From positions 88,020-152,019 of the forward strand of contig CANQJL010000002.1 of assembly GCA_947624245.1 (NCBI GenBank): DNA of 64,000 nucleotides, given 5' to 3'. Below the pieces are notes generated by a model, which saw nothing but the letters and a program-made list of their open reading frames with translations, was not told the DNA's origin and did not search any database. The DNA is from an uncultured Acetatifactor sp. (GTDB taxonomy: Bacteria > Bacillota > Clostridia > Lachnospirales > Lachnospiraceae). Of this stretch, positions 1-64,000 are shown one piece after another. Positions within the stretch are counted from its first letter, which is position 1; every line of letters begins with the position of its first letter. Both the position numbers and the translations under genes were made by a program.

Positions 1-249
1 GTGCGCGGCGATTCCATGATAGGCGCCGGCATCTTCAATGGCGACAGGGTCTTCGTGAACAGCTGCTCCACGGCCAATAACGGCGATATCGTGGTCGCAC
101 TGATCGATGATTCCGCTACGGTCAAGACATTTTACAAGGAGAACGGCCATATCCGTCTTCAGCCGGAAAATGACACGATGGAGCCTATTATCGTCGATAA
201 TTGCCAGATTTTGGGAAAGGTCTTCGGCGTTTTCCGCTTCTATCGCTGA
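1..249 (+). CDS. lexA: LexA repressor, C-terminal part (cut by window edge)
   Basis: This is the S24/LexA self-cleaving peptidase domain of the SOS repressor; the N-terminal winged helix lies outside the window, so the GTG at base 1 is not a real start. The catalytic pair is visible: Ser in GDSM (residue 5 of this fragment) and Lys in TVKTF (residue 42). The stretch [13 protein letters not shown] and the [10 protein letters not shown] tail match LexA closely and set it apart from phage repressors. In the family, RecA on single-stranded DNA triggers self-cleavage and derepression of repair genes. The stop codon sits inside a 14-nt tandem duplication. Confidence 0.93.
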
Positions 250-264
250 GCTTCTATCGCTGAG
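237..264. repeat. 14-nt tandem duplication over the lexA stop
   Basis: CTTCTATCGCTGAG occurs twice back to back at 237-250 and 251-264. The first copy contains the lexA TGA. The second copy runs into a small hairpin (CGCTGA/TCAGCG), which is not followed by a T-run. Confidence 0.85.
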
Positions 265-340
265 TTTCAGCGGATTTTCAGATAGCAGGGATCAGCATTT
301 TCCTATATTTTCTGCCTTATTTTCGCAAAATATGTTTTGT

Positions 341-378
341 TGTGCAAAAACATGTATAAAAAATAATATTTTTGCACA
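341..378. other. Inverted repeat between lexA and the DUF378 gene
   Basis: A perfect 10-nt inverted repeat, TGTGCAAAAA and TTTTTGCACA, is separated by an AT-rich 18-nt loop. It lies about 90 nt after lexA and 90 nt before the next gene. It could be a weak lexA terminator or an operator; it does not match the Gram-positive LexA box pattern GAAC-N4-GTTC. Confidence 0.4.
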
Positions 379-470
379 GATTAATACAGCCGGTCCTGTA
401 AAAAAACCGTGCAGGAACTTTAAAGAGAGAGGTTGAAAGCCGCACTGAAGCGGCGGAAATGAGGGAAAAT

Positions 471-689
471 ATGGGAAACAAATTTTTGGACGGTACCGCG
501 CTTACCATAGCGATCATCGGTGCCATCAACTGGGCGCTGATCGGCCTGTTCCGCTTTGACCTGGTGGCCTTTATCTTCGGCAATATGTCATGGTTTTCCA
601 GGATTGTCTACACGATCGTAGGTATCTGCGGACTCTATCTGATCAGCTTCTTTATGCATCTGTCAGACAGAAATAATCAGGCAGTCTGA
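471..689 (+). CDS. DUF378 small membrane protein
   Basis: A 72-residue protein with two predicted membrane helices (about residues 8-28 and 38-58) and a short charged tail. The opening around GAINWALIGLFRFDLVA is characteristic of the DUF378 family, whose function is unknown. The ORF track starts 12 nt upstream, but the ATG at 471 has GAGGG five bases before it and gives the usual family N-terminus, so it is preferred. It appears to be a single-gene transcript ended by a good terminator. Confidence 0.85.
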   Translation: MGNKFLDGTALTIAIIGAINWALIGLFRFDLVAFIFGNMSWFSRIVYTIVGICGLYLISFFMHLSDRNNQAV

Positions 690-723
690 AGATCGTAACC
701 GCAACTGAATAAAGCTGCAAAAT

Positions 724-766
724 AAAAAGAAGGTTCCAAGACTGTGTGCTTGGAACTTTCTTTTTG
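724..766 (+). terminator. Rho-independent terminator after DUF378 gene
   Basis: The stem AGGTTCCAAG/CTTGGAACTT with an AAAAAGA lead-in and a CTTTCTTTTT tail follows the DUF378 stop by about 35 nt. The A-rich 5' side means it may also end the converging rsfS transcript. Confidence 0.8.
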
Positions 767-846
767 CATATTTTCGCTATCTCTTATCTTCCGCTTTCTT
801 CCTGCCGCAGGTAATGCACGGCGAAATCCGCCATTATTATCCGTTA

Positions 847-1218
847 TTACACTTCCGCGGGATCTATCTGCTCTCCGTCCCTCCAGATTCGCTCCAGATC
901 GTACAGCAGGCGGTTCTCCTTGTCAAAGATGTGGACGATTACGTCGCCGAAATCCAAAAGGATCCAGTTGGCCGTGTCGTAGCCTTCAATCTGTCTCACG
1001 GGACAGCCGGCCCTGCCAAGCATCTCCTCCACGTTGTCGCTGAGGGCCTGAATCTGGCTGGTATTGCTCCCGCCCGCAATGATGAAGTAGTCTGCCAGCA
1101 CAGAGACCCTGCTGATATCGATGACGCGGATATCTTCTCCTTTTTTGTCCTCCAATGCCTGAATGGCAAGTCTTGCCATTTCTCTTGACTTGTTTTCCTC
1201 TGATGATTTTTTGTCCAT
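847..1218 (-). CDS. rsfS: Ribosomal silencing factor RsfS
   Basis: A 123-residue DUF143/RsfS family protein. In the family it binds L14 on the 50S subunit and blocks subunit joining during starvation. The core ADYFIIAGGSNTSQIQALSDNVEE and GYDTANWILLDFGDVIVHIFD are diagnostic. The ATG has AGAGGAG six bases upstream. It is the last gene of the minus-strand rplU-to-rsfS cluster and is separated from yqeK by an unusual tandem-repeat spacer, so it may be translated as a distal cistron of that operon. Confidence 0.95.
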   Translation of the reverse strand: MDKKSSEENKSREMARLAIQALEDKKGEDIRVIDISRVSVLADYFIIAGGSNTSQIQALSDNVEEMLGRAGCPVRQIEGYDTANWILLDFGDVIVHIFDKENRLLYDLERIWRDGEQIDPAEV

Positions 1219-1230
1219 ATATTTCTCCTC

Positions 1231-1449
1231 TGCCGCCTCGGCGGTTTAAATCTTCGCCCTATTCAGAAGTTTCCTTCATGCCGCGCCTCAGCGGTTTATA
1301 TTCCTCCTGTTTAGAGCTTCCCATGCCGCCCTAGCGGTTTAAACTTCGTCCTATTCAGAAGTTTCCTTCATGCCGCCCGGCGGTTTAAACTTCGTCCTAT
1401 TCAGAAATTTCCTTCATGCCGCCTGGCGGTTTATTTCCCTTCCTGCTTA
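1231..1449. repeat. About 46-nt degenerate tandem array between yqeK and rsfS
   Basis: Four head-to-tail units of 45-48 nt (starting near 1231, 1279, 1324 and 1371) plus a partial fifth that includes the yqeK stop codon. Read on the minus strand a typical unit is ATGAAGGAAACTTCTGAATAG, then GACGAAGTTTAAACC, then a CCGCC-n-GGCGG dyad. Units starting at 1324 and 1371 are nearly identical; the unit at 1279 is diverged and resembles the yqeK tail most closely (CTAAACAGGAGGA against CTAAGCAGGAAGG). The array ends directly on the rsfS Shine-Dalgarno sequence. Confidence 0.85.
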
Positions 1450-2063
1450 GATGTCGCAAGTCCCCGATAGTAATTTAAGGTGATTTCCGTCGCTGGATCC
1501 AGCTCCGCGCCTGTGGATCTTAAGTGAATCAGGGTGTCCTCCAGTATCCGTACCAGCGCCCTGTCGATATCTTCAAAGGCCAGAGCGCGTATGTCGGAAA
1601 GGTTCGGCGCATGATTCCTGCCCGGCTCAATATAATCGGCCACAAATATGATCTTTTCCAGAAGGCTCATGTCCTCGCGGCCTGTAGTGTGGTTCCTGAC
1701 GGCGTTGATGATATTCTGATCCGTTATGCCGTATTTTTCGCGGACAAGAAATCCGCCGAGCTTCGCGTGCAGCAAGAAAGGGCATCTCTTTTCCGTTTCC
1801 GTCACGGCGATGCCGTATTTTTCGCAAAGCTCCAGCTTCTTCTCATCGGGAATGCATTTTGCGCAGTCGTGCAGAAGCCCTGCCGCCTGCGCGGATTCCA
1901 GATCGGCGCCGTAGCGCATTGCCAGAGCCGCCGCGGTATACTCTACGCCCAGCGTGTGCTCATAGCGCTTTGCGTCCTGCACCTTGCGGATCTTTTTGCG
2001 GAGCTTTTTGAGTTTAAAGCCTTTATCAGCAATCAGATAAGTCACAGTAAAATCCTTTCTCAT
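1431..2063 (-). CDS. yqeK: YqeK-family HD-domain phosphohydrolase
   Basis: About 205-210 residues with the HD metal-binding pattern: YEHTLGVEYTAAALA (His), LLHDCAKC (His-Asp), then HAKLGG and RNHTTG. YqeK proteins are symmetrical Ap4A hydrolases that also occur fused to or beside NadD, as here. The upstream ATG at 2063 lacks a Shine-Dalgarno sequence; a GTG at 2045 has AGAAAGGA seven bases upstream and is a good alternative start. Both candidate starts fall within sequence duplicated from the end of nadD. The stop codon lies in the tandem array shared with the rsfS leader. Confidence 0.92.
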   Translation of the reverse strand: MRKDFTVTYLIADKGFKLKKLRKKIRKVQDAKRYEHTLGVEYTAAALAMRYGADLESAQAAGLLHDCAKCIPDEKKLELCEKYGIAVTETEKRCPFLLHAKLGGFLVREKYGITDQNIINAVRNHTTGREDMSLLEKIIFVADYIEPGRNHAPNLSDIRALAFEDIDRALVRILEDTLIHLRSTGAELDPATEITLNYYRGLATSKQEGK

Positions 2064-2146
2064 CAATCATCAGATGATTTACAGTAAAATCCTTTCTCTA
2101 TCAATCATCAGATGAATCAGATGATTCACGGTAAAATCCTTTCTCC
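2043..2146. repeat. nadD tail duplicated into the yqeK start
   Basis: On the minus strand the block GAGAAAGGATTTTAC(C/T)GT followed by AATCATCTGATGATTGAT occurs at the nadD 3' end, again in the 37-nt gap, and a third truncated copy forms the first codons of yqeK. The nadD C-terminal residues RESSDSSDD are encoded by an internal expansion of the same unit (GATTCATCTGAT). Confidence 0.85.
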
Positions 2147-2727
2147 ATAATATAGGCCAGCACCTTGTCGGGCACCATGTATCGCACGCTCCTGCCCTCT
2201 CGCAGACGCTTTCGGATCTCGGTGGAGGAGACGGAAATCTCCGGAAACGGCATCAGTATGATCTCGCCGCCGAATTTTTCCAGAAGCTCCGCTCTCTTCT
2301 CTTCCATCTGCCGTAAGGAGGCACCGCTTCGCACGGCCGCAAGTATGGTGCAGCTTCCGAGAAGGCGGTCGGGACACTTCCAGTTCTCCATGGTAAAGAG
2401 GCAGTCCGCCCCTTCGATAAAGTAGAATCTGTCCTCCGGATAGGCTTCCCTTAACCGTTCCATGGTCTCGTAGCTGTACGTATAGCCCTCCCTTTTGATT
2501 TCCAGGTCAAGGCACTTCAATCTGTCGTTCCCTGCCGTGGCAAGCTCCGTCATGTGGAGCCGCTCCTGCCCGGGCAGGATCTCGCGGTCTGATTTCATAT
2601 AGGACTGCCCTGTGGGAAGGAACCATACCTGCTCAAGGCCGGCTGCGTCCGCGGCCCACTCCGCCAGCAGGAGGTGTCCCACATGAACGGGATCGAAGGT
2701 TCCGCCCATGACGCCTATCTTCTTCAT
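2101..2727 (-). CDS. nadD: Nicotinate-nucleotide adenylyltransferase NadD
   Basis: A 208-residue cytidylyltransferase-fold enzyme that adenylates nicotinic acid mononucleotide to deamido-NAD in NAD synthesis. Visible motifs are GGTFDPVHVGHLLLAEWA near the N-terminus (the HxGH nucleotide-binding motif) and SSTEIRKRL near the C-terminus (ISSTxxR). AAGGAG precedes the ATG by about ten bases. The last ten residues, a Ser/Asp run, come from a tandem duplication and are unlikely to be conserved. It sits between yhbY and yqeK in the usual Firmicutes order. Confidence 0.96.
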   Translation of the reverse strand: MKKIGVMGGTFDPVHVGHLLLAEWAADAAGLEQVWFLPTGQSYMKSDREILPGQERLHMTELATAGNDRLKCLDLEIKREGYTYSYETMERLREAYPEDRFYFIEGADCLFTMENWKCPDRLLGSCTILAAVRSGASLRQMEEKRAELLEKFGGEIILMPFPEISVSSTEIRKRLREGRSVRYMVPDKVLAYIMEKGFYRESSDSSDD

Positions 2728-2782
2728 AAGACTGTGACTCCTTTATCAACTCTCTGTCAACGCTAGCGTTTCCGAAAATACA

Positions 2783-3073
2783 CTATTTGGGCAGCTGTAT
2801 CTTCGGCTTGTCCTTGTCCGGCTTATAGAGAACAAATTTTTTGCCGATCACCTGAATCAACTGAGAGTGGGTGCGCTCCGCGACCGTCTGTGCGATTTCC
2901 CGCGGGTCGTCCATGCAGTTCTTCAGCACGGCGATCTTGATCAGCTCATTGTTGTTGAATGCCTGGCCGATGGCCTCTGTCAGTTCAGGGGTAAGGCTTG
3001 CCTTTCCTACCTGAAAAATAGGGCTTAACTTGCTGGCAAGGCTCATCAGATAAGCTCTCTGCTTGCTTGTCAT
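2783..3073 (-). CDS. yhbY: YhbY-type CRM-domain RNA-binding protein
   Basis: A 96-residue single CRM domain protein linked in the family to 50S ribosome assembly. MTSKQRAYLMSLASKL, then IFQVGKASLTPELTEAI and a GxxG-like loop region, are typical. The ORF track extends to 3103 and overlaps obgE, but the ATG at 3073 gives the family N-terminus and has GGAGGAAG upstream, so it is preferred. It follows obgE by 26 nt, consistent with a shared transcript. Confidence 0.9.
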   Translation of the reverse strand: MTSKQRAYLMSLASKLSPIFQVGKASLTPELTEAIGQAFNNNELIKIAVLKNCMDDPREIAQTVAERTHSQLIQVIGKKFVLYKPDKDKPKIQLPK

Positions 3074-3099
3074 TCTCACGCTTCCTCCGTTGTGCTGTG

Positions 3100-4419
<1,320 letters not shown>

Positions 4420-4476
4420 TTAAGTGAAAAGGCTCCAGGCAGCGCCTGAAGCCTCGAATCCTTCGTGTGACAAAGG

Positions 4477-4761
4477 TTATTTCTCTACAGGATATACAGA
4501 AGCCTGCTTTTTGTCACGGCCCTTTCTCTCAAAACGGAGAACGCCGTCCACCAGTGCGAACAGTGTATCGTCTCCGCCGATCCCCACATTGATGCCGGGG
4601 TGGATCTTCGTTCCGCGCTGTCTGTAAAGAATATTTCCCGCTTTCACGAACTGTCCGTCAGCTCTCTTCGCGCCTAATCTCTTGGACTCGGAATCTCTGC
4701 CGTTCTTGGTAGAGCCCACACCTTTTTTATGTGCGAAAAATTGAAGGTTCATGTTCAGCAT
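4477..4761 (-). CDS. rpmA: 50S ribosomal protein L27 with cleavable N-terminal extension
   Basis: A 94-residue L27. The first residues [17 protein letters not shown] carry the Firmicutes-type extension that is removed between FF and AHKKG, exposing the N-terminal tail that reaches the peptidyl transferase centre. The cleaving enzyme, Prp, is encoded 3 nt upstream. The rest ([36 protein letters not shown]) is standard L27. Confidence 0.97.
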
Positions 4762-4764
4762 GTC

Positions 4765-5097
4765 TTACACCTCCTCGAATTTGACTTGTAAATATTTTGT
4801 CCCGTACTCCCTGCTTAAATTCTGCAGATTGAACACCATGGCGTCCACAAGGAAAGAGGACCTTTCCTGCAGAACACCCTGAAAATCACACCGGATAAAG
4901 CCCGTGGCTTCCTCGGTGACTACCGACAGCTCTTCGCCTGCCAGCTCCTCCAGAGAATTGATCGTGCCGATGACCAGCGCCGATATTGCGGCACACAGAA
5001 TGTCCGGCTGATTCCTTTTGGCGTAATCCGCATGTCCGATGCAGGTAAAGCCTTTATAGGCCTGATTGTGATCCCTTTGGATCGTTACAGTCGTCAT
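4765..5097 (-). CDS. prp: Ribosomal-processing cysteine protease Prp
   Basis: A 110-residue Prp/YsxB family protease. The catalytic His and Cys are seen in FTCIGHADYAKRNQPDILCAAISAL; family members cut the L27 N-terminal extension. Its placement between rplU and rpmA, with gaps of 6 and 3 nt, is the canonical arrangement and fits co-translation with its substrate. The family is confined largely to bacteria with the extended L27. Confidence 0.95.
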   Translation of the reverse strand: MTTVTIQRDHNQAYKGFTCIGHADYAKRNQPDILCAAISALVIGTINSLEELAGEELSVVTEEATGFIRCDFQGVLQERSSFLVDAMVFNLQNLSREYGTKYLQVKFEEV

Positions 5098-5103
5098 CTT
5101 TTA

Positions 5104-5409
5104 TTACGCGTTGATCTTGTCGATCTTGACCTGAGTGTATGCTTGTCTGTGACCGTTTTTCTTGTGGTAGCCGGACTTTCTCTTGTACTTGTATACAATG
5201 ACCTTCTTACCTCTGCCCTGCTCCATAACGGTAGCGGTCACGCTTGCCTTTGCAGCGTCCTCGCCCACCTTCAGGGTACCGTCACTTACTGCGATCACAC
5301 GGTCGAACGTCACGGTGTTTCCGGCTTCCGCATCAAGCTTTTCCACCTTGATGACGTCGCCTTCGGAAACCTTGTACTGTTTTCCGCCGGTTGCAATAAT
5401 TGCGTACAT
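5104..5409 (-). CDS. rplU: 50S ribosomal protein L21
   Basis: A 101-residue L21, first gene of the cluster. [25 protein letters not shown] at the N-terminus and [21 protein letters not shown] at the C-terminus are diagnostic. GGAGGTGCC lies upstream of the ATG and is complementary to GGCACCTC in the promoter spacer region, though the latter is probably not transcribed. A consensus promoter and a structured leader precede it. Confidence 0.97.
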
Positions 5410-5507
5410 AATTAAGGCACCTCCTATTCATGAATCTTACGATCCATTTACTCGCTGACTTTGGCGGCGTCTTTGGGGACGCACTTATGCCTCGCCATGC
5501 GGCATAC
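5410..5507 (-). promoter_or_regulatory. Possible ribosomal protein L21 leader
   Basis: About 95 nt of 5' UTR between the predicted transcription start and rplU. It can form a hairpin GCGTC-CCCAAA-GACGC nested inside GGCG/CGCC arms. Firmicutes rplU genes commonly carry an autoregulatory L21 leader at this place. The assignment is by position and folding potential only; no covariance match could be tested. Confidence 0.45.
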
Positions 5508-5513
5508 TGTGAT

Positions 5514-5542
5514 AGTATAGCATGAGGTGCCTTGTTTGTCAA
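5514..5542 (-). promoter_or_regulatory. Sigma-A promoter of the rplU cluster
   Basis: Perfect -35 TTGACA and -10 TATACT separated by 17 nt on the minus strand, about 105 nt before the rplU start. Confidence 0.85.
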
Positions 5543-5606
5543 GTATTTCGTTGAACCCGTCAACTAATTTTTTATGGAAGCCGTCCCTGATTTTTCATGG
5601 AATATG

Positions 5607-6233
5607 TCAGTTGGTCTTCTTCTCGAAATCCTCTATATACTGCGTGATCAGCTTGACCGTTCCGTCCACTCCGAGAACGCTGCTGTTGATACACAGATCG
5701 TAACTGTCCGCCCTGCCCCACTTCTTGGTGGAATAGTAGTTGTAATAGCTCTGGCGCTGCTTATCCTTCTTGTTGATCATGTCCCGCGCCTTCTGCTCGG
5801 TGAGGCTGTACTTCTCCATGATGCGCTTCACCTTAGAATCCTCGTCCGCGTAGATAAAGAGATTTAGAACGTTCTTGCGGTCTGCAAGGGCGTAATCCGC
5901 GCAGCGTCCCACGATGACGCAGGGACCCTCCGACGCGATCTTCTTGATGGTATCGAACTGCGCCAGAAAGACCTTGTGGCTGATTGGCATATCCACGAAG
6001 GAGGAGGCGTTGTAGCCGAAGGAGTAAGTGTCCATCACCAGATTGTACAGGAAAGAGTTGGTGGGTCTCTCGTCATGATTCTGGATCATTTCTTCACAGA
6101 ACCCGCTCTCCTTGGCCGCTCTGGTCAGAAGCTCCTTGTCGTAACACTTGATGCCGAAATACTCTGCCAGTTTCTCGCCGATCTCGCGGCCTGCGGAACC
6201 GAACTGACGTCCTATCGTGATAACAGTATTCAT
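5607..6233 (-). CDS. Cytidylate kinase-like family protein
   Basis: A 208-residue P-loop kinase-like protein of the family annotated as cytidylate kinase-like (common in Clostridia and distinct from canonical Cmk). It begins MNTVITIGRQFGSAGREIGEKLAEYFG, where the GRQFGSAGREIG loop replaces a classical GxxGSGKS Walker A. VIVGRCADYAL and the RIMEKYSLTEQKARDMINKKDKQR lid-type segment follow. True substrate is unknown. The ATG at 6233 is chosen over 6239 because GAGAGGG is seven bases upstream. It has its own promoter. Confidence 0.85.
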   Translation of the reverse strand: MNTVITIGRQFGSAGREIGEKLAEYFGIKCYDKELLTRAAKESGFCEEMIQNHDERPTNSFLYNLVMDTYSFGYNASSFVDMPISHKVFLAQFDTIKKIASEGPCVIVGRCADYALADRKNVLNLFIYADEDSKVKRIMEKYSLTEQKARDMINKKDKQRQSYYNYYSTKKWGRADSYDLCINSSVLGVDGTVKLITQYIEDFEKKTN

Positions 6234-6285
6234 ACACATACCCTCTCTTTCTGTTAGAGTAAAAGACCAAGATGATTATAGGAAC

Positions 6286-6314
6286 ATTATACAACATTTT
6301 GTGCTTTAAGGCAA
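6286..6314 (-). promoter_or_regulatory. Sigma-A promoter of the cytidylate kinase-like gene
   Basis: TTGCCT, 17 nt, TATAAT on the minus strand, about 50 nt before the gene. The -35 lies inside a 9-bp inverted repeat. Confidence 0.65.
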
Positions 6315-6334
6315 TATTATTTGGGAATATTGCC
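6310..6334. other. Inverted repeat overlapping the -35 region
   Basis: GGCAATATT-7 nt-AATATTGCC is a perfect dyad. On the minus strand it follows the rluD-type gene by about 55 nt without a clear T-run and overlaps the next promoter, so it may be an operator, a weak terminator or both. Confidence 0.5.
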
Positions 6335-6390
6335 AAAATAGCGCCAGAGCTAAATTACTTGTCAAATACCTACTGCCAAATATCATCAGG

Positions 6391-7299
6391 CTACAGTTTC
6401 TCCAACAGCTGTACAAAGTACTCCGGCAGAGGCGCGTCCACCTCGATGTACTCTCCCGTGGTTGGCTGTACGAAGCCGAGCGTCTTTGCGTGAAGGACCT
6501 GACCCTGCAGCTTGAAGGGACATTTCGCGTTCCCGTAGGTCGTATCGCCCAGAATGGGGTGTCCTATGGAGGCCATGTGCACACGGATCTGGTGCGTCCG
6601 GCCCGTCTCCAGCCTGCACTCGATGTAGGTATATTTGTCGAACCGTTTCAGCACCCGATAATGGGTCACGGCACGTTTCCCGCCTCTCTCGGTCACGGCC
6701 ATCTTTTTCCGGTCCGCTGGGTGTCTGCCGATTGGCCTGTCGATCACGCCCTCATCGTCCTTCAGAACGCCCACACAGACGGCGTGGTAGCATCTTTTGA
6801 CGGAATGCTCCTTTAGCTGTCCGGCGATGCTTCGGTGGGCGGCATCGTTCTTGCAGGCGATGACGGAGCCGGTGGTATCTTGGTCGATCCGATGAACGAT
6901 ACCGGGGCGCATCACGCCGTTGATGCCGGACAGACGGTCGCCGCAGTGATACATCAGGGCGTTGACCAGCGTGCCGCTGTAATGTCCGGCGGCAGGGTGC
7001 ACGACCATTCCCTTGGGCTTGTTTACGACGATCACGTCATCGTCCTCATAGAGAATATCAAGCGGAATGTCTTCGGGCTCTATATCGGGCTTCACCGCGT
7101 CGGGCAGCAAAAAGGAGACCTTGTCGCCCGCCTTCAGGCGGCAGCTCCCCTTGGCGGTCTGACCGTTCACGGTGACCTGTCCCTCCCGCACCATTTTTTG
7201 AATATAGGAGCGCGACAAAGAATCGATAAGCGCACTGAGGCACTTATCGACTCTCTCGTCTTCCATCTCTTCCGTTATCTCAAAACAGTATTCCTGCAT
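6391..7299 (-). CDS. RluD-type 23S rRNA/tRNA pseudouridine synthase
   Basis: A 302-residue RluA/RluD family enzyme. An S4 RNA-binding domain (about residues 14-75, DKCLSALIDSLSRSYIQKMVREGQVTVNG) precedes the catalytic domain with GIVHRIDQDTTG, in which the Asp is the catalytic nucleophile of the HRLD motif. RTHQIRVHMASIGHPILGD is the conserved C-terminal motif. It starts immediately after lspA stops, the common Firmicutes lspA-rluD pair. The exact target uridines cannot be told from sequence. Confidence 0.94.
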   Translation of the reverse strand: MQEYCFEITEEMEDERVDKCLSALIDSLSRSYIQKMVREGQVTVNGQTAKGSCRLKAGDKVSFLLPDAVKPDIEPEDIPLDILYEDDDVIVVNKPKGMVVHPAAGHYSGTLVNALMYHCGDRLSGINGVMRPGIVHRIDQDTTGSVIACKNDAAHRSIAGQLKEHSVKRCYHAVCVGVLKDDEGVIDRPIGRHPADRKKMAVTERGGKRAVTHYRVLKRFDKYTYIECRLETGRTHQIRVHMASIGHPILGDTTYGNAKCPFKLQGQVLHAKTLGFVQPTTGEYIEVDAPLPEYFVQLLEKL

Positions 7300-7827
7300 C
7301 TATTTTATCTCCCGATATCGGTTCTGCTTAAAGTTGAGGAATTCCAGATCCTTCTCCTTGTAGTAGAACATAAAGAGAAGGAACAATCCTATGGTCGATA
7401 CCACGATATAGCAGTCGGCCACATTAAAGACGGGAAAATCGATCAGCACAAAGGAGATAAAGTCCACCACATAGTCGAAGCGGAAACGGTCGATCATGTT
7501 TCCGACGCCTCCGGCCACAATGGCGGAAAGCGCTATGTGGGTGATCCGAAACTTTTTCTCGGCGGGCAGCTTGAACAGGAAGAACAGAATGACCGCCATG
7601 AACACGAACCCTACGAACAGAATGAAGACCTTCTGATTCTGCAGCATACCGAAAGCGGAACCGCGGTTCTCCAGATACTGCAGCTCCAGAACGCCGTCAA
7701 TCAGCACTACGGGCGGCTTTCCCTTCAGGTTCTCTATGGCAAGGTATTTTGTGAGCTGATCGAGACACAGAAGCACCAACATTACAGGCAGGTCGATCAG
7801 CAGCATTTTCTTACTTTTCTTACGCAT
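7300..7827 (-). CDS. lspA: Lipoprotein signal peptidase (signal peptidase II)
   Basis: A 175-residue aspartyl membrane protease that cuts prolipoprotein signal peptides after lipidation. Four membrane helices are predictable. The family motifs DQLTKYLA, ENRGSAFGM, GNMIDRFR and FPVFNVADCYI contain the two catalytic aspartates. The ATG at 7827 (MRKKSKK) has GAGG six bases upstream and overlaps the aroB stop by 8 nt; the longer ORF to 7857 is less likely. Confidence 0.95.
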   Translation of the reverse strand: MRKKSKKMLLIDLPVMLVLLCLDQLTKYLAIENLKGKPPVVLIDGVLELQYLENRGSAFGMLQNQKVFILFVGFVFMAVILFFLFKLPAEKKFRITHIALSAIVAGGVGNMIDRFRFDYVVDFISFVLIDFPVFNVADCYIVVSTIGLFLLFMFYYKEKDLEFLNFKQNRYREIK

Positions 7828-8929
7828 GGGTATCCTCATCACTAAAATAAATCTCATGTATGGCGGCCAGAATCTCCTCGTCCGTCACGTCTCTCTCGAT
7901 AACGGCCTTGCCGATCTTCTTTAAGAGAGTGAACTTTACCTTTCCGGCCTCCATCTTCTTGTCCGACTTGGTCAACCGCAGTATCTCCTGGGGGTCAATG
8001 TCCTCCACGCTGATCGGCAGATTAAAGGGCACGAACATATCCCGCACCTCATAGTATTCCTCCATGGAGAGAAGCTCTCTCTTCCAGGAAATATACGCGG
8101 CCGCCACAGCGCCCAGCGCCACGCATTCTCCGTGGAACAGCTTGAAATTCTTGTGCTTTTCCAGAGCGTGGCCGATGGTGTGGCCGAAGTTCAAAAGCGC
8201 CCGCTCCCCCTGCTCCGTGGGGTCCTTCTCCACGATCAGCTTCTTGACCGTGCAGCTTCGCCTGAGCATCTCCTGAAGCACGTTCAGGTCTCTGTCGCAG
8301 ATCTCATACATATTCTCGATCAGCCACTGATAGAGAATGGCGTCTCTGATCAGGCCGTGCTTCATCACCTCCGCAAAGCCGGAAAAATACTGTCTGTCGT
8401 CCAGAGTCTTCAGCACGGACAGATTCATATAGACCAGACGGGGCATCTTAAAGGCGCCCACCATATTCTTGTAGCCGTCGAAATCCACTCCCGTCTTGCC
8501 GCCGATGCTGCTGTCGGTCTGCGCCAAAAGCGTGGTCGGTATCTGTACGTAATCCACGCCCCGCAGGTAGGTGGCCGCAACAAAGCCCGCGGTGTCCCCT
8601 ACCACGCCGCCGCCCAGCGCCAGAAGAAGATCCTTGCGGTCAAAGCCCTCCTGTATCAGAAAGGTATAGATGTCCCTTACGGTATCGAGGTTCTTGTTCT
8701 CCTCTCCGGCGGGGAAGGCGTATTTGACGGCCTTCCTGCACTTTCCCTTAAGGCAGTTTAGCACTTCTTCGCCGTAGAGCTCATCTACCTTGGAGTCGGT
8801 CACGATGCAGATTCTGCGTTCCTCGCACCCAAAGGCCGCAAGCTCGTCCCACAGCTCGTCAAAGGACTGGGTAAACAGAATGTCATAGCAGGGCTTGCCG
8901 TGATAATGGATCGGTAAACGTTCCGACAT
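7820..8929 (-). CDS. aroB: 3-Dehydroquinate synthase
   Basis: A 369-residue NAD- and metal-dependent enzyme of the shikimate pathway that cyclises DAHP. GGGVVGDTAGFVAATYLRGVDYVQIPTTLLAQTDSSIGGKTGVD is a near-perfect AroB signature, and LLNFGHTIGHALEK and FHGECVALG supply the metal-binding His residues. The start at 8929 (MSERLPIHYHG) is preferred over the longest ORF because AAAGGA is just upstream. No other shikimate gene is in the window. Confidence 0.96.
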   Translation of the reverse strand: MSERLPIHYHGKPCYDILFTQSFDELWDELAAFGCEERRICIVTDSKVDELYGEEVLNCLKGKCRKAVKYAFPAGEENKNLDTVRDIYTFLIQEGFDRKDLLLALGGGVVGDTAGFVAATYLRGVDYVQIPTTLLAQTDSSIGGKTGVDFDGYKNMVGAFKMPRLVYMNLSVLKTLDDRQYFSGFAEVMKHGLIRDAILYQWLIENMYEICDRDLNVLQEMLRRSCTVKKLIVEKDPTEQGERALLNFGHTIGHALEKHKNFKLFHGECVALGAVAAAYISWKRELLSMEEYYEVRDMFVPFNLPISVEDIDPQEILRLTKSDKKMEAGKVKFTLLKKIGKAVIERDVTDEEILAAIHEIYFSDEDTHA

Positions 8930-8984
8930 GATGAAATTTCCTTTCTGTGCCTGATTCTGTATCTGATGCATCGGCGACTTGCGC

Positions 8985-9010
8985 AAAAAAGCCTGCCTAA
9001 GCAGGCTTTT
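8985..9010 (-). terminator. Rho-independent terminator after sepF
   Basis: AAAAGCCTGC-TTAG-GCAGGCTTTTTT on the minus strand forms a 10-bp stem with a TTAG loop and six T. It lies about 40 nt past the sepF stop and upstream of aroB. Confidence 0.85.
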
Positions 9011-9047
9011 CTTCTTATCCGCTATTCAGATATTCGTTGTTCTGCTG

Positions 9048-9566
9048 TCAGTTATTCAGCGGCATATCAAAGGAGCCGTTGAGAATATCCTGAAAGTCTC
9101 CCGAGATATCAACGCTGGCCGGCGTTATGATAAATATGTAATGGGAGATCTTCTGAAGATTGCCGGAGATCGCGAAGCAGGATCCGCTGGTAAAGTCTAT
9201 GATCCTCTGTGCGATGTCCACGTCCAGGCCCTCCAGATTCAGCACCACGGTACGGTTCGCCAGCAGTGTCTCGGTAATCTCTCGCGCGTCCTCCACCGAG
9301 GTGGGTTTGATCACGCAGACCTCCATGCCGGAGCTGTTCGTCATTCTCTTGGAAGAAGACTGCTTGATCGGAGTAATCTTTCCGGCAGGGGCGGCAGGCT
9401 TCTTCGGAGGACGCTCCTCGAAGTCGTCTTCCTTCTTTGCGGCAGGGGCTTTACGCTGTGCAACAGGCTCCTCGTCGTCGCCGTCCAGATAGTCGTCGTC
9501 GTAATACTCGTCCTCTTCCTCTCCGTTCAGCTTCATGTAATTCAAAAACTTGTCCATAACTCCCAT
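9048..9566 (-). CDS. sepF: Cell division protein SepF
   Basis: A 172-residue SepF, which in Firmicutes bundles FtsZ filaments and anchors them to the membrane. The N-terminal amphipathic helix MGVMDKFLNYMKL is followed by an acidic Asp/Glu/Tyr linker (EEEDEYYDDDYLDGDDEE) and a Lys/Pro/Ala-rich segment, then the globular domain with VEDAREITETLLANRTVVLNLEGLD and AQRIIDFTSGSCFAI. It follows yggS, the common Gram-positive ylmE-sepF arrangement. Confidence 0.95.
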   Translation of the reverse strand: MGVMDKFLNYMKLNGEEEDEYYDDDYLDGDDEEPVAQRKAPAAKKEDDFEERPPKKPAAPAGKITPIKQSSSKRMTNSSGMEVCVIKPTSVEDAREITETLLANRTVVLNLEGLDVDIAQRIIDFTSGSCFAISGNLQKISHYIFIITPASVDISGDFQDILNGSFDMPLNN

Positions 9567-9597
9567 TGCTCGATACCATACCTTTCTTTATTGCGCG

Positions 9598-10326
9598 TTA
9601 TACCGGTGCGCTTCCTTGCTGTGTGTAATCTCTTTCTCCGAAAATGCCGGTTCCCACCCGAACACAGGTGGCGCCCTCCTCCACGGCGACCGTATAATCG
9701 CCGGTCATTCCCATGGAGAGAATATTCATACTAACATTATCAATGTTTTTGTCCGCTATGTCAACAGACAATTGTTTCAATTTTTGAAAATACCGGCGAT
9801 TTTCCTCCGCAATTTCCGTGAAGGGCGCCACCGTCATCAAGCCTTTGATGCGGATTCCCGAAAGCTCTGCGATCTGCTCGGTCAAGGGAAGCAGATCTTC
9901 GGGGGATATTCCGAATTTGCTCTCCTCCCCGGCAATATTGACCTCCAACAGGATATCGGTCAGAATATTCTGCTTTACGGATTCCCTGCTGATCTCCTCT
10001 GCCAGCCGCAGCGAATCCACACTGTGGATCAGCGCCGCCTTCCCCACGACGTATTTTACCTTGTTGCGCTGCAGATGGCCGATCATGTGCCAGCGGATAT
10101 CCGACGGAAGCGCGGGAAGCTTGTCCGTCAGTTCCTGCACCTTGTTCTCGCCGAACTCCCTCGCCCCCGCATTGTACGCCTCCCAAAGAAGGGAAACGGG
10201 CTTGGTCTTGCTGACGGCGATCAGCGTCACCTCGTCGGGATTTCTCCCCGCCCGCCTGCAGGCCTCCGCGATATTTTTTCGTACTGTCTCAAGATTTTCT
10301 CTGATCAATTTCGGTATCCCTCGCAT
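9598..10326 (-). CDS. YggS-family PLP homeostasis protein
   Basis: A 242-residue single-domain alanine racemase-fold protein that binds pyridoxal phosphate and influences vitamin B6 balance. LIAVSKTKPVSLLWEAYNAGAREFGENKVQEL contains the PLP lysine; WHMIGHLQRNKVKYVV and LSMGMTGDYTVAVEEGATCVRVGTGIFG are hallmark motifs. The ATG at 10326 overlaps the upstream stop codon by one base. It is the ylmE counterpart beside sepF. Confidence 0.94.
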   Translation of the reverse strand: MRGIPKLIRENLETVRKNIAEACRRAGRNPDEVTLIAVSKTKPVSLLWEAYNAGAREFGENKVQELTDKLPALPSDIRWHMIGHLQRNKVKYVVGKAALIHSVDSLRLAEEISRESVKQNILTDILLEVNIAGEESKFGISPEDLLPLTEQIAELSGIRIKGLMTVAPFTEIAEENRRYFQKLKQLSVDIADKNIDNVSMNILSMGMTGDYTVAVEEGATCVRVGTGIFGERDYTQQGSAPV

Positions 10327-11726
10327 CACTCTTTGATGAGCTGGTCGTCGTGGACGGCGGAAGCGTCCAGCGCGATGTAGTCGTAAACGTTCAGGCCGTA
10401 GCGCGTGTTGGATTTCACAATGGCATATTCCTCGTTCTGATAGAGAATGTTGATCTGCTTGAAATCCGCGTAGCCCTTGTTCATGTTGTAAACGCCGATC
10501 AGTGTGGCGCGTTTGCTGACGGTAAAGGATTCCTGGCTGTCCAATTTATATAATATGTCGCCCGCGTTCAAAATAGAACTGTCCAGATAATACTCTCCGG
10601 TCTCATCGTCAAAATTGTAGATGTCGATCTCCATGTCCTCGCTGGATATGGTGCCGTCCTCCAGATAGCACTGGCGCACGATCCTGCCGCGGCCGCTGCT
10701 TCCCCCCGCATCTACAAATGCCTCGGGGATCAGGAAGAATTCCTTTTGCACGATGGAGGTCACGGGAATCTTTAATCCCGTCTCGTCCTCCACGATCAGC
10801 TCTACGTCTAAAAAGCGGTCGGACAGAAACGTCACCATGGAGTTGTTGAAGGAAAGCTCCAGGTAGGTGTTGCCGTCGGCGTTGGAATGAAGCTGCGTCT
10901 TGCCCCAGGACTCGTACTGGTTCTTCAGGAATTTGACCTTTACATACCCCTCCTCCTGAAGCTTGGCGCCTCTGTCGGGGTCTACGGGGATCACGACGGA
11001 CCAGTTCTCGCTGGACGCCAGCTTATAGGCGGGATCTCCCGCCGCGAGCAGCGTGTTGCTCGTAAGCTGCTTTTTCTCGTATTCCTTCGTGTCAAAGGTC
11101 TCCGCCGTGATATTCTCTGCGGTAAGGTCTTCGTAGCCGTCGGTCCAGTAGGCCACGGCTCCGGACTGGGGCGCGTTGGCGCGGCCGATGATATTTCCGC
11201 CGGAATCGCCCAGCTCTCCGATATTGTTCAGCATATTTGCATTCGCAAGCTTTAAGACCGTGTTCATCAGAGAGTATTTAAAGTCGTAGGTGCTCTCGAA
11301 ATCAAGGCTGTTGAACCCGTGGGAGAAATTGGCGATCTCGTTGCGGAACTCTGCCAGCTCCTTTTCGCTCAGGCTGTTCTCTCCCGTACCTGCGCCCTCC
11401 GCGCCGTCATTGAGGCGGCCGGTCTCATCTATCACATACACCAGATCGTTCTTGGCCACTCTCTCGCCCTCTCTGGCATAGTAGTTCACATATCCGGCGG
11501 CAGAGGCGCCGATCACCGTTTCGTCCCTGAGGATCACGCCGCGGTAGATATTGTCGGTGGCGAGCGAACCCTCCTGCACCTCGTAGCGCCTGATATGGCC
11601 GGTCTGGAAATAGATGATGATGCAGACGATCATGTAGATCAGCACCACCCCGAAAATGATCATACCGATATTCAGGTTCAGGGGCTTTCTGTATTTTTTT
11701 ATTTTTTCGGGTTTTCTGTTCGCCAC
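10326..11726 (-). CDS. HlyD-like membrane-anchored adaptor protein
   Basis: A 466-residue protein with one N-terminal membrane helix (IGMIIFGVVLIYMIVCIIIYF), a lipoyl/barrel-sandwich-like segment (EVQEGSLATDNIYRGVILRDETVIGASAAGYVNYYAREGERV) and a long extracytoplasmic beta-rich region. It resembles HlyD-family adaptors found beside ylmE-sepF in Lachnospiraceae, but no transporter is adjacent. The longest ORF begins with TTG; the GTG at 11726 has GGAGG five bases upstream and is the better start. Role unknown; a cell-envelope function is inferred from location and topology. Confidence 0.75.
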   Translation of the reverse strand: MANRKPEKIKKYRKPLNLNIGMIIFGVVLIYMIVCIIIYFQTGHIRRYEVQEGSLATDNIYRGVILRDETVIGASAAGYVNYYAREGERVAKNDLVYVIDETGRLNDGAEGAGTGENSLSEKELAEFRNEIANFSHGFNSLDFESTYDFKYSLMNTVLKLANANMLNNIGELGDSGGNIIGRANAPQSGAVAYWTDGYEDLTAENITAETFDTKEYEKKQLTSNTLLAAGDPAYKLASSENWSVVIPVDPDRGAKLQEEGYVKVKFLKNQYESWGKTQLHSNADGNTYLELSFNNSMVTFLSDRFLDVELIVEDETGLKIPVTSIVQKEFFLIPEAFVDAGGSSGRGRIVRQCYLEDGTISSEDMEIDIYNFDDETGEYYLDSSILNAGDILYKLDSQESFTVSKRATLIGVYNMNKGYADFKQINILYQNEEYAIVKSNTRYGLNVYDYIALDASAVHDDQLIKE

Positions 11727-11740
11727 GTCCGCCTCCAAAG

Positions 11741-11767
11741 AAAAGCCCCGGTTCGATCCGAGGCTTT
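11741..11767 (-). terminator. Terminator between the P-loop gene and the HlyD-like gene
   Basis: AAAAGCCTCGG-ATCGAA-CCGGGGCTTTT on the minus strand; an 11-bp stem with one mismatch, directly before the HlyD-like start. Confidence 0.75.
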
Positions 11768-11788
11768 TGTGTACGTCTATATTACCGT

Positions 11789-12208
11789 TTACAGAGCGAC
11801 AATGATCTTGTCCTGCAAACCGGCGGGCAGTTCGGACTTGTCCTGAGACACGCTCAGAATAAAATCCACCTCAAAACTATTGCTGAGTTTTTCCAATTTA
11901 TCAATCGCCGACACAAGGTCCTTATCTTCCAGGCAGGCAATCGTCAGAAAGCTGTCAAAATACATCTGCTGCAGGTCGTGGTCCTGTGAGATCACGCCGG
12001 CCACAAATCCGAGAAATTCACTGCTGTTCTCGATCATGAACTGTGAGACGTCCACCAGACGGACCTTATTGTTCAATTCATACATATGTCTTGCATTTTT
12101 ATCGAGATATACCACATTTCCGGAAATCTCCTTCACTTCGCTGTTCACCTTATCCAGTAACTGCTTTGTCTTGCCCTTACCTTTTTTGCCGACAATCAAC
12201 TGAACCAT
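11789..12208 (-). CDS. Small P-loop protein (often labelled PilT-like)
   Basis: A 139-residue protein with a Walker A motif near its start, LIVGKKGKGKTKQLLD. Homologues in Lachnospiraceae are often called twitching motility protein PilT, but it lacks the length, Walker B and His boxes of real PilT ATPases, and no pilus genes are nearby. ANVVYLDK-type strand segments and FEVDFILSVSQD suggest a compact nucleotide-binding fold. It has a strong promoter and its own terminator. Function unknown. Confidence 0.75.
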   Translation of the reverse strand: MVQLIVGKKGKGKTKQLLDKVNSEVKEISGNVVYLDKNARHMYELNNKVRLVDVSQFMIENSSEFLGFVAGVISQDHDLQQMYFDSFLTIACLEDKDLVSAIDKLEKLSNSFEVDFILSVSQDKSELPAGLQDKIIVAL

Positions 12209-12250
12209 TGGAAAACCCTCCTGTAGTAGTATATTTTTACTGATACATCA

Positions 12251-12279
12251 ATTATAAGCGAAACGGGCTTAAAAAACAA
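12251..12279 (-). promoter_or_regulatory. Promoter of the small P-loop gene
   Basis: TTGTTT, 17 nt, TATAAT on the minus strand, 43 nt before the gene; CAGGAGGG is the ribosome-binding site. Confidence 0.7.
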
Positions 12280-12282
12280 CTG

Positions 12283-13272
12283 TTAATTATGAATCCCCTC
12301 CAACAAATGCCCCATTCCCTCATAGAGCTGATCCGACGATTCCGCGCGCAAAATCACGGAGATATAGGGAGAACCGCTCACGTCCCGCGCAAGGAGGATC
12401 AGACAGTGCCCCGCGGCGTTGGTAGTGCCCGTTTTGCCGCCGATCACCGTGACGCCCGACGGGGGCTGGAAGTCCCCCTTCAGAAAGCGGTTCGTGGTGG
12501 ACTTGTCGAATTCCTTGGGCTCTCCGTCCTTGTCGTAGTAGGTGGTCTGATAGGAGGTCATCTGTATGATCTCGTTGAACGTCTCATACTTTAAGGCTGC
12601 ATTGAAGATCAGATACAGGTCGTAGGCCGTGGTCTTATGTTCGCTGTCGGGCAGTCCGCTGGGATTGGTAAAGTTCGTGTTGGTGGCTCCCAGACTGAGC
12701 GCCTCCTGATTCATCATCGCCACGAAGTTCTCCACGGAGCCGCCCACGCCCTCCGCCACCAGCATCGCCACGTCGTTGGCGGAATACAGGAGCAGAATGC
12801 GCAGCGCCTGATCCAGCGTCATGGTATCTCCCGCTTTCAGCCCGATCAGCTGCGCGCCGGGCTCGGTGATATTCACGGCCGAGGTGGCGGTCAGGGTCTG
12901 GTCGAGGCTGCCGTACTTCAAGGCGACCATGGCGGTCATGATCTTCGTGAGGCTTGCGGGATACAGGGACTCGTGGGCGTTCTTGGCGTAAATGACGCTG
13001 TTGTTGTTCAGGTCAAAGAGGACCGCCGCCTCCGCCGTGCCCACATCTATGCCCTCGGCAAGGATATCGTCCTTGACGACACAAAGATCCTCGGCATAGG
13101 TCTCGGCGGTATCCGTGTTCTGTCTCGAGACGATGTTGAAGCTGCTGACGTTCGCGGCCGCCTCATAGGGCATATCATAGGCCGGACCGCACCCTGTGAG
13201 CAGACTGCTCAGGGTCAGCAGTACGCAGAGACAAGCTATGATGTTTTGATACCGTTTACCTGTACATTTCAC
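12283..13272 (-). CDS. D-alanyl-D-alanine carboxypeptidase, lipoprotein (DacF/penicillin-binding protein 5 type)
   Basis: About 329 residues. The N-terminus is a lipoprotein signal ([17 protein letters not shown], lipobox LTGC). The S11 peptidase motifs are present: SLTK (SxxK nucleophile), SAND (SxN) and KTGTT (KTG). The enzyme trims the terminal D-Ala of peptidoglycan stem peptides outside the membrane. The longest ORF starts at a TTG inside mgsA; the GTG at 13272 lies 12 nt after GAGGAG and is a reasonable start, but this is uncertain. It overlaps the mgsA 3' end. Confidence 0.9.
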
Positions 13273-13651
13273 GCCACTCAAAATCTCCTCTTTCAAGCGC
13301 TTTGATCAAAAGTTCCGCGCTGGCAAGATTCGTCGCCAGCGGTATATTGTACATGTCGCAGAGCCGGATCACCTTGCTCACGTCAGGCTCATGCACTTTG
13401 GGGGTCAGAGGATCGCGCAGAAAGATCACCAGATCCATCTGGTTGTTTTCAATCTGGGCCCCGAGCTGCTGTTCGCCGCCCAAATGCCCCGCAAGGAACT
13501 TGTGAATGCTCAGGTTCGTGGCCTCCTCCACCAGTCTTCCGGTAGTGCCGGTGGCGTACAGGTCGTTTCGGCTCAAGATCCCTCTGTAGGCAATACAGAA
13601 GTTCTGCATCAACTTTTTCTTGGCGTCGTGTGCTACTAATGCAATGTTCAT
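13256..13651 (-). CDS. mgsA: Methylglyoxal synthase
   Basis: A 131-residue enzyme converting dihydroxyacetone phosphate to methylglyoxal, a glycolytic bypass when phosphate is limiting. [39 protein letters not shown], and [18 protein letters not shown] are canonical. Its position after rodA/min genes is seen in other Clostridia. Confidence 0.97.
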
Positions 13652-13678
13652 GATGCAATACCCTCTCTTTATATAGTT

Positions 13679-14791
13679 TTACTTGTTCCTCCTTGACTGA
13701 AGTCTTACACTCAGCACGAAGCCGATCCCCATAAAAAGACTCATCAAAGATGTCAGCCCGTAGCTGACAAAGGGCAGCGGCAGACCCGTATTCGGCAGAA
13801 TAAACGTCGCCACGCCTATATTGAAAAAGCCTTGGAATGCTATCAATCCCCCCATTCCCGCCGCAATGACACGACCCGCCAGGTCCTTTGCCTTGCGTGC
13901 TATTGAAATACATTCCAGAGCGATCCCAAACAACAGAACGATCACCACGACACAGCCCTTAAAGCCAAACTCCTCTCCTATTACGGCGAAGATAAAATCG
14001 CTCTCGGCTTCCGAGTAAAAATTGCCGTTCTTCACGGAGGTGATCTCGTTGTTCTTGTAACCCTTTCCGTTCAGCATACCCGAGGCGATGGCTCTCTCGG
14101 AGTTGCTCTGCTGGTACGCCTCGGCGGAGGAATACTCCTCCCTGTTCAGAAAGGCAAAAATACGGTTCTGCTGAAAATCTTCCAAAATCTCGCTGTCCGG
14201 CTGCAGCGCAAGAGAGATCAAAAGCGCGACGGCCGGAACCGCAACGATGAGCACTCCTAATACCAGCTTCAGACTGATGCCTCCCGCGAACATCACCACG
14301 CAGAAAATAACGATCAGCACGATGCTCGTGGAAAGATCCGGCTGCTCCTCCACCAGATACCACGGAACCGCCGCCAGAAGCACGCTCAGCCCTACAATGC
14401 GAAAGGTGTTCAGCTTATCCTTATATTTCATAATAAACTGTGCAAAGAATAAAATCAACAGTATTTTGGCAGTTTCTGAGGGCTGGAACTGCAGCCCGCC
14501 GATCTTCAGCCATCTCTGGGCGCCTGTGTTGTTCGTCTCTCCCATCACCTGTACCATCACAAGCAGTATCAGGTTGACGATATACAGGCCCCAGTACAGC
14601 TTCAGGATCAGAGAATAATTGCAAAAGGAGATGACGAGCATCAGGATCACGCCGACGATCACGCCCGCAAGCTGCCTTAGCTGCAGTGATTCCTCGGCAC
14701 TGCCGATGGCGAAGACGCCGATTATGGACAGCGCCAGCACCATCAGCACCAATTTGAAATCATAGTCTCGTATTTTAAAATTTTTGAACAT
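13679..14791 (-). CDS. rodA: Rod-shape SEDS glycosyltransferase RodA
   Basis: A 370-residue SEDS-family polytopic membrane protein (about ten helices) that polymerises lipid II with a class B PBP. GGLQFQPSETAKILLILFFAQF and SDFIFAVIGEEFGFKG and LPLPFVSYGLTSLMS are SEDS motifs. Because it sits in the mreBCD-mrdA-minCDE cluster and the cluster supplies PBP2, RodA is preferred over FtsW or SpoVE. Confidence 0.92.
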   Translation of the reverse strand: MFKNFKIRDYDFKLVLMVLALSIIGVFAIGSAEESLQLRQLAGVIVGVILMLVISFCNYSLILKLYWGLYIVNLILLVMVQVMGETNNTGAQRWLKIGGLQFQPSETAKILLILFFAQFIMKYKDKLNTFRIVGLSVLLAAVPWYLVEEQPDLSTSIVLIVIFCVVMFAGGISLKLVLGVLIVAVPAVALLISLALQPDSEILEDFQQNRIFAFLNREEYSSAEAYQQSNSERAIASGMLNGKGYKNNEITSVKNGNFYSEAESDFIFAVIGEEFGFKGCVVVIVLLFGIALECISIARKAKDLAGRVIAAGMGGLIAFQGFFNIGVATFILPNTGLPLPFVSYGLTSLMSLFMGIGFVLSVRLQSRRNK

Positions 14792-14809
14792 GTTATCTGT
14801 TGTCCCCGT

Positions 14810-15091
14810 TCATCTGTTGAGGTTCAAATCCGTCATGCCTACATCAATTATGGGGATATTGGCGTATAGGCTCGGCTTCGCTCCTCGGCCGGACTTGGCG
14901 CCCTTTGTATTGATCTGGATCTCCATGTTATCGGCATCGATCTTCATGTACTTTGAAATCACTTTTGCGATATCGTTCTTGATAAACTCCATCACTTCCG
15001 GCGAACAGTTCACACGGTCTGAAATGAGCAGGATCTTCAGCCGGTCTTTGGCCACCTGGCAGGAGCTTTTTCTGCGAAAAAAATGTCTCAT
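14810..15091 (-). CDS. minE: Cell division topological specificity factor MinE
   Basis: A 93-residue MinE. The MinD-interacting segment AKDRLKILLISDRVNCSPEVMEFIKNDIAKVISKYMKID and the C-terminal beta domain are clear. It stimulates MinD ATPase and confines MinCD to the poles. Having MinE rather than DivIVA-only control is normal for Clostridia. Confidence 0.94.
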   Translation of the reverse strand: MRHFFRRKSSCQVAKDRLKILLISDRVNCSPEVMEFIKNDIAKVISKYMKIDADNMEIQINTKGAKSGRGAKPSLYANIPIIDVGMTDLNLNR

Positions 15092-15103
15092 AATCTGCTC
15101 CTC

Positions 15104-15925
15104 CTATGCCTTATGAAAGATTCCCGTTACCCTTGTCCAGAAGGAAATGCCCTTGTCAAAATTCAGATACGGCACTTCCTTTCCGAGCACTCTGCCTACC
15201 ACGTTGGCGTAAGCCTGTCCGGCGGGACAATCTCTGCCTACAAGGGGTTCGCCCTGATTGGTGGCGATCACAACGTTCTCGTCGTCCGGAATGATCCCGA
15301 TTAACGGGATCGCCAGAATGTCCACCACGTCCTGCGACGACATCATGTCGCCCCGGCGCACCATGTCCATTCTGAGCCTGTTGATGATCAGATCCATCTG
15401 CTTGAATCCGTTGGCCTCCAAAAGGCCGATGATGCGGTCCGCGTCGCGGATCGCCGACACCTCCGGCGTGGTCACCACAAGGGCCCTGTCGGCTCCGGCG
15501 ATGGCGTTCTGAAAGCCCTGCTCGATGCCTGCGGGGCAGTCCAGAATGATGTAGTCGAACTGCTCCTTCAGATGCTCGATGACCTTGATCATCTGTCCCG
15601 GCGTCACCGCCGTCTTGTCCCGCGTCTGTGCCGAGGGCATCAGATACAGCCCCGGGTGGCGCTTGTCCCGAATCAGCGCCTGCTTCACGCGGCAGTTCCC
15701 CTCCACCACATCGACCAGATTATAGACAATGCGGTTCTCGAGTCCCATGACCACGTCCAGATTGCGCAGTCCGATATCGGTGTCGATAAGACAGACCTTC
15801 TTTCCCAGCTTTGCAAGGCCGGTACCTACGTTTGCGGACGTGGTGGTCTTACCCACGCCGCCTTTACCTGAAGTGACGACAATTACTTCGGAGCCCTTCT
15901 GCTCCGGGGAAAACTGATTTTCCAT
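15104..15925 (-). CDS. minD: Septum site-determining protein MinD
   Basis: A 273-residue deviant Walker A ATPase: IVVTSGKGGVGKTTTSANVG at about residues 15-34, then DTDIGLRNLDVVMGLE and DYIILDCPAGIEQGF. It binds the membrane as an ATP dimer and recruits MinC; a C-terminal amphipathic helix (DKGISFWTRVTGIF) is present. Twelve nt separate it from minE. Confidence 0.96.
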   Translation of the reverse strand: MENQFSPEQKGSEVIVVTSGKGGVGKTTTSANVGTGLAKLGKKVCLIDTDIGLRNLDVVMGLENRIVYNLVDVVEGNCRVKQALIRDKRHPGLYLMPSAQTRDKTAVTPGQMIKVIEHLKEQFDYIILDCPAGIEQGFQNAIAGADRALVVTTPEVSAIRDADRIIGLLEANGFKQMDLIINRLRMDMVRRGDMMSSQDVVDILAIPLIGIIPDDENVVIATNQGEPLVGRDCPAGQAYANVVGRVLGKEVPYLNFDKGISFWTRVTGIFHKA

Positions 15926-15993
15926 TTTCCGTTCCTCCGCTTATTTTTTTGCCGTTACGTTTCGTAACTCTTTTGTCGTCACCCATGTCGGTC

Positions 15994-16659
15994 CTAAAAG
16001 GAGCTCAACAGGTCTTTCGTAAGCGATTCAACGGTTATCTTATCGTTCTTTACATATGCAATTTTCGGCTGTACCTTAGGGCGTATGCCCCATTTTTGTT
16101 TTCCAGGTCTGTATTTGAAATCGCCGATCTTGATTCTCTCCGGCTCCATTTCAAGCGCAGCTATAAAGGCTCCGTCCACACCGTTCCCGCCGGCGTAAGC
16201 TTCGCCGTAGAGACCGCCCAGAATGATGATGTTCTTTGCGCTGATCACGGCGCTTCCCGGGTATACGTCTCCCAGCACGATGATGCTGTTCTCCGTCTCC
16301 AGGACTTCCTTGTTCTTCAGGCTCCCCTTAAAGAACTGCCCCTCGTCCCCGCCGGACATCTTTTTCTCCATGTGCGCCAGCGCCTTGATAAATTTTTTGT
16401 TGGTGGAATCGTCCTTTCCCACGATACAAACGATGTTGAGATCGCTGTTCTCGTGTATGGCCTCCAGAATCCGAATCTCCTCCACTCCGGACACCGTTCT
16501 TCCCTCCAGCGCAAGCGCCATGGAGGCCTGTCCGAAAAACGCTCTCGCCTCGGAAAACTTAAAGGCGATCTCCTTCAGAATTTCTTCAAAGGGCATTTCC
16601 CCGTCCATGTGAATGGTAATGCCGTTCGGAAAGCTCTTGATAAGCACTGCTTCCTTCAT
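15994..16659 (-). CDS. minC: Septum site-determining protein MinC
   Basis: A 221-residue FtsZ inhibitor. An N-terminal domain of about 110 residues is followed by the C-terminal beta-helix domain with NSIIVLGDVYPGSAVISAKNIIILGGLYGEAYAG, the MinD-binding part. It heads minC-minD-minE directly after mrdA. Confidence 0.93.
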   Translation of the reverse strand: MKEAVLIKSFPNGITIHMDGEMPFEEILKEIAFKFSEARAFFGQASMALALEGRTVSGVEEIRILEAIHENSDLNIVCIVGKDDSTNKKFIKALAHMEKKMSGGDEGQFFKGSLKNKEVLETENSIIVLGDVYPGSAVISAKNIIILGGLYGEAYAGGNGVDGAFIAALEMEPERIKIGDFKYRPGKQKWGIRPKVQPKIAYVKNDKITVESLTKDLLSSF

Positions 16660-16710
16660 ATTTCCTCACATTCCGCCTAAGATACGGCACATTATTTTAA
16701 GGTATACGGA

Positions 16711-19593
16711 TCACAGCTCGTTGGAAATTCCGGCATCGGGCATTTCTGCCTCGCCCGTGATGATATCCTCCTCGGAAAGTCCGTAATAGTAACGGATTAC
16801 GTCCACGGTGGCCTGCGCGGCATAATCCGACGAATAGCCGAAGGGGATTCTGGTGGCGATGGCGATCTCCGGATTTTCGTAGGGCGCATAGCAGACGAAC
16901 AGCGCATGGCTGGGCCGCGACTTTGTCTGCTCTGCGGTACCTGTCTTTCCGGCCACCTCCACAGTCACCCCATCAAAGTAGGTCTTGTTCTGCACCACCT
17001 GTCTCATGCCGCTGTGCAGGGCGTTCCAGTACTGCTGCGGCAGCTCCACCTCGTTGCGGATCTTGGGCTCAAATTCCTGCACAAGACTGCCCTGAGAGTC
17101 CGTGATCTTGTCCACCAGCGTCAGATCGTAGCAGACGCCGCTGTTGGCAACGCAGGTCACATAGCGCGCCAGAGCCGCCGTGGTAAAGCTGTTGGTGCCC
17201 TGTCCGATGGAAGAACGCACAGGGTCCGTATCTGATACCGTCGGGGAGACCTCATAGATTTCCACGCCGGATTTGTCGGTAAGACCGTAGAGGTCCGCAT
17301 ACTGCGCAAGGGTGTCCAGACCGGCGGCCTCGTCGTAGGTGCCGCTTCTGGTGGCGAGCCGGTAGCCCACATCATAGAAAAAGAAGTTGCAGGAATCGCG
17401 GATCGCCGTTGTGACCGTCTCGTTGCCGTGTCCCCAGGCATTCCAGCATCTGGGCGAAGGTTCGATGTTCGTGTAGAGGCTGGTGCAGTTGATCTTGGAG
17501 TCCAGAGAGATGACTCCCTCCATCAGACCGGCGGTAGCCGTCACCATCTTAAAGGTGGAACCGGGCGCCAGGGCGTTCTGGGTGGCAAAATTGATCTGGG
17601 GCGACGATTTGTCCGCGTTCAGCTTTGCAAAGTATTCCGCGTTGACGGAGTTCGCCATCATGTTGTTGTCATACCCGGGATACGACACCATGGCGAGCAC
17701 GTCGCCGGTGTTCACGTCCGTGATCACAACGGACGCATTGCAGGGGTCAAGTGCCAGCTGAGCCGGCGTGATGTCCAGATTGACGATCCGGTTCATCATG
17801 AACTGATAGGCGCTCAGTCTGCCGGCATATAGGGCCTCCTCGTCCTCCACGGGAACCTCGATCAGTTTCTGCTCACAGAGGATCTGGCAGACCTGCTTTC
17901 CCGTGATGGTATCGCTAAGCAGCATGTATTTGTACAGAAGCTTCTGGAACTCCGTGTTGCGGTCCAGCATCTGGATAATATAGGTCAGAAGCTTCTCGTA
18001 GATCTCCTCGGACTCGGAGTACTTTGCGTCTAAGTCCAGCTTGCTCACGTCGATCCAGTTCTGTGCAATGCAGTATTTCAGATATTCGTTCAGGCTTATG
18101 GTCTCGTCGGTGGTCCACGCGATATAGGTGGGGTCGGAGGTATCCACGCTCTCGGTCATGATGACGCCCTGATCGTTCAGCAGCTTTACGATACGGCTCT
18201 GGTAGACCTTTTCCTCATCGCTCAGTTTGTTGTAAGGCGTGAGCTTTTCGGTGAGTTCGCTCCGAAGTCTCTCATAGGTGCCCTCCTTGTAGAGCAGATA
18301 TGCGTCGTACACCGCCTTCTCCGTCTCCTGGGCGTCGTCGGCCGCAAGGGATTTTATATCTATCACGGAATTGTTGAACAGGGTAAAGTAGACATCGTAT
18401 ATGGGAATCCTGATGTCGGAGCTGCTGGAGTGCTCCGTGGCCCTGTATTCCTTGGTATTGGTGATCTTGCTGGACACAAGGCCTGCAAGGCGCTGCTCCA
18501 TGATATTGTAAACGGCCTTCGTGAGCTCGCTGTCGATGGTCAGATACACGTCCTGACCGGCCTTGGCCTCCTGCCGCTCCTGAATCTTGATCACCTTTCC
18601 CATATTGTCCACCACGACCTTTTCATAGCCCTTCTGGCCCTGCAGCGTGGTCTCAAAGCTGGATTCAATGCCGCCCTTTCCCACCACGTCGTTGATGTCG
18701 TAGACGTCGTCGCCTCTCCCCTGCTCCGCCATCTGTGCATTCAGCTCCGCGAGCTCCTCCGAGGAGATCTTTCCGGTGTAGCCCAGAATATGGGCGAAAT
18801 ACTTGCTGTCAACATAGCGGCGGATCGTGTCCTCCTCGATGGTGACGCCGGGAAGGACTTCGGAATTCTCCATGATGACTGCCACCGTGCGCTCGCTGAC
18901 ATTGGTGGCCACGGTGGTCCCGATGTATTTTCGGAAGGACGTCAGGTTCATGGCGTAGCGCAGCGTCACGAGCTGCAGCCACTCCTGCTTCGTATAGCCC
19001 TTTCCCTCCACGAAGGGGCTGGAGGAATCCTCCGGATTCTCCAATTCCCCGATGCCGAAGCCCTTCGACCTGCTTAGGAAGGTCATGACCTCGTCGGGCG
19101 TGGCGGTGCGCTCCTCGTCCTTGAGCTTGTCCACGGTGGTACGGCCGTACACGTCAGCCAAAAACCGCAGACGGCTCGTCCCGTCGACGGTGAAGGCGAA
19201 ATCGCCGTCCTCATTGATGACGATGCGGAAATCGGTGATGACGTTGTCGCCGTTTTTTTCAATAATTTTGATCAGGCGATAGAGCATGTCGTTGATATTG
19301 GCGTTCTTTTCCCTGCCTGTCTCGAACACGTCCTCCACCTTCACGGAATAGGCCAGCTCGTTGTAGGCCAGGATATTGCCGTTTCGGTCGTAGATATTGC
19401 CCCTTGTGCTGGCGATATCTCTGGTCTTTTCCACCTCCAGCACGAACTCGTTGAGATACTCCTGTCCGTGGACGATCTGCAGGTCAAAGCAGCGATAGAT
19501 CAGGATTGCCGCCATGGCGAGGAAAATGGCGGTGAACACCGTGAGCCTGTTGGTCAATATGCTGATAAATTTGTCCTTCAATTCGTCAAACAA
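16711..19593 (-). CDS. mrdA: Penicillin-binding protein 2 (class B transpeptidase), unusually long
   Basis: A 960-residue class B PBP of the elongasome, partner of RodA. It has one N-terminal helix (VFTAIFLAMAAILIYRCFDLQIVHG), a dimerisation domain, and a transpeptidase domain with APGSTFKMVTA (SxxK), RDSCNFFFYDVG (SxN) and GKTGTAEQ (KTG). Length is well above the 600-750 residues common in the family: roughly 250 residues between about 370 and 620, rich in charged and helix-forming sequence, appear to be an insertion. It overlaps mreD by 8 nt. Confidence 0.93.
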   Translation of the reverse strand: MFDELKDKFISILTNRLTVFTAIFLAMAAILIYRCFDLQIVHGQEYLNEFVLEVEKTRDIASTRGNIYDRNGNILAYNELAYSVKVEDVFETGREKNANINDMLYRLIKIIEKNGDNVITDFRIVINEDGDFAFTVDGTSRLRFLADVYGRTTVDKLKDEERTATPDEVMTFLSRSKGFGIGELENPEDSSSPFVEGKGYTKQEWLQLVTLRYAMNLTSFRKYIGTTVATNVSERTVAVIMENSEVLPGVTIEEDTIRRYVDSKYFAHILGYTGKISSEELAELNAQMAEQGRGDDVYDINDVVGKGGIESSFETTLQGQKGYEKVVVDNMGKVIKIQERQEAKAGQDVYLTIDSELTKAVYNIMEQRLAGLVSSKITNTKEYRATEHSSSSDIRIPIYDVYFTLFNNSVIDIKSLAADDAQETEKAVYDAYLLYKEGTYERLRSELTEKLTPYNKLSDEEKVYQSRIVKLLNDQGVIMTESVDTSDPTYIAWTTDETISLNEYLKYCIAQNWIDVSKLDLDAKYSESEEIYEKLLTYIIQMLDRNTEFQKLLYKYMLLSDTITGKQVCQILCEQKLIEVPVEDEEALYAGRLSAYQFMMNRIVNLDITPAQLALDPCNASVVITDVNTGDVLAMVSYPGYDNNMMANSVNAEYFAKLNADKSSPQINFATQNALAPGSTFKMVTATAGLMEGVISLDSKINCTSLYTNIEPSPRCWNAWGHGNETVTTAIRDSCNFFFYDVGYRLATRSGTYDEAAGLDTLAQYADLYGLTDKSGVEIYEVSPTVSDTDPVRSSIGQGTNSFTTAALARYVTCVANSGVCYDLTLVDKITDSQGSLVQEFEPKIRNEVELPQQYWNALHSGMRQVVQNKTYFDGVTVEVAGKTGTAEQTKSRPSHALFVCYAPYENPEIAIATRIPFGYSSDYAAQATVDVIRYYYGLSEEDIITGEAEMPDAGISNEL

Positions 19594-20104
19594 ATTTCTG
19601 AGCTCTCCTTTTTTCGTAAGCCTCCAGTTTCTCGTTCACCTTCAGGATCAGCGGATAGAGAAACAGGGTGACGACCGTTGTATACAGCGCCTCCGGCAGA
19701 ATCACATGCGCAAAATAATAGGTAAATTGGAACCTGCCCCGAAGCAGGAACATCAGTACGTAGCAGACAACGCCGTAGGACAGATCGCTGGTGACGATCA
19801 GCGCCAGGGGCAGCTTGATATCCTCGGGGTAGAATATCCTGCTGAATTTTCCGTTCAGATATCCGATGTACATCATAAGCAGCGAATAAAAGCCCAGAAA
19901 ACTCCCAAAGAGAATGTCGTTCATGAGCCCGCAGAAAAAGCCGATGACAAGGCCCTCCTTCTCTCCTCTCATAAAGCCGAAGGAGGAAGTCAGAATGATC
20001 ATCAGGTTCGGTATGATGCCGGCAAAGGCAAGGTTCCCGAACACGCTGCACTGCAGGATAAAGCAAAGCCATATGAAGATTGCAACTACCGCTTTTCTCA
20101 ACAT
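19586..20104 (-). CDS. mreD: Rod shape-determining protein MreD
   Basis: A 172-residue polytopic membrane protein (five to six helices), the third subunit of MreBCD. The segment SFGFMRGEKEGLVIGFFCGLMNDILFGSFLGFYSLLMMYIGYLNG is typical of MreD. It follows mreC by 3 nt and overlaps mrdA. Confidence 0.9.
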   Translation of the reverse strand: MLRKAVVAIFIWLCFILQCSVFGNLAFAGIIPNLMIILTSSFGFMRGEKEGLVIGFFCGLMNDILFGSFLGFYSLLMMYIGYLNGKFSRIFYPEDIKLPLALIVTSDLSYGVVCYVLMFLLRGRFQFTYYFAHVILPEALYTTVVTLFLYPLILKVNEKLEAYEKRRAQKFV

Positions 20105-20107
20105 TTG

Positions 20108-21007
20108 TTACTTTTGCTCCTCCGACTCCGGTTCCTCCGGCTGGCTGACTGTCTGCTTCCTGTCGGTAATGACCAACACCTCCCCGAGATGCTCGAAATC
20201 AACGGCAGGGGTGAGGAGCCCCGATTTGGTCAGATTGTTCGCGTCCGTCTCTATGTAAGTGATATACCCGATCAGAATGTTGGGCAGGAATTTGTCACTG
20301 ATATTGGAGGTGACGATCTTATCGCCCTCCGCGACCACGTTATTGCTGTCCACCAGCTGGCTGAAGGTGATGCAGTTCTCGGACATCAGCTGCAGATTGC
20401 CGGAGACGATGAGATTGTCCTCCGTGGCAAGAGTCATGGCGCTGACGTTGCTGTTGTCAGAGATGATGGACGTGACCTTGGCCCAGTTCGGTCCCACGGA
20501 GGTGATGCGGCCTACCAGTCCGCCTCCCGCGATCACATTCATGTCTATCGCAAGCCCGTCTTCGGAGCCCTTGTCGATGAGAAAAGACGAATACCAGTTG
20601 CCGGAGTCCCTGCTGATGATGCGCGCGCCCACCTTGTTGTACTCGCCGTACTGCTCGTCCAGCTCCACCAGCGCCCGAAGCTGATTCAGCTCGTATTTGT
20701 CCTGCTGGAGCAGCGTGTTCTCCTCCGTGAGGGTCGCGATCTGAGCCTTCAGCCGCTCGTTTTCCTCTAGGAGCGTCCTGATCTGCACCAGCTCCTCGGA
20801 ACGGTTGGAAAGCCAGCCGCCCAGCTTGCCGATCCCCTGCTGGAAGGGCACCACAACGTATCCCACCACACCGTTAAGCGGGCGGTTGAAGACGTCCGTG
20901 CCAAAGGTGATCAGCATGAGGAGCGTGCATAAAATTGTTAAAATCAAGAGGAGATATTTACTCGGTAAAGTAAATTTCTCCCCTTTCTTTTTGATCAACG
21001 GGCTCAT
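20108..21007 (-). CDS. mreC: Rod shape-determining protein MreC
   Basis: A 299-residue protein: one N-terminal helix (KYLLLILTILCTLLMLITF), a coiled coil (RSEELVQIRTLLEENERLKAQIATLTEENTLLQQDK) and beta-barrel domains with SRDSGNWYSSFLIDKGSEDGL and GLVGRITSVGPNWAKVTSIIS. It links MreB to PBP2 and RodA outside the membrane. The start overlaps the mreB stop. Confidence 0.94.
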   Translation of the reverse strand: MSPLIKKKGEKFTLPSKYLLLILTILCTLLMLITFGTDVFNRPLNGVVGYVVVPFQQGIGKLGGWLSNRSEELVQIRTLLEENERLKAQIATLTEENTLLQQDKYELNQLRALVELDEQYGEYNKVGARIISRDSGNWYSSFLIDKGSEDGLAIDMNVIAGGGLVGRITSVGPNWAKVTSIISDNSNVSAMTLATEDNLIVSGNLQLMSENCITFSQLVDSNNVVAEGDKIVTSNISDKFLPNILIGYITYIETDANNLTKSGLLTPAVDFEHLGEVLVITDRKQTVSQPEEPESEEQK

Positions 21008-22014
21008 TTACTCATTCCTTCGATTGCATAAGCTACGGATTTATAATTGTCGTCCTTGATGATCTTTGCCAGACCGGCCACAACGCTGGCGATGGGAGCG
21101 TCGTTCACATTCACCTTAAGCCCCGTCCCCGCGGACAGCCGATCTGCCAGATGGCATACCTGGGAGGCGCCTCCGGTGAGATAAATGCCGTGACGGTAGA
21201 TATCCGCCGCAAGCTCCGGCGGCGTGCGCTCCAGGATCACCTTCACGTTGTCGATGATGGTGTTGAAATGCTCGTCGAGGGCCTCGTCCACCAGTCTTGT
21301 GGGAATCTCCCGCTCCACGGGCAGTCCCGTGACGATGTCTCTGCCGTACACTACGGCGGTCTTGACGTCCTTCTCCAATTCGCTCAGAGAGATCTTGACG
21401 TTCTCCGCCGTCTTCCCGCCGATGATCAGGCTGAATTCCTTTCGCACGGCGGCGCGTATGGCCTCGTCGAATTTCAGACCGCCGATCTTGATCAGACGGC
21501 TCAGCACGATCCCGCCGAGGGAGAGAATGGAGATCTCCGTGGTCTCATAGCCCACGTTCACCAGAAGGACACCCTGAGAATTTTTCACGTCGATGTCGAG
21601 CCCGAGCCCGTCCGCCACGGCCTTCTCCACCACCATGATCTTGCGCGCCTTTACGCCGGCATCGCGGATCAGATCGTAGAAGGCTCGCTTCTCCACCTCC
21701 GTGACGTCCGTAGGCACCGCGATATAGAAGTCCGCGGGCTTTGCGCTGCCGTTCTGAAGGTCGCTCAGGAAATATTTGATCAGCGTCTCCATATTTTTGA
21801 TATCCGCGATCACGCCGTTGGACAGCGGATAAGAAATATGAATATTTCCGGGCGCCTTCTCATACATTTCAAATGCAGAGTCACCGTAGGCAAACAAGGT
21901 ATTCTTGTTCTCTATGGCGATCATATTTTTTTCCACAAAAATACTGTCGCTGCTCCTGCTGTAAATTTTGATGTTGTTGGTACCGAGGTCGATACCGAAT
22001 GCGTTGTTTGCCAA
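21004..22014 (-). CDS. mreB: Rod shape-determining protein MreB (actin-like)
   Basis: A 336-residue actin-fold ATPase that directs lateral wall synthesis. FGIDLGTNNIKIYSR is the phosphate 1 motif and GIYLTGGASQVCHLADRLS the adenosine-binding motif. The N-terminus differs slightly from B. subtilis MreB but gene context with mreCD fixes the role. Confidence 0.93.
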   Translation of the reverse strand: MANNAFGIDLGTNNIKIYSRSSDSIFVEKNMIAIENKNTLFAYGDSAFEMYEKAPGNIHISYPLSNGVIADIKNMETLIKYFLSDLQNGSAKPADFYIAVPTDVTEVEKRAFYDLIRDAGVKARKIMVVEKAVADGLGLDIDVKNSQGVLLVNVGYETTEISILSLGGIVLSRLIKIGGLKFDEAIRAAVRKEFSLIIGGKTAENVKISLSELEKDVKTAVVYGRDIVTGLPVEREIPTRLVDEALDEHFNTIIDNVKVILERTPPELAADIYRHGIYLTGGASQVCHLADRLSAGTGLKVNVNDAPIASVVAGLAKIIKDDNYKSVAYAIEGMSK

Positions 22015-22071
22015 AGTTATGAACCCCTTTCTGTCGTATGCGGCTGCCCTGCGCAGCAGCCTTCGCTTTTC

Positions 22072-22776
22072 TCATGGGTGTATCTGCGTGAACCAGGACT
22101 CCTCCTTGAAGCTGACGTATCTGTTGTCGCCGATCACAATGTGATCCAGCAGAGGAATGTCCATTTTCTCTCCCATCTCCCTGACGTTGTCGGTCAGCTC
22201 CCTGTCCGCCCTGCTGGGAGTGGGATCGCCGCTTGGGTGGTTGTGCACCAGCAGAATATTCACCGCTCTGCACTCCAGAGCCGCCATAAAGATCTCCCGC
22301 GGTGAGATCAGCGCCATTCTGACGCTTCCGCTTGACAGCCGGCGTTCCGCGATCAACTGTCCCTTGGAATCCAGGCAGACCAGGACCACGCATTCCGTAT
22401 CCTGATGCCTGAGCTTTTCCATAAAGTAGCCCGCCGCCTGACCGGAGCTTTTGAAGCTGAGCCCCCTGCTTGCGGCCGCCGCGCTCATTCTCTTGGTGAG
22501 CTCGGCCAGACTTTTTAATTTTACCGCCTTGACCTGTCCGATGCCCTTGATGCCCTTCAGGTCGTCGATCGTCACGCTGTGAAGCCCCAGAAGTCCTTCT
22601 CGGGGATAGCGGGCGAGCTTAAGCACCTCTTCCGCCAGCTGCAGCGCGTTCTTTTCCTTTGTGCCCGTGCGAATGATGATAGCAAGAAGCTCTGCTTCCG
22701 TCAGGTTCTCGGGGCCGAAACGCAGGAATCTCTCGTAGGGGAGCTCCGAAGCGTTTCCTTTTTGATGTTCTCTCAT
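22072..22776 (-). CDS. radC: RadC/YsxA-family JAMM-domain protein
   Basis: A 234-residue protein with an N-terminal helix-hairpin-helix region (LKGIKGIGQVKAVKLKSLAEL) and a C-terminal JAB1/MPN-like domain with VHNHPSGDPTPSRADRELT, the metal-binding motif. Historically named DNA repair protein, though a direct repair role is not established. It sits just ahead of mreB on the same strand, as in other Firmicutes. Confidence 0.93.
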   Translation of the reverse strand: MREHQKGNASELPYERFLRFGPENLTEAELLAIIIRTGTKEKNALQLAEEVLKLARYPREGLLGLHSVTIDDLKGIKGIGQVKAVKLKSLAELTKRMSAAAASRGLSFKSSGQAAGYFMEKLRHQDTECVVLVCLDSKGQLIAERRLSSGSVRMALISPREIFMAALECRAVNILLVHNHPSGDPTPSRADRELTDNVREMGEKMDIPLLDHIVIGDNRYVSFKEESWFTQIHP

Positions 22777-22818
22777 GCGTCTCCTTTCGCCCTTCTCCGA
22801 CGCAGGAAAAACAAGAAC

Positions 22819-23058
22819 CTATCTGATAAATCGATACACCACCAGCGCGATGACCACGCCGATCACGCTGGCTATGGTGATGTTGATGGTCAGGCCGAAG
22901 GTCAGCACAAAAAATCCGAGATCCAGCACTACCGGAGAGCTTAGGCCGAACGACTGGCCGTAGTTCAAAAAGCTTCCGTCAAAGAAAGTGCCGATAAATC
23001 TGCCGATCACAAAGCCGACCAGCACCAGAAGTATCAATACCCAGTTTATCTTTTTCAA
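22819..23058 (-). CDS. DUF4321 small membrane protein
   Basis: A 79-residue protein with two membrane helices (residues 5-27 and about 47-76) joined by a loop GTFFDGSFLNYGQSFGLSSPV. It matches the DUF4321 family, often located in the mre/rad neighbourhood of Clostridia. Function unknown. Confidence 0.82.
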   Translation of the reverse strand: MKKINWVLILLVLVGFVIGRFIGTFFDGSFLNYGQSFGLSSPVVLDLGFFVLTFGLTINITIASVIGVVIALVVYRFIR

Positions 23059-23173
23059 AATGCCGCCTCATTCTTTCTTCCGTATTTTGCAATTTCCTTC
23101 CATACGCCTTTATATAGTACCACAAATCGGCAGGACTGTACACAAAAATCATATCATAAATTTTGACCTTTTT

Positions 23174-24481
23174 CTACACGGCTCCAAGGCGCAGCGCCTC
23201 CTCGGACACGATCCCGCCGTCAAGCAGCGCCTGAAGCGACTTTAAAATGCCGAATTTTGCGTGCTGCCAGGTCAGTCCGCCCTGAAAATACACCGCGTAG
23301 GGCGGTCTGATGGGGCCGTCGGCGGACAGCTCGATGGAGGAGCCCGAGACGAACGCGCCTGCGGCCATGATCACCTGTGCGTCATAGCCCGGCATATCCC
23401 ACGGCTGCGGGGTCACGTGGCTGTCCACAGGGGCTCCCGCCTGTATGCCCTGACAGAAGGCGATGACGGCGTCGGGCCGTCCGAAGGTGATCGCCTGAAT
23501 GATATCGTGCCGGCTCTCGCTGCTGTCGGGTACTACCGCAAATCCCAGCGGTTCGTAGAGATTCGCCGCGAACACGGCGGCCTTCAGAGCGGCGGCCGTG
23601 ACGGTGGGGGCCAGGAAAAAGCCCTGATAGAGATCCTTCAGAACGCCCAGGGAGGCACCCACCTCCTTTGCCAGTCCGGGGGAGGTCAGCCTGCAGGCCG
23701 CGTTTTCCACGCACTCTTTCGTGCCCGCGATGTAGCCGCCGATGGGGGCGAGACCGCCGCCGGGGTTCTTGATGAGAGAGCCCACCGTCATGTCTGCTCC
23801 CACGTCGCCGGGCTCTGCGGTCTCCACGAACTCGCCGTAGCAGTTGTCCACCATACAGAGAATGTCGGGCCGTATGGATTTGATAAAGGCGATCAGCTCG
23901 CCGATCCTCGCCACGGACAGCGTGGGACGCGTCTGATAGCCCTTGGAGCGCTGTATGGTCACCAGACGGGTGCGCTGGTTTATGCTCCTTCGGATCTTGT
24001 CAAAGTCAAAGCCGCCGTCGGGAAGCAGATCCACCTGCCTGTAGGTGACGCCGTACTCCGCGAGAGAACCTCTGGAGGGCCGGATTCCGATGACCTCCTC
24101 CAGCGTGTCGTAGGGCCTGCCAACGGGGGATAAAAGCTCGTCGCCCGGGCGCAGATTGCCGCTAAGCGCCAGCGCCAGCGCATGGGTGCCGCATGTGATC
24201 TGGGGGCGCACCAGGGCGTCCTCTGTGTGAAAGACCTTGGCGTACACCTCCTCCAGCGTATCTCTGCCAAGATCGTTGTAGCCGTAGCCGGTAGTACCCA
24301 CCAGGCAGGCCTCGCTCACCCTGCATTCCTGCATGGCGCGCACTACCTTGAGCTGGTTATACTCCGCCGTCTCGTCTATCTCGTCGAACCGTTTTTTCAG
24401 TTTTTCCAAAATCTTACTGCCGTATTCATAAACGGCATCGCCGATTCCCATGGAGGCGTACATTTTGTTTAAATCCGTCAT
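23174..24481 (-). CDS. PLP-dependent methionine gamma-lyase-like protein (aluminium resistance family)
   Basis: A 435-residue fold-type I PLP enzyme of the Alu_resist/YnbB family. RPQITCGTHALALALSGNLRPGDEL is the cofactor-binding region and SLIKNPGGGLAPIGGYIAGT contains the PLP lysine. The aluminium label is historical; the reaction is not settled, with C-S lyase activity suspected. It overlaps miaA by 4 nt, an arrangement widespread in Firmicutes. Confidence 0.9.
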   Translation of the reverse strand: MTDLNKMYASMGIGDAVYEYGSKILEKLKKRFDEIDETAEYNQLKVVRAMQECRVSEACLVGTTGYGYNDLGRDTLEEVYAKVFHTEDALVRPQITCGTHALALALSGNLRPGDELLSPVGRPYDTLEEVIGIRPSRGSLAEYGVTYRQVDLLPDGGFDFDKIRRSINQRTRLVTIQRSKGYQTRPTLSVARIGELIAFIKSIRPDILCMVDNCYGEFVETAEPGDVGADMTVGSLIKNPGGGLAPIGGYIAGTKECVENAACRLTSPGLAKEVGASLGVLKDLYQGFFLAPTVTAAALKAAVFAANLYEPLGFAVVPDSSESRHDIIQAITFGRPDAVIAFCQGIQAGAPVDSHVTPQPWDMPGYDAQVIMAAGAFVSGSSIELSADGPIRPPYAVYFQGGLTWQHAKFGILKSLQALLDGGIVSEEALRLGAV

Positions 24482-25461
24482 CTTGCTCCCTCGCGTTCCC
24501 CGTAAATTCCCGCTTCGGTCAATTTGTCCGTCATGTACCTTAAGATGCGGTCCTCGTCGTAGTCAAATTTGTCCTGATCGATCCAGATCACGTCTTTTTC
24601 CCTGCGAAACCAGGTAAGCTGCCGCTTGGCGAAATGACGGGTGTTCTGCTTGATCAGGGCGACCGCTCTCTCCAGAGAAATCTCCCCATTAAGCCACTTA
24701 AGCATTTCCTTATAGCCAAGCCCCTGCATGGAGACCATGTCTCGGGTGCAGCCCATTCGGCGAAGCTCCTCCACCTCCTGTGCAAGGCCCTGCTCCAGCA
24801 TCTCGTCCACGCGCCGGTCGATCCGCCGATAGAGACGTTCCCGCTCATCGTTCAGCACAAAACAGCAGGATAAGTAAGCGCTTCCCTTTTGCCGCTCCTT
24901 TTCGTTGTGGGCCGATATGGGCTCCCCCGTCAGGTGAAAAAACTCAAGCGCCCGAACGGTACGCTTGATATTGTTCGCATGAATGGCGCTTGCGGATAAG
25001 GGATCCACCCGTTCCAGCATCTCGTGAAGCTGCTCCGGCCCCTTCTCGGCGGCCAGCCTCTCCAGCGATTTTCTGTACTCGGTATTTTCTTCATTTTCGG
25101 TAAAGTCGATGTCCCGCAAAAGCGCCTGAATATAAAATCCCGTGCCGCCGGCCACAATGGGAATATGGCCCCTTTCGTAGATCTGCTCCAGGCATTCCTC
25201 GCATTTTTGTTTGAACAGCACTACGTTAAAGGGCTCCCACGGGTCGAGAATATCTATCATGTGATGGGGAACGCCCTGCATTTCCTCGGGCCTTATCTTG
25301 GCGGAGCCGATGTCCATGTGCCGATAGACCTGCATGGAATCGGCGGAGAGGATCTCTCCGTCCACGATCTTTGCCAGCGCCACGGAAAGCTTCGTTTTTC
25401 CTGCGGCGGTGGGACCGGTCAGAACGATCATGGGGCGCCTGCACTGTTCCTGATTCTCCAC
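24478..25461 (-). CDS. miaA: tRNA dimethylallyltransferase MiaA
   Basis: A 327-residue P-loop prenyltransferase that adds dimethylallyl to A37 of tRNAs reading UNN codons. VLTGPTAAGKTKLSVALA is the Walker A, LSADSMQVYRHMDIGSAK the substrate motif, and HHMIDILDPWEPFNV and VAGGTGFYIQALL are conserved. Its product is the substrate of MiaB, encoded upstream. Confidence 0.96.
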   Translation of the reverse strand: MENQEQCRRPMIVLTGPTAAGKTKLSVALAKIVDGEILSADSMQVYRHMDIGSAKIRPEEMQGVPHHMIDILDPWEPFNVVLFKQKCEECLEQIYERGHIPIVAGGTGFYIQALLRDIDFTENEENTEYRKSLERLAAEKGPEQLHEMLERVDPLSASAIHANNIKRTVRALEFFHLTGEPISAHNEKERQKGSAYLSCCFVLNDERERLYRRIDRRVDEMLEQGLAQEVEELRRMGCTRDMVSMQGLGYKEMLKWLNGEISLERAVALIKQNTRHFAKRQLTWFRREKDVIWIDQDKFDYDEDRILRYMTDKLTEAGIYGEREGAR

Positions 25462-25488
25462 AGATACTCTCCTTTCCTGCGCTTTTGA

Positions 25489-27492
25489 TTAATTGACCAC
25501 GCGCTTGAATTTCCGCTCCATCTCATACTTTGTCATGGACACAATGGTGGGCCTTCCGTGGGGACAGTTGTAGGGGTTGTCCAGCGTAAGCAGCTCGTCT
25601 ATCAGCGCCTCGGCCTCCGGAACGCTTAAGAGATGGTTGCCCTTCACGGCCGCCTTACAGGACATGGACGCTATCTTCTCCTCGACGACGCGCAGGTTCC
25701 CGAAGCTTCCGCCCTCCGCCAGCCCGTCCAGCACCTCCAGGAACATTTCCCGTTCGTTGCAGCCGTACAGGTCCGCAGGCACGCTCCGCAGCGCGTATTC
25801 GTTTCCGCCGAAGGCCTCCACCTCAAATCCGAGCCCGAAAAAGGTGTCCAGATGCTCCTTCAGAACGGTCTCCTCCTGTCCGGAGAGACTGACGATCACG
25901 GGGGGCATCAGCGTCTGTGAGACTACGGCCTTCTCGCGGTACTGCTTCATCAGCCGTTCAAAATTCACCTTCTCGTGCGCGGCGTGCTGGTCGATCATCA
26001 GCAGCTTGTCCTCGTACTGAACCAGCCAGTAGGTCTCAAAGACCTGCCCGATGATCCGAAAGCGGGCGCGGTTATCCTGGGTGAGAATCTTTTCCTCGAA
26101 CAAATTCAACTGTTCTGCAGAGGAGTTTTCTGCGGCGGCTTTTTCTTCTTGGCGCTTCAGTGCTTCGGAAGCATCTTTTTTCCCTTCGCGCTCCGGCACT
26201 TCGGAAATCTCCGAGGTCTCGGAAAAGAACGGATTTTCCCCAGAATCCGGGGATTCTGCAGGATTTTTTACCATTTTTTCCGAATTTTCCTGTGTTTTCT
26301 CCCTCTGCCAGGCGGGATTTTGAATAAAATCCTGCATATTTCGGCGTTCTGCGGCATATTTCGCATCTTCCGCAAGACGAAATTCTTCCGTGCGATGTCG
26401 CTCGAACGGCTCCGGCGTATGGACGCGTTCCTGCTTTTCCGCTTCCTGCCGCAGGGCTGCCTTCCGCTCGCGGTCGGTGTCCAGAGACGCCTCCGGAATC
26501 ATCTCCTCCCCGTGGAGAGTTTCCTGCACCGCCTTCGTCAGAAAGCGGGCGAAATCCATTCCGTCGCTGAAGCGGACGTCCATTTTCGTAGGGTGGACAT
26601 TGACGTCTACCTGTCTGGGATCCATTGTGATGTGCAGCACGCAGAGAGGAAATTTATGCTGCATCAGATATCCCTTATAGCCCTCCTCCACCGCCTTTGC
26701 AATGATGCCGCTTCGGATAAAACGGCCGTTGAGAAAATAGATCTCAAAATTGCGGTTCGACCGGACGGCCTCCGATTTTCCCAGATACCCCTCCGCCTTT
26801 ATCCCGCCTTGCTGCACCTGCATGGGAATCAGCGCATTGGCCGTCTCTCTCCCGTAGATTCGGTAGATCACTTCCTTTAGGTCGCCGCTGCCGGAGGTGT
26901 GGAATTTAAGCTGTCCGCCGAGGGTCAGCTTAAAGGAGATATCGGGGCGCGACAGCGCCAGATGCTCCATGAGATCGACAATATAACCGCCCTCGGTAGC
27001 CGCCTGCTTTAAGAATTTACGGCGCACGGGCGTGTTGTAAAAGAGATTGCGCATGATAAAGGTGGTGCCGTCCGGAGCGCCCACCTCCTCAAAGCCCGTC
27101 TCCCTTCCGCCCTCCAAAAGGATCCGGCTGCCCGTAATGCAGTCCTGCGGCTTGGTGATCACCTCCGTCCTCGACACGGCGGCAATGCTGGAAAGCGCCT
27201 CACCGCGAAAGCCCAGGCTTGCGATCTGCTGCAGGTCCTTCGCGTCCGCTATCTTGCTCGTGGCGTGCCGCAAAAACGCCGTGCGCAGCTGATCCCGTTC
27301 CATGCCGCAGCCGTTGTCTGTGACGCGGATATACTCAATGCCGCCCTCCTTCACCTCCACCGTGACGGCGTCCGCGCCGGAATCGATGGCGTTCTCCACC
27401 AGCTCCTTCACCACGCTGGCGGGGCGCTCCACCACCTCTCCGGCGGCGATCTTATCTATGGTGTCCGGATCCAAAACATGTATCTGTGCCAT
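25489..27492 (-). CDS. mutL: DNA mismatch repair protein MutL
   Basis: A 667-residue GHKL ATPase. ELVENAIDSGADAV (motif I), DNGCGM (II) and GFRGEALSSIAAV (III) form the ATP site. The C-terminal domain carries DQHAAHEKVNFERL, the metal-binding endonuclease motif, and CPHGRPT, so this is a nicking MutL as expected in bacteria lacking MutH. A low-complexity Glu/Lys/Ser linker (about 350-480) joins the halves. The ATG at 27492 (MAQIHVLD) has GAGG upstream and is preferred over the longer ORF. Confidence 0.96.
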   Translation of the reverse strand: MAQIHVLDPDTIDKIAAGEVVERPASVVKELVENAIDSGADAVTVEVKEGGIEYIRVTDNGCGMERDQLRTAFLRHATSKIADAKDLQQIASLGFRGEALSSIAAVSRTEVITKPQDCITGSRILLEGGRETGFEEVGAPDGTTFIMRNLFYNTPVRRKFLKQAATEGGYIVDLMEHLALSRPDISFKLTLGGQLKFHTSGSGDLKEVIYRIYGRETANALIPMQVQQGGIKAEGYLGKSEAVRSNRNFEIYFLNGRFIRSGIIAKAVEEGYKGYLMQHKFPLCVLHITMDPRQVDVNVHPTKMDVRFSDGMDFARFLTKAVQETLHGEEMIPEASLDTDRERKAALRQEAEKQERVHTPEPFERHRTEEFRLAEDAKYAAERRNMQDFIQNPAWQREKTQENSEKMVKNPAESPDSGENPFFSETSEISEVPEREGKKDASEALKRQEEKAAAENSSAEQLNLFEEKILTQDNRARFRIIGQVFETYWLVQYEDKLLMIDQHAAHEKVNFERLMKQYREKAVVSQTLMPPVIVSLSGQEETVLKEHLDTFFGLGFEVEAFGGNEYALRSVPADLYGCNEREMFLEVLDGLAEGGSFGNLRVVEEKIASMSCKAAVKGNHLLSVPEAEALIDELLTLDNPYNCPHGRPTIVSMTKYEMERKFKRVVN

Positions 27493-27576
27493 CTCGTGCC
27501 TCGCATTTCTCTTTTCAGTCTGTCCGGTCCTATTCCGCCGCACAGCCCCAGCCTGTCCTGTCTTAGCCTGCCCTAT

Positions 27577-30252
27577 TTATCCCTGCCATCTGTTCTTCAG
27601 CTTATTCTGCAGGCGGTACAGGGTGTTCAGCGCATCAATGGGCGACATGGTGCTGATTTCCAGCTCCGTCAGCTCTTTGATCACATCTTCGTCCTTCACC
27701 GTGTCAAAAAGTGACATCTGTGCCAGGTCGACTTCGTCCAGCTTCTGATGCTTCGCCGGCTTCCCGTCGTCCCTGGTATCTACCGTGATGCTCTGAATCT
27801 TTTCGATGATATCGTTGTCCGTGAGCTGTTCGACGATCTCCTTGGCGCGGTCGATGACGATATCGGGCACGCCTGCAAGCTTTGCCACCTGAATGCCGTA
27901 GCTTCTGTCCGCGCCGCCCCTTATGATCTTTCTCAGGAAGACGATGTCGTCTCCCACCTCCTTCACGGCGATACAGTAGTTGTTCACATTGCTCATCTTG
28001 CCCTCCAGCTCCGTCAGCTCGTGATAATGAGTGGCGAACAAGGTCTTGGCGCCCAGCAGTCTTCTGTTGCTGATGTGCTCGATCACCGCCCAGGCAATGC
28101 TCAGGCCGTCGAAGGTGGAAGTGCCCCTTCCGATCTCGTCTAAGATCAACAGGCTGTTCGAGGTGGCGTTCCTCAAGATATTTGCCACCTCGTTCATCTC
28201 CACCATGAAGGTGGACTGCCCGCTGGCCAGATCGTCGGAGGCGCCCACGCGGGTAAATATCCTGTCCACAATTCCGATGTCGGCGCTCTTTGCCGGCACG
28301 AAACAGCCGATCTGCGCAAGCAGTACGATCAGCGCCGTCTGCCGCATATAGGTGGATTTGCCGGCCATATTGGGGCCTGTGATGACGCTGATGCAGTGAC
28401 TGTTATTGTCCAGATAAGTGTCGTTTGCAATGAACATGTCGCCCTGCAGCGTCTGCTCCACAACGGGGTGCCGTCCGTCCTTAATGTTGATGACGCCCTT
28501 CTCGTTCAGTTTGGGGCGCACGTAGCGGTTGCGCTCGGACACCAGCGCTAGGGAGGCATACACGTCCAGCCGCGCCACGGCCTTTGCCGTCCTCTGAATG
28601 CGCATAAGCTCCTGCGCGACGCTGTCCCGTATCCTGCAGAAGATGTCGTATTCCAGCGCGGTCAGCTTGTCCTCCGCATTCAGGATCGTATCCTCCAGCT
28701 CCTTTAACCGGTCCGTGGTATAGCGCTCGGCGCCTGCCAGCGTCTGTTTTCGGATATAGTCGGCGGGCACCATGTCCTTGTAGGAATTGGTCACCTCAAA
28801 ATAATAGCCAAAGACCTTATTGTATTTGATCCGCAGATTCTTGATGCCGGTGCGCTCCCTGTCCTGTTCCTCCAGCTCCGCCAGCCATTGCTTTCCGTCT
28901 CTTTTGGCGCTGCGCAGCCTGTCCACGTTCTCGTCGAAGCCGTCCTTTATCATGCCGCCCTCGCGGATCGTCACGGGAGGCTCCTCCTCCACGGAAGCGC
29001 GGATCAGTTCATATACGTCCTCAAGACCGTCCATCTCATTTTCAATATTGCAAAGCTCTCCGGCGGAAAAGCTCTGCAACACCTTCTTGATGGCGGGAAG
29101 CATTTCCAGAGAATTGCGAAACGCAATGAGATCTCTGGGATTCGCCGTCTTGTAGGTCACCTTGCTGAGCAGTCTCTCAAGGTCGTAGATGGGGTTCAGA
29201 TACTCTCTCAGCTCGTCCCTTGAGACGCTGTCCTTGTTCAGATCCTCGATGGCGTCCAGCCGAAGCTCCATGTCGCTCTTGTCGATCAGCGGCTGTTCCA
29301 GCATACTCCGAAGCAGCCTTCCGCCCATGGCGGTCCTGGTCTTATCCAGAACGCCCAGAAGGGAGCCGCTCTTTCGCTTCTCCCGCAGGGTCTCCGTCAG
29401 CTCCAGATTGCGCCTTGTGGCGCTGTCGAGAAGCATATATTTGCTGGTCAGATAAGGGTGGATCTGGGTAAAATGCGCAAGATCCGTCTTCTGGGTATCA
29501 TAGAGATACTGAAGCAGCGCCCCCGCCGCCAGCATACCCACGGGAAATTCCTCGATGCCAAGACTGCTCAGGGTGTTCACCTTAAAATGCTCCAGCAGGA
29601 TACGTCTGCAGCCGTCGTCATCGAACATATGAGGCTCCAGAGCGTTTACGGAAATGCGGTACTTGTCCCGCAGACTCTCCAGATCGAAGCCGCTGACCAG
29701 AAACGCCTCGTTGTGAATGATCTCCGACGGCTCGTATTTCATCAGCTCGTCATTTAATTTCTTAAGGTCCTCCACCTCCGTCAGATAATAGTCGCCGGTG
29801 GTGACGTCCGCCACGGAGAGGCCGATCCTCGTAGGGGTATAGACAATGCACATGAGGAAATTATTTCTGGATTCCTCCAGCGACTGTACGTTCAGGTTGG
29901 TGCCGGGCGTCACCACGCGAATGACTTCGCGCTTCACCAGGCCCTTTGCCAGTCTGGGATCCTCCATCTGCTCGCCGATGGCGACCTTATATCCTTTGTT
30001 GACCAGCTTGGTCAGATATGTGTCCACCGCATGATACGGCACGCCGCACATGGGCGCCCGCTCCTTGAGGCCGCACGCCTTTCCGGTAAGGGTCAGCTCC
30101 AGCTCTCTGGAGGCTGTGACGGCGTCCTCAAAAAACATCTCATAGAAATCCCCCAGACGGTAAAAGAGAATGCAGTCCGGATACTGCTTCTTCGTCTCCA
30201 TGTATTGCTGCATCATGGGGGTCAGATCCTCCATGGGAATCTTGTCCGACAT
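27577..30252 (-). CDS. mutS: DNA mismatch recognition protein MutS
   Basis: An 891-residue MutS. The mismatch-binding domain has the Phe-x-Glu motif in ILFYRLGDFYEMFFEDA, and the ATPase domain has VITGPNMAGKSTYMRQTALI, LLILDEIGRGTSTFDGLSIA and LFATHYHELTELE. It precedes mutL by 84 nt. A terminator-like hairpin upstream suggests that it does not depend on miaB transcription. Confidence 0.97.
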   Translation of the reverse strand: MSDKIPMEDLTPMMQQYMETKKQYPDCILFYRLGDFYEMFFEDAVTASRELELTLTGKACGLKERAPMCGVPYHAVDTYLTKLVNKGYKVAIGEQMEDPRLAKGLVKREVIRVVTPGTNLNVQSLEESRNNFLMCIVYTPTRIGLSVADVTTGDYYLTEVEDLKKLNDELMKYEPSEIIHNEAFLVSGFDLESLRDKYRISVNALEPHMFDDDGCRRILLEHFKVNTLSSLGIEEFPVGMLAAGALLQYLYDTQKTDLAHFTQIHPYLTSKYMLLDSATRRNLELTETLREKRKSGSLLGVLDKTRTAMGGRLLRSMLEQPLIDKSDMELRLDAIEDLNKDSVSRDELREYLNPIYDLERLLSKVTYKTANPRDLIAFRNSLEMLPAIKKVLQSFSAGELCNIENEMDGLEDVYELIRASVEEEPPVTIREGGMIKDGFDENVDRLRSAKRDGKQWLAELEEQDRERTGIKNLRIKYNKVFGYYFEVTNSYKDMVPADYIRKQTLAGAERYTTDRLKELEDTILNAEDKLTALEYDIFCRIRDSVAQELMRIQRTAKAVARLDVYASLALVSERNRYVRPKLNEKGVINIKDGRHPVVEQTLQGDMFIANDTYLDNNSHCISVITGPNMAGKSTYMRQTALIVLLAQIGCFVPAKSADIGIVDRIFTRVGASDDLASGQSTFMVEMNEVANILRNATSNSLLILDEIGRGTSTFDGLSIAWAVIEHISNRRLLGAKTLFATHYHELTELEGKMSNVNNYCIAVKEVGDDIVFLRKIIRGGADRSYGIQVAKLAGVPDIVIDRAKEIVEQLTDNDIIEKIQSITVDTRDDGKPAKHQKLDEVDLAQMSLFDTVKDEDVIKELTELEISTMSPIDALNTLYRLQNKLKNRWQG

Positions 30253-30375
30253 TATGTGTACTCCTGTTCTGTCACGGAAGCGGTTCGCAAAATCTTAAAA
30301 CCGCAGTCCGAAGGGTAAATATGTGCCAAACTTGATCTGCAGCCGAAAGCCGCAGTCAAAAGCTTAAGATACCAT

Positions 30376-30412
30376 AAAAGGCAAATGCACAAGCAGTTGC
30401 GCATTTGCCTTT
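30376..30412 (-). terminator. Terminator between the glycosyltransferase-like gene and mutS
   Basis: AAAGGCAAATGC-12 nt-GCATTTGCCTTTT on the minus strand gives a 12-bp stem ending in a short T-run, about 80 nt beyond the 30494 stop. The rest of the 240-nt gap to mutS shows no gene. Confidence 0.75.
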
Positions 30413-30493
30413 ATCTTACCACAAAATATTGATATTGTAAAGTTTGACAGCTCGTCTTAAGGTTTGCCATTTGGGTTCCGTGCATTCAGAATT

Positions 30494-31537
30494 TCATTCT
30501 TTTCTATAGAACCTCCAGAATTCTCCGTCTTCATGCACTGTATAAGTGTCCTCGACCCATCTCATGATCCATGTATTCTTATCAACGGATATCTCTCCAT
30601 TCCAGCCCTCGACGGCTATGATCGTAGGTATTTTTTCAGGGTACATGTCCCAATAATACAGCAGACTTTCATTATATGTAGGTGTATTTATTGTAGAGAA
30701 GGTGCTCACTTTGGTATTCTGATCCACGTATACTATTGGATCTGACATCCACGGGACTACAACGAGAATCGAATCCTCATTTACAAACCTCTGCCAATCG
30801 GACAGCGTCCCTTTTACTTCGTTGCATTTCTGCAAAGACGTGACAATACCCTTTGCGGGGCCTGCACGTATAACATTTTCCAGATCAATTGTCAATTTAA
30901 TCCCTGCCTCGTTTGCGTATCCGCACACAATCATTGCCCTGTGAAATATAAACAAGGCAAGAATGGCAACAATAAAACCAACGCCTTCATTGGAGCGGCG
31001 GTTACATACAGCCATCTGGCCTAATGACACAAACGAGACCAACGCCCCCAAAATCAAATATCCCATAATCGACAAGAATTCAAGGTTTGTCAAAAATGCT
31101 ACGGAAACGGTGGACAACAGCGAAATGACCATTCCTGTATAATATAACATTCGCGTTTCCGGATTTAAATATTTGCATCCCCTGCCACCCAAGCAGATCA
31201 ACAGCAACAAAATAATGAAATATTGGCAATTCCAATCCAGCGGCTGCTTTCTCGAAATAAATATAAGTACTATTTCCGTTAATAGCAGCCCATACCCAAA
31301 ACAGGAGAAAAAAGTAACTTTGTTTCTGATGAAAAGATAAATCAAAAACGATACGGCGGCCACTACGGCAATCCAAATCGCTCCATTCATAAATCCTCGG
31401 AAATAATACGCTATATCCGTAATCTTTTCACCGTGAGATGCATCAGCCTGCATTATAAATTGAATATTCTTTATTACCCCCCCGAACCAACTTCGGAAAC
31501 GATTGCTGCCATATATCCCCCGCCGCATATTGCACAC
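30494..31537 (-). CDS. C-terminal part of a frameshifted GT-C-like membrane protein
   Basis: This frame encodes about six to seven membrane helices (for example GAIWIAVVAAVSFLIYLFI, YFIILLLLICLGG, MGYLILGALVSFVSLGQMAV) and an extracytoplasmic tail of about 130 residues ending in TYTVHEDGEFWRFYRKE. The nominal ATG at 31537 has no Shine-Dalgarno sequence and the first 20 codons are antisense-like sequence overlapping the upstream frame. Reading joins the upstream ORF if the run of seven G at 31477-31483 is counted as eight. The combined protein (about 560 residues) would be a typical GT-C-fold glycosyltransferase-like membrane enzyme. AT-rich compared with neighbours. Confidence 0.7.
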   Translation of the reverse strand: MCNMRRGIYGSNRFRSWFGGVIKNIQFIMQADASHGEKITDIAYYFRGFMNGAIWIAVVAAVSFLIYLFIRNKVTFFSCFGYGLLLTEIVLIFISRKQPLDWNCQYFIILLLLICLGGRGCKYLNPETRMLYYTGMVISLLSTVSVAFLTNLEFLSIMGYLILGALVSFVSLGQMAVCNRRSNEGVGFIVAILALFIFHRAMIVCGYANEAGIKLTIDLENVIRAGPAKGIVTSLQKCNEVKGTLSDWQRFVNEDSILVVVPWMSDPIVYVDQNTKVSTFSTINTPTYNESLLYYWDMYPEKIPTIIAVEGWNGEISVDKNTWIMRWVEDTYTVHEDGEFWRFYRKE

Positions 31538-32187
31538 GTGCTTGTAAAAAATGCGATATTTGTCAATCTTCTTTTACCGAACACATACAATAGACTCAAT
31601 ACACCAAAGAATACGACTATGCATGTGGGATAGGATATGATTTCCAGACAAAGAAATAATGCTGCAAATATAAGATAATATTTCTTCTCCTGATTTCTGT
31701 AAAATTTCAGCAAAAATACGAAAAGCAGAACCGAAAAGCATATCTGCATGTTTGAAAACTCAGGAAAAACACTTTGCTTTGCACGAAAAACAAAGAAAAG
31801 CATACACATGTAATGTGCCGTTCTATAGTCTATAAAACGGACAAGTTCTTTATATAAAACCAATGTCACTATCGCGTATAAAAAGACACCGCATATTTGC
31901 AGGTACAATGCCACTCCGGTCAGGTCCGGAACAAACTTTTTATATAACGCCATTAAAAAATCAGTCAAAAAAATAGATGTCTGATGAGGTTCACACATTT
32001 CCTGGAATAATCTGTCTCCCATTATGTGACGAAATGACATGGCTACGGCATATGCCTGATCCGTTCCGAAATCAGAAAATATACTTTTTATATTTGCAAT
32101 TACGACTGCTATCCATAAAACACAAATTTTTTTTTCACATTTTGCAATGAACTTTGATTGTTTTTTGGTCTTTTCACTTGTCCCCAT
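31474..32187 (-). CDS. N-terminal part of a frameshifted GT-C-like membrane protein
   Basis: A 237-residue frame with helices near residues 27-45, 95-115 and 155-225. The first external loop FGTDQAYAVAMSFRHIMGDRLFQEMCEPHQTS, with an acidic residue followed by an alpha-helical R-x-x-x-G-D segment, resembles the catalytic loop of GT-C glycosyltransferases. Its ATG has GGGAG five bases upstream, embedded in the miaB stop region one base away, so it is translated with miaB. It ends at TCG GGG GGG TAA, directly after a G7 tract; one extra G would continue into the next ORF. Sugar donor and acceptor are unknown. Confidence 0.7.
   Translation of the reverse strand: MGTSEKTKKQSKFIAKCEKKICVLWIAVVIANIKSIFSDFGTDQAYAVAMSFRHIMGDRLFQEMCEPHQTSIFLTDFLMALYKKFVPDLTGVALYLQICGVFLYAIVTLVLYKELVRFIDYRTAHYMCMLFFVFRAKQSVFPEFSNMQICFSVLLFVFLLKFYRNQEKKYYLIFAALFLCLEIISYPTCIVVFFGVLSLLYVFGKRRLTNIAFFTSTCAICGGGYMAAIVSEVGSGG
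31477..31483. repeat. Run of seven C (G7 on the coding strand) at the frame break
   Basis: TTACCCCCCCGAAC on the plus strand. It is the only place in the 64-nt overlap where a one-base length change fuses the two frames (VGS-GG-VIKNIQFI). Candidate slippage site. Confidence 0.85.
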
Positions 32188-32188
32188 A

Positions 32189-33673
32189 TCATCTCCCGTT
32201 TACGCCTCCCCTTTCGCAGCCATCGGCCGGCACTGCTTTTCCCAGATAATAGAAGCCGCGGCACTCCTCCAAAAGGACCGGAAACAGTTTCCCCACCATG
32301 GTCTCATCTCCGGGAATATGTACGATCGTATTGTTGGAAAGCCTTCCCGTCACATAGCCGGGCGTGCTCTCGTTCACCTCCTCGATCAGGGCCTCCAGGA
32401 CCTTGCCCTGATGCGCGGCAGCCTGTTCCCTTGCCGTCTCCTGCACGACCTTCAGCAGCCGGTCGAAGCCTTCTTTCCTCTGCGCCTCGGGCACCTGATT
32501 TTCCATGGCCGCCGCAGGCGTTCCCGTGCGCTTGGAGTAGAGAAAGGTAAAGGCATTGTCATATTTCACCTGCCGCACCATGTCTATCGTCTGCTCCAGA
32601 TCCTCCGGCGTCTCGCCGGGAAAGCCCACGATGATATCCGTAGTGATGGCAATGTCGGGAATCTCCTGCCGGATACGCCGCACAAGCTCCAGATACTGCT
32701 CTCTTGTATAGCGGCGGTTCATCTGCTGCAGGATCCTCGTGGAGCCGGACTGCAGGGGCAGATGCAGGTGGCGGCATATCTTGTCCGACTCCTTCATGAC
32801 CTGTATCAGCTCGTCGGAGAGATCCTTGGGGTGAGAGGTCATAAAGCGGATCCGCTTCAGTCCCTCTATCCTTTCCACCCTGCGCAAAAGCTCCGCAAAG
32901 GTCACGGGAGTCTCCAGATTCCGGCCGTAGGAGTTCACGTTCTGGCCCAGCAGCATCACCTCCACCACACCGTCCGCCACAAGCCGCTCTATCTCCCGCA
33001 GGATATCCTCGGGCCGTCTGCTGCGCTCCCTGCCCCTCACGTAGGGCACGATACAGTAGCTGCAGAAATTGTCACAGCCGAACATGATGTTGACGCCGGA
33101 CTTAAAGGGATACTTGCGCTCCACGGGCAGCTCCTCCACGATCCTGTCCGTATCCTTCCATATGTCCACGACCATGCCGTCCGATTCCAGTGTCCTGCAC
33201 AAAAGCTCCGCAAATTGATAGAGATTGTGGGTGCCGAAGATCAGGTCCACGAACCCATAGCTTTTTTTCAGCTTTTCTATTACCTCCGGCTCCTGCATCA
33301 TGCAGCCGCAGAGCGCGATCTTCATTTCGGGGTTCCTGCGCTTATAGCCGTTCAGCTCCCCCAGCCTTCCGTAGACGCGCTGATTCGCGTTGTCCCTGAC
33401 GGTACAGGTATTGAAGATCACGAAATCGGAATTTTCGTCCTCCGTCAGCTCATAGCCGATCTGCCGCAGGATTCCCGAAAGCTTCTCGGAGTCCCGGGCG
33501 TTCATCTGACAGCCGAAGGTAGTCACGCAGGCCCTCGGAAAACGGTTGTGCTTCTCGTAAAAGCAATCCACGTACCGGCGGCATTTTTCGATAAAGTAAT
33601 ATTGCCGGGCGGGCTCGTCGGACGGCGGAGCCTCTTCAAGGTTTATCTGTTCATAATCTGTTTCACCGTACAT
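32189..33673 (-). CDS. miaB: tRNA-2-methylthio-N6-dimethylallyladenosine synthase MiaB
   Basis: A 494-residue radical SAM methylthiotransferase that thiomethylates i6A37. The UPF0004 domain has TTFGCQMNARDSEK and the second cluster Cys residues; the radical SAM CxxxCxxC is in NIMFGCDNFCSYCIVPYVRGRE; a TRAM domain (VTGRLSNNTIVHIPGDETMVGK) ends the protein. It supplies the step after MiaA. An N-terminal extension of about 50 residues is typical for Clostridia. Confidence 0.96.
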   Translation of the reverse strand: MYGETDYEQINLEEAPPSDEPARQYYFIEKCRRYVDCFYEKHNRFPRACVTTFGCQMNARDSEKLSGILRQIGYELTEDENSDFVIFNTCTVRDNANQRVYGRLGELNGYKRRNPEMKIALCGCMMQEPEVIEKLKKSYGFVDLIFGTHNLYQFAELLCRTLESDGMVVDIWKDTDRIVEELPVERKYPFKSGVNIMFGCDNFCSYCIVPYVRGRERSRRPEDILREIERLVADGVVEVMLLGQNVNSYGRNLETPVTFAELLRRVERIEGLKRIRFMTSHPKDLSDELIQVMKESDKICRHLHLPLQSGSTRILQQMNRRYTREQYLELVRRIRQEIPDIAITTDIIVGFPGETPEDLEQTIDMVRQVKYDNAFTFLYSKRTGTPAAAMENQVPEAQRKEGFDRLLKVVQETAREQAAAHQGKVLEALIEEVNESTPGYVTGRLSNNTIVHIPGDETMVGKLFPVLLEECRGFYYLGKAVPADGCERGGVNGR

Positions 33674-33756
33674 TCTTTGACCGGACCTTTCGTAATATCA
33701 GTAATAGCATCAACTGCTTTGCACTCATACATCATAGCACGCCAAGCGGTTTTCGT

Positions 33757-35127
33757 CTATGTATTATATTTTTTTATGTCCCTGCACACCTTTCCGGACA
33801 GCGCCAGCACGCAGATCAGATTGGGAATCGCCATGAGCCCGTTGCAGATGTCGGCAAAGCTCCACACCGCCTCCAGAGAAAAAATGCTGCCGAAAAGCGC
33901 CGCCAGACCGTAGGCAAAGCGATACCAGATAAGATAATCGGTGCGTCCGCCCATGAGAAATTCAAAGGCGCGCTCCCCCTGATAGGCGCAGCCTATTATG
34001 GTGGCAAAGGCAAACAGCGTGATGCAGACGCTGACGAACAGATCCGAGTGACCGCGGAACGTGCTGCGGAAGATCGCAAGCACCAGACCCGTGCCGCCAA
34101 GCTCCCCCTTCGCCGCCGCGTCCGAGCCCAGCACTCCGGAGGCGGCCAGCGCGAGTCCCGTCATGGAACACATCACGGCCGTGTCCAGAAAGACGCCGGT
34201 CATGCTGATGTAGCCCTGCCTGACGGGATCGTCCGTGTCGGCCGAAGCCGCCGTGATGCCGGACGCCCCAAGTCCCGCCTCGTTGGAAAAGATTCCGCGG
34301 GAGACGCCCCAGCGCAGGGACTCGAAAGCGCTCACCGTCACCGTGCCGAACAGGCCGCCGCTGACCGCGCGGGGAGATACGGCTGCCGCGACGATTCCGA
34401 AAAGCGCTGCGGGCAGATTCTTAAGATGGGTCACTATCACGGCAAGACAGCCCAGCATATACAAAAGCCCCATGGCCGGAACAAGATATCTGGTGACCTT
34501 GGAAATCGTCCGAATGCCGCCGATGACTACCAGTATGGTAAGCAGGCTGATGAAAAGTCCGGTCTTTAGTCTGGGCGTGTGAAAGGAATGCCACATCACG
34601 TCGGCAATGGAATTTGACTGGGTCAGATTTCCCATGCCGAAGGTGGACATGACCGCAAAGAACGCAAAAAAGGTCCCCAGGATCCGGCCCTTTCTGCCGC
34701 CTAGCGCCCTGACGCAGGTATACATCGGACCGCCGGCGGCCTCCCCTCTCTCATTTTTGGTGCGATACTGTACGGACAGAGTGCTCTCGGCGAGCTTGGT
34801 GGCCATGCCGATAAAGCTTGTGAGCACCATCCAGAACAGAGCGCCGGGGCCTCCCAGCACCATGGCCGTCACCACGCCGATGATGTTCCCCGTGCCGATG
34901 GTGACGGCAAGCTCCGTGGTCAGCGCCGAGAACGAGGATACCTTCCCGTTTTCGCCTCCCGACTTTGCGTCCCCGCTGACGGCGCATTTCAGCGCAAATT
35001 TAAGATTCCTCAGGGGCAAAAAATGCATTCTAAGCATCAGATAGATCCCCGTTCCGAGAAGCAGCAAGAGCGTCCACGGTCCCCAGACCAGATCGTCTAT
35101 CCGGGCGATTAATTTTTCCGGATTCAA
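33757..35127 (-). CDS. AGCS-family sodium:alanine/glycine symporter
   Basis: A 456-residue membrane carrier with about eleven helices. TTELAVTIGTGNIIGVVTAMVLGGPGALFWM and MATKLAESTLSVQYR and GVSRGIFSNEAGLGASGI are AGCS family signatures. The substrate is probably alanine or glycine. The start is TTG at 35127 with GGGGAGG eight bases upstream; that Shine-Dalgarno lies in the 3' arm of a strong hairpin. It is followed by miaB on the same strand after 83 nt. Confidence 0.93.
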   Translation of the reverse strand: MNPEKLIARIDDLVWGPWTLLLLLGTGIYLMLRMHFLPLRNLKFALKCAVSGDAKSGGENGKVSSFSALTTELAVTIGTGNIIGVVTAMVLGGPGALFWMVLTSFIGMATKLAESTLSVQYRTKNERGEAAGGPMYTCVRALGGRKGRILGTFFAFFAVMSTFGMGNLTQSNSIADVMWHSFHTPRLKTGLFISLLTILVVIGGIRTISKVTRYLVPAMGLLYMLGCLAVIVTHLKNLPAALFGIVAAAVSPRAVSGGLFGTVTVSAFESLRWGVSRGIFSNEAGLGASGITAASADTDDPVRQGYISMTGVFLDTAVMCSMTGLALAASGVLGSDAAAKGELGGTGLVLAIFRSTFRGHSDLFVSVCITLFAFATIIGCAYQGERAFEFLMGGRTDYLIWYRFAYGLAALFGSIFSLEAVWSFADICNGLMAIPNLICVLALSGKVCRDIKKYNT

Positions 35128-35132
35128 AATAA

Positions 35133-35176
35133 GAGCCTCCCCACCGGCTTTGTAAAATATATCGGCGGAGAGGCTC
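35133..35176 (-). terminator. Hairpin that ends the 320-aa gene and covers the agcS Shine-Dalgarno
   Basis: GAGCCTCTCCGCCG-16 nt-CGGTGGGGAGGCTC followed by TTATTTTG on the minus strand. The 14-bp stem has two mismatches. It looks like an intrinsic terminator, but its 3' arm is also the ribosome-binding site of the symporter gene. Confidence 0.7.
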
Positions 35177-35191
35177 CTTTATGCAGGCCGG

Positions 35192-36154
35192 CTAAAAACT
35201 TTCCCGAAACGGCGGGATCAGGCGGCAGATCTCCTCAAATCCGAAGGCCACCGCAGGCAGTGACGAGCCTGTCGTCTCCTGCGTGAAGTACAATGTCCTC
35301 CAACAGGCATTCAGCCGATACTCCCCATAAGGCATATATAAATTCAGGGTATCGTCGGCGGAGAAGTCCCATTCGGGCTGGGGATCGGCAAGCTGCTGCT
35401 CGTCGGTCATCTCGGCATAATTGTAGTATAAATACAACCACAGCTCGTTAATCAGTTCGGAAAGCTCCTCATGCATTTCCTCTGTCCGCTTGTAAAAGAA
35501 TTCGTAAGATGATATTTCCTGTCCGCTTGCGCTGGGATGCAGAGCCGTCGTCTCGTGATATCCCGTCTTTACGCCGTACAAGGTGTGGTCCTGGGCGTCA
35601 ATCAGAAGCTCCATCGTTTGCCCTTCGTAGCAGTTTATTTTTAAATACCATATGATAAAGTTGACTCCCTCGGCATAGTCATCGCTGTAAATGACATACT
35701 GCTTCCAGTCCTCTATCTGTAAATCATCATTGAACAGCGCGTGCGCTATACTATCTGATCTGAGAGAAAGGATTGTATAAATCATATCGGCGGGAAGCAT
35801 CGAATAGGTATCCTCATATAGCTTTTGATAGGCGCTTTCATCCGATGTCGGGCTCATATCATGGACCGACACATAGTATTCCCTGCCGTTCGCCAGCCCT
35901 TCCGCAAAGCTCTCCATTCGGTCGTAAAGAGACATCTCGCTTTTGGCATTCAACAGGGCGATATTTACGTCTTCCCGCGCTGCAAGGGCAGTTCCCGAGC
36001 ATATGTTCCGATCCTGGTACTGAAACACTATCTGCGGCAGAAAAAGCGCAAAGCATACCAGCCCTGCGAGACATGCGGCGCATACCGCATAAAGCCTGCC
36101 GCCCCTCCAATAGATTTTCCTGCCTTTTTGTCCTGTTTTCTTTGTTTTCTTCAT
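35192..36154 (-). CDS. Exported/membrane-anchored protein linked to a two-component system
   Basis: A 320-residue protein of unknown function. A Lys/Arg-rich start (MKKTKKTGQKGRKIYWRGG) precedes one hydrophobic helix (LYAVCAACLAGLVCFALFLPQIVF), and the rest is predicted to be outside the membrane. It overlaps the histidine kinase gene by 4 nt, and a terminator follows it, so it closes a three-gene operon. I infer an accessory or output protein of that kinase. No known domain recognised. Confidence 0.75.
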   Translation of the reverse strand: MKKTKKTGQKGRKIYWRGGRLYAVCAACLAGLVCFALFLPQIVFQYQDRNICSGTALAAREDVNIALLNAKSEMSLYDRMESFAEGLANGREYYVSVHDMSPTSDESAYQKLYEDTYSMLPADMIYTILSLRSDSIAHALFNDDLQIEDWKQYVIYSDDYAEGVNFIIWYLKINCYEGQTMELLIDAQDHTLYGVKTGYHETTALHPSASGQEISSYEFFYKRTEEMHEELSELINELWLYLYYNYAEMTDEQQLADPQPEWDFSADDTLNLYMPYGEYRLNACWRTLYFTQETTGSSLPAVAFGFEEICRLIPPFRESF

Positions 36155-37629
36155 TCGGGGACGGCCTCCTTTTGTTCCTTCGGCTCAGCTGCGACAGCTT
36201 CCGGACTGCGGTCGGGGAAACAGATCCTGATCACGGTGCCCTCCCCCAGATTGCTCTCGATATTCAGCACCGCGCCGTGTATCCGCACGATCTTACTGCA
36301 CAGCGCCATGCCGATTCCCGCGCCGCCCTCCTTGCGGGAACGGGATTTGTCCACCATGTAGAAGGCTTCCGTGATCCTTCCGATTTCCTCCTTCGGTATT
36401 CCGCGGCCGTTGTCCACCACCTTCACTTCATAGCCGCCGCCCGCCGCCGTGCCCTTCAGGAGAATAAAGCCCCGCCCCTCCTTGTCCATGGCCTTCACGG
36501 CATTGTCCAACAGATTGTAAAAGAGGGACAGCAAAAGCTCCTCGTCGCCGAAGATGACGCCCTTGTCCATATTCACCTTGCCCCGGATTCCCCTTTTTCT
36601 CCAAATGGGGCGCATGGTGGCGCGAATGTTTTCCTCCAGAGATTTTGTGCCGACTGCGCGGAACTGCGCGGGAGTCTTGTCCATGCTGACCAGCTCCAGC
36701 AATTTGTGAGAGAGACTTTCCAGACGTTTTCCCTGACTGTAAATATAAAAATAGGCGTCCCGCTTCTCCTCGTCGGAGAGATTGACGGAATTGAGCATGT
36801 CCGCATATCCGATGATAGAGGTGAGAGGCGTTTTCAGCTCATGGGCGAACGCCGCGGTAAAATCCTCCTTTTGCTTCGCCTCCAGCGCCTTCGTCTCCAT
36901 CTGCTCCACAAGCCTGTCGGCCATGCGGTCAAAGCTTCTGGCAAGGGAGCCCAGCTCGTCCGGGCTCGTGTTGCGGGAGCGCAGCTCATAGCTTCCGTCG
37001 GCAATCCTGCCCGCCAGCTTGTTCAGGCGGCTGATGGGGCGGGTAATGTAGCGCGAAAGCAGGTAGATGATCACACTTCCCGCCAGCAAAAGACAGATCA
37101 GCACCGTTCGGTACTGATTCAGAAGGATCTGTCTGTCCGCATAGATTTCCGTCAGCTCCCTGCACATTCCGAGACGGATCGGAGACGCGCCCACGCTGCT
37201 CGTGGCCAGGGTGAGCATATAGTAGCCGTCCTGTGTCCTGCGGATACAGTAGCCGTAAGTGTCCTCGCCGTCAAGAGATCCGGCCAGCTCCCTTACGTCG
37301 CTGTCCAGTCCTCTGGCCTCGATATAGTTCTGCCCGAAGTAGTACGCGTCGTTTTCGCCCAGCACAAAGCAGCGGTTCCCTCCCCGCTCCACGCTGTCCG
37401 ATATATTGGCCATGGTCACGTCCACGGCGTAATCGTCGCCGTACTCCTCCACAGAGTGATAACCCATTTCAAACAGGAATTGGAACATCTGACTCTCGCG
37501 GTTCCCTCGCTCGATCTCCCTGTTCAGGAGCCGTGAGAAATTGGAATGCAGCATCCACATGCCGAACACGGTAAAGACGGCCGTCAACAGAATCACCGTG
37601 GAAAAAAACAGTTTGTCCGCAAATTTCAT
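36151..37629 (-). CDS. Sensor histidine kinase
   Basis: A 492-residue membrane kinase. Two helices (residues about 8-28 and 175-195) bracket an extracytoplasmic sensor domain of about 145 residues; then HAMP (SRYITRPISRLNKLAGRIADGSYE), HisKA with the phospho-acceptor His in FAHELKTPLTSIIGY, and HATPase with LFYNLLDNAVKAM (N box), VVDNGRGIPKEE (G1) and GGAGIGMALCSKIV (G2). The signal is unknown. It follows its response regulator by 6 nt. Confidence 0.95.
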   Translation of the reverse strand: MKFADKLFFSTVILLTAVFTVFGMWMLHSNFSRLLNREIERGNRESQMFQFLFEMGYHSVEEYGDDYAVDVTMANISDSVERGGNRCFVLGENDAYYFGQNYIEARGLDSDVRELAGSLDGEDTYGYCIRRTQDGYYMLTLATSSVGASPIRLGMCRELTEIYADRQILLNQYRTVLICLLLAGSVIIYLLSRYITRPISRLNKLAGRIADGSYELRSRNTSPDELGSLARSFDRMADRLVEQMETKALEAKQKEDFTAAFAHELKTPLTSIIGYADMLNSVNLSDEEKRDAYFYIYSQGKRLESLSHKLLELVSMDKTPAQFRAVGTKSLEENIRATMRPIWRKRGIRGKVNMDKGVIFGDEELLLSLFYNLLDNAVKAMDKEGRGFILLKGTAAGGGYEVKVVDNGRGIPKEEIGRITEAFYMVDKSRSRKEGGAGIGMALCSKIVRIHGAVLNIESNLGEGTVIRICFPDRSPEAVAAEPKEQKEAVPE

Positions 37630-37635
37630 AAAATT

Positions 37636-38289
37636 TCAGCCTTCCAGACGATACCCCACCTTATAGACGGCGGAAATCTCATTGTCCCAGTTCAGTTTCT
37701 TTTTCAGCCTCTGAATGTGGAGGTCCACGGTCCTGCTCTGTCCCATATATTCTCCGCCCCAGACGGTCTCATAGATGGTCTCGCGATACAGCGCGATGTT
37801 CCGATTGCGTGCCAGCAGCAAGAGCAGGTCGAACTCCTTCATGGTGAGCGCGATCTGTTCCCCGTTCCTCGTGACGGACCGTGACGCGCTGTCTATGGTC
37901 ACGTCGAACACGTTCAGTACGGTCTCCGCCTTGTTGTAGCGGCGAAGCACGGCCTCCACTCTCGCCAGAAGCTCCACAATCTCAAAGGGCTTGGTCAGGT
38001 AATCGTCCGCTCCCATCTTCAGGCCCTTCACCTTATTCTCCGTGCTTCCCAGCGCGGTCAGAAAGATGACGGGCAGCTCCAGCGACTTTGCATAACCCAT
38101 CAGCTCATAGCCGTCTATCCCGGGCAGCATCACGTCGAGCAGGAGCAGATCGAATCTCTCCTGGTCCATCAGATCTGCGGCCTTCTCCCCGTCCGGCGCC
38201 CAGACGCACTGATACCCTGCCTTGCGCAGATTTATTTTAATCAGATTTGCAATGGGCTCCTCGTCCTCCGCAATCAAGATTTTCAGCAT
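37636..38289 (-). CDS. OmpR/PhoB-family response regulator
   Basis: A 217-residue regulator. The receiver domain has the acidic pair EDEE, the phospho-acceptor Asp in LLLLDVMLPG, and the KPF Lys in DDYLTKPFEIVELLARVEAVLRR. The C-terminal winged helix has LTMKEFDLLLLLARNRNIALYRETIYETVWG and RTVDLHIQRLKKKL. It is the first gene of the regulator-kinase-exported protein operon. Confidence 0.95.
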   Translation of the reverse strand: MLKILIAEDEEPIANLIKINLRKAGYQCVWAPDGEKAADLMDQERFDLLLLDVMLPGIDGYELMGYAKSLELPVIFLTALGSTENKVKGLKMGADDYLTKPFEIVELLARVEAVLRRYNKAETVLNVFDVTIDSASRSVTRNGEQIALTMKEFDLLLLLARNRNIALYRETIYETVWGGEYMGQSRTVDLHIQRLKKKLNWDNEISAVYKVGYRLEG

Positions 38290-38401
38290 TTCCTAACCCC
38301 GTTCCTGCGCATGAAACGAAAACCGCTACGGCTTTGCAGCGCATAAAATACTAGTTTATGTGCCTATCATACTACGGGATTGTATCTTTTTTGTATCGTG
38401 C

Positions 38402-39742
38402 CTACATGGGCCCCTTGTCCCGCAGAAAGGTATGCCAGAGCTTCCTGCGGCATTCCATTGGAGAAGCATAGCCGTCGGATATGCCGTCGAAGCGCCGAAA
38501 GCCTTTCTGACGCTTCGATAGGGGCTCCCATTTCGGAAGGCCGTCCGCATTCGGATCTCCTTTTCGCACAAAGGCCGCCACATAATCGATCATCTGGGCG
38601 CTGAGGTCATAGTCCGTCTTTTCAAAGGGCCGCCAGCATTTGTCCATATTTCCGAAAAAATACCACAGATCGGCGGCGTGAAAGGCCTTGTAGCGATTGC
38701 CGGGCAGCTCTCTGTCAAAAAAGAAGCCGTACACGGGCGCCCTGCCCTCCCTTGCATTGCGCTTCGCCCAGCCGTATGCCAGCTCAAAGATAAGATAAGG
38801 CATGAAATCCTGCGACGTTACGCCCACGATCAGTGGAATGTCCAGGTCCGTTCCGCGCTTTCTCACTCTCTGGGGCAGGTCGGGAATAACGGTGCCGTCG
38901 ATGCCCGGCTGCAGATAGTGCATATCATTGTGTTCTCTGGATACCTGATACCACGCCTCCCAGATCACATCTGCCGGAAGGCGTCTGAACTCGTCCTCGT
39001 TCTCTGCGCCGGCCCGCCGTTCCACTTCGCTCCAAAAGCCTGCGGATTCCGCAGGCGTATAGGGCCGCACCACCTTCGGGATCATACCCGCGCCCGAGAG
39101 CATCACCGCTCCCTTTACAATCCCATTCAACGCCTGTGTGTAGAGCAGATCCGTCACGCTCATGGCTCCCGCCGACTGCCCCATGATCGTGATCCGTTCC
39201 GGATCCCCTCCAAAAGCCGCAATATTGTCATGGACCCATCTGATGGCGGTCATCTGGTCGTAAAGGCCGTAATTTGCGGAGCGGTACAGGGAGAACACAT
39301 TCAGGCGGTAGCCCACGGACACATAGACAATCCCGCGCTTTGCATACTCCTGTGTGTCGCCGTAAGGCAGCTCTCCCACGGTCCCCGTCTCATGTCCGCC
39401 GCCGTGGATAAAGACCAGCACGGGACAGTTTTCGCCCTGCAGGGGGCTTACGATATTTAACGTCAGCGCGTTCTCCTCGTAGAGAAAGGTCCGCCCCTTG
39501 CGAAATTCGTCGTAATAGAAATTGTCGGCGTCGTTTTCTTCCTTGCGGAAGGTGTCGTACTGAAAGCAGTCGATCTCCTGCTTTGCGGCGTCGCAGACGC
39601 CCTCCCAGTGTGTGATCTGTTTCGGATAGGCAAAGCGTTCCGCCGTGGCATAGCGGATCCCGCGAAACAAAATGCCGTTTTCCCTCTCAATGCCCTTTAC
39701 GGCGCCGCAGGCCGTCTGTATCGTACATTCTTTTTCCGTCAT
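38402..39742 (-). CDS. Type-B carboxylesterase family protein
   Basis: A 446-residue alpha/beta hydrolase of the carboxylesterase/lipase B family. The oxyanion motif is LVFIHGGGHETGTVG and the nucleophile is in ITIMGQSAGAMSVTDLL (GQSAG variant of GESAG). A typical WVHDNIAAFGGDPERIT precedes it. The catalytic His probably lies in KAFHAADLWYFFG. No signal peptide, so cytoplasmic. Natural substrate unknown. The 5' flank contains a 21-nt tandem duplication bearing its ribosome-binding region. Confidence 0.88.
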   Translation of the reverse strand: MTEKECTIQTACGAVKGIERENGILFRGIRYATAERFAYPKQITHWEGVCDAAKQEIDCFQYDTFRKEENDADNFYYDEFRKGRTFLYEENALTLNIVSPLQGENCPVLVFIHGGGHETGTVGELPYGDTQEYAKRGIVYVSVGYRLNVFSLYRSANYGLYDQMTAIRWVHDNIAAFGGDPERITIMGQSAGAMSVTDLLYTQALNGIVKGAVMLSGAGMIPKVVRPYTPAESAGFWSEVERRAGAENEDEFRRLPADVIWEAWYQVSREHNDMHYLQPGIDGTVIPDLPQRVRKRGTDLDIPLIVGVTSQDFMPYLIFELAYGWAKRNAREGRAPVYGFFFDRELPGNRYKAFHAADLWYFFGNMDKCWRPFEKTDYDLSAQMIDYVAAFVRKGDPNADGLPKWEPLSKRQKGFRRFDGISDGYASPMECRRKLWHTFLRDKGPM

Positions 39743-39746
39743 CTTC

Positions 39747-39788
39747 CATACAATCCTCGCTTTATTTCATACAATCTTCACTTTATCT
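39747..39788. repeat. 21-nt imperfect tandem duplication before the carboxylesterase
   Basis: CATACAATCCTCGCTTTATTT (39747-39767) and CATACAATCTTCACTTTATCT (39768-39788). On the coding strand each copy carries a purine-rich GAGGATTGTATG/GAAGATTGTATG segment just ahead of the gene start. Confidence 0.75.
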
Positions 39789-39933
39789 GTCGGTACAAGA
39801 GCCTTCATCGGCTTCGCACGCCTGATTCTATTATAGAGGATTCGTCCGGCCGCCGCAACAGAAATTCAACCGGTATGTGACCTAGTATGTGACCGGCAGT
39901 TAATTTATCGTTGTAAAGTCATAACAATAGCGA

Positions 39934-40035
39934 TATAATATTTATTGGATTTATATAAAATAAACAGGTAAAAATTGGCAGGTAAAAATTGTATTGGAAA
40001 AGCAGTTGCATGAGTGATATTTTATAGACTATAAT
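39934..40035 (+). promoter_or_regulatory. Promoter region of the PIN gene pair
   Basis: The 330-nt gap before the PIN gene is AT-rich and holds no other gene. The best promoter is TTGCAT at 40006, 18 nt, TATAAT at 40030-40035, about 40 nt before the start. A second candidate is TTGTAA (39911), 17 nt, TATAAT (39934-39939). Between them GGCAGGTAAAAATT-like sequence is repeated in tandem (about 39963-39990), a possible operator for autoregulation. Confidence 0.6.
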
Positions 40036-40074
40036 AAAATAAAGAGTCTCTCAATAATATATAATGGTGAAGGT

Positions 40075-40518
40075 ATGAAAGTATATTTAGATAATTGCTG
40101 TTATAATCGACCCTATGACGATCAGACACAGATTAGAATACATCTGGAAACAGAGGCCAAACTGCATATTCAGGATATGATAAAAAACGGCGAGCTCGCA
40201 CTTGTAACCTCCTATGTGTTAGAATATGAAAACGGAAAAAACAGATTTTCGCACAAACGACGGGCTATATCTGATTTCATGAACGCCAACGAGTCATATT
40301 ACGTCGGAACAGAAAAAGAAGCGGAAATTAAAAAGATAGCGGAAGATATTGTAAAAACGGGTGTAAAAAGTTTAGACGCTCTGCATGTGGCGAGCGCTTT
40401 ACTGGCAGGCAGTGATTATTTTGTTACGACAGATGACAGACTGCTGAAATATACAACGGATAAGATACAGATTGTAACACCTGGAGAATTGATCAGAAGA
40501 TTGGAGGCGACTGTCTAA
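40075..40518 (+). CDS. PIN-domain protein, probable toxin nuclease
   Basis: A 147-residue PIN-domain protein. Acidic residues of the Mg2+ site are seen in KVYLDNCCYNRPYDD at the N-terminus, in SLDALHVASALLAGSDYF, and in TTDDRLLKYT. The opening YLDNCCYNRP is typical of a PIN subgroup found with a small partner gene. It is AT-rich, faces opposite to its neighbours, and overlaps the next gene by one base (TAATG), which argues for a toxin-antitoxin pair. RNA cleavage activity is inferred from the family. Confidence 0.85.
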   Translation: MKVYLDNCCYNRPYDDQTQIRIHLETEAKLHIQDMIKNGELALVTSYVLEYENGKNRFSHKRRAISDFMNANESYYVGTEKEAEIKKIAEDIVKTGVKSLDALHVASALLAGSDYFVTTDDRLLKYTTDKIQIVTPGELIRRLEATV

Positions 40519-40742
40519 TGAATAGTGCCATAGAAATTATGGATACAGGTTTTGCCTGTTTGGTTGAAAAACTTGGAGTGGTCGACGCCGAGCGGTTTGT
40601 GGCGATGATCAAGCGCGACAGCTTTGACTATACGATCTGGCGTCGGGAATATTTTGATAAGATGGATTTGGAACAGGTCAGTGCGGAGGCGGTCTCCTAT
40701 GCACAAGAGCATCCGCACAGCGGCAAGGGAACACGGATCTGA
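40518..40742 (+). CDS. Small partner of the PIN protein, putative antitoxin
   Basis: A 74-residue protein, MNSAIEIMDTGFACLVEKLGVVDAERFVAMIKRDSFDYTIWRREYF. It is mostly helical and has no recognised DNA-binding domain. Short proteins of this type occur next to PIN genes in diverse bacteria. Its start overlaps the PIN stop, suggesting translational coupling. Antitoxin role is inferred only from context; its position after the toxin is opposite to the classic vapBC order. Confidence 0.7.
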   Translation: MNSAIEIMDTGFACLVEKLGVVDAERFVAMIKRDSFDYTIWRREYFDKMDLEQVSAEAVSYAQEHPHSGKGTRI

Positions 40743-40783
40743 CAATTGACTTGTATTTACAAAATATTTTCTAAATAAATGAA

Positions 40784-40815
40784 AAGGGATATATCTTTTG
40801 TATGATATATCCCTT
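40784..40815 (-). terminator. Terminator shared by cotJC and the PIN pair
   Basis: AAGGGATATATC-8 nt-GATATATCCCTT is a perfect 12-bp stem. On the minus strand it is followed by TTTTC and ends the cotJ operon; on the plus strand it may end the PIN transcript. Confidence 0.75.
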
Positions 40816-40848
40816 CCTTGCTGTCATATGAAGTATAAGCGCATCTCT

Positions 40849-41466
40849 TTACTTCTTTCCGGAACACTCGTCACAGTCGAAGCCCGGGTTGAAGGCATAG
40901 AAGTTCTTGGAATTCAGCTTATCCTGGGTGATGCGCAGAGCTTCCCCGAACCGCTGGAAATGCACCACTTCTCTCATGCGCAGGAATTTGATGGGTTCGC
41001 AGACGTCGGGGTCCTTCACCAGCCGCAGAATGTTGTCGTAGGTGGTCCTGGCCTTCTGCTCCGCCGCCATATCTTCCATCAGGTCGGTAATGATATCGCC
41101 CTTCACCTGGAACTCGCAGGCGTTAAAGGGAACTCCGCCGGCCGCCTGAGGCCATACGCCGATGGTATGATCCACATAGTATTTGTCAAAGCCGCTCTTC
41201 TCGATCTCCTCCATGGACAGATTCCTTGTGAGCTGGTGAACAATGGCAGCTACCATCTCCAGATGCGCCAGCTCCTCCGTACCGATGTCGGTCAGCACGC
41301 CTGCCACCTCGCGGTAGGGCATGGAATAACGCTGTGACAGATAACGCATACTGGCGCCCATCTCACCGTCGGGGCCGCCGTACTGGGAAATGATCACCTG
41401 CGCCAGCTTTGCGTTGGGCTCTTTGATGTTTACAGGGAACTGCAGTCTCTTGTCATAACTCCACAT
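40849..41466 (-). CDS. cotJC: Spore coat protein CotJC (manganese catalase family)
   Basis: A 205-residue CotJC, a di-manganese catalase-like inner coat protein. EMGASMRYLSQRYSMPYREVAGVLTDIGTEELAHLEMVAA and DLMEDMAAEQKARTTYDNILRL carry the Glu/His metal ligands. Last gene of cotJABC; adjacent to cotJB with no gap. In B. subtilis the operon is under sigma E. Confidence 0.95.
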   Translation of the reverse strand: MWSYDKRLQFPVNIKEPNAKLAQVIISQYGGPDGEMGASMRYLSQRYSMPYREVAGVLTDIGTEELAHLEMVAAIVHQLTRNLSMEEIEKSGFDKYYVDHTIGVWPQAAGGVPFNACEFQVKGDIITDLMEDMAAEQKARTTYDNILRLVKDPDVCEPIKFLRMREVVHFQRFGEALRITQDKLNSKNFYAFNPGFDCDECSGKK

Positions 41467-41721
41467 TTATTCACACGCTCCTTCCCAGGGCAGGGGCGCC
41501 GCACCCCATCTCCATTCATTTCCGCAATCTTCCAGACGGGTGCTCAACGGATAATATTTCTGGCTGAATTCCCGCTCCATCTGATTTTTCATCTTGTTGT
41601 AATGAGCATAATACTCCAGGGCTCTCTGATCGTGAGGATGCGTATCCAGATACAGCGTCAGCTCCGTCACAACAAAGTCCACAATGCCGATATCATGCAG
41701 CAGCTGTTCCTTATTTCCCAT
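41467..41721 (-). CDS. cotJB: Spore coat protein CotJB
   Basis: An 84-residue CotJB: MGNKEQLLHDIGIVDFVVTELTLYLDTHPHDQRALEYYAHYNK is typical. The ATG at 41721 lies nine bases after AAGGAG; the longer ORF would start directly on that Shine-Dalgarno. It overlaps cotJA by one base and abuts cotJC. Confidence 0.93.
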   Translation of the reverse strand: MGNKEQLLHDIGIVDFVVTELTLYLDTHPHDQRALEYYAHYNKMKNQMEREFSQKYYPLSTRLEDCGNEWRWGAAPLPWEGACE

Positions 41722-41888
41722 TATACGCATCTCCTTCCCGTGAAAGGTTTGTTCAGCTCGGGGAACACCGTTCCGCAGCAGTAGGCCTTCTCCAGATCGT
41801 CGTACATTTTGTCAAATTTCTGCCAGGGCACGTATGCCATGGCCACAGGAAATTTGTCTATCTGATTGTTATAGTAATTGTCCTGCAT
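41721..41888 (-). CDS. cotJA: Spore coat protein CotJA
   Basis: A 55-residue gene absent from the ORF track. Translation: MQDNYYNNQIDKFPVAMAYV, then PWQKFDKMYDDLEKAYCCGT and VFPELNKPFTGRRCV. The AMAYVPWQKF and GTVFPELNKPF segments are the CotJA signature. AAGGAAAAAGG lies just upstream of the ATG, and its stop overlaps the cotJB start (TAATG). Confidence 0.93.
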   Translation of the reverse strand: MQDNYYNNQIDKFPVAMAYVPWQKFDKMYDDLEKAYCCGTVFPELNKPFTGRRCV

Positions 41889-41981
41889 CCTTTTTCCTTT
41901 CCTTTTTGTCAGCCTTCGAAGCTCTTATTCCCTATTATGATATGTTTCCCGACAAAATTTGTGCGTCGGTTCTGCAGACGC

Positions 41982-42010
41982 AAAAAATCGGGCGCCGCAG
42001 CACCCGATTT
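41982..42010 (-). terminator. Rho-independent terminator after degV
   Basis: AAATCGGGTGC-TGCG-GCGCCCGATTTTTT on the minus strand, a 10-11 bp stem with one G-T pair and six T, 32 nt after the degV stop. Confidence 0.88.
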
Positions 42011-42041
42011 CTGTCCGTCTGTTTTTGTATAAGCTAATAAG

Positions 42042-42914
42042 CTATCTGGATTCTCCCAGAAAGAACAATGCGATGGTTCCGGGGCCTGAGTGCGCCCCGA
42101 TGGTGGGTCCGATGTGGCTGATCAGAAAATGCTCCATGCCGAAGCGTTCCCTGACCTGATCCCGCACATACTCCGCATCTTCCAGAGCATCTCCGTGACT
42201 GATGAAAACGCAGTCGTCCCGATTCTCCTGCAGACGCTTCCCCATCTTTTCCTCCATATAGTCCACCAGTGCGTTCAGGGCTTTTTTCCGACCCCGCACC
42301 TTGCCGATGACGATCAGATGCCCCTCGCTGTCCACATGAAGCTTTGGCTTGATGGAGACCAGCGTTCCGACGATGGCGGCCGCCCTGCTCACTCTTCCGC
42401 CCCGATGCAGATGGAACAGATCGTCCACGGTGAACACATGCACAAAGTTCTGCGTGTTCTCTTTCAGCCAGTCCGCCGTCTCGTCCAGAGTCTTTCCCGC
42501 GTTGCGCAAGTTTACCGCCTTATGTACGAACAGTCCCTCTCCCAGGGAGGCGCAGAGGCTGTCCAGCACCACGATCCTGCAGTCGGGGTGCTCCTCCATG
42601 ACCTCCTGCGCCGCAATGCACACGTTGTTATAGGTTCCGCTCAAGCCCGAAGAAAAGGCAATGTGCAGTATTTCCTTGTCCGTCTTGACGAACTCTTCAA
42701 AATACTCCTTCGCCTCGGCGGGATTGATCTGGGAGGTGGTTGGCATCTTTCCTTCGTTGCGCATCATGGCGTAAAATTCCTTCCAGTCCAGCTCCCGTTC
42801 CCGCCCGTAGGTCACTCCGTCCAGAATATAGCTGATCGGCATACAGCCTATATTGTGCTCCTTCAGATATTCTGCAGGAAGGTCCGCGGTACTGTCAGTG
42901 ATGATCTTAAACAT
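42042..42914 (-). CDS. DegV-family fatty acid-binding protein
   Basis: A 290-residue DegV protein. FKIITDSTADLPAEYLKEHNIGCMPISYILDG, MPTTSQINPAEAKEYFEE (the TSQP-like motif) and IAFSSGLSGTYNNVC are conserved. Family members bind fatty acids and may serve as FakB partners of a fatty acid kinase, although no fakA is in this window. Monocistronic with its own terminator. Confidence 0.93.
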   Translation of the reverse strand: MFKIITDSTADLPAEYLKEHNIGCMPISYILDGVTYGRERELDWKEFYAMMRNEGKMPTTSQINPAEAKEYFEEFVKTDKEILHIAFSSGLSGTYNNVCIAAQEVMEEHPDCRIVVLDSLCASLGEGLFVHKAVNLRNAGKTLDETADWLKENTQNFVHVFTVDDLFHLHRGGRVSRAAAIVGTLVSIKPKLHVDSEGHLIVIGKVRGRKKALNALVDYMEEKMGKRLQENRDDCVFISHGDALEDAEYVRDQVRERFGMEHFLISHIGPTIGAHSGPGTIALFFLGESR

Positions 42915-42986
42915 AGCATCTCCTTTCGCGTCTGAGCCTTCATCAGGTCTTATTCAGTATACCATTACAGCGGATATTTTGCAATT

Positions 42987-44438
42987 TTACTTTTCTTTTT
43001 TGAGATTGTCATTTTTCAGAGCGCCCGGCAGGCGCCGTCTGAACAGTCTGTTCCCCAGAGCCTTGGGGTCAAAGGGAATCAGCGGATAGAGATAGCTTGT
43101 ATGCGCTACCGTCCGGTTGCAGCCCACACTGAGCACCGCGAGGACGATGGCCGCGATATATCCCCACAGACCGAAGAGCTCCGTCAGGACGAGATTGATG
43201 ATGCGCAGGAATTTCATGGCGTACCCCAGCTCATAGTTGGACTGGGTGTAGTTGGCGATGGCCACGAACGCCATGTACAGCATGACCTCGGAGGAGAACC
43301 AGCCGCTGTTCACGGAAAATTCGCCCAGGACCAGCGCAGCCAGCACGCTCAGCGGTGTGCTCAGCATATTGGGCGTATTGATGGCCGCCAATTTCAGACC
43401 GTCGATGGCAAGCTCCAAAAGCAGAAACTGCCAGATCAGCGGAATGTTCACTTCCTCCTTCAGCATGATAAAGGAGAACCGCTGCGGTATCCACTGCGGA
43501 TGATTGACCAGCAGCAAAAACGTTGGCGTGACCAGATAGGTGAGCAGCAGAATGATAAATCTTGTGACACGCAGATACGTGCCTGTGATGGGCGGGAAAT
43601 AGTAATCGTCCGCCTCCTCCATCACGTCGAAAAGCGTGGTAGGCAGGATCATGGCAGAGGGAGAATTGTCCACGAGAATGACGATATTTCCCTCCAGCAC
43701 CTGGGCGGCCGCCGCATCGGGCCGCTCCGTGTATTTGAACTTGGGGAAGGGATTGTACCATTTGCGCTGATAGAGACATTCCGCAAGGGATTCCTGATTC
43801 ATGGTCAGCGCATCTACGGAGATATTTTTGATCTTCTCTCTGATTTCTCTGAGAAATTTTTCGTTGACACGTCCCGCCATATAGCACAGCACAATGTCCG
43901 TGCGGGAGCTTTTTCCCGCGCTCATCATTTCCATGTGCAGGTCCGTGCTGCGGATCCTGCGGCGGATCAGGGCCGTATTGAACACAATAGTCTCCACAAA
44001 GCCGTCCTTGGAGCCTCTCAGCACCTTGTCCTTTTCCGGCTCCTCCACGCCCCTTGCGGGATAGGTCCTGGAATCAATGAGCAAGGCTTTGGCGTAGCCG
44101 TCTACTAGGAGTATGAACATTCCCGACAAGAGGGAGGGAATCAGCCTGTCATAGCGGTCTGTGAGGTCTACCTCCACATAGGGGGTGAACCGCTTGGACA
44201 GAGCGTGCATGTCTTCCGGCATATCGTCAGGCGTCATTTCCAGAAAGAACTGCAGAATCTTCTGCATCATTTCATCTTTGCAGAATCCGTCGATCAGGTA
44301 CATGCAGGCGTTCTTGCCGCCGAAATGAATGACACGGTATATCACATCATAGTTCTTCTCTACGTCCAGCACCCTGTTCAGATATTCCATATCCTGACTG
44401 AGATTTCCGGACAGATTGGCTCGGTTCTTTTCTTCCAA
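42987..44438 (-). CDS. GerA-family spore germination protein, SpoVAF-like
   Basis: A 483-residue protein with an N-terminal soluble domain and about five C-terminal membrane helices. VLEGNIVILVDNSPSAMILPTTLFDVMEEADDYYFPPITGTYLR is the GerA family hallmark. The ending SYLYPLIPFDPKALGNRLFRRRLP and the lack of neighbouring gerAB/gerAC favour SpoVAF over a nutrient receptor A subunit. Start is TTG with GGAAGGGAG seven bases upstream. A sigma-G-like promoter precedes it. Confidence 0.88.
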   Translation of the reverse strand: MEEKNRANLSGNLSQDMEYLNRVLDVEKNYDVIYRVIHFGGKNACMYLIDGFCKDEMMQKILQFFLEMTPDDMPEDMHALSKRFTPYVEVDLTDRYDRLIPSLLSGMFILLVDGYAKALLIDSRTYPARGVEEPEKDKVLRGSKDGFVETIVFNTALIRRRIRSTDLHMEMMSAGKSSRTDIVLCYMAGRVNEKFLREIREKIKNISVDALTMNQESLAECLYQRKWYNPFPKFKYTERPDAAAAQVLEGNIVILVDNSPSAMILPTTLFDVMEEADDYYFPPITGTYLRVTRFIILLLTYLVTPTFLLLVNHPQWIPQRFSFIMLKEEVNIPLIWQFLLLELAIDGLKLAAINTPNMLSTPLSVLAALVLGEFSVNSGWFSSEVMLYMAFVAIANYTQSNYELGYAMKFLRIINLVLTELFGLWGYIAAIVLAVLSVGCNRTVAHTSYLYPLIPFDPKALGNRLFRRRLPGALKNDNLKKEK

Positions 44439-44475
44439 AATAAAACTCCCTTCCGATAAACGCTTATTTTGACAT

Positions 44476-44505
44476 TAGCATTTACCGAAAGAGAGCTTTT
44501 TATGC
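44476..44505 (-). promoter_or_regulatory. Candidate sigma-G promoter of the germination gene
   Basis: On the minus strand GCATA, 18 nt, AATGCTA compares with the sigma-G pattern GNATR-17/18-CATNNTA (one mismatch). It starts at the dut stop codon and ends about 40 nt before the gene. Forespore expression would fit the product. Confidence 0.4.
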
Positions 44506-45012
44506 TCCCGTGCTGCCGAAGCCGCCGTTTCGAAGTCCCTGTGCGTCGTCGTCCACCGTAATCCCGTACTCCAGAAAGATGCCCTGCGCAAATCCGTCTC
44601 CCTGCGCCACCTCCAAAGTCTTTCCCTCGTTGGAGGCATTGGTCATCTTGATAAAAATATGGCCCTCGTTGTCCGAATAATAGTAATCGCTGTCGATGAT
44701 ACCCACCGTATTGTTCATCTGAAGGCGGTACTTAAAACCGAGACCGCTGCGCGGATACAACTTCAGTACCCAATCCTCGTCCATTTTCACTCTGACACCG
44801 GTAGGAATCTTAATCGTGGCCTTGGGCGGAAGGGAAAAGGCAAAGGGCGCGTGAAAATCGTAACCGGCGCTGCCTTTTGTGGCGCGCCTGGGCAGTTCCA
44901 GCTTCTCATACATATCCAGAACCTCCGCCTCCGTATACTGCGGAAATTCCTCCTTCACTGCCTCCAGAAAAAGAGCTTGCGTCACTTTAAAAAATTGGGC
45001 GACCTTTTTCAT
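44500..45012 (-). CDS. dut: dUTP diphosphatase (dUTPase)
   Basis: A 170-residue trimeric-type dUTPase that removes dUTP and yields dUMP. Motifs: TKGSAGYDFHAP (1), LYPRSGLGFKYRLQ (2), NTVGIIDSDYYYSD (3), and the Gly-rich C-terminal RNGGFGSTGA (5). There is an N-terminal extension of about 45 residues (VTQALFLEAVKEEFPQYTEAEVLDMYEKLELP) seen in clostridial forms. AGAG GAGAG-type Shine-Dalgarno lies just upstream. Separated from nrdG by a minisatellite. Confidence 0.93.
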   Translation of the reverse strand: MKKVAQFFKVTQALFLEAVKEEFPQYTEAEVLDMYEKLELPRRATKGSAGYDFHAPFAFSLPPKATIKIPTGVRVKMDEDWVLKLYPRSGLGFKYRLQMNNTVGIIDSDYYYSDNEGHIFIKMTNASNEGKTLEVAQGDGFAQGIFLEYGITVDDDAQGLRNGGFGSTGA

Positions 45013-45050
45013 ATATTCTCTCCGTTTGTTCTTTCCGAGTTATTCTCTCC

Positions 45051-45207
45051 GTTCGTATCTTGTCCCTATACTGTTCGTATCTTGTCCCTATACTGTTCGT
45101 ATCTTGTCCCTATACTGTTCGTATCTTGTCCCTATACTGTTCGTATCTTGTCCCTATCTTTATTCCTATCTTGTCCTTATATTGGTTCGTATCTTGCTCC
45201 TATATTG
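45051..45207. repeat. 22-bp minisatellite between nrdG and dut
   Basis: GTTCGTATCTTGTCCCTATACT is present in four exact tandem copies (45051-45138), a fifth with two changes at its end (45139-45160), and two further degenerate copies to about 45207. The period is not a multiple of three, and the array sits within the 225-nt gap, so it is not coding. Confidence 0.92.
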
Positions 45208-45237
45208 TCGCCGCCATGTATCGACCGACTCGGTCAG

Positions 45238-45798
45238 TCAGTCACAGCAGCCCCTTATATTTTCGGGCTTCTTTACATCAATATACGCCTGCTCGTAATC
45301 TCTGCAGTGGAGTATGGGAATCAGCGGGTCGGGCTGTTCCAGAGTGCGTTTTACGTCGATGACGCGCTGGTTGGAGCTGCCCTTCCACAAGAGCTTCGGG
45401 TCGCGCAGCTCCTCCTTATACTCTCCGTCCACCACCACGTCCACATATTTCATCATGGGATAATACAATATGTTCTCCCAGCTGTCTCCCGTATAGAGCC
45501 AGATGGTCTTGTCGGGATATTTCTCGCGTATCTGTGCCATCAGCTCCCTGACGTCCAGACGGTTCGCCGAGTGCAGAGGGTCCCCGCCGGAAAAGGTGAT
45601 GCCGGAGATATAGCTCTTGTCCAACTGTTCAAAGATCTCGGCCTTTGCGGCCTCGTCGAACAGAAGTCCCCCGTCGGGGTCCCAGGTGACGGGATTCTGG
45701 CAATTCTTGCAGCAATGGTTGCAGCCGGCTACCCAGAGCACGACCCTCAGACCGTCGCCGTTGAGCATGTCGTCCTTGGTGATGTTGTGGTATCTCAT
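45238..45798 (-). CDS. nrdG: Anaerobic ribonucleotide reductase activating protein NrdG
   Basis: A 186-residue radical SAM activase that puts the glycyl radical on NrdD. The cluster motif is VAGCNHCCKNCQNPVTW (CxxxCxxC) and the glycine motif SGGDPLHSANR. The ATG at 45798 (MRYHNITKDD) matches family length and starts just after the nrdD stop; the longer ORF is within nrdD. Confidence 0.95.
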   Translation of the reverse strand: MRYHNITKDDMLNGDGLRVVLWVAGCNHCCKNCQNPVTWDPDGGLLFDEAAKAEIFEQLDKSYISGITFSGGDPLHSANRLDVRELMAQIREKYPDKTIWLYTGDSWENILYYPMMKYVDVVVDGEYKEELRDPKLLWKGSSNQRVIDVKRTLEQPDPLIPILHCRDYEQAYIDVKKPENIRGCCD

Positions 45799-45800
45799 GG

Positions 45801-47990
45801 TTACATGCTCTTCCTTTCCGCGATCTCCGCCATCTTCGCGTCGTTCAGTCTGGTGGCTCCGTGAACGCGGGAATAGGAAAGATAACCGTTCATGCGCTCG
45901 ATCTTCGTCAGATTGCGGCTTCCGCATTTCGGGCACACGTCCATCTCCAGCTCCTGATGGCCGCAGTCGTCGCAGTAGGCCAGCGACAAATTTACGCCCT
46001 CGTAGAAGCCCATATCCATCGCCCTGCGGATCAGCGTCTTGATGGCCTCGATATTGTAATCAATGGGATATTTCACATACTGAATCTTTCCGCCGTTGCT
46101 CAGATCCCAGAAGCGGTTCTCCAGATCCTGCTTCTGGATCGGCGTGATATCCTCCGATACATGGCAGTGGAAGCTGTTGCTCACATACTCTCTGTCGGAA
46201 ACGCCCTCCACAATGCCGTACTTCTTTCTGAACTGCTTCACCTGAAGGCCGCACAGGCTCTCCGCCGGAGTTCCGTAAATGGCGTACAGATGTCCGTCCT
46301 CCTCCTTGAATTCGGAGATGCGGTTGTTGATGTATTCCAGAACCTCCAGGGCGAACTGCCCGTCCTCCACCAGAGACTTTCCGTTATAGAGCTCCTGCAG
46401 CTCGTTCAGGGCCGTGATGCCGAAGCTGGCGGTAGCGGACTTTAAGAGCGGTTTGATCTTATCGGAAAGCTTTAAGTGTCCTCCCAGGAAACCGCCCTCG
46501 CAGTAGGCAAGAGGGTTCGTGGAGGCTCTCATCTCTCCCAGATACGCATAGGTGCGGATATGAAGCTGACGGATCAGGTTCAGATAATAGTCCAGCACCT
46601 CGTAAAAGTCCTTGCTCTCCTTTCTTGCCCTCGCAAGAATCATGGGAAGATGCAGGGAGACCGCACCGATATTGAAGCGTCCCACGAACACGGGAACGTC
46701 CTTGTCGTCTGCGGGGTGCATACCGCCTCTCTCATACCAGGGCGACAGGAAGGCACGGCAGCCCATGGGGGAAACGATCTTGCCGTACTGCTTGTACATG
46801 CTTGCCACGTAGCCCTTTCCGGTCAGGCTCAGCCAGTCGGGATACATCGTCTTTGCGGAACACTGCACGCCGGCCTCAAAGACGTCCTCCAAGGGCTTGC
46901 CGGGGCCGTGAAGATTCTCGTCATACAAGAATACGATCTTGGGGAACAGAACGGGCTTCTTGCAGTCCTTCTTGCCCTGTCCCTTTCTGCGGACGTTCAG
47001 CATGGTGATGGTGGCCAGTCTCGCGAATTTTCCGGTTCCCGTACCGGCCGTTACGGTGATGAAAGGATAGTCGCCTCTGCTGCTGGCCACGGTATTGAAT
47101 TTGTACTCCCAGCCCTGGAAGCCCTGCTCGAACTCCTTCACCACATCGGCATAGGCTTCCGCCTCCGCGGTATCCCGATCGATCCCCAGGCGCAGATATT
47201 TATCGATACATTTTTGATAGGATTTCTCCGCGTAGGGCTCAAGGATCAGATCCACGCTGGGCACGGTGAATCCGCCGTACTGCTGGCTTGCGGCGCTCAG
47301 CACGATATCGCCGATCACATCAAAGGCCACGTCCAGCGTCTTGGGCTCATTGTACCAGATATTTCCCATCTCAAAGCCGCCGGTCAGCACGTTCTGCACG
47401 TCAAAGAGACAGCAGTTCATAGTGTCCCTTCTGGCGGACATATCATGCACGTAAATATAGCCGTCCCTGCAGGCCTGTATCTCCTCCGTGGTCATAAAGA
47501 ACTTCTGATACAGCTCCTTATTCAACTGGTTGAAGATCAGGCTCCTCTTTGTGGATACCAGCGCGGAGTCCGTGTTGGCATTTTCCTTGTCGCCGATGTA
47601 CATGATGGACTGGCTCTTCTTATACACATCGTCCAGCATCCGCACAAAGTCCTGCTTGTAATTGCGGTAATCCCGATAGCTCTTTGCCACCACGGGCTTT
47701 ACCTGTTCCAGAGCGCTCTCCACGATATTGTGCATGACGGGAATGGGAATGCTGTCAGAGCCCAGTTCGTCCACCTTGTCAATGACATACTGGCAGATCT
47801 TTTCCTCTTCCTCCTGAGTGAACTTCGTGAGCGCCCTGTATGCGCTCTTTCCTACGGCATTGATGACCTTCTGAACATTGAAGGCCTCCTTGCTGCCGTC
47901 CTTTTTAATCACAAAGACTGTCTTTGCGGGTTTGAATTTCTGCCCGTAATCCACATCAACAGTGACCGCCTGATCAAAATTGCTGCTCAT
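45801..47990 (-). CDS. nrdD: Anaerobic ribonucleoside-triphosphate reductase NrdD
   Basis: A 729-residue class III reductase. An ATP-cone (VFVIKKDGSKEAFNVQKVINAVGKSA, residues about 20-110) controls activity. The C-terminal zinc site is CDDCG...CPKCG, followed by the glycyl radical region IERMNGYLSYSRVHGATRLN. The ATG at 47990 is nine bases after AAAGGG. Strict use of this enzyme and the absence of oxygen-dependent class I genes here fits an anaerobe. Confidence 0.95.
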   Translation of the reverse strand: MSSNFDQAVTVDVDYGQKFKPAKTVFVIKKDGSKEAFNVQKVINAVGKSAYRALTKFTQEEEEKICQYVIDKVDELGSDSIPIPVMHNIVESALEQVKPVVAKSYRDYRNYKQDFVRMLDDVYKKSQSIMYIGDKENANTDSALVSTKRSLIFNQLNKELYQKFFMTTEEIQACRDGYIYVHDMSARRDTMNCCLFDVQNVLTGGFEMGNIWYNEPKTLDVAFDVIGDIVLSAASQQYGGFTVPSVDLILEPYAEKSYQKCIDKYLRLGIDRDTAEAEAYADVVKEFEQGFQGWEYKFNTVASSRGDYPFITVTAGTGTGKFARLATITMLNVRRKGQGKKDCKKPVLFPKIVFLYDENLHGPGKPLEDVFEAGVQCSAKTMYPDWLSLTGKGYVASMYKQYGKIVSPMGCRAFLSPWYERGGMHPADDKDVPVFVGRFNIGAVSLHLPMILARARKESKDFYEVLDYYLNLIRQLHIRTYAYLGEMRASTNPLAYCEGGFLGGHLKLSDKIKPLLKSATASFGITALNELQELYNGKSLVEDGQFALEVLEYINNRISEFKEEDGHLYAIYGTPAESLCGLQVKQFRKKYGIVEGVSDREYVSNSFHCHVSEDITPIQKQDLENRFWDLSNGGKIQYVKYPIDYNIEAIKTLIRRAMDMGFYEGVNLSLAYCDDCGHQELEMDVCPKCGSRNLTKIERMNGYLSYSRVHGATRLNDAKMAEIAERKSM

Positions 47991-48106
47991 TACTTTCATC
48001 CCTTTCCGTGATTTTGGTGACATATAGATACCGGTACAGCCTCATGACCCGAAACTCCGCAGGCCGCGCTGCCGTACTAAATATGGGGCGTATTTTTAAT
48101 TAACCT

Positions 48107-48116
48107 CAATATATTG
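48107..48116. promoter_or_regulatory. Candidate NrdR box in the nrdDG leader
   Basis: CTCAATATATTGTG resembles the NrdR box core (ACACWATATATWGTGT). It lies just downstream of the predicted nrdD start of transcription. A weaker similar sequence, TACTAAATATGGGG, is about 30 bp away; NrdR boxes usually come as pairs 31-32 bp apart. Confidence 0.4.
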
Positions 48117-48131
48117 TGCCCGATAAATACA

Positions 48132-48160
48132 AGTATAGTTTAGAATGTGTGGATTGTCAA
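48132..48160 (-). promoter_or_regulatory. Sigma-A promoter of nrdDG
   Basis: Perfect TTGACA, 17 nt, TATACT on the minus strand, about 145 nt before nrdD. Confidence 0.85.
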
Positions 48161-48180
48161 CGAATGTGCCTAAGAAAAAA

Positions 48181-48211
48181 TCACCTAAATTTGCAGATGC
48201 AATTTGGGTGA
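48181..48211 (-). terminator. Terminator after the WYL regulator gene
   Basis: TCACCCAAATTGC-ATCT-GCAAATTTAGGTGA followed by TTTTTTC on the minus strand, 20 nt past the stop. Confidence 0.88.
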
Positions 48212-48232
48212 TTTTAACAAAAAATTAAGAAA

Positions 48233-49219
48233 TTAAATTTGTGCTTCCAGAATATCCCTAAGCCACTGCCGATACCTGTCCCTGACGGAAGCCGGAGCGA
48301 CCACCTCGCTCTCCCGGCCGATTCCGGCGAGCCAGCCGAAAAACTGTCCGCTCACGGCCACCTTCACTCTGATCCGGAAGGTCTGATCCGGCATGGGACG
48401 AATGTCCGCGTCCCTGCCGAAGCGGTCCAGCACCACGCCCACCAGCCTGTCGGGGAACTGCAGGGTGACCGTCTGCTCCTCTCCGCTGAACATGCCGAAG
48501 GTCTGGTTGGTATAGACGGCCGGATCCAGCTTGGCGAACTGTTCCATGCCCTCTCTCGGCTCCTTCAGGACCTTCACCTGGCCCATCTTGTCCACGCGGT
48601 AATGCTTCATGATCCGGTCCTTGTGATCGTAGGCCGCAAGATAATAATTTTCCTCCCGCCAGATCAACGCCCAGGGGCTTACGCACCGTGTCTCCCCGTC
48701 TCTGGGCACCAACTCCTTTTTCAGATTCCAGTCCAGATACCGAAAGCTGATCTGCCGGTTCTCCTGAATCGCCCTGTGAATGCTGTCCACGCTGTAATAG
48801 ATGCTCTCGTTCTCCGTCTTGATGCGTCCCGCCACATAGACCTGACGCTGCAGCTTGCCAGCGTCGTATTTGCCCGCAAGCCGCTCCAGCTTTTTGATCA
48901 GGCTGCGCGACTTTCGTGTAGTGATAAAGCGGGAGGACTGCACCGCGTCCACCAGCAGCTTCAGCTCCGCCAGCTCAAAGTCGCGTCCGGCCATGTAGTA
49001 ACCGCCGCCCTGTCTGCTGTGGACCTGAATGATATCATAGCCGAAATCCATGAGCTTGGCAATGTCGTCATAGATGCTCTTTCTCTCGGAGTGGATATCG
49101 TTCGCCTCCAGATAGGATATGATCTCCGCCGTGCTTACGGGGTGATTCTCATCGGAGTTCTCCGTCAAGAGCTTGATGATATATAACAGCTTCAGCTTTT
49201 GTCCCGCCGACTTTGCCAT
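48233..49219 (-). CDS. WYL-domain transcriptional regulator
   Basis: A 328-residue regulator. The N-terminal winged helix (LLYIIKLLTENSDENHPVSTAEIISYLEANDIHSERKSIYDDI) is followed by the WYL domain (ISFRYLDWNLKKELV...VSPWALIWREENYYLAAYD) and a WCX extension. WYL domains sense nucleotide-type ligands in several families, so regulation of the nucleoside operon is possible but unproven. It overlaps the upstream HAD gene by 28 nt and is followed by a terminator. Confidence 0.9.
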   Translation of the reverse strand: MAKSAGQKLKLLYIIKLLTENSDENHPVSTAEIISYLEANDIHSERKSIYDDIAKLMDFGYDIIQVHSRQGGGYYMAGRDFELAELKLLVDAVQSSRFITTRKSRSLIKKLERLAGKYDAGKLQRQVYVAGRIKTENESIYYSVDSIHRAIQENRQISFRYLDWNLKKELVPRDGETRCVSPWALIWREENYYLAAYDHKDRIMKHYRVDKMGQVKVLKEPREGMEQFAKLDPAVYTNQTFGMFSGEEQTVTLQFPDRLVGVVLDRFGRDADIRPMPDQTFRIRVKVAVSGQFFGWLAGIGRESEVVAPASVRDRYRQWLRDILEAQI

Positions 49220-49917
49220 GTGTCAAAAACCCCCAGAATGTCGTATATCATATGAAGATCGCTGATCTCGTAATCGGGTATGTACGGCGATTCGTTCACC
49301 GTCCCGTCCGGCCGATACCAGCAGGTCGCAATTTGGGCCTGCATTCCGCCCTTGATGTCGCTGGTCAGGGAATCGCCCACGATCAGTATCTTAGATCTGT
49401 CCTTTTCCTCTATCCGCTCAAAGCAATAATCAAAAAAAGCCTTGTGCGGCTTAGGCGTTCCGATTTCCTCCGAGATGAACAGACCGTCCAGCGCTTCCAG
49501 CAATCCGGACCGCTGCAGCTTGCCCCTCTGTACGGCCACAATTCCGTTGGTGACCCCGTACTGGCGGACATGGCCTGACAGGGATTTGCAGATCGTCAGG
49601 GAGTCGTCCACATGGGAGAACACACTTCCAAGCGCCTCCTCATACTCCCTTTGAAACTTTTCCAGATCGATATCCCCGACCCCAAGCTCCGCGAACAGCT
49701 TTTCAAAGCGCCCTCTCAGCAGCTCCTCCTTTGTCACCTCGCCCAGCTCATAGCGCTTCCAGTATTCCTCGTTGATCTGCGAGTAACGCTGAATCTGAGC
49801 CTCCGTGATCTCTCTCCCCACCGTCCGAAAGCATTTTTTGATGGCATACTCCTGAGAGTACAAAAAATCCAGCAGGGTGCCGTCCACATCCCACAGTATC
49901 GTAGTAAACCGATTCAT
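49192..49917 (-). CDS. HAD-family hydrolase, YjjG-type nucleotidase
   Basis: A 241-residue HAD phosphatase. TTILWDVDGTLLDF is motif I with both catalytic Asp residues, YGVTNGIVAVQ motif II, GTPKPHKAFFDY the motif III Lys, and LIVGDSLTSDIKGG motif IV. The YjjG branch dephosphorylates (non-canonical) pyrimidine nucleotides, which fits the neighbouring nucleoside genes. Start ATG at 49917. Confidence 0.92.
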   Translation of the reverse strand: MNRFTTILWDVDGTLLDFLYSQEYAIKKCFRTVGREITEAQIQRYSQINEEYWKRYELGEVTKEELLRGRFEKLFAELGVGDIDLEKFQREYEEALGSVFSHVDDSLTICKSLSGHVRQYGVTNGIVAVQRGKLQRSGLLEALDGLFISEEIGTPKPHKAFFDYCFERIEEKDRSKILIVGDSLTSDIKGGMQAQIATCWYRPDGTVNESPYIPDYEISDLHMIYDILGVFDTWQSRRDKS

Positions 49918-49948
49918 TTGCCTCCCTCACTGCTGTGCGGACAGACGG

Positions 49949-50125
49949 TCATGCGTTTTCGTCTGTCTGTGTCTGCACTTCCTCCTCTGTCTTAGCCGCT
50001 TTGGTGTTCTTTCTCTTTGCCAGCGTCAGTCCAATCGTCACGGCGATCCCGCCGACGATCAGGATAATCACCATCAGCACAATATAGGACAGAAACGAAT
50101 TAAAAAAAACAACTGCATTTTCCAT
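49949..50125 (-). CDS. Small single-pass membrane protein
   Basis: A 58-residue gene below the ORF-track cutoff. It begins MENAVVFFNSFLSYIVLMV, has one long hydrophobic helix (IVLMVIILIVGGIAVTIGLTLA), and ends with a charged tail KRKNTKAAKTEEEVQTQTDENA. GGAGG lies six bases before the ATG, and it fills the gap between the MutS-like and HAD genes with 31-43 nt spacing. No family recognised. Confidence 0.75.
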   Translation of the reverse strand: MENAVVFFNSFLSYIVLMVIILIVGGIAVTIGLTLAKRKNTKAAKTEEEVQTQTDENA

Positions 50126-50168
50126 AGCAAGCCTCCGTAAGTATTTTTAGTATAGCAACACCCGACTT

Positions 50169-51866
50169 TTACGTCAAGTATGCTTCCCATTCTCCCTCCC
50201 TGGCAAAGTGCTCCGCCTGTCGGTTCGCCCTGCGTATGATCTCCTCGTCATATCCCATGAGCTCCAGCAGTCTGATGGCGTTGCGGGTGGTGGCTTTCCC
50301 GTTCAACAGCCTGTAGTTGAACACCACATCGCCGTCCTTTACTTCCTCCTCAAAGTGATAGTTGTCAAATTTTTCACGGAGAAGCTCCGTCAGCTCGATA
50401 TCATGGGTGGCCGCAAAGCAGAGGATTCCCCTCTCCCCCAGCGAGGAAAGGATCTGTGTGGAGGCGGAAATGCGCTCCACGGTATTCGTCCCCCGCAGGA
50501 CCTCATCTACAAAGCACAGCACCGGCCGCTGTCCGGCAGAAGCGGCGTCAAGGATCCGCTTCAGCGCCTTGATCTCCACAATGTAGTAGCTTTCCCCGCC
50601 GCGGATATCGTCCCGAAGCGCCATGGAGGAATACACATAGAAGAGCGGCGCCCGGTACTCCCCTGCGGTGCAGGTGTGGATAGTCTGCGCCAGAACGGCA
50701 TTTATAGCGGCCGTCTTTAGGAACGTGGATTTGCCCGAGGCATTGGAGCCTGTGAGCAGCACGCCCCTCTCGGCGGATATGCTGTTCTTCACGGGGTGCT
50801 CCAGCAGAGGGTGATAGCCCTCCTCCATAACAAATTCCGTCTCGTCGGAAAAGACCGGCGTACAATACCCCTCCGTCAGGGACTGCCTGAAGGCCCAGAC
50901 GGAAATTGCGGTCTCCAGGAATCCCGCCACGGTGATGAGCCCGTCCACGTCTTCTATATGGCCTCTGAGATGCTTCAGCATACTGTTGAATTTGATCAGA
51001 TCCACATGAAATACCATGCGGATATAGTCCATGATCATTTCGATGGGATTGCCCGAAGCATTGGCGCTCCCCCTTGCGGGAGACAGGACCCAGAAGGAGT
51101 TGCGGCGCATGGCCTGCAGGGCCTTTCCGTGATTTTTAAGTCTCTCCCACTCCTCCGTGCAGACGGGGATCTGATGCTTTTCCAGTTTCTCGCAGACATC
51201 CGCAAGCCTCATAATATAGGCAAAGCTGACAATGTAAGGATCGATTTCGCCCTTCTCCTTAAAGTAGGAAGCGATATTGCCGGCGGCCAGCAGCGTGATT
51301 CCCATGATTGCCAAAGGAACGTTGAACCAGAGCAGTGCCACAAGCGGCAGAAACAGCAGATCCCTAAGAATGCTCATGCCGCTCTTGCGCTCGCCCAGAT
51401 AATCCAGATTGTCCAGATAATCGTACAGGGAAAATTTCCCCGTGTGACCGAGCTTTCGCATGGCAAGCTGCACCCGCACTCTCTCGTCCGGATGCTGCCC
51501 GAAATACTGCACGACTTCCTCCAGATGCTCGAGACGCGCCTTGTCCCGACGCAGGCTTCTCAGGGTATAGTACAGATACTCCTCCCCTGTGGCGGAAAGG
51601 GTATAATTCATTCTCTTAAAGATATCGTCCATACCCAGATCGTTCCAGGTAATGTCATCGATCTGTCCGTCCTCGGAATGTCTTTGGCTGTAGCTTCCCA
51701 TGCGCTCAAAACGTTCCGACGCATACTTCTTCTCACGCAGCTTTTCACAGCTGTCGTACAGACTCTCCGCAAATCGTTTCTCTTCCCGATGCGCCCGGGA
51801 TACCTCCAGCAGAAATACCGCAAGGAGGACCGCCGCCAGAGCCGCCGCAAAAATCACATATTCCAT
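50169..51866 (-). CDS. Membrane-anchored MutS-like ATPase
   Basis: A 565-residue protein with the MutS core and ATPase but no mismatch-recognition or Smr domain. One N-terminal helix (VIFAAALAAVLLAVFLLEV) and a hydrophobic hairpin around residues 170-200 (LLFLPLVALLWFNVPLAIMGITLLAAGNI) suggest membrane attachment. The ATPase has LLTGSNASGKSTFLKT, VLCFVDEVLRGTNTVER and LCFAATHDIEL. Family members of this type are common in Firmicutes and have no assigned job; mismatch repair is unlikely given the architecture. It follows the NCS2 permease by 45 nt. Confidence 0.85.
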   Translation of the reverse strand: MEYVIFAAALAAVLLAVFLLEVSRAHREEKRFAESLYDSCEKLREKKYASERFERMGSYSQRHSEDGQIDDITWNDLGMDDIFKRMNYTLSATGEEYLYYTLRSLRRDKARLEHLEEVVQYFGQHPDERVRVQLAMRKLGHTGKFSLYDYLDNLDYLGERKSGMSILRDLLFLPLVALLWFNVPLAIMGITLLAAGNIASYFKEKGEIDPYIVSFAYIMRLADVCEKLEKHQIPVCTEEWERLKNHGKALQAMRRNSFWVLSPARGSANASGNPIEMIMDYIRMVFHVDLIKFNSMLKHLRGHIEDVDGLITVAGFLETAISVWAFRQSLTEGYCTPVFSDETEFVMEEGYHPLLEHPVKNSISAERGVLLTGSNASGKSTFLKTAAINAVLAQTIHTCTAGEYRAPLFYVYSSMALRDDIRGGESYYIVEIKALKRILDAASAGQRPVLCFVDEVLRGTNTVERISASTQILSSLGERGILCFAATHDIELTELLREKFDNYHFEEEVKDGDVVFNYRLLNGKATTRNAIRLLELMGYDEEIIRRANRQAEHFAREGEWEAYLT

Positions 51867-51911
51867 TGAAAGACCGCCTTACTGTTGAACTTGTTTTCAG
51901 CTTTCTTCCCC

Positions 51912-53336
51912 TTATGCCACAAGGAAGAACTTGATCAGGAAGATCGCGGACAGAACGTAGGTCAGCACAGATACTTCCTTTGCCTTGCCGGTGAACAGCT
52001 TGATCACGGTGTAAGCGATCAGGCCGATACCAATCGCATGGCCGATGGAACCGGACACGGGCATGGCGATCAACATCAGCGCCACGGGAACGGACTGGCA
52101 GATGTCGTCGAACTGCACGTTCTTCAGACCGGTGATCATCAGAACGCCCACATAGATCAAAGCCGCGGAGGTAGCCGCTGCGGGAATTACGGCTGCTACC
52201 GGTGAAATGAAGATGCACAGCAGGAAGATGATACCGGTGGTCAGAGCCGTCAGGCCGGTGCGTCCGCCCGCTTCCACGCCGGAGGCGGATTCCACGAACG
52301 TGGTCACCGTTGAGGTTCCGGTAGCGGAGCCGACTACGGTACCTACTGCATCTGCCAGCAGCGCTTCCTTCATCTTGGGCATCTTGCCGTCCTTGTCCAG
52401 CATACCGGCACGGCTTGCCGTACCAACCAGCGTTCCGATGGTGTCGAACATGTCGATGATGCAGAACGTAACGATCAGCGTCACCACGGTGAACCAGCCA
52501 ATCTGGGCAAATCCGCTGAAGTTGAACTTAAAGAGCGTAGTGTCTACCATATCCTTTACGGGAGGCACGAAGGACTGTGTGGTCAGCGCCGCAAAGGGAT
52601 TGGTGTGGAGAAAGATCGCCTGCCCTGCCCAGTTGATGACGCTGGCCACCAGCATACCCAGGATCACGGCGGCCTTCACGCCCTTCTGTGCCAGAATCAC
52701 GATCACGAACAGACCGATGAACATCGTCGCAACGGTGAGGACCATGGTCGGATAACCGGAGCCCATGGTATCCCTTGCCAGCGTAGCCGTCAGGGAGCCG
52801 AAGAAATTGCTCATGGCATAAAAAGGCCCCCCCGTTTCGGAGTAGACGCCGGCGTTGGAGCCGAGGCCGATATTCATCAGCATCATGCCGATGGCAGGTG
52901 CAATTCCCAGCCTTACGCCCAGAGGAATGGCATCCACGATCTTCTCGCGAATATTCAGCACGGAGAGAATGACGAATATGAAGCCCTCAATCAGGATAAT
53001 ACACAGAGCCGCCTGAAAGGACTCGACGTAGGACATGCCGGTGACGGTGACGATATTTGCCACCACCAGCGCGAAAAAGCTGTTCAGTCCCATGCCGGGC
53101 GCCATGGCAAAGGGCTTGTTCGCCGCGAATGCCATCACGAACATACCGATGGCGGAGGCGATGCAGGTGGCCATGAACACACCGTTCCACAGGGGGCTTC
53201 CCACGTCAAAGTTGGTCAGCAGGTTCGGGTTCAGGGCGATGATATAAGCCATCGTCATGAACGTTGTAAGGCCGGCGATGATCTCGGTCCTTACATTGGT
53301 CTTGTTTTCTTTGAGATGAAAGATTTTTTCCAGCAT
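51912..53336 (-). CDS. NCS2-family guanine/hypoxanthine permease
   Basis: A 474-residue AzgA/PbuG-type purine transporter with about 13 helices. NVRTEIIAGLTTFMTMAYIIALNP at the start and AMAPGMGLNSFFA and GTSTVTTFVESASGVEAGGRTGLTAL are characteristic. Purine base uptake fits the adjacent PNP, cytidine deaminase and amidohydrolase genes. Confidence 0.95.
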   Translation of the reverse strand: MLEKIFHLKENKTNVRTEIIAGLTTFMTMAYIIALNPNLLTNFDVGSPLWNGVFMATCIASAIGMFVMAFAANKPFAMAPGMGLNSFFALVVANIVTVTGMSYVESFQAALCIILIEGFIFVILSVLNIREKIVDAIPLGVRLGIAPAIGMMLMNIGLGSNAGVYSETGGPFYAMSNFFGSLTATLARDTMGSGYPTMVLTVATMFIGLFVIVILAQKGVKAAVILGMLVASVINWAGQAIFLHTNPFAALTTQSFVPPVKDMVDTTLFKFNFSGFAQIGWFTVVTLIVTFCIIDMFDTIGTLVGTASRAGMLDKDGKMPKMKEALLADAVGTVVGSATGTSTVTTFVESASGVEAGGRTGLTALTTGIIFLLCIFISPVAAVIPAAATSAALIYVGVLMITGLKNVQFDDICQSVPVALMLIAMPVSGSIGHAIGIGLIAYTVIKLFTGKAKEVSVLTYVLSAIFLIKFFLVA

Positions 53337-53377
53337 TTTTTGCTCCTTCCTATGTGGTTTTACCAGAAAATCTATTG

Positions 53378-54685
53378 TCAGCGCTCTGCCTCTGTCAGAC
53401 GCTTTACAATCTCATTGCATTTTGCGTAGATGCCCTCCGCGCTCTCTCCCACGTTGAACTCGCCGTTTCGATATAGGATCTTGCCGTTTATCATGGTCAT
53501 GCACACATTGGATTTGCCCGCGCTGTACACAATGTTCTTCGGGATATTGTGAATGGGCTGCATATTGGGCTGGTGCAGGTCCAGCATGATGATGTCCGCG
53601 TATTTTCCTTTTGCCAGCACGTCGCATTTGGACAGGTGCATCGCCTTTGCGCCCTGCACCGTCGCCATATGCAGTACCTGCATGGCGTCAATGCTTGCGG
53701 CATCCTCCTCGTGCAGCTTGCTCAGGCCCGTCACAAGGAACATTTCCCGGAACATATCCAGACAGTTGTTGCTGGCGGGGCCGTCCGTGCCGATGGCAAC
53801 GGGAATCTTCTTTCGCAGATACTCCGCGATGGGCGCGATGCCGCTGGCCAGCTTCATGTTGGAGGCGGGATTGGTTATGACGTACAGTCTGCGCCTGCGG
53901 AACACGTCCATGTCCGCATCTGTCATGTGGACGCAGTGATAACCGCCGCCGCCGAACTCGAACAGGCCCATGCTGTCCAGAAAGACCGCCGGGGTCATGC
54001 CGTACTGACGCCTGCACTCCTCCACCTCTTTTTTTGTCTCCGCAAGATGGGTGTAAACCGGCGCGCGGTGCTTATGGGCGAGCTGCGCCAATCTGTAGAG
54101 AAGCTCCTTGGAGCAGGTATACTCCCCGTGAAATCCCAGCTGATAGCTGATCAGAGACTGCTTTTGATTCCATTTCAGATACTCCTCCTCCGTCTGTTCG
54201 ATAGAGGAGGTAAAATTGTTCAGACCGCTCGTCAGCACACAGCGCATTCCCATGTCCATACAGGCGCGCGCGATGGTATCCGGCGTCAGATACATCTCAA
54301 AGATGGACGTGATGCCGGACGTCAGATATTCCAGGATCGCCAGCTTGGTCAGATGATAAATGTCCTCCCCCGTCAGCTTCCGTTCCATGGGAAAGACCAT
54401 GTCGTTCAGCCATTTCTGCAGAGGCATATCGTCCGCATAGGAGCGCAGGAACGTCATCGCGGAATGGGTGTGCGCATTCTTAAATCCCGGCATGAGAAGA
54501 TTCTCCCTGCAGTCGATCTCCATGTCCCAGTTGATCTTCGGGAAATCCCGATCCCATTCTGCCTCCAGCTCCTCTGCGGCCGCCACGTATGCGATCTTTT
54601 CGTTCTTTACCCAGACCTCCCCGCGAAAAACAGGCCTGTCCTTCTCCATGGTAAGGATTCTTGCATTGTAGAGTCGGATATTCAT
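53378..54685 (-). CDS. Amidohydrolase of the SsnA/MtaD (TRZ/ATZ) family
   Basis: A 435-residue metal-dependent deaminase-type enzyme. The metal ligands are in MPGFKNAHTHSAMTFLRS (HxH), YQLGFHGEYTCS, VYTHLAETKKE and GTDGPASNNCLDMF. Members deaminate S-adenosylhomocysteine, methylthioadenosine, adenosine or guanine; the neighbouring purine genes favour a purine or nucleoside substrate. It overlaps cdd by 4 nt. Confidence 0.9.
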   Translation of the reverse strand: MNIRLYNARILTMEKDRPVFRGEVWVKNEKIAYVAAAEELEAEWDRDFPKINWDMEIDCRENLLMPGFKNAHTHSAMTFLRSYADDMPLQKWLNDMVFPMERKLTGEDIYHLTKLAILEYLTSGITSIFEMYLTPDTIARACMDMGMRCVLTSGLNNFTSSIEQTEEEYLKWNQKQSLISYQLGFHGEYTCSKELLYRLAQLAHKHRAPVYTHLAETKKEVEECRRQYGMTPAVFLDSMGLFEFGGGGYHCVHMTDADMDVFRRRRLYVITNPASNMKLASGIAPIAEYLRKKIPVAIGTDGPASNNCLDMFREMFLVTGLSKLHEEDAASIDAMQVLHMATVQGAKAMHLSKCDVLAKGKYADIIMLDLHQPNMQPIHNIPKNIVYSAGKSNVCMTMINGKILYRNGEFNVGESAEGIYAKCNEIVKRLTEAER

Positions 54686-55089
54686 TTGATGGAATCACCT
54701 CCAAAGCTGCTGGGTAGAAGCTCCCCCAGAGAATATTCCCGATAGTCGTCAGGGCTTTTCGCCACGATCACGGTAAGGTCCGGTCCGCCGAACTCGCTTA
54801 GGACCTGACGGCAGATGCCGCAGGGATAAGCATAGTCGGAAGGGTCTTCTCCCTCCATTCCTCCGGCGATGGCGACAGCCTTCCATTTTCTCTTTCCCGC
54901 GCTGACTGCCTGAAAGACCGCAGTCCGCTCGGCGCAGCAGGTCGCTCCGTAGGACGCGTTCTCAACGTTGCAGCCTGTAAAGACGGCTCCGTCCGCGGTA
55001 AGCACCGCGGCGCCCACCTGATAGTGCGAATAAGGAGCGTATGCATTTTCTCTTGCCTTCAGTGCCGCCAGAATCAGTTCCTCCCACAT
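54682..55089 (-). CDS. cdd: Cytidine deaminase
   Basis: A 135-residue zinc enzyme converting cytidine to uridine. YSHYQVGAAVLTADGAVFTGCNVENASYGATCCAERTAVFQA contains the Cys and Glu of the zinc/catalytic motif, and YPCGICRQVLSEF the second Cys pair. It lies between pnp and the amidohydrolase. Confidence 0.96.
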   Translation of the reverse strand: MWEELILAALKARENAYAPYSHYQVGAAVLTADGAVFTGCNVENASYGATCCAERTAVFQAVSAGKRKWKAVAIAGGMEGEDPSDYAYPCGICRQVLSEFGGPDLTVIVAKSPDDYREYSLGELLPSSFGGDSIK

Positions 55090-55203
55090 GCGGCCCGCCT
55101 CCTTCCTCGCTCAGCCGTTTTTTATCATTTATAAACGTTCCGATGTTTACATTTCTTCCATTTGCTCTCTTTTGTTCGGATCGTTCGTCTGCCAGCAAAT
55201 CCT

Positions 55204-56034
55204 TTACAGATCCGCCATCATTTTGACGGATTCCGTCACTAGCCGCTTGAAGTTGGGTGCCGCTCGGTCGGCTGCTTCCTGCACCTCCTCATGCGTCAGA
55301 GGAGCGTCGGTCATTCCCGCCGCGAGATTGCAGATACAGGAGACGCCGCAGACGCGCATTCCCGCATGCTTTGCGGCGATGGCCTCCACCACGGTACTCA
55401 TGCCCACAGCGTCGGTGCCCAAAGCCCGCAGCGCACGAATATCCGCCGGCGATTCAAAGGAAGGTCCCGTAAGCTGAGTATATACGCCTTCCTGCAGAAA
55501 GATTCCGTTCGCCCTTGCGGCATTCCTGATGATCTCCTGAAGCGCTCTGTCATATACGGCGCTCATATCGGGGAAACGGGTCCCCAATTCGTCGATATTG
55601 GGACCGATCAGGGGATTGGGCGCAAAGATGGCGATATGATCCCTGATCAGCATCAGGTCTCCTGCGTGAAACGAAGTGTTTACGCCGCCCGCCGCATTGG
55701 TAAGGAACAGGATCTTGGCCCCGAGCAGATGCATGAGCCGCGCGGGCAGTACCACGTCGTTTACGGGATAGCCCTCGTAATAGTGAACTCTTCCCTTCAT
55801 ACATACCACGGGAACATTGTCGATATATCCGAAGAGGAATCTGCCGGCATGTCCGGGCACGGTGGAGACGGGGAATCCCTTGATATCACCGTAGGGAACC
55901 TCACATTCCACTTTGATGCCGTCCGCATAATCGCCCAGTCCGGAGCCCAGCACAATGGCCACCTTCGGCACAAAATCCGTCTTTTGCCGAACACAGTCGC
56001 GGCATTCCAATAGTTTCCGGTAGATTTCATTCAT
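55204..56034 (-). CDS. Purine-nucleoside phosphorylase
   Basis: A 276-residue trimeric (PNP-I) phosphorylase. VAIVLGSGLGDYADGI is the phosphate loop, GHAGRFLFGYIDNVPVVCMKGRVHYYEGY, and FLTNAAGGVN and GTDAVGMSTVVEAIAAKHAGMRVCGVSCICNLAAG are conserved. It cleaves inosine/guanosine to base and ribose 1-phosphate. First gene of the nucleoside run, with a promoter just upstream. Confidence 0.95.
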   Translation of the reverse strand: MNEIYRKLLECRDCVRQKTDFVPKVAIVLGSGLGDYADGIKVECEVPYGDIKGFPVSTVPGHAGRFLFGYIDNVPVVCMKGRVHYYEGYPVNDVVLPARLMHLLGAKILFLTNAAGGVNTSFHAGDLMLIRDHIAIFAPNPLIGPNIDELGTRFPDMSAVYDRALQEIIRNAARANGIFLQEGVYTQLTGPSFESPADIRALRALGTDAVGMSTVVEAIAAKHAGMRVCGVSCICNLAAGMTDAPLTHEEVQEAADRAAPNFKRLVTESVKMMADL

Positions 56035-56084
56035 GTCAAATCTCCTCCTCTCAGGAAATATTTGGCACGTCCATACACCTTTAT

Positions 56085-56112
56085 ATTATCTTGTAAAGGT
56101 CAGGATTGTCAA
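56085..56112 (-). promoter_or_regulatory. Promoter of the nucleoside salvage operon
   Basis: TTGACA, 16 nt, GATAAT on the minus strand, about 50 nt before the phosphorylase gene. Confidence 0.65.
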
Positions 56113-56170
56113 TGAAATTATAGAAGCGGACACCAAGGATTCGCTGCAAAATTATACAGGCGCCCACGCC

Positions 56171-56204
56171 AAAAAGCAGGACCGCATAGGCGCCCCTGCT
56201 TTTA
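56171..56204 (-). terminator. Rho-independent terminator after spoIVA
   Basis: AAAAGCAGG-14 nt-CCTGCTTTTT on the minus strand, about 60 nt past the spoIVA stop. Confidence 0.8.
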
Positions 56205-56263
56205 TGGTTGTTTTTATTTTCTCTGCCGCGGCATTTCTCATGTGTCAGATAATATCTCATGCA

Positions 56264-57748
56264 TCAAATTATAATGCATACCATGCCGCCGTTGCTGTCG
56301 TTTACGATCTTTTGCATGGTATCCTGCAATTTTAACTGGCTTTCCTCGCCAATCACAGCCACTTTTGCGGCAATTCCGTCATTTACGAGCTGCTCCACGG
56401 TCTTTCCGAAAATATTGGTGTCCCAGATGCCTTTTTCGCTGTCGGTCTGGTTGATATATGCGATCAGATCGTCCGCCTGCTGTTGGGAACCGACGATGGG
56501 CGCGATCTCCGTCTCGATGTTGGCACGGATCATGTGAATGGAAGGACTGGAGGCCTTGATCTTCACGCCGAACTTGTTGCCGTGCTTGATCAGCTCCGGC
56601 TTTTCCAGTACGATCTCGTCCTTATCCGGCGTGACCACCCCGTAGCCCTTGATTCGCACCATATTGACTGCGTCCAGTACCTTGACATACTCGTGCTTCA
56701 TGGCGGCAAAGCTCTTCAGCTTGCTGATGAGCTGATACTCGTCGCGAATGCTCTCTCCCACCAGCTCCGTGAGCATTTCATAGTAATATGCCTCCTCCAC
56801 GTCGAGCTGTATGCGGATCACGCCGTCGGAGAGCCGGACGGCATCTGTCTTGCAGCGCTTTATGTATTCGCTTTCAATATTTATAGGACGCTCCAGCACA
56901 TCTCTTATCGTGCCGTAATCCTTCATCAGCCCCTTGATGCCGCCGATGATATCCTGCTTCATGCGGTTGTCGGCAGGCAGCATTTCCACCCACTTTGGCA
57001 TGTAAAATTCCATGGACGCGATGGGAAATTCGTAGAGGACATTCTCCAGCAGCATGTTGATGTCTTCTTTTTTCAGCTGCTCGCAGTTTACCGTGACGGC
57101 GGACACGCCGTACTTTTCCGTGATCTCCGCCATGGTTCTCTTTGCCTCGTCCGAATAGGGCTTCTGGCTGTTCACCAGCACCAGGAAGGGCTTATGCAGA
57201 CGCTTCAGCGCCAGTATGGTCTTCTCCTCGGCCTCCAGGAAATTCTCCCTGGGAATGTCGCCGAAGCTTGCGTCCGTGGTAATCACAAGGCCGATGGTGG
57301 AATGGTCGTTCATGACTTTGTCCGTGCCGATCTCCGCCGCCTGCGTGAACGGGATCTCATAGTCGAACCAGGGCGTCTTCACCATTCGCTCCACATCTTC
57401 TTCCATATGCCCCGCCGCTCCGTCCACCATATATCCCACACAGTCAATGAGCCTGACGGATACCTCCACGTCTCCGTTCAGTGTGACCTTGGCAGCCTCG
57501 TTGGGAATGAATTTGGGCTCCGTGGTGGTAATAGTCTTGCCGCCGGCGCTCTGCGGCAGTTCGTCCTGGGCCCGCACCTTCGCGTGTTCGTCTTCCATAT
57601 AGGGAAGTACCAGCTCCTCCATAAAGCGCTTGATGAAGGTGGACTTCCCCGTGCGCACCGGTCCCAGAACTCCTATGTATATCTCTCCCCCTGTACGGTG
57701 CTTGATATCATTGTACAGGTCATAGGTATTCATAGAATGATTTTCCAT
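56264..57748 (-). CDS. spoIVA: Stage IV sporulation protein A
   Basis: A 494-residue spore coat morphogenetic ATPase that polymerises on the forespore outer membrane. GEIYIGVLGPVRTGKSTFIKRFM is the Walker A; TEPKFIPNEAAKV and VRLIDCVGYMVDGAAGHMED are SpoIVA-specific; the C-terminus ends with a conserved short tail GGMVCIII. The ATG at 57748 is eight bases after GCAGGAGG. It follows tyrS by 90 nt. Confidence 0.97.
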   Translation of the reverse strand: MENHSMNTYDLYNDIKHRTGGEIYIGVLGPVRTGKSTFIKRFMEELVLPYMEDEHAKVRAQDELPQSAGGKTITTTEPKFIPNEAAKVTLNGDVEVSVRLIDCVGYMVDGAAGHMEEDVERMVKTPWFDYEIPFTQAAEIGTDKVMNDHSTIGLVITTDASFGDIPRENFLEAEEKTILALKRLHKPFLVLVNSQKPYSDEAKRTMAEITEKYGVSAVTVNCEQLKKEDINMLLENVLYEFPIASMEFYMPKWVEMLPADNRMKQDIIGGIKGLMKDYGTIRDVLERPINIESEYIKRCKTDAVRLSDGVIRIQLDVEEAYYYEMLTELVGESIRDEYQLISKLKSFAAMKHEYVKVLDAVNMVRIKGYGVVTPDKDEIVLEKPELIKHGNKFGVKIKASSPSIHMIRANIETEIAPIVGSQQQADDLIAYINQTDSEKGIWDTNIFGKTVEQLVNDGIAAKVAVIGEESQLKLQDTMQKIVNDSNGGMVCIII

Positions 57749-57763
57749 AGAAAAAACCTCCTG

Positions 57764-57784
57764 CATATACTGTTACAGTATATG
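57764..57784 (-). promoter_or_regulatory. Perfect 21-nt palindrome and possible sigma-E promoter before spoIVA
   Basis: CATATACTGT-T-ACAGTATATG lies 15 nt before the spoIVA start. On the minus strand CATATACT resembles the sigma-E -10 (CATACANT), with an AT-rich TAATTTA 14 nt upstream as a possible -35. The dyad would overlap the start of transcription. Confidence 0.45.
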
Positions 57785-57837
57785 TGGGAGGTCTTGGATA
57801 AATTACAGGGCAGTCATCTTTCCTTTATCTGTTTTTG

Positions 57838-59079
57838 TCACATCACTACCCGTTTAAAGCTCTTTTTGCCCCGCTTTACCACGATGCCCTCGCCCGAAAA
57901 CCGCTCCGGCCCGTAGGAGGTCTTGACGTCCGACACCTTTTCATTGTCCACTGTAACTCCGCCCTGCTCCACGGCACGTCTCGCCTCGGAACGGGAAGCG
58001 GTAAGCCCCGCCTTTACCAGCACGCCGAGAATGTCGATCGCCCCGTCGCGGAAATCTTCCTCCGTCAGCTTACAGGTAGGCATCTCCGCCGCATTGCCGC
58101 CGGCGAACAGCGCTCTGGCACTCTCCTGCGCCCTGTCGGCCTCCTCCGTGCCGTGCACCAGCTGGGTCAGCTCGTAGGCGAGAATCTCCTTTGCCTGATT
58201 TAACTGGCTGCCCTCCCAGCTCTCCATGTCCTTTATCTGCTCCAGCGGCAGGAATGTCAGCATCTTCAGGCACTTTATCACGTCCGCATCTGCCACGTTG
58301 CGCCAGTACTGGTAGAACTCGTAAGGGGAGGTCTTCTCCGGATCGAGCCATACGGCGCCCTTTTGGGTCTTTCCCATCTTCTTGCCCTCGGAGTTGAGAA
58401 GCAGAGTGATGGTCATGGCGTAGGCGTCCTTTCCCAGCTTCCTTCTAATCAGCTCCGTGCCGCCCAGCATGTTGCTCCACTGGTCGTCGCCGCCGAACTG
58501 CATATTGCAGCCGTATTTCTCATAGAGCTGCAGAAAGTCGTAGCTCTGCATAATCATATAGTTGAACTCCAGGAAGCTTAAGCCCTTCTCCATGCGCTGC
58601 TTGTAGCACTCTGCCGTCAACATGCGGTTCACGGAAAAATGCACGCCGATATCGCGGATAAATTCAATATAATTCAGATCTCTCAACCAATCCGCGTTAT
58701 TTACCATGATCGCTCGGGAATGTTCCTCCTTTTCCCCGCCGTCCCCGAACTCGATGAAACGGCTCATCTGCTTCTTAAAGCACTCGCAGTTGTGATCGAT
58801 GGTCTCTTTTGTCATCATGGTGCGCAGGTCGCTCCTGCCGGAGGGGTCGCCGATCATGGCCGTGCCGCCGCCGATCAGGGCGATGGGCTTGTTCCCCGCC
58901 ATCTGGAGCCGCTTCATCAGGCAAAGCGCCATAAAGTGCCCCACATGGAGACTGTCCGCCGTGGGATCAAAGCCGATATAAAATGTGGCCTTCCCATGGT
59001 CGATCAGCTCCTTGATCTCCTCTTCGTCCGTAAGCTGGGCCAGAAGGCCGCGCTCTTTCAGTTCCTCAAATACCGTCAT
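57838..59079 (-). CDS. tyrS: Tyrosyl-tRNA synthetase
   Basis: A 413-residue class I synthetase. [22 protein letters not shown] has the HIGH-type motif, [16 protein letters not shown] the KMSKS-type loop (KMGKT, normal for TyrRS), and [16 protein letters not shown] the tyrosine site. A C-terminal S4 domain ([17 protein letters not shown]) binds tRNA. The ATG at 59079 ([11 protein letters not shown]) is preferred by family length. A T-box leader controls it. Confidence 0.97.
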
Positions 59080-59203
59080 TTTCCTGTTCTCCTTTTTTCC
59101 GCATTGATTACGTCGCCCGTTCACCACACAGACATCTTGCTCCGCCCAAACCTGAAAATCGTTCACATGCCATCATGTCCCGCCGCGGTGCCGAGCCGGT
59201 GCA

Positions 59204-59521
59204 CAAAAAAACCCGTCCTTATCGCTAAGGACGAGTCTTAAACCCGTGTTACCACCTTACTTCCCGCATGGCTCACGCCCTGCGGCTTGGCAGGTATCCA
59301 TCAATACCCCGGCAGATATCGGTGCCTCCGGCAAAGCCTACTTTTGTGCCCTGTCCCGTAAGCTCGGACTATAATCTTGTCCTTACGGCGTGCACATTTC
59401 AGCCCGCTGCTTAGAGATGTATTTCCCTCCGCCCTGCTTTGCGCCTCTCACCGTCCGGCAGCTCTCTGTCAGCCCGTAGCCAAAGGTACTTCTTCTCCTC
59501 ATCGCGTTCAACGTATTATGA
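59204..59521 (-). promoter_or_regulatory. T-box riboswitch (tyrosine) upstream of tyrS
   Basis: The conserved T-box AAGGTGGTAACACGGGTT is at 59241-59258 on the minus strand. Next comes the terminator CGTCCTTAGCGATAAGGACG plus seven T (59205-59235). A probable specifier is UAC (Tyr) within GGAAATACATC at 59419-59421. The element senses uncharged tRNA-Tyr and antiterminates. It fills most of the 540-nt gap between tyrS and hipT. Confidence 0.9.
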
Positions 59522-59527
59522 TTTGAC

Positions 59528-59556
59528 ATTATACAGGCGCTTACGCCTGATGTCAA
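59528..59556 (-). promoter_or_regulatory. Sigma-A promoter of the tyrS T-box transcript
   Basis: Perfect TTGACA, 17 nt, TATAAT on the minus strand. The spacer contains the dyad CAGGCG-TAAG-CGCCTG, and the -35 TTGACAT pairs with ATGTCAA just after the -10, making a long interrupted palindrome at about 59522-59556. Confidence 0.88.
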
Positions 59557-59616
59557 GCAATTTTAATTCAACCTGTCTTATACAGCTTTATCACCAGCAT
59601 CAAAAAATTCATGTCC

Positions 59617-60570
59617 TTAACCCTCTAATATTTTTACTCTGTCCTCTATCAGGGCATCAAATCTTTCCTTCAGATGCCCCGGCAGGAGAGATTCGCCGCA
59701 CATGGAAATGAATTTCTCCTTTTTTGACACCAGCATACCGATCATTTTCCGTGCGGAGCTGTCCGATATGCCGCATTCATCGGCAAATATCAGGAAATCA
59801 TTCTTACGGATATTTGTCTTTTTACCGTTCATGACAAGGGCGAACTGCTCCTTATCTTCGGGCATAATTACATTGACCGGAAGCAGGTCGTATGCCGGAG
59901 AGAGCACATACTGTCCGCTGCCTTCTCCTGTCTCAATGAGTGAAAAATTCTTCAGGTGCATATCGGAATTACCCACCAGAAAGGAAAATACCAGCCGCAG
60001 GAACAGCTCCGTCATGTCCAGACCTCTGCGGGCTGAGTATCGCTCGATGATTTTTGCGCAGCGTTCATAAGATCCCTTATATTTATCCTGTGTCAGACGC
60101 AAATCGAGCTGACAGAAATCCTCCATGGCCAGCATCTGCATACGATCTTTTTCAAATATCCTGTCAATCCGTTTCGTGATATAGGCAAAGTTCCCGTTCC
60201 CCTGAATGAGCCCGTGAGGCACTGTGGTAATCCCCGCGTCGTCCGCCATGCACATGACGAGCTGCTCTGCTTCCGGAAGCGCCTCGAACTCGGTCACCTG
60301 CGGTTTCAAAATGTATCCGGTGGGGTAATTGACCAAAGTCAGACGCGGCGACTGCATCTCACGAATCAGGTGCAGAGACAGTTTTTTCTGGACGCCCGGA
60401 ACCGTATACCCCTTGTTCGTACTTTCAATCGCAAGGATTTCCAACGTTTTTTCATCGATAGAAATGGCGGGAAGCCGTGTCGTACCGAAAAATTTTTTGA
60501 TACAGCTTTTATGCCAGCCGGACTGCGAATTTTCAGGAGCAATCGGTTTCCCACAGCATAGACAGTTCAT
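59617..60570 (-). CDS. HipT-like Ser/Thr kinase toxin
   Basis: A 317-residue HipA-fold kinase lacking the small N-terminal HipA subdomain. It starts with a Cys/His cluster (CLCCG...GWHKSC). The Gly-rich loop GYTVPGVQKKLSLHL aligns Thr56 with the autophosphorylated Ser of HipA; the second Ser of the E. coli HipT loop (SIS) is Pro58 here. Catalytic motifs are FSFLVGNSDMHLKNFSL and LSPAYDLLPV. GGGAGG lies seven bases before the ATG, which overlaps the previous stop by 4 nt. Known relatives phosphorylate aminoacyl-tRNA synthetases; the target here is unknown. Confidence 0.88.
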   Translation of the reverse strand: MNCLCCGKPIAPENSQSGWHKSCIKKFFGTTRLPAISIDEKTLEILAIESTNKGYTVPGVQKKLSLHLIREMQSPRLTLVNYPTGYILKPQVTEFEALPEAEQLVMCMADDAGITTVPHGLIQGNGNFAYITKRIDRIFEKDRMQMLAMEDFCQLDLRLTQDKYKGSYERCAKIIERYSARRGLDMTELFLRLVFSFLVGNSDMHLKNFSLIETGEGSGQYVLSPAYDLLPVNVIMPEDKEQFALVMNGKKTNIRKNDFLIFADECGISDSSARKMIGMLVSKKEKFISMCGESLLPGHLKERFDALIEDRVKILEG

Positions 60571-60899
60571 ATTCGATCCTCCCTGACGCTGACATTTCCC
60601 ACTCCGTCCCTGCAGGCGACAAGCAGCAGTCCGAAACGGTCCTTCACGTCAACTTTCCAATTCCGGCTCACAACGTTCAGAAGCCACCCCTCGGGAATCA
60701 GTCCGTCGAAGAACGGGAAAAGGGTCCTTGAAGTATAAGTCGTATCAGAAAGCGGCAGCGTGAGCGAAACGGCGCCTGCGTCTTCTCTGTTCAGATATGC
60801 GGCATCGTAAGAGAACGAATACCCTTCGTCCGTTTCGCAGAGCACGCCCGCAAAAACATTCCGCACATAGATATAAGCAGTTCTGAAAGGGCCCATCAT
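60567..60899 (-). CDS. HipS-like protein (separate HipA N-terminal subdomain)
   Basis: A 110-residue protein matching the HipA N-terminal subdomain 1: RTAYIYVRNVFAGVLCETDEGYSFSYDAAYL, then AVSLTLPLSDTTYTS and LFPFFDGLIPEGWLLNVVSRNWKVD, then DRFGLLLVACRDGVGNVSV. In a full-length HipA this region is fused to the kinase. Here it ends in its own stop, with AAAGGA six bases before its ATG, and 4-nt overlaps with both neighbours. In E. coli HipBST the equivalent HipS is the antitoxin; same role is inferred. Confidence 0.85.
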   Translation of the reverse strand: MMGPFRTAYIYVRNVFAGVLCETDEGYSFSYDAAYLNREDAGAVSLTLPLSDTTYTSRTLFPFFDGLIPEGWLLNVVSRNWKVDVKDRFGLLLVACRDGVGNVSVREDRI

Positions 60900-61099
60900 T
60901 TTTCATCCTTTCTGCCGGGGACCGCCTCCATATTGAACATTGCCAGAGCCGCATTTACCTTATCCAGACGGACCGTCTCCTTGCCCTGCTCCAGCTCACG
61001 GACAAAGCGCAGACCGAGGCCGGAACGCATGGCGAACTCCTCCTGCGTCAGCCCCGCCGCCTTTCTGTTCTCTTTGATAAATTTTGCAATCTGGTTCAT
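60896..61099 (-). CDS. HipB-like XRE-family DNA-binding antitoxin
   Basis: A 67-residue helix-turn-helix protein. IAKFIKENRKAAGLTQEEFAMRSGLGLRFVRELEQGKETVRLDKVNAALAMF is a complete XRE/HipB domain. It is first in the operon, downstream of two inverted repeats that are probably its operators. In HipBST systems HipB represses transcription and augments HipS. Confidence 0.88.
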   Translation of the reverse strand: MNQIAKFIKENRKAAGLTQEEFAMRSGLGLRFVRELEQGKETVRLDKVNAALAMFNMEAVPGRKDEK

Positions 61100-61121
61100 T
61101 TTGTGTACGGGCTCCCTTGAT

Positions 61122-61183
61122 ATTATACCCTTTCGGGTGTCTTTTTATTTGTTTTTATTTAATTATACCTTTTCGGGTATAAT
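61122..61183 (-). promoter_or_regulatory. Paired operators upstream of hipB
   Basis: ATTATACC-TTTTCG-GGTATAAT (61162-61183) is a perfect 8+8 dyad. ATTATACC-CTTTCG-GGTGTCTT (61122-61143) is a half-conserved copy 40 bp away centre to centre. On the minus strand each contains a TATAAT hexamer that could be a -10, so bound repressor would block the promoter. Confidence 0.7.
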
Positions 61184-61203
61184 CCTCTTTTCGATACATC
61201 ATC

Positions 61204-62406
61204 TTATTTATTTACCATCAGCTTTACCATGGCCTGATTCAGGCCGTCCACCGTGAGCTTATACATGGGGAACAGCTCCTTCACGGCCGTCTCCGCCTCT
61301 CGCCAGGGCGCCCTGCCCGGCGCCATCTTGGGATTCAGCCAGACCACCTTTTTATATTTTTTCTTCACCAGCTTCAGCCATTCATAGCCGGACAGGCCGC
61401 CGTTGGGTCCTCGGTAATTTCCCGTGTCGGAGTAGAGCTCCTCCGGCGCCATGGCGGCGTCGCCCACGATGATTACCTTGTAATCGCTGTCCAGATTCCG
61501 GAACATCCACTCCGTGTCGATCCAGTCGCCGTTCTCGCACTCCGGCGTCTTGTAGAGCTTGCTGTAGATGCAGTTGTGGAAGTAATACGTCTTCACGTCC
61601 TTATAGTGGTTGGACTTGTGCACCGCCTGAAACAGATCGTTCAGAAGACTGCTGAAGGGGATCATGGTGCCGCCGGAATCCATGAGAAGCAGCAGCTTCA
61701 CGGCGTTCTTCCGGGGCTTCTGCATGACGATCTGCAGGCAGCCGCCGTTGTTGCAGGTCTTGTCCACGGTGCCGTTGATGTCAAGCTCCGTCTCCGGTAT
61801 ATCCAGCCTGCTGGAGAACTGCCGCAGCTTCCGAAACGCCAGCTGGAACTGTCTGTTGTCCAGGACACGGTCGTCTCTGAAATCTCGGTACTTTCTTGCG
61901 CCCACTACGGAGAAGGCGGACTGGTAGCCGGTCTGTCCGCCCACTCGGACGCCGCCCACGTTTCCGCCCATGTTGCCGAAGGAAGTCTTTCCCATGGTGC
62001 CGATCCAGAAACTTCCTCCGTTGTGCTCCTCGTTCTGGTCCTTTAAACGCTGCTTGAAGGTCTCCTCCACATCCTCCTTGTCGATCTGAAGGTCCTCCAT
62101 CTGATTTAAATGCGCTCTGGCCTCCTCGTGAGCAAGCTCCAGCATGTCGGACTTATCCAGCCACCGGAGCATCTCCTTTCCCACCTCCGTCTCCCTCTGA
62201 GCCGGCTTAAAGCACTCCTCAAAGGCCATGTCGTATTTATCAAAATCCGTCTCGCTCTTTACCAGAATCATGCGCGCAACATAATAGAACTGTGTCAGGG
62301 AGCTGCCGCACAGCCCCTGATCCAGCGCAGCCTGCAGGGTCAAAAATTCCCCCAGCGTCACATGAAGTCCCTTTTCCCGCAATGTCTCAAAAAATTTTGT
62401 GAACAT
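61204..62406 (-). CDS. VWA/CoxE-like domain protein
   Basis: A 400-residue cytoplasmic protein. The N-terminus resembles CoxE/VWA-associated proteins (FFETLREKGLHVTLGEFLTLQAALDQGL), and the C-terminal half is a von Willebrand A-like domain: KLLLLMDSGGTMIPFSSLLNDLF (DxSGT, a MIDAS-like DxSGS variant), TYYFHNCIY and VIIVGDAAMAPEEL. It follows its MoxR partner by 22 nt. Such pairs act as chaperones or metal-insertion factors for unknown clients. Confidence 0.87.
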   Translation of the reverse strand: MFTKFFETLREKGLHVTLGEFLTLQAALDQGLCGSSLTQFYYVARMILVKSETDFDKYDMAFEECFKPAQRETEVGKEMLRWLDKSDMLELAHEEARAHLNQMEDLQIDKEDVEETFKQRLKDQNEEHNGGSFWIGTMGKTSFGNMGGNVGGVRVGGQTGYQSAFSVVGARKYRDFRDDRVLDNRQFQLAFRKLRQFSSRLDIPETELDINGTVDKTCNNGGCLQIVMQKPRKNAVKLLLLMDSGGTMIPFSSLLNDLFQAVHKSNHYKDVKTYYFHNCIYSKLYKTPECENGDWIDTEWMFRNLDSDYKVIIVGDAAMAPEELYSDTGNYRGPNGGLSGYEWLKLVKKKYKKVVWLNPKMAPGRAPWREAETAVKELFPMYKLTVDGLNQAMVKLMVNK

Positions 62407-62428
62407 ATATGCCTACACCTGTCCCGCG

Positions 62429-63334
62429 TCACAGGTTCGTCTCGTGACGCACCAGCTCCAGATCCTCGTCCTTTTTCACCACCACGCCCACAAAGGGCAG
62501 CTTCGCCCGAATCTCGTCTGCGGAGATACCGCCGATCTGCAGGGCGTTCACCCAGTCGATCAGCTCGGAGGTGCTGGGCTTCTTGCGAATGTCCCGAATG
62601 GCGCGGATATTGTAGAACACCTCCATGGCGTTCTTTAACAGATTGTCCTCCACGTTGGGGTAATGCACCCGCACGATCTCCTCCATCAGCTCCGGCGTGG
62701 GGAAATCGATATAGTGGAAGATGCAGCGGCGCAGGAATGCGTCCGGCAGCTCCTTCTCCGCATTGGAAGTGATGATCACAATCGGTCTGTGCTTCGCCTT
62801 CACAGTGCGCTTTGTCTCGTTGATATAAAATTCCATCTGGTCCAGCTCCCAGAGAAGGTCGTTGGGGAACTCCAGATCCGCCTTGTCGATCTCGTCGATG
62901 AGGAGCACCACCTGCTCGTCGCTGTCGAAGGCCTCTCCCAGCTTGCCGAGCTTGATATAGCGCGCAATGTCGTCCACGCCCTCCTCGCCGAACTGACCGT
63001 CATAGAGGCGCTGTATGGTATCGTACACATACAGTCCCTCCTGGGCCTTGGTGGTGGATTTGATATTCCATACGATCAGTCTTTTCCCCAGCGCCTTGGC
63101 CACGGCCTCCGCCAGCATAGTCTTTCCCGTGCCGGGCTCTCCCTTGATCAGAAGCGGTTTCTTCAGTGCAATGGCAATGTTCACGCTGGCCATCAGTTCT
63201 TCACTGGCCACATATTCGCCGGTTCCGGCAAACGATGCTTTGTCTGCGGCCGCCGCGGAAGGCTCCGCGCCCTTACGTTCCTGCGCCGCGCTCTGCCCGC
63301 CGCCGTCGTTTTTGAGAATCTCCTGCTGTTCCAT
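62429..63334 (-). CDS. MoxR-family AAA+ ATPase
   Basis: About 301 residues. KPLLIKGEPGTGKTMLAEAVAKAL is the Walker A, VVLLIDEIDKADLEFPNDLLWELDQ the Walker B, and ITSNAEKELPDAFLRRCIFHYIDFP the sensor 1 and arginine finger region. The ATG at 63334 is used; a GTG at 63346 is also possible. It is paired with the VWA protein, a standard MoxR-VWA unit. Confidence 0.92.
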   Translation of the reverse strand: MEQQEILKNDGGGQSAAQERKGAEPSAAAADKASFAGTGEYVASEELMASVNIAIALKKPLLIKGEPGTGKTMLAEAVAKALGKRLIVWNIKSTTKAQEGLYVYDTIQRLYDGQFGEEGVDDIARYIKLGKLGEAFDSDEQVVLLIDEIDKADLEFPNDLLWELDQMEFYINETKRTVKAKHRPIVIITSNAEKELPDAFLRRCIFHYIDFPTPELMEEIVRVHYPNVEDNLLKNAMEVFYNIRAIRDIRKKPSTSELIDWVNALQIGGISADEIRAKLPFVGVVVKKDEDLELVRHETNL

Positions 63335-63353
63335 ACTCACACGCACCTTTCCC

Positions 63354-63401
63354 TTGAAATCCGTTCCTAATTATGTTACGATATTCCTGTTTTAAAATCA
63401 A
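63354..63401. promoter_or_regulatory. Divergent overlapping promoters of moxR and metF
   Basis: Plus strand: TTGAAA (63354), 17 nt, TACGAT (63377), for metF. Minus strand: TTGATT (63396-63401), 17 nt, TAACAT (63373-63378), for the MoxR gene. The -10 elements overlap, so the two may compete. Confidence 0.5.
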
Positions 63402-63449
63402 GGACATAATTGTCAAATCTATCGGAAAGCAAAGCAGAGGTCAGGACAG

Positions 63450-64000
63450 ATGATAACGGATATTTTACAGAATAAAGCTACTCTCTCCTTCGAGGTATTC
63501 CCGCCGAAGAAGGACGGGGAATTTGAAAAGGCCTTCGAGACGCTGGCCGCTCTGGGCGCGCTGCGGCCGGACTATATCAGCGTTACCTACGGCGCAGGCG
63601 GCTCACATGCGGGCAAGACCATAGAGCTGGCTTCCTATATCCAGAACACGCTGGGAATCGATGCCATGGCGCATATGACGTGCGTGGGAAGCAAACGGGA
63701 ACAGCTGCTTGACGTCTATCGGCAGCTGCAAGCCAACAATGTGACGCATGTTCTCGCCCTGCGCGGTGACCGTCCCAAGGATATGAGCGACGAACAGTTC
63801 GCCGCCAGGGATTTCGCCCACGCCAGCGACATGATGGAATTCTTAAGGGAAAATACGGACCTGCACCTTGCCGGAGCCTGCTATCCCGAGAAGCATTTCG
63901 AGAGCTTCAGCATGGAATCCGATCTGAACAATTTAAAGAAAAAACAGGAAGCGGGGGCCGAATTTTTCATCAGCCAGCTCTTCCTGGACAACGACTATTA
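63450..64000 (+). CDS. metF: Methylenetetrahydrofolate reductase MetF, N-terminal part (cut by window edge)
   Basis: An open frame from ATG at 63450 to the window end (183 codons), missing from the ORF track for lack of a stop. ATLSFEVFPPKKDGEFEKAFET, YISVTYGAGGSHAGKT, AMAHMTCVGS, HVLALRGDRPKDM and LAGACYPEKH are MetF signatures. The enzyme reduces methylene-THF to methyl-THF. GAGG lies nine bases before the start. Confidence 0.95.
   Translation, partial: MITDILQNKATLSFEVFPPKKDGEFEKAFETLAALGALRPDYISVTYGAGGSHAGKTIELASYIQNTLGIDAMAHMTCVGSKREQLLDVYRQLQANNVTHVLALRGDRPKDMSDEQFAARDFAHASDMMEFLRENTDLHLAGACYPEKHFESFSMESDLNNLKKKQEAGAEFFISQLFLDNDY

Follow-up and report, generated by a model that had tools for sequence, protein, structure and literature searches.

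A poly-G tract splits a GT-C-type membrane glycosyltransferase gene in an uncultured Acetatifactor and may act as a phase-variation switch

A gene for a membrane glycosyltransferase-like protein, split by a frameshift at a run of seven G (G7), was found in a stretch of 64,000 nucleotides (the window) on contig 2 of the 2.53 Mb, 53-contig draft assembly of an uncultured Acetatifactor sp., and is probably (at about 0.6) a poly-G slipped-strand contingency, or phase-variation, locus that is currently OFF. The evidence favours a switch over decay of the gene, an error of assembly and programmed frameshifting. Under the proposed mechanism, a low-GC, probably horizontally acquired gene for a membrane glycosyltransferase of GT-C fold, lying between miaB and mutS, would gain or lose a G in its coding poly-G tract through slipped-strand mispairing during replication. 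As assembled, with a TAA directly after the tract, the gene would yield only a 237-residue N-terminal piece, leaving the enzyme OFF, and a tract length that restores the register would give the full protein, the ON state and an altered surface glycan. The organism appears to apply poly-G likewise in several further genes of glycan or membrane-protein type. Such a switch would presumably be reversible, with a switching rate, a glycan substrate and a benefit of its own.

A gene split into two frames at a G7 tract

Two minus-strand frames of 237 and 347 codons, overlapping by 64 nt and meeting at a G7 run, had been described in an earlier sequence-only reading, and all of these features were confirmed from the open reading frames and the sequence (Table 1). 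The same reading had held that one added G would join the halves into one protein, which agrees with the DNA-level alignment with relatives, in which the window is 1 nt short exactly at the tract, and with the contiguous coverage by the two halves of a 564-position family profile. In the first frame the tract reads tcG GGG GGG taa. The start ATG of this frame lies one base past the stop of the miaB-like gene, and the downstream ATGs, as had been noted before, show no obvious Shine-Dalgarno sequence when inspected by eye. No further lesion was seen in the split gene by comparison with the family profile, the remaining frame being open and matching the profile. A tract at the same place was absent from all six relatives that were aligned.

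The GC content of the split gene is 36-44% as against ~53-59% on both sides, and this difference suggests that the gene was acquired horizontally. Among the fetched loci, no other family member was adjoined by mutS or miaB. A feedback on mutS and mutL through polarity of the OFF state was also considered and was weakened as a candidate by the strong hairpin and T run that precede mutS; the RNA fold of 30255-30493 gave z = -4.96 for the whole stretch.

Table 1. Positions of the split gene, its neighbours and further loci with poly-G tracts (plain numbers are positions in the window; a contig prefix marks loci elsewhere in the same genome)
Feature	Position	Strand	Remarks
N-terminal half of split GT-C-type gene	31474-32187	-	237 codons; family profile 8-227
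C-terminal half	30494-31537	-	347-codon frame, ~326 codons past the tract; family profile 223-562
G7 tract, junction of both frames	31477-31483	-	1-nt gap relative to relatives
TAA closing the first frame	31474-31476	-	immediately 3' of the tract; from the sequence
Probable terminator between gene and mutS	30376-30412	-	15-bp hairpin, then short T run
miaB-like neighbour, upstream	32189-33673	-	named by eye from translation
mutS-like neighbour, downstream	27577-30252	-	named by eye from translation
mutL-like gene, after mutS-like gene	25489-27543		named by eye from translation
DUF6044 (PF19510) membrane protein	C1:71346 (gene C1:70503-72312; L194)		split at G8; profile 11-306 and 311-562
DUF6056 (PF19528)	C1:101103		broken at G8; inside low-GC glycan cluster
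DUF6056	C15:59269		split at G8; profile 7-231 and 262-439
Unnamed membrane protein	C15:60465		split at G7; close to contig end
Promoter-like loci, same genome	C4:26301, C6:52219, C6:90725, C10:86953, C21:10551, C26:104, C32:7183, C36:641, C38:689
Promoter-like loci, genus	L386-L405

The protein family and its predicted fold

Of 138 genomes from the genus, 102 had a match to the family, that of the window included, as against none of 38 genomes searched from other genera. Most members are single open frames of ~555-650 residues, and nearly all of the ~120 same-genus relatives are uninterrupted. A query with the alignment returned 192 relatives, the 80 best of which come nearly all from Lachnospiraceae assemblies, and the C-terminal half used alone as a query against genome contigs gave no match. 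The relatives are labelled Acetatifactor sp. or Lachnospiraceae and derive mostly from metagenome assemblies, several of them apparently from rabbit or ruminant gut.

No Pfam family was assigned to the gene, apart from a weak PMT_2 match in one member; neither DUF6044 nor DUF6056 matched the window gene, and no solved structure related by sequence profile was found. The closest intact homologue (L081; identity of 52% and 49% to the two halves) was examined through its AlphaFold model (pLDDT 92.8). Foldseek gave 17 PDB matches with E below 0.001 for the model, every one of them a GT-C enzyme, comprising the oligosaccharyltransferases STT3/PglB/AglB together with ArnT and DPY19, and no match at E below 0.001 was found in a viral fold library. 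The earlier description of the protein as GT-C-like is thus upheld by the model. The likeness to these enzymes extends to the fold (Foldseek E 1e-6 to 7e-4), to a polytopic architecture with a soluble C-terminal part and to an acidic residue that follows closely on the first helix; however, identity is only 10-13%, TM-scores are ~0.4-0.5 and a sequence-profile match is lacking. In GT-C enzymes an acidic residue sits just after the first helix. The nearly invariant residues of the family cluster just past its first helix (2-28) and comprise D33, Y36, R43, G47, D48 and W55-E-P-H-Q59, and the acidic ones among them (D33, D48 and E56), all of which follow that helix, are candidates, judged from the predicted fold, for the GT-C acidic residues of the first outer loop. 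Given the model, membrane glycosyltransferase is the best assignment of the family.

Frequency of G7 tracts

The tract was rejected as evidence by itself, as dinucleotide shuffles of the window are richer in G7 (12.5 expected) than the window (2 found). Across the genome there are 62 raw G7 matches, none of them longer than G8, and the stretches that were fetched contain ~52 distinct tracts; the census was based on these stretches with each distinct tract counted once, and one locus flagged as a break (L208:12359) was left out of the count of breaks, lying at the end of a 1421-codon gene. Because G7 is not rare in the genome, the evidence lies in the coincidence of tract and frame break, for which the chance in the split gene is ~0.6% at the G7 density of intact relatives. 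Tract length is the weakest point of the switch reading: a G7 tract meets the repeat cut-off of 7 used for Campylobacter (PMC6321876) and does not reach the cut-off of 9 used for Neisseria (PMC5953494).

Recurrence of poly-G breaks in the family and in the genome

Five of the ~120 family members are internally broken, and four of these breaks (window, L082, L104 and L247) fall at G7/G8, for which the chance is ~1e-8 under a simple model that uses the G7 density of intact members and ignores relatedness. Since the fifth break (L248) lies away from any tract, as do the breaks of DUF6044 genes in three other genomes, some broken genes in these assemblies are not the result of slippage. Coding-strand runs of G8 or longer number 8 in ~208 kb of family genes as against 0 in 492 kb of flanking ORFs. 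For G7 and longer the family shows no excess over a synonymous-codon shuffle (12 vs 14.7) and the flanking genes are depleted (7 vs 24 expected), so that the excess exists only relative to flanking genes.

Two pairs of family members from different species carry a tract at a shared position with one member ON and the other OFF (L083 ON and L082 OFF; L098 ON and L104 OFF), at a DNA identity within pairs of 67-70%. The sharing of tracts between species could be convergent, as the nearest homologues of L082 lack the tract and L083 is more distant from it than they are. Upstream of family genes in three species (L088, L089 and L090), an opposite-strand G8 (C8) lies close by within similar flanks, possibly as a conserved upstream tract. 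In another species of the genus, an acyltransferase-type gene (L173; G021:C53:13090) is open on both sides of a G9 and out of register.

Beyond the window, the same genome has four more genes in which the frames flanking a G7/G8 are open and yet out of register (Table 1). A second DUF6044 copy (C1:54826-56589) is intact. The two affected genes on C15 adjoin each other near the contig end (C15:58432-61157; L206:13432-16157), and the break in the unnamed one, whose relatives are mostly single frames of 600-700 residues, is the least certain of the four. The DUF6044 and DUF6056 proteins resemble the window protein in being large membrane proteins of the same genome that are split, in their case at G8, but the window gene belongs to a separate family by sequence.

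The tracts are unevenly distributed between gene classes. On C1 and the window together, 8 distinct tracts of G7 or longer were counted in low-GC genes where 1.6 were expected (Poisson P 3e-4), as against 3 in high-GC genes where 9.4 were expected, and the tract-rich low-GC genes, at ~5x expectation, are mostly glycan genes. A low-GC glycan cluster at C1:95-111 kb (C1:95346-110737; L195, L196) has seven G7/G8 tracts in 15 kb; six are intragenic and on the coding strand, and the seventh lies shortly ahead of a methyltransferase gene. The cluster contains glycosyltransferases, methyltransferases, an acyltransferase, DUF6056 and genes of sugar-activation type.

The recurrence of G7/G8 breaks in the family and in other membrane-protein genes, together with tracts that share a position but differ in state (ON or OFF) between two species, supports the possible phase-variable switch proposed from the sequence. 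Decay and assembly error, which had been listed beside it as alternatives, were both kept as rivals and are both judged less likely. The main rival is an accidental, mutation-prone tract, in which a dispensable, recently acquired gene lost a base at an unselected homopolymer and is now decaying, so that slippage would be real but reversible switching would not have evolved. G7 is common in the genome, the relatives have no tract at the position of the window tract, and a 2025 review voices the same caution on C7/G7 tracts such as that of meningococcal siaD, which may be accidental (PMC11868660). However, simple decay is made less likely by a single lesion at a recurrent kind of site: a second lesion is lacking in the split gene, low-GC genes have more tracts than expected and the other genes fewer, like breaks occur in five genes of one genome and in four family members, and both ON and OFF states are found at shared positions. 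An accidental tract is thus an unlikely explanation that nevertheless retains an appreciable minor share of the probability, because the defining property of phase variation is reversibility, which one assembly cannot show.

An error of assembly or consensus at the homopolymer, in which case the cell would carry the in-frame length and an intact gene, is improbable. Homopolymers are the usual site of such errors, the source is a draft in many contigs and most relatives are metagenome assemblies; however, the same assembly keeps its high-GC genes in frame at ~14 coding G7 tracts, with 5 of 15 tracts off register as against 0 of those 14 (Fisher P 0.025), and the five breaks including that of the window differ in direction (three one way and two the other), whereas a systematic error would be expected mainly to shorten tracts. 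A programmed -1 ribosomal frameshift or transcriptional slippage, giving two products from one mRNA, would suit the correctly phased G_GGG_GGG heptamer with a stop directly after it, but was rejected as the main explanation and is very improbable, since no stimulatory RNA structure was detected downstream (z = -0.41), relatives are single uninterrupted frames without the heptamer, and three other broken genes of the genome would need the opposite direction.

Comparison with known phase-variable systems

Poly-G phase variation is best known in Campylobacter, Neisseria and Helicobacter, and surface switching in gut commensals has mostly been described as invertible DNA. The proposed locus shares with the capsule and LOS genes of Campylobacter jejuni and the lgt genes of Neisseria a coding poly-G tract in a gene of surface-glycan type, a frameshift that leads promptly to a stop, the presence of several loci per genome and, for two other tract positions of the family, the occurrence of ON and OFF alleles among relatives. 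It differs from them in its Lachnospiraceae host, in a GT-C type not named in Pfam, in its short tracts (G7-G8 here, at least G9 in some relatives) and in being known from sequence alone. In serogroup B of Neisseria meningitidis, the C7 of siaD is likewise a 7-base G/C tract in a glycan gene at which expression is lost; that tract is thought to be accidental (PMC11868660), whereas the tracts described here recur in relatives and are enriched in the relevant gene class of their own genome.

In the literature searched, no paper joins Acetatifactor and phase variation, and the papers that link Lachnospiraceae with homopolymers and phase variation are, to judge by titles and abstracts, not concerned with switching of this kind in the group. 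As a tentative extension that falls somewhat short of probable, Acetatifactor-type Lachnospiraceae may possess, throughout the genus, a two-armed system of poly-G contingency loci. Coding tracts would switch membrane glycosyltransferases and other glycan enzymes, and tracts between the -35 and -10 boxes would modulate the promoters of surface proteins, namely sortase, RHS-repeat and zinc-ribbon proteins. If true, this would give a gut lineage of Clostridia a phasome resembling that of Campylobacter. Should a set of glycan genes indeed be switched by poly-G in common Lachnospiraceae of the gut, these commensals, too, would use slippage to vary their surface, which could affect escape from phage and IgA, and frameshifted 'pseudogenes' in their assemblies would often be switched-off alleles.

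Promoter-like poly-G tracts

About ten intergenic G7/G8 tracts of the genome lie in promoter-like sequences of the form TTGACA-N9-G7-TAAAAT, in which the G run occupies the 3' part of the -35/-10 spacer and abuts the -10 box. Among the 138 genomes of the genus, 34 contain this pattern, with 93 matches in all as against 0 for the reversed pattern. A family-wide set of 299 genomes, nearly all of different genera, had 16 with a match, the own genome included. The spacer is mostly 16 with G7; within the limits set by the pattern it varies from 14 to 18, and the run from G6 to G9. Promoters of stable RNAs were considered, several of the loci being at contig ends, and were rejected, as no RNA gene was found in ten loci. 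The pattern could reflect phase variation of promoters or some other class of promoter. About half of the 20 downstream proteins tested had no Pfam match, and the remainder included a sortase, three RHS-repeat proteins, two zinc-ribbon proteins (similar copies in the own genome) and LprI. In the genome of the window, TA directly follows 12 of 18 tracts of G7 or longer in low-GC regions as against 6 of 18 in high-GC regions; this partly reflects the promoter class, yet coding tracts show the same.
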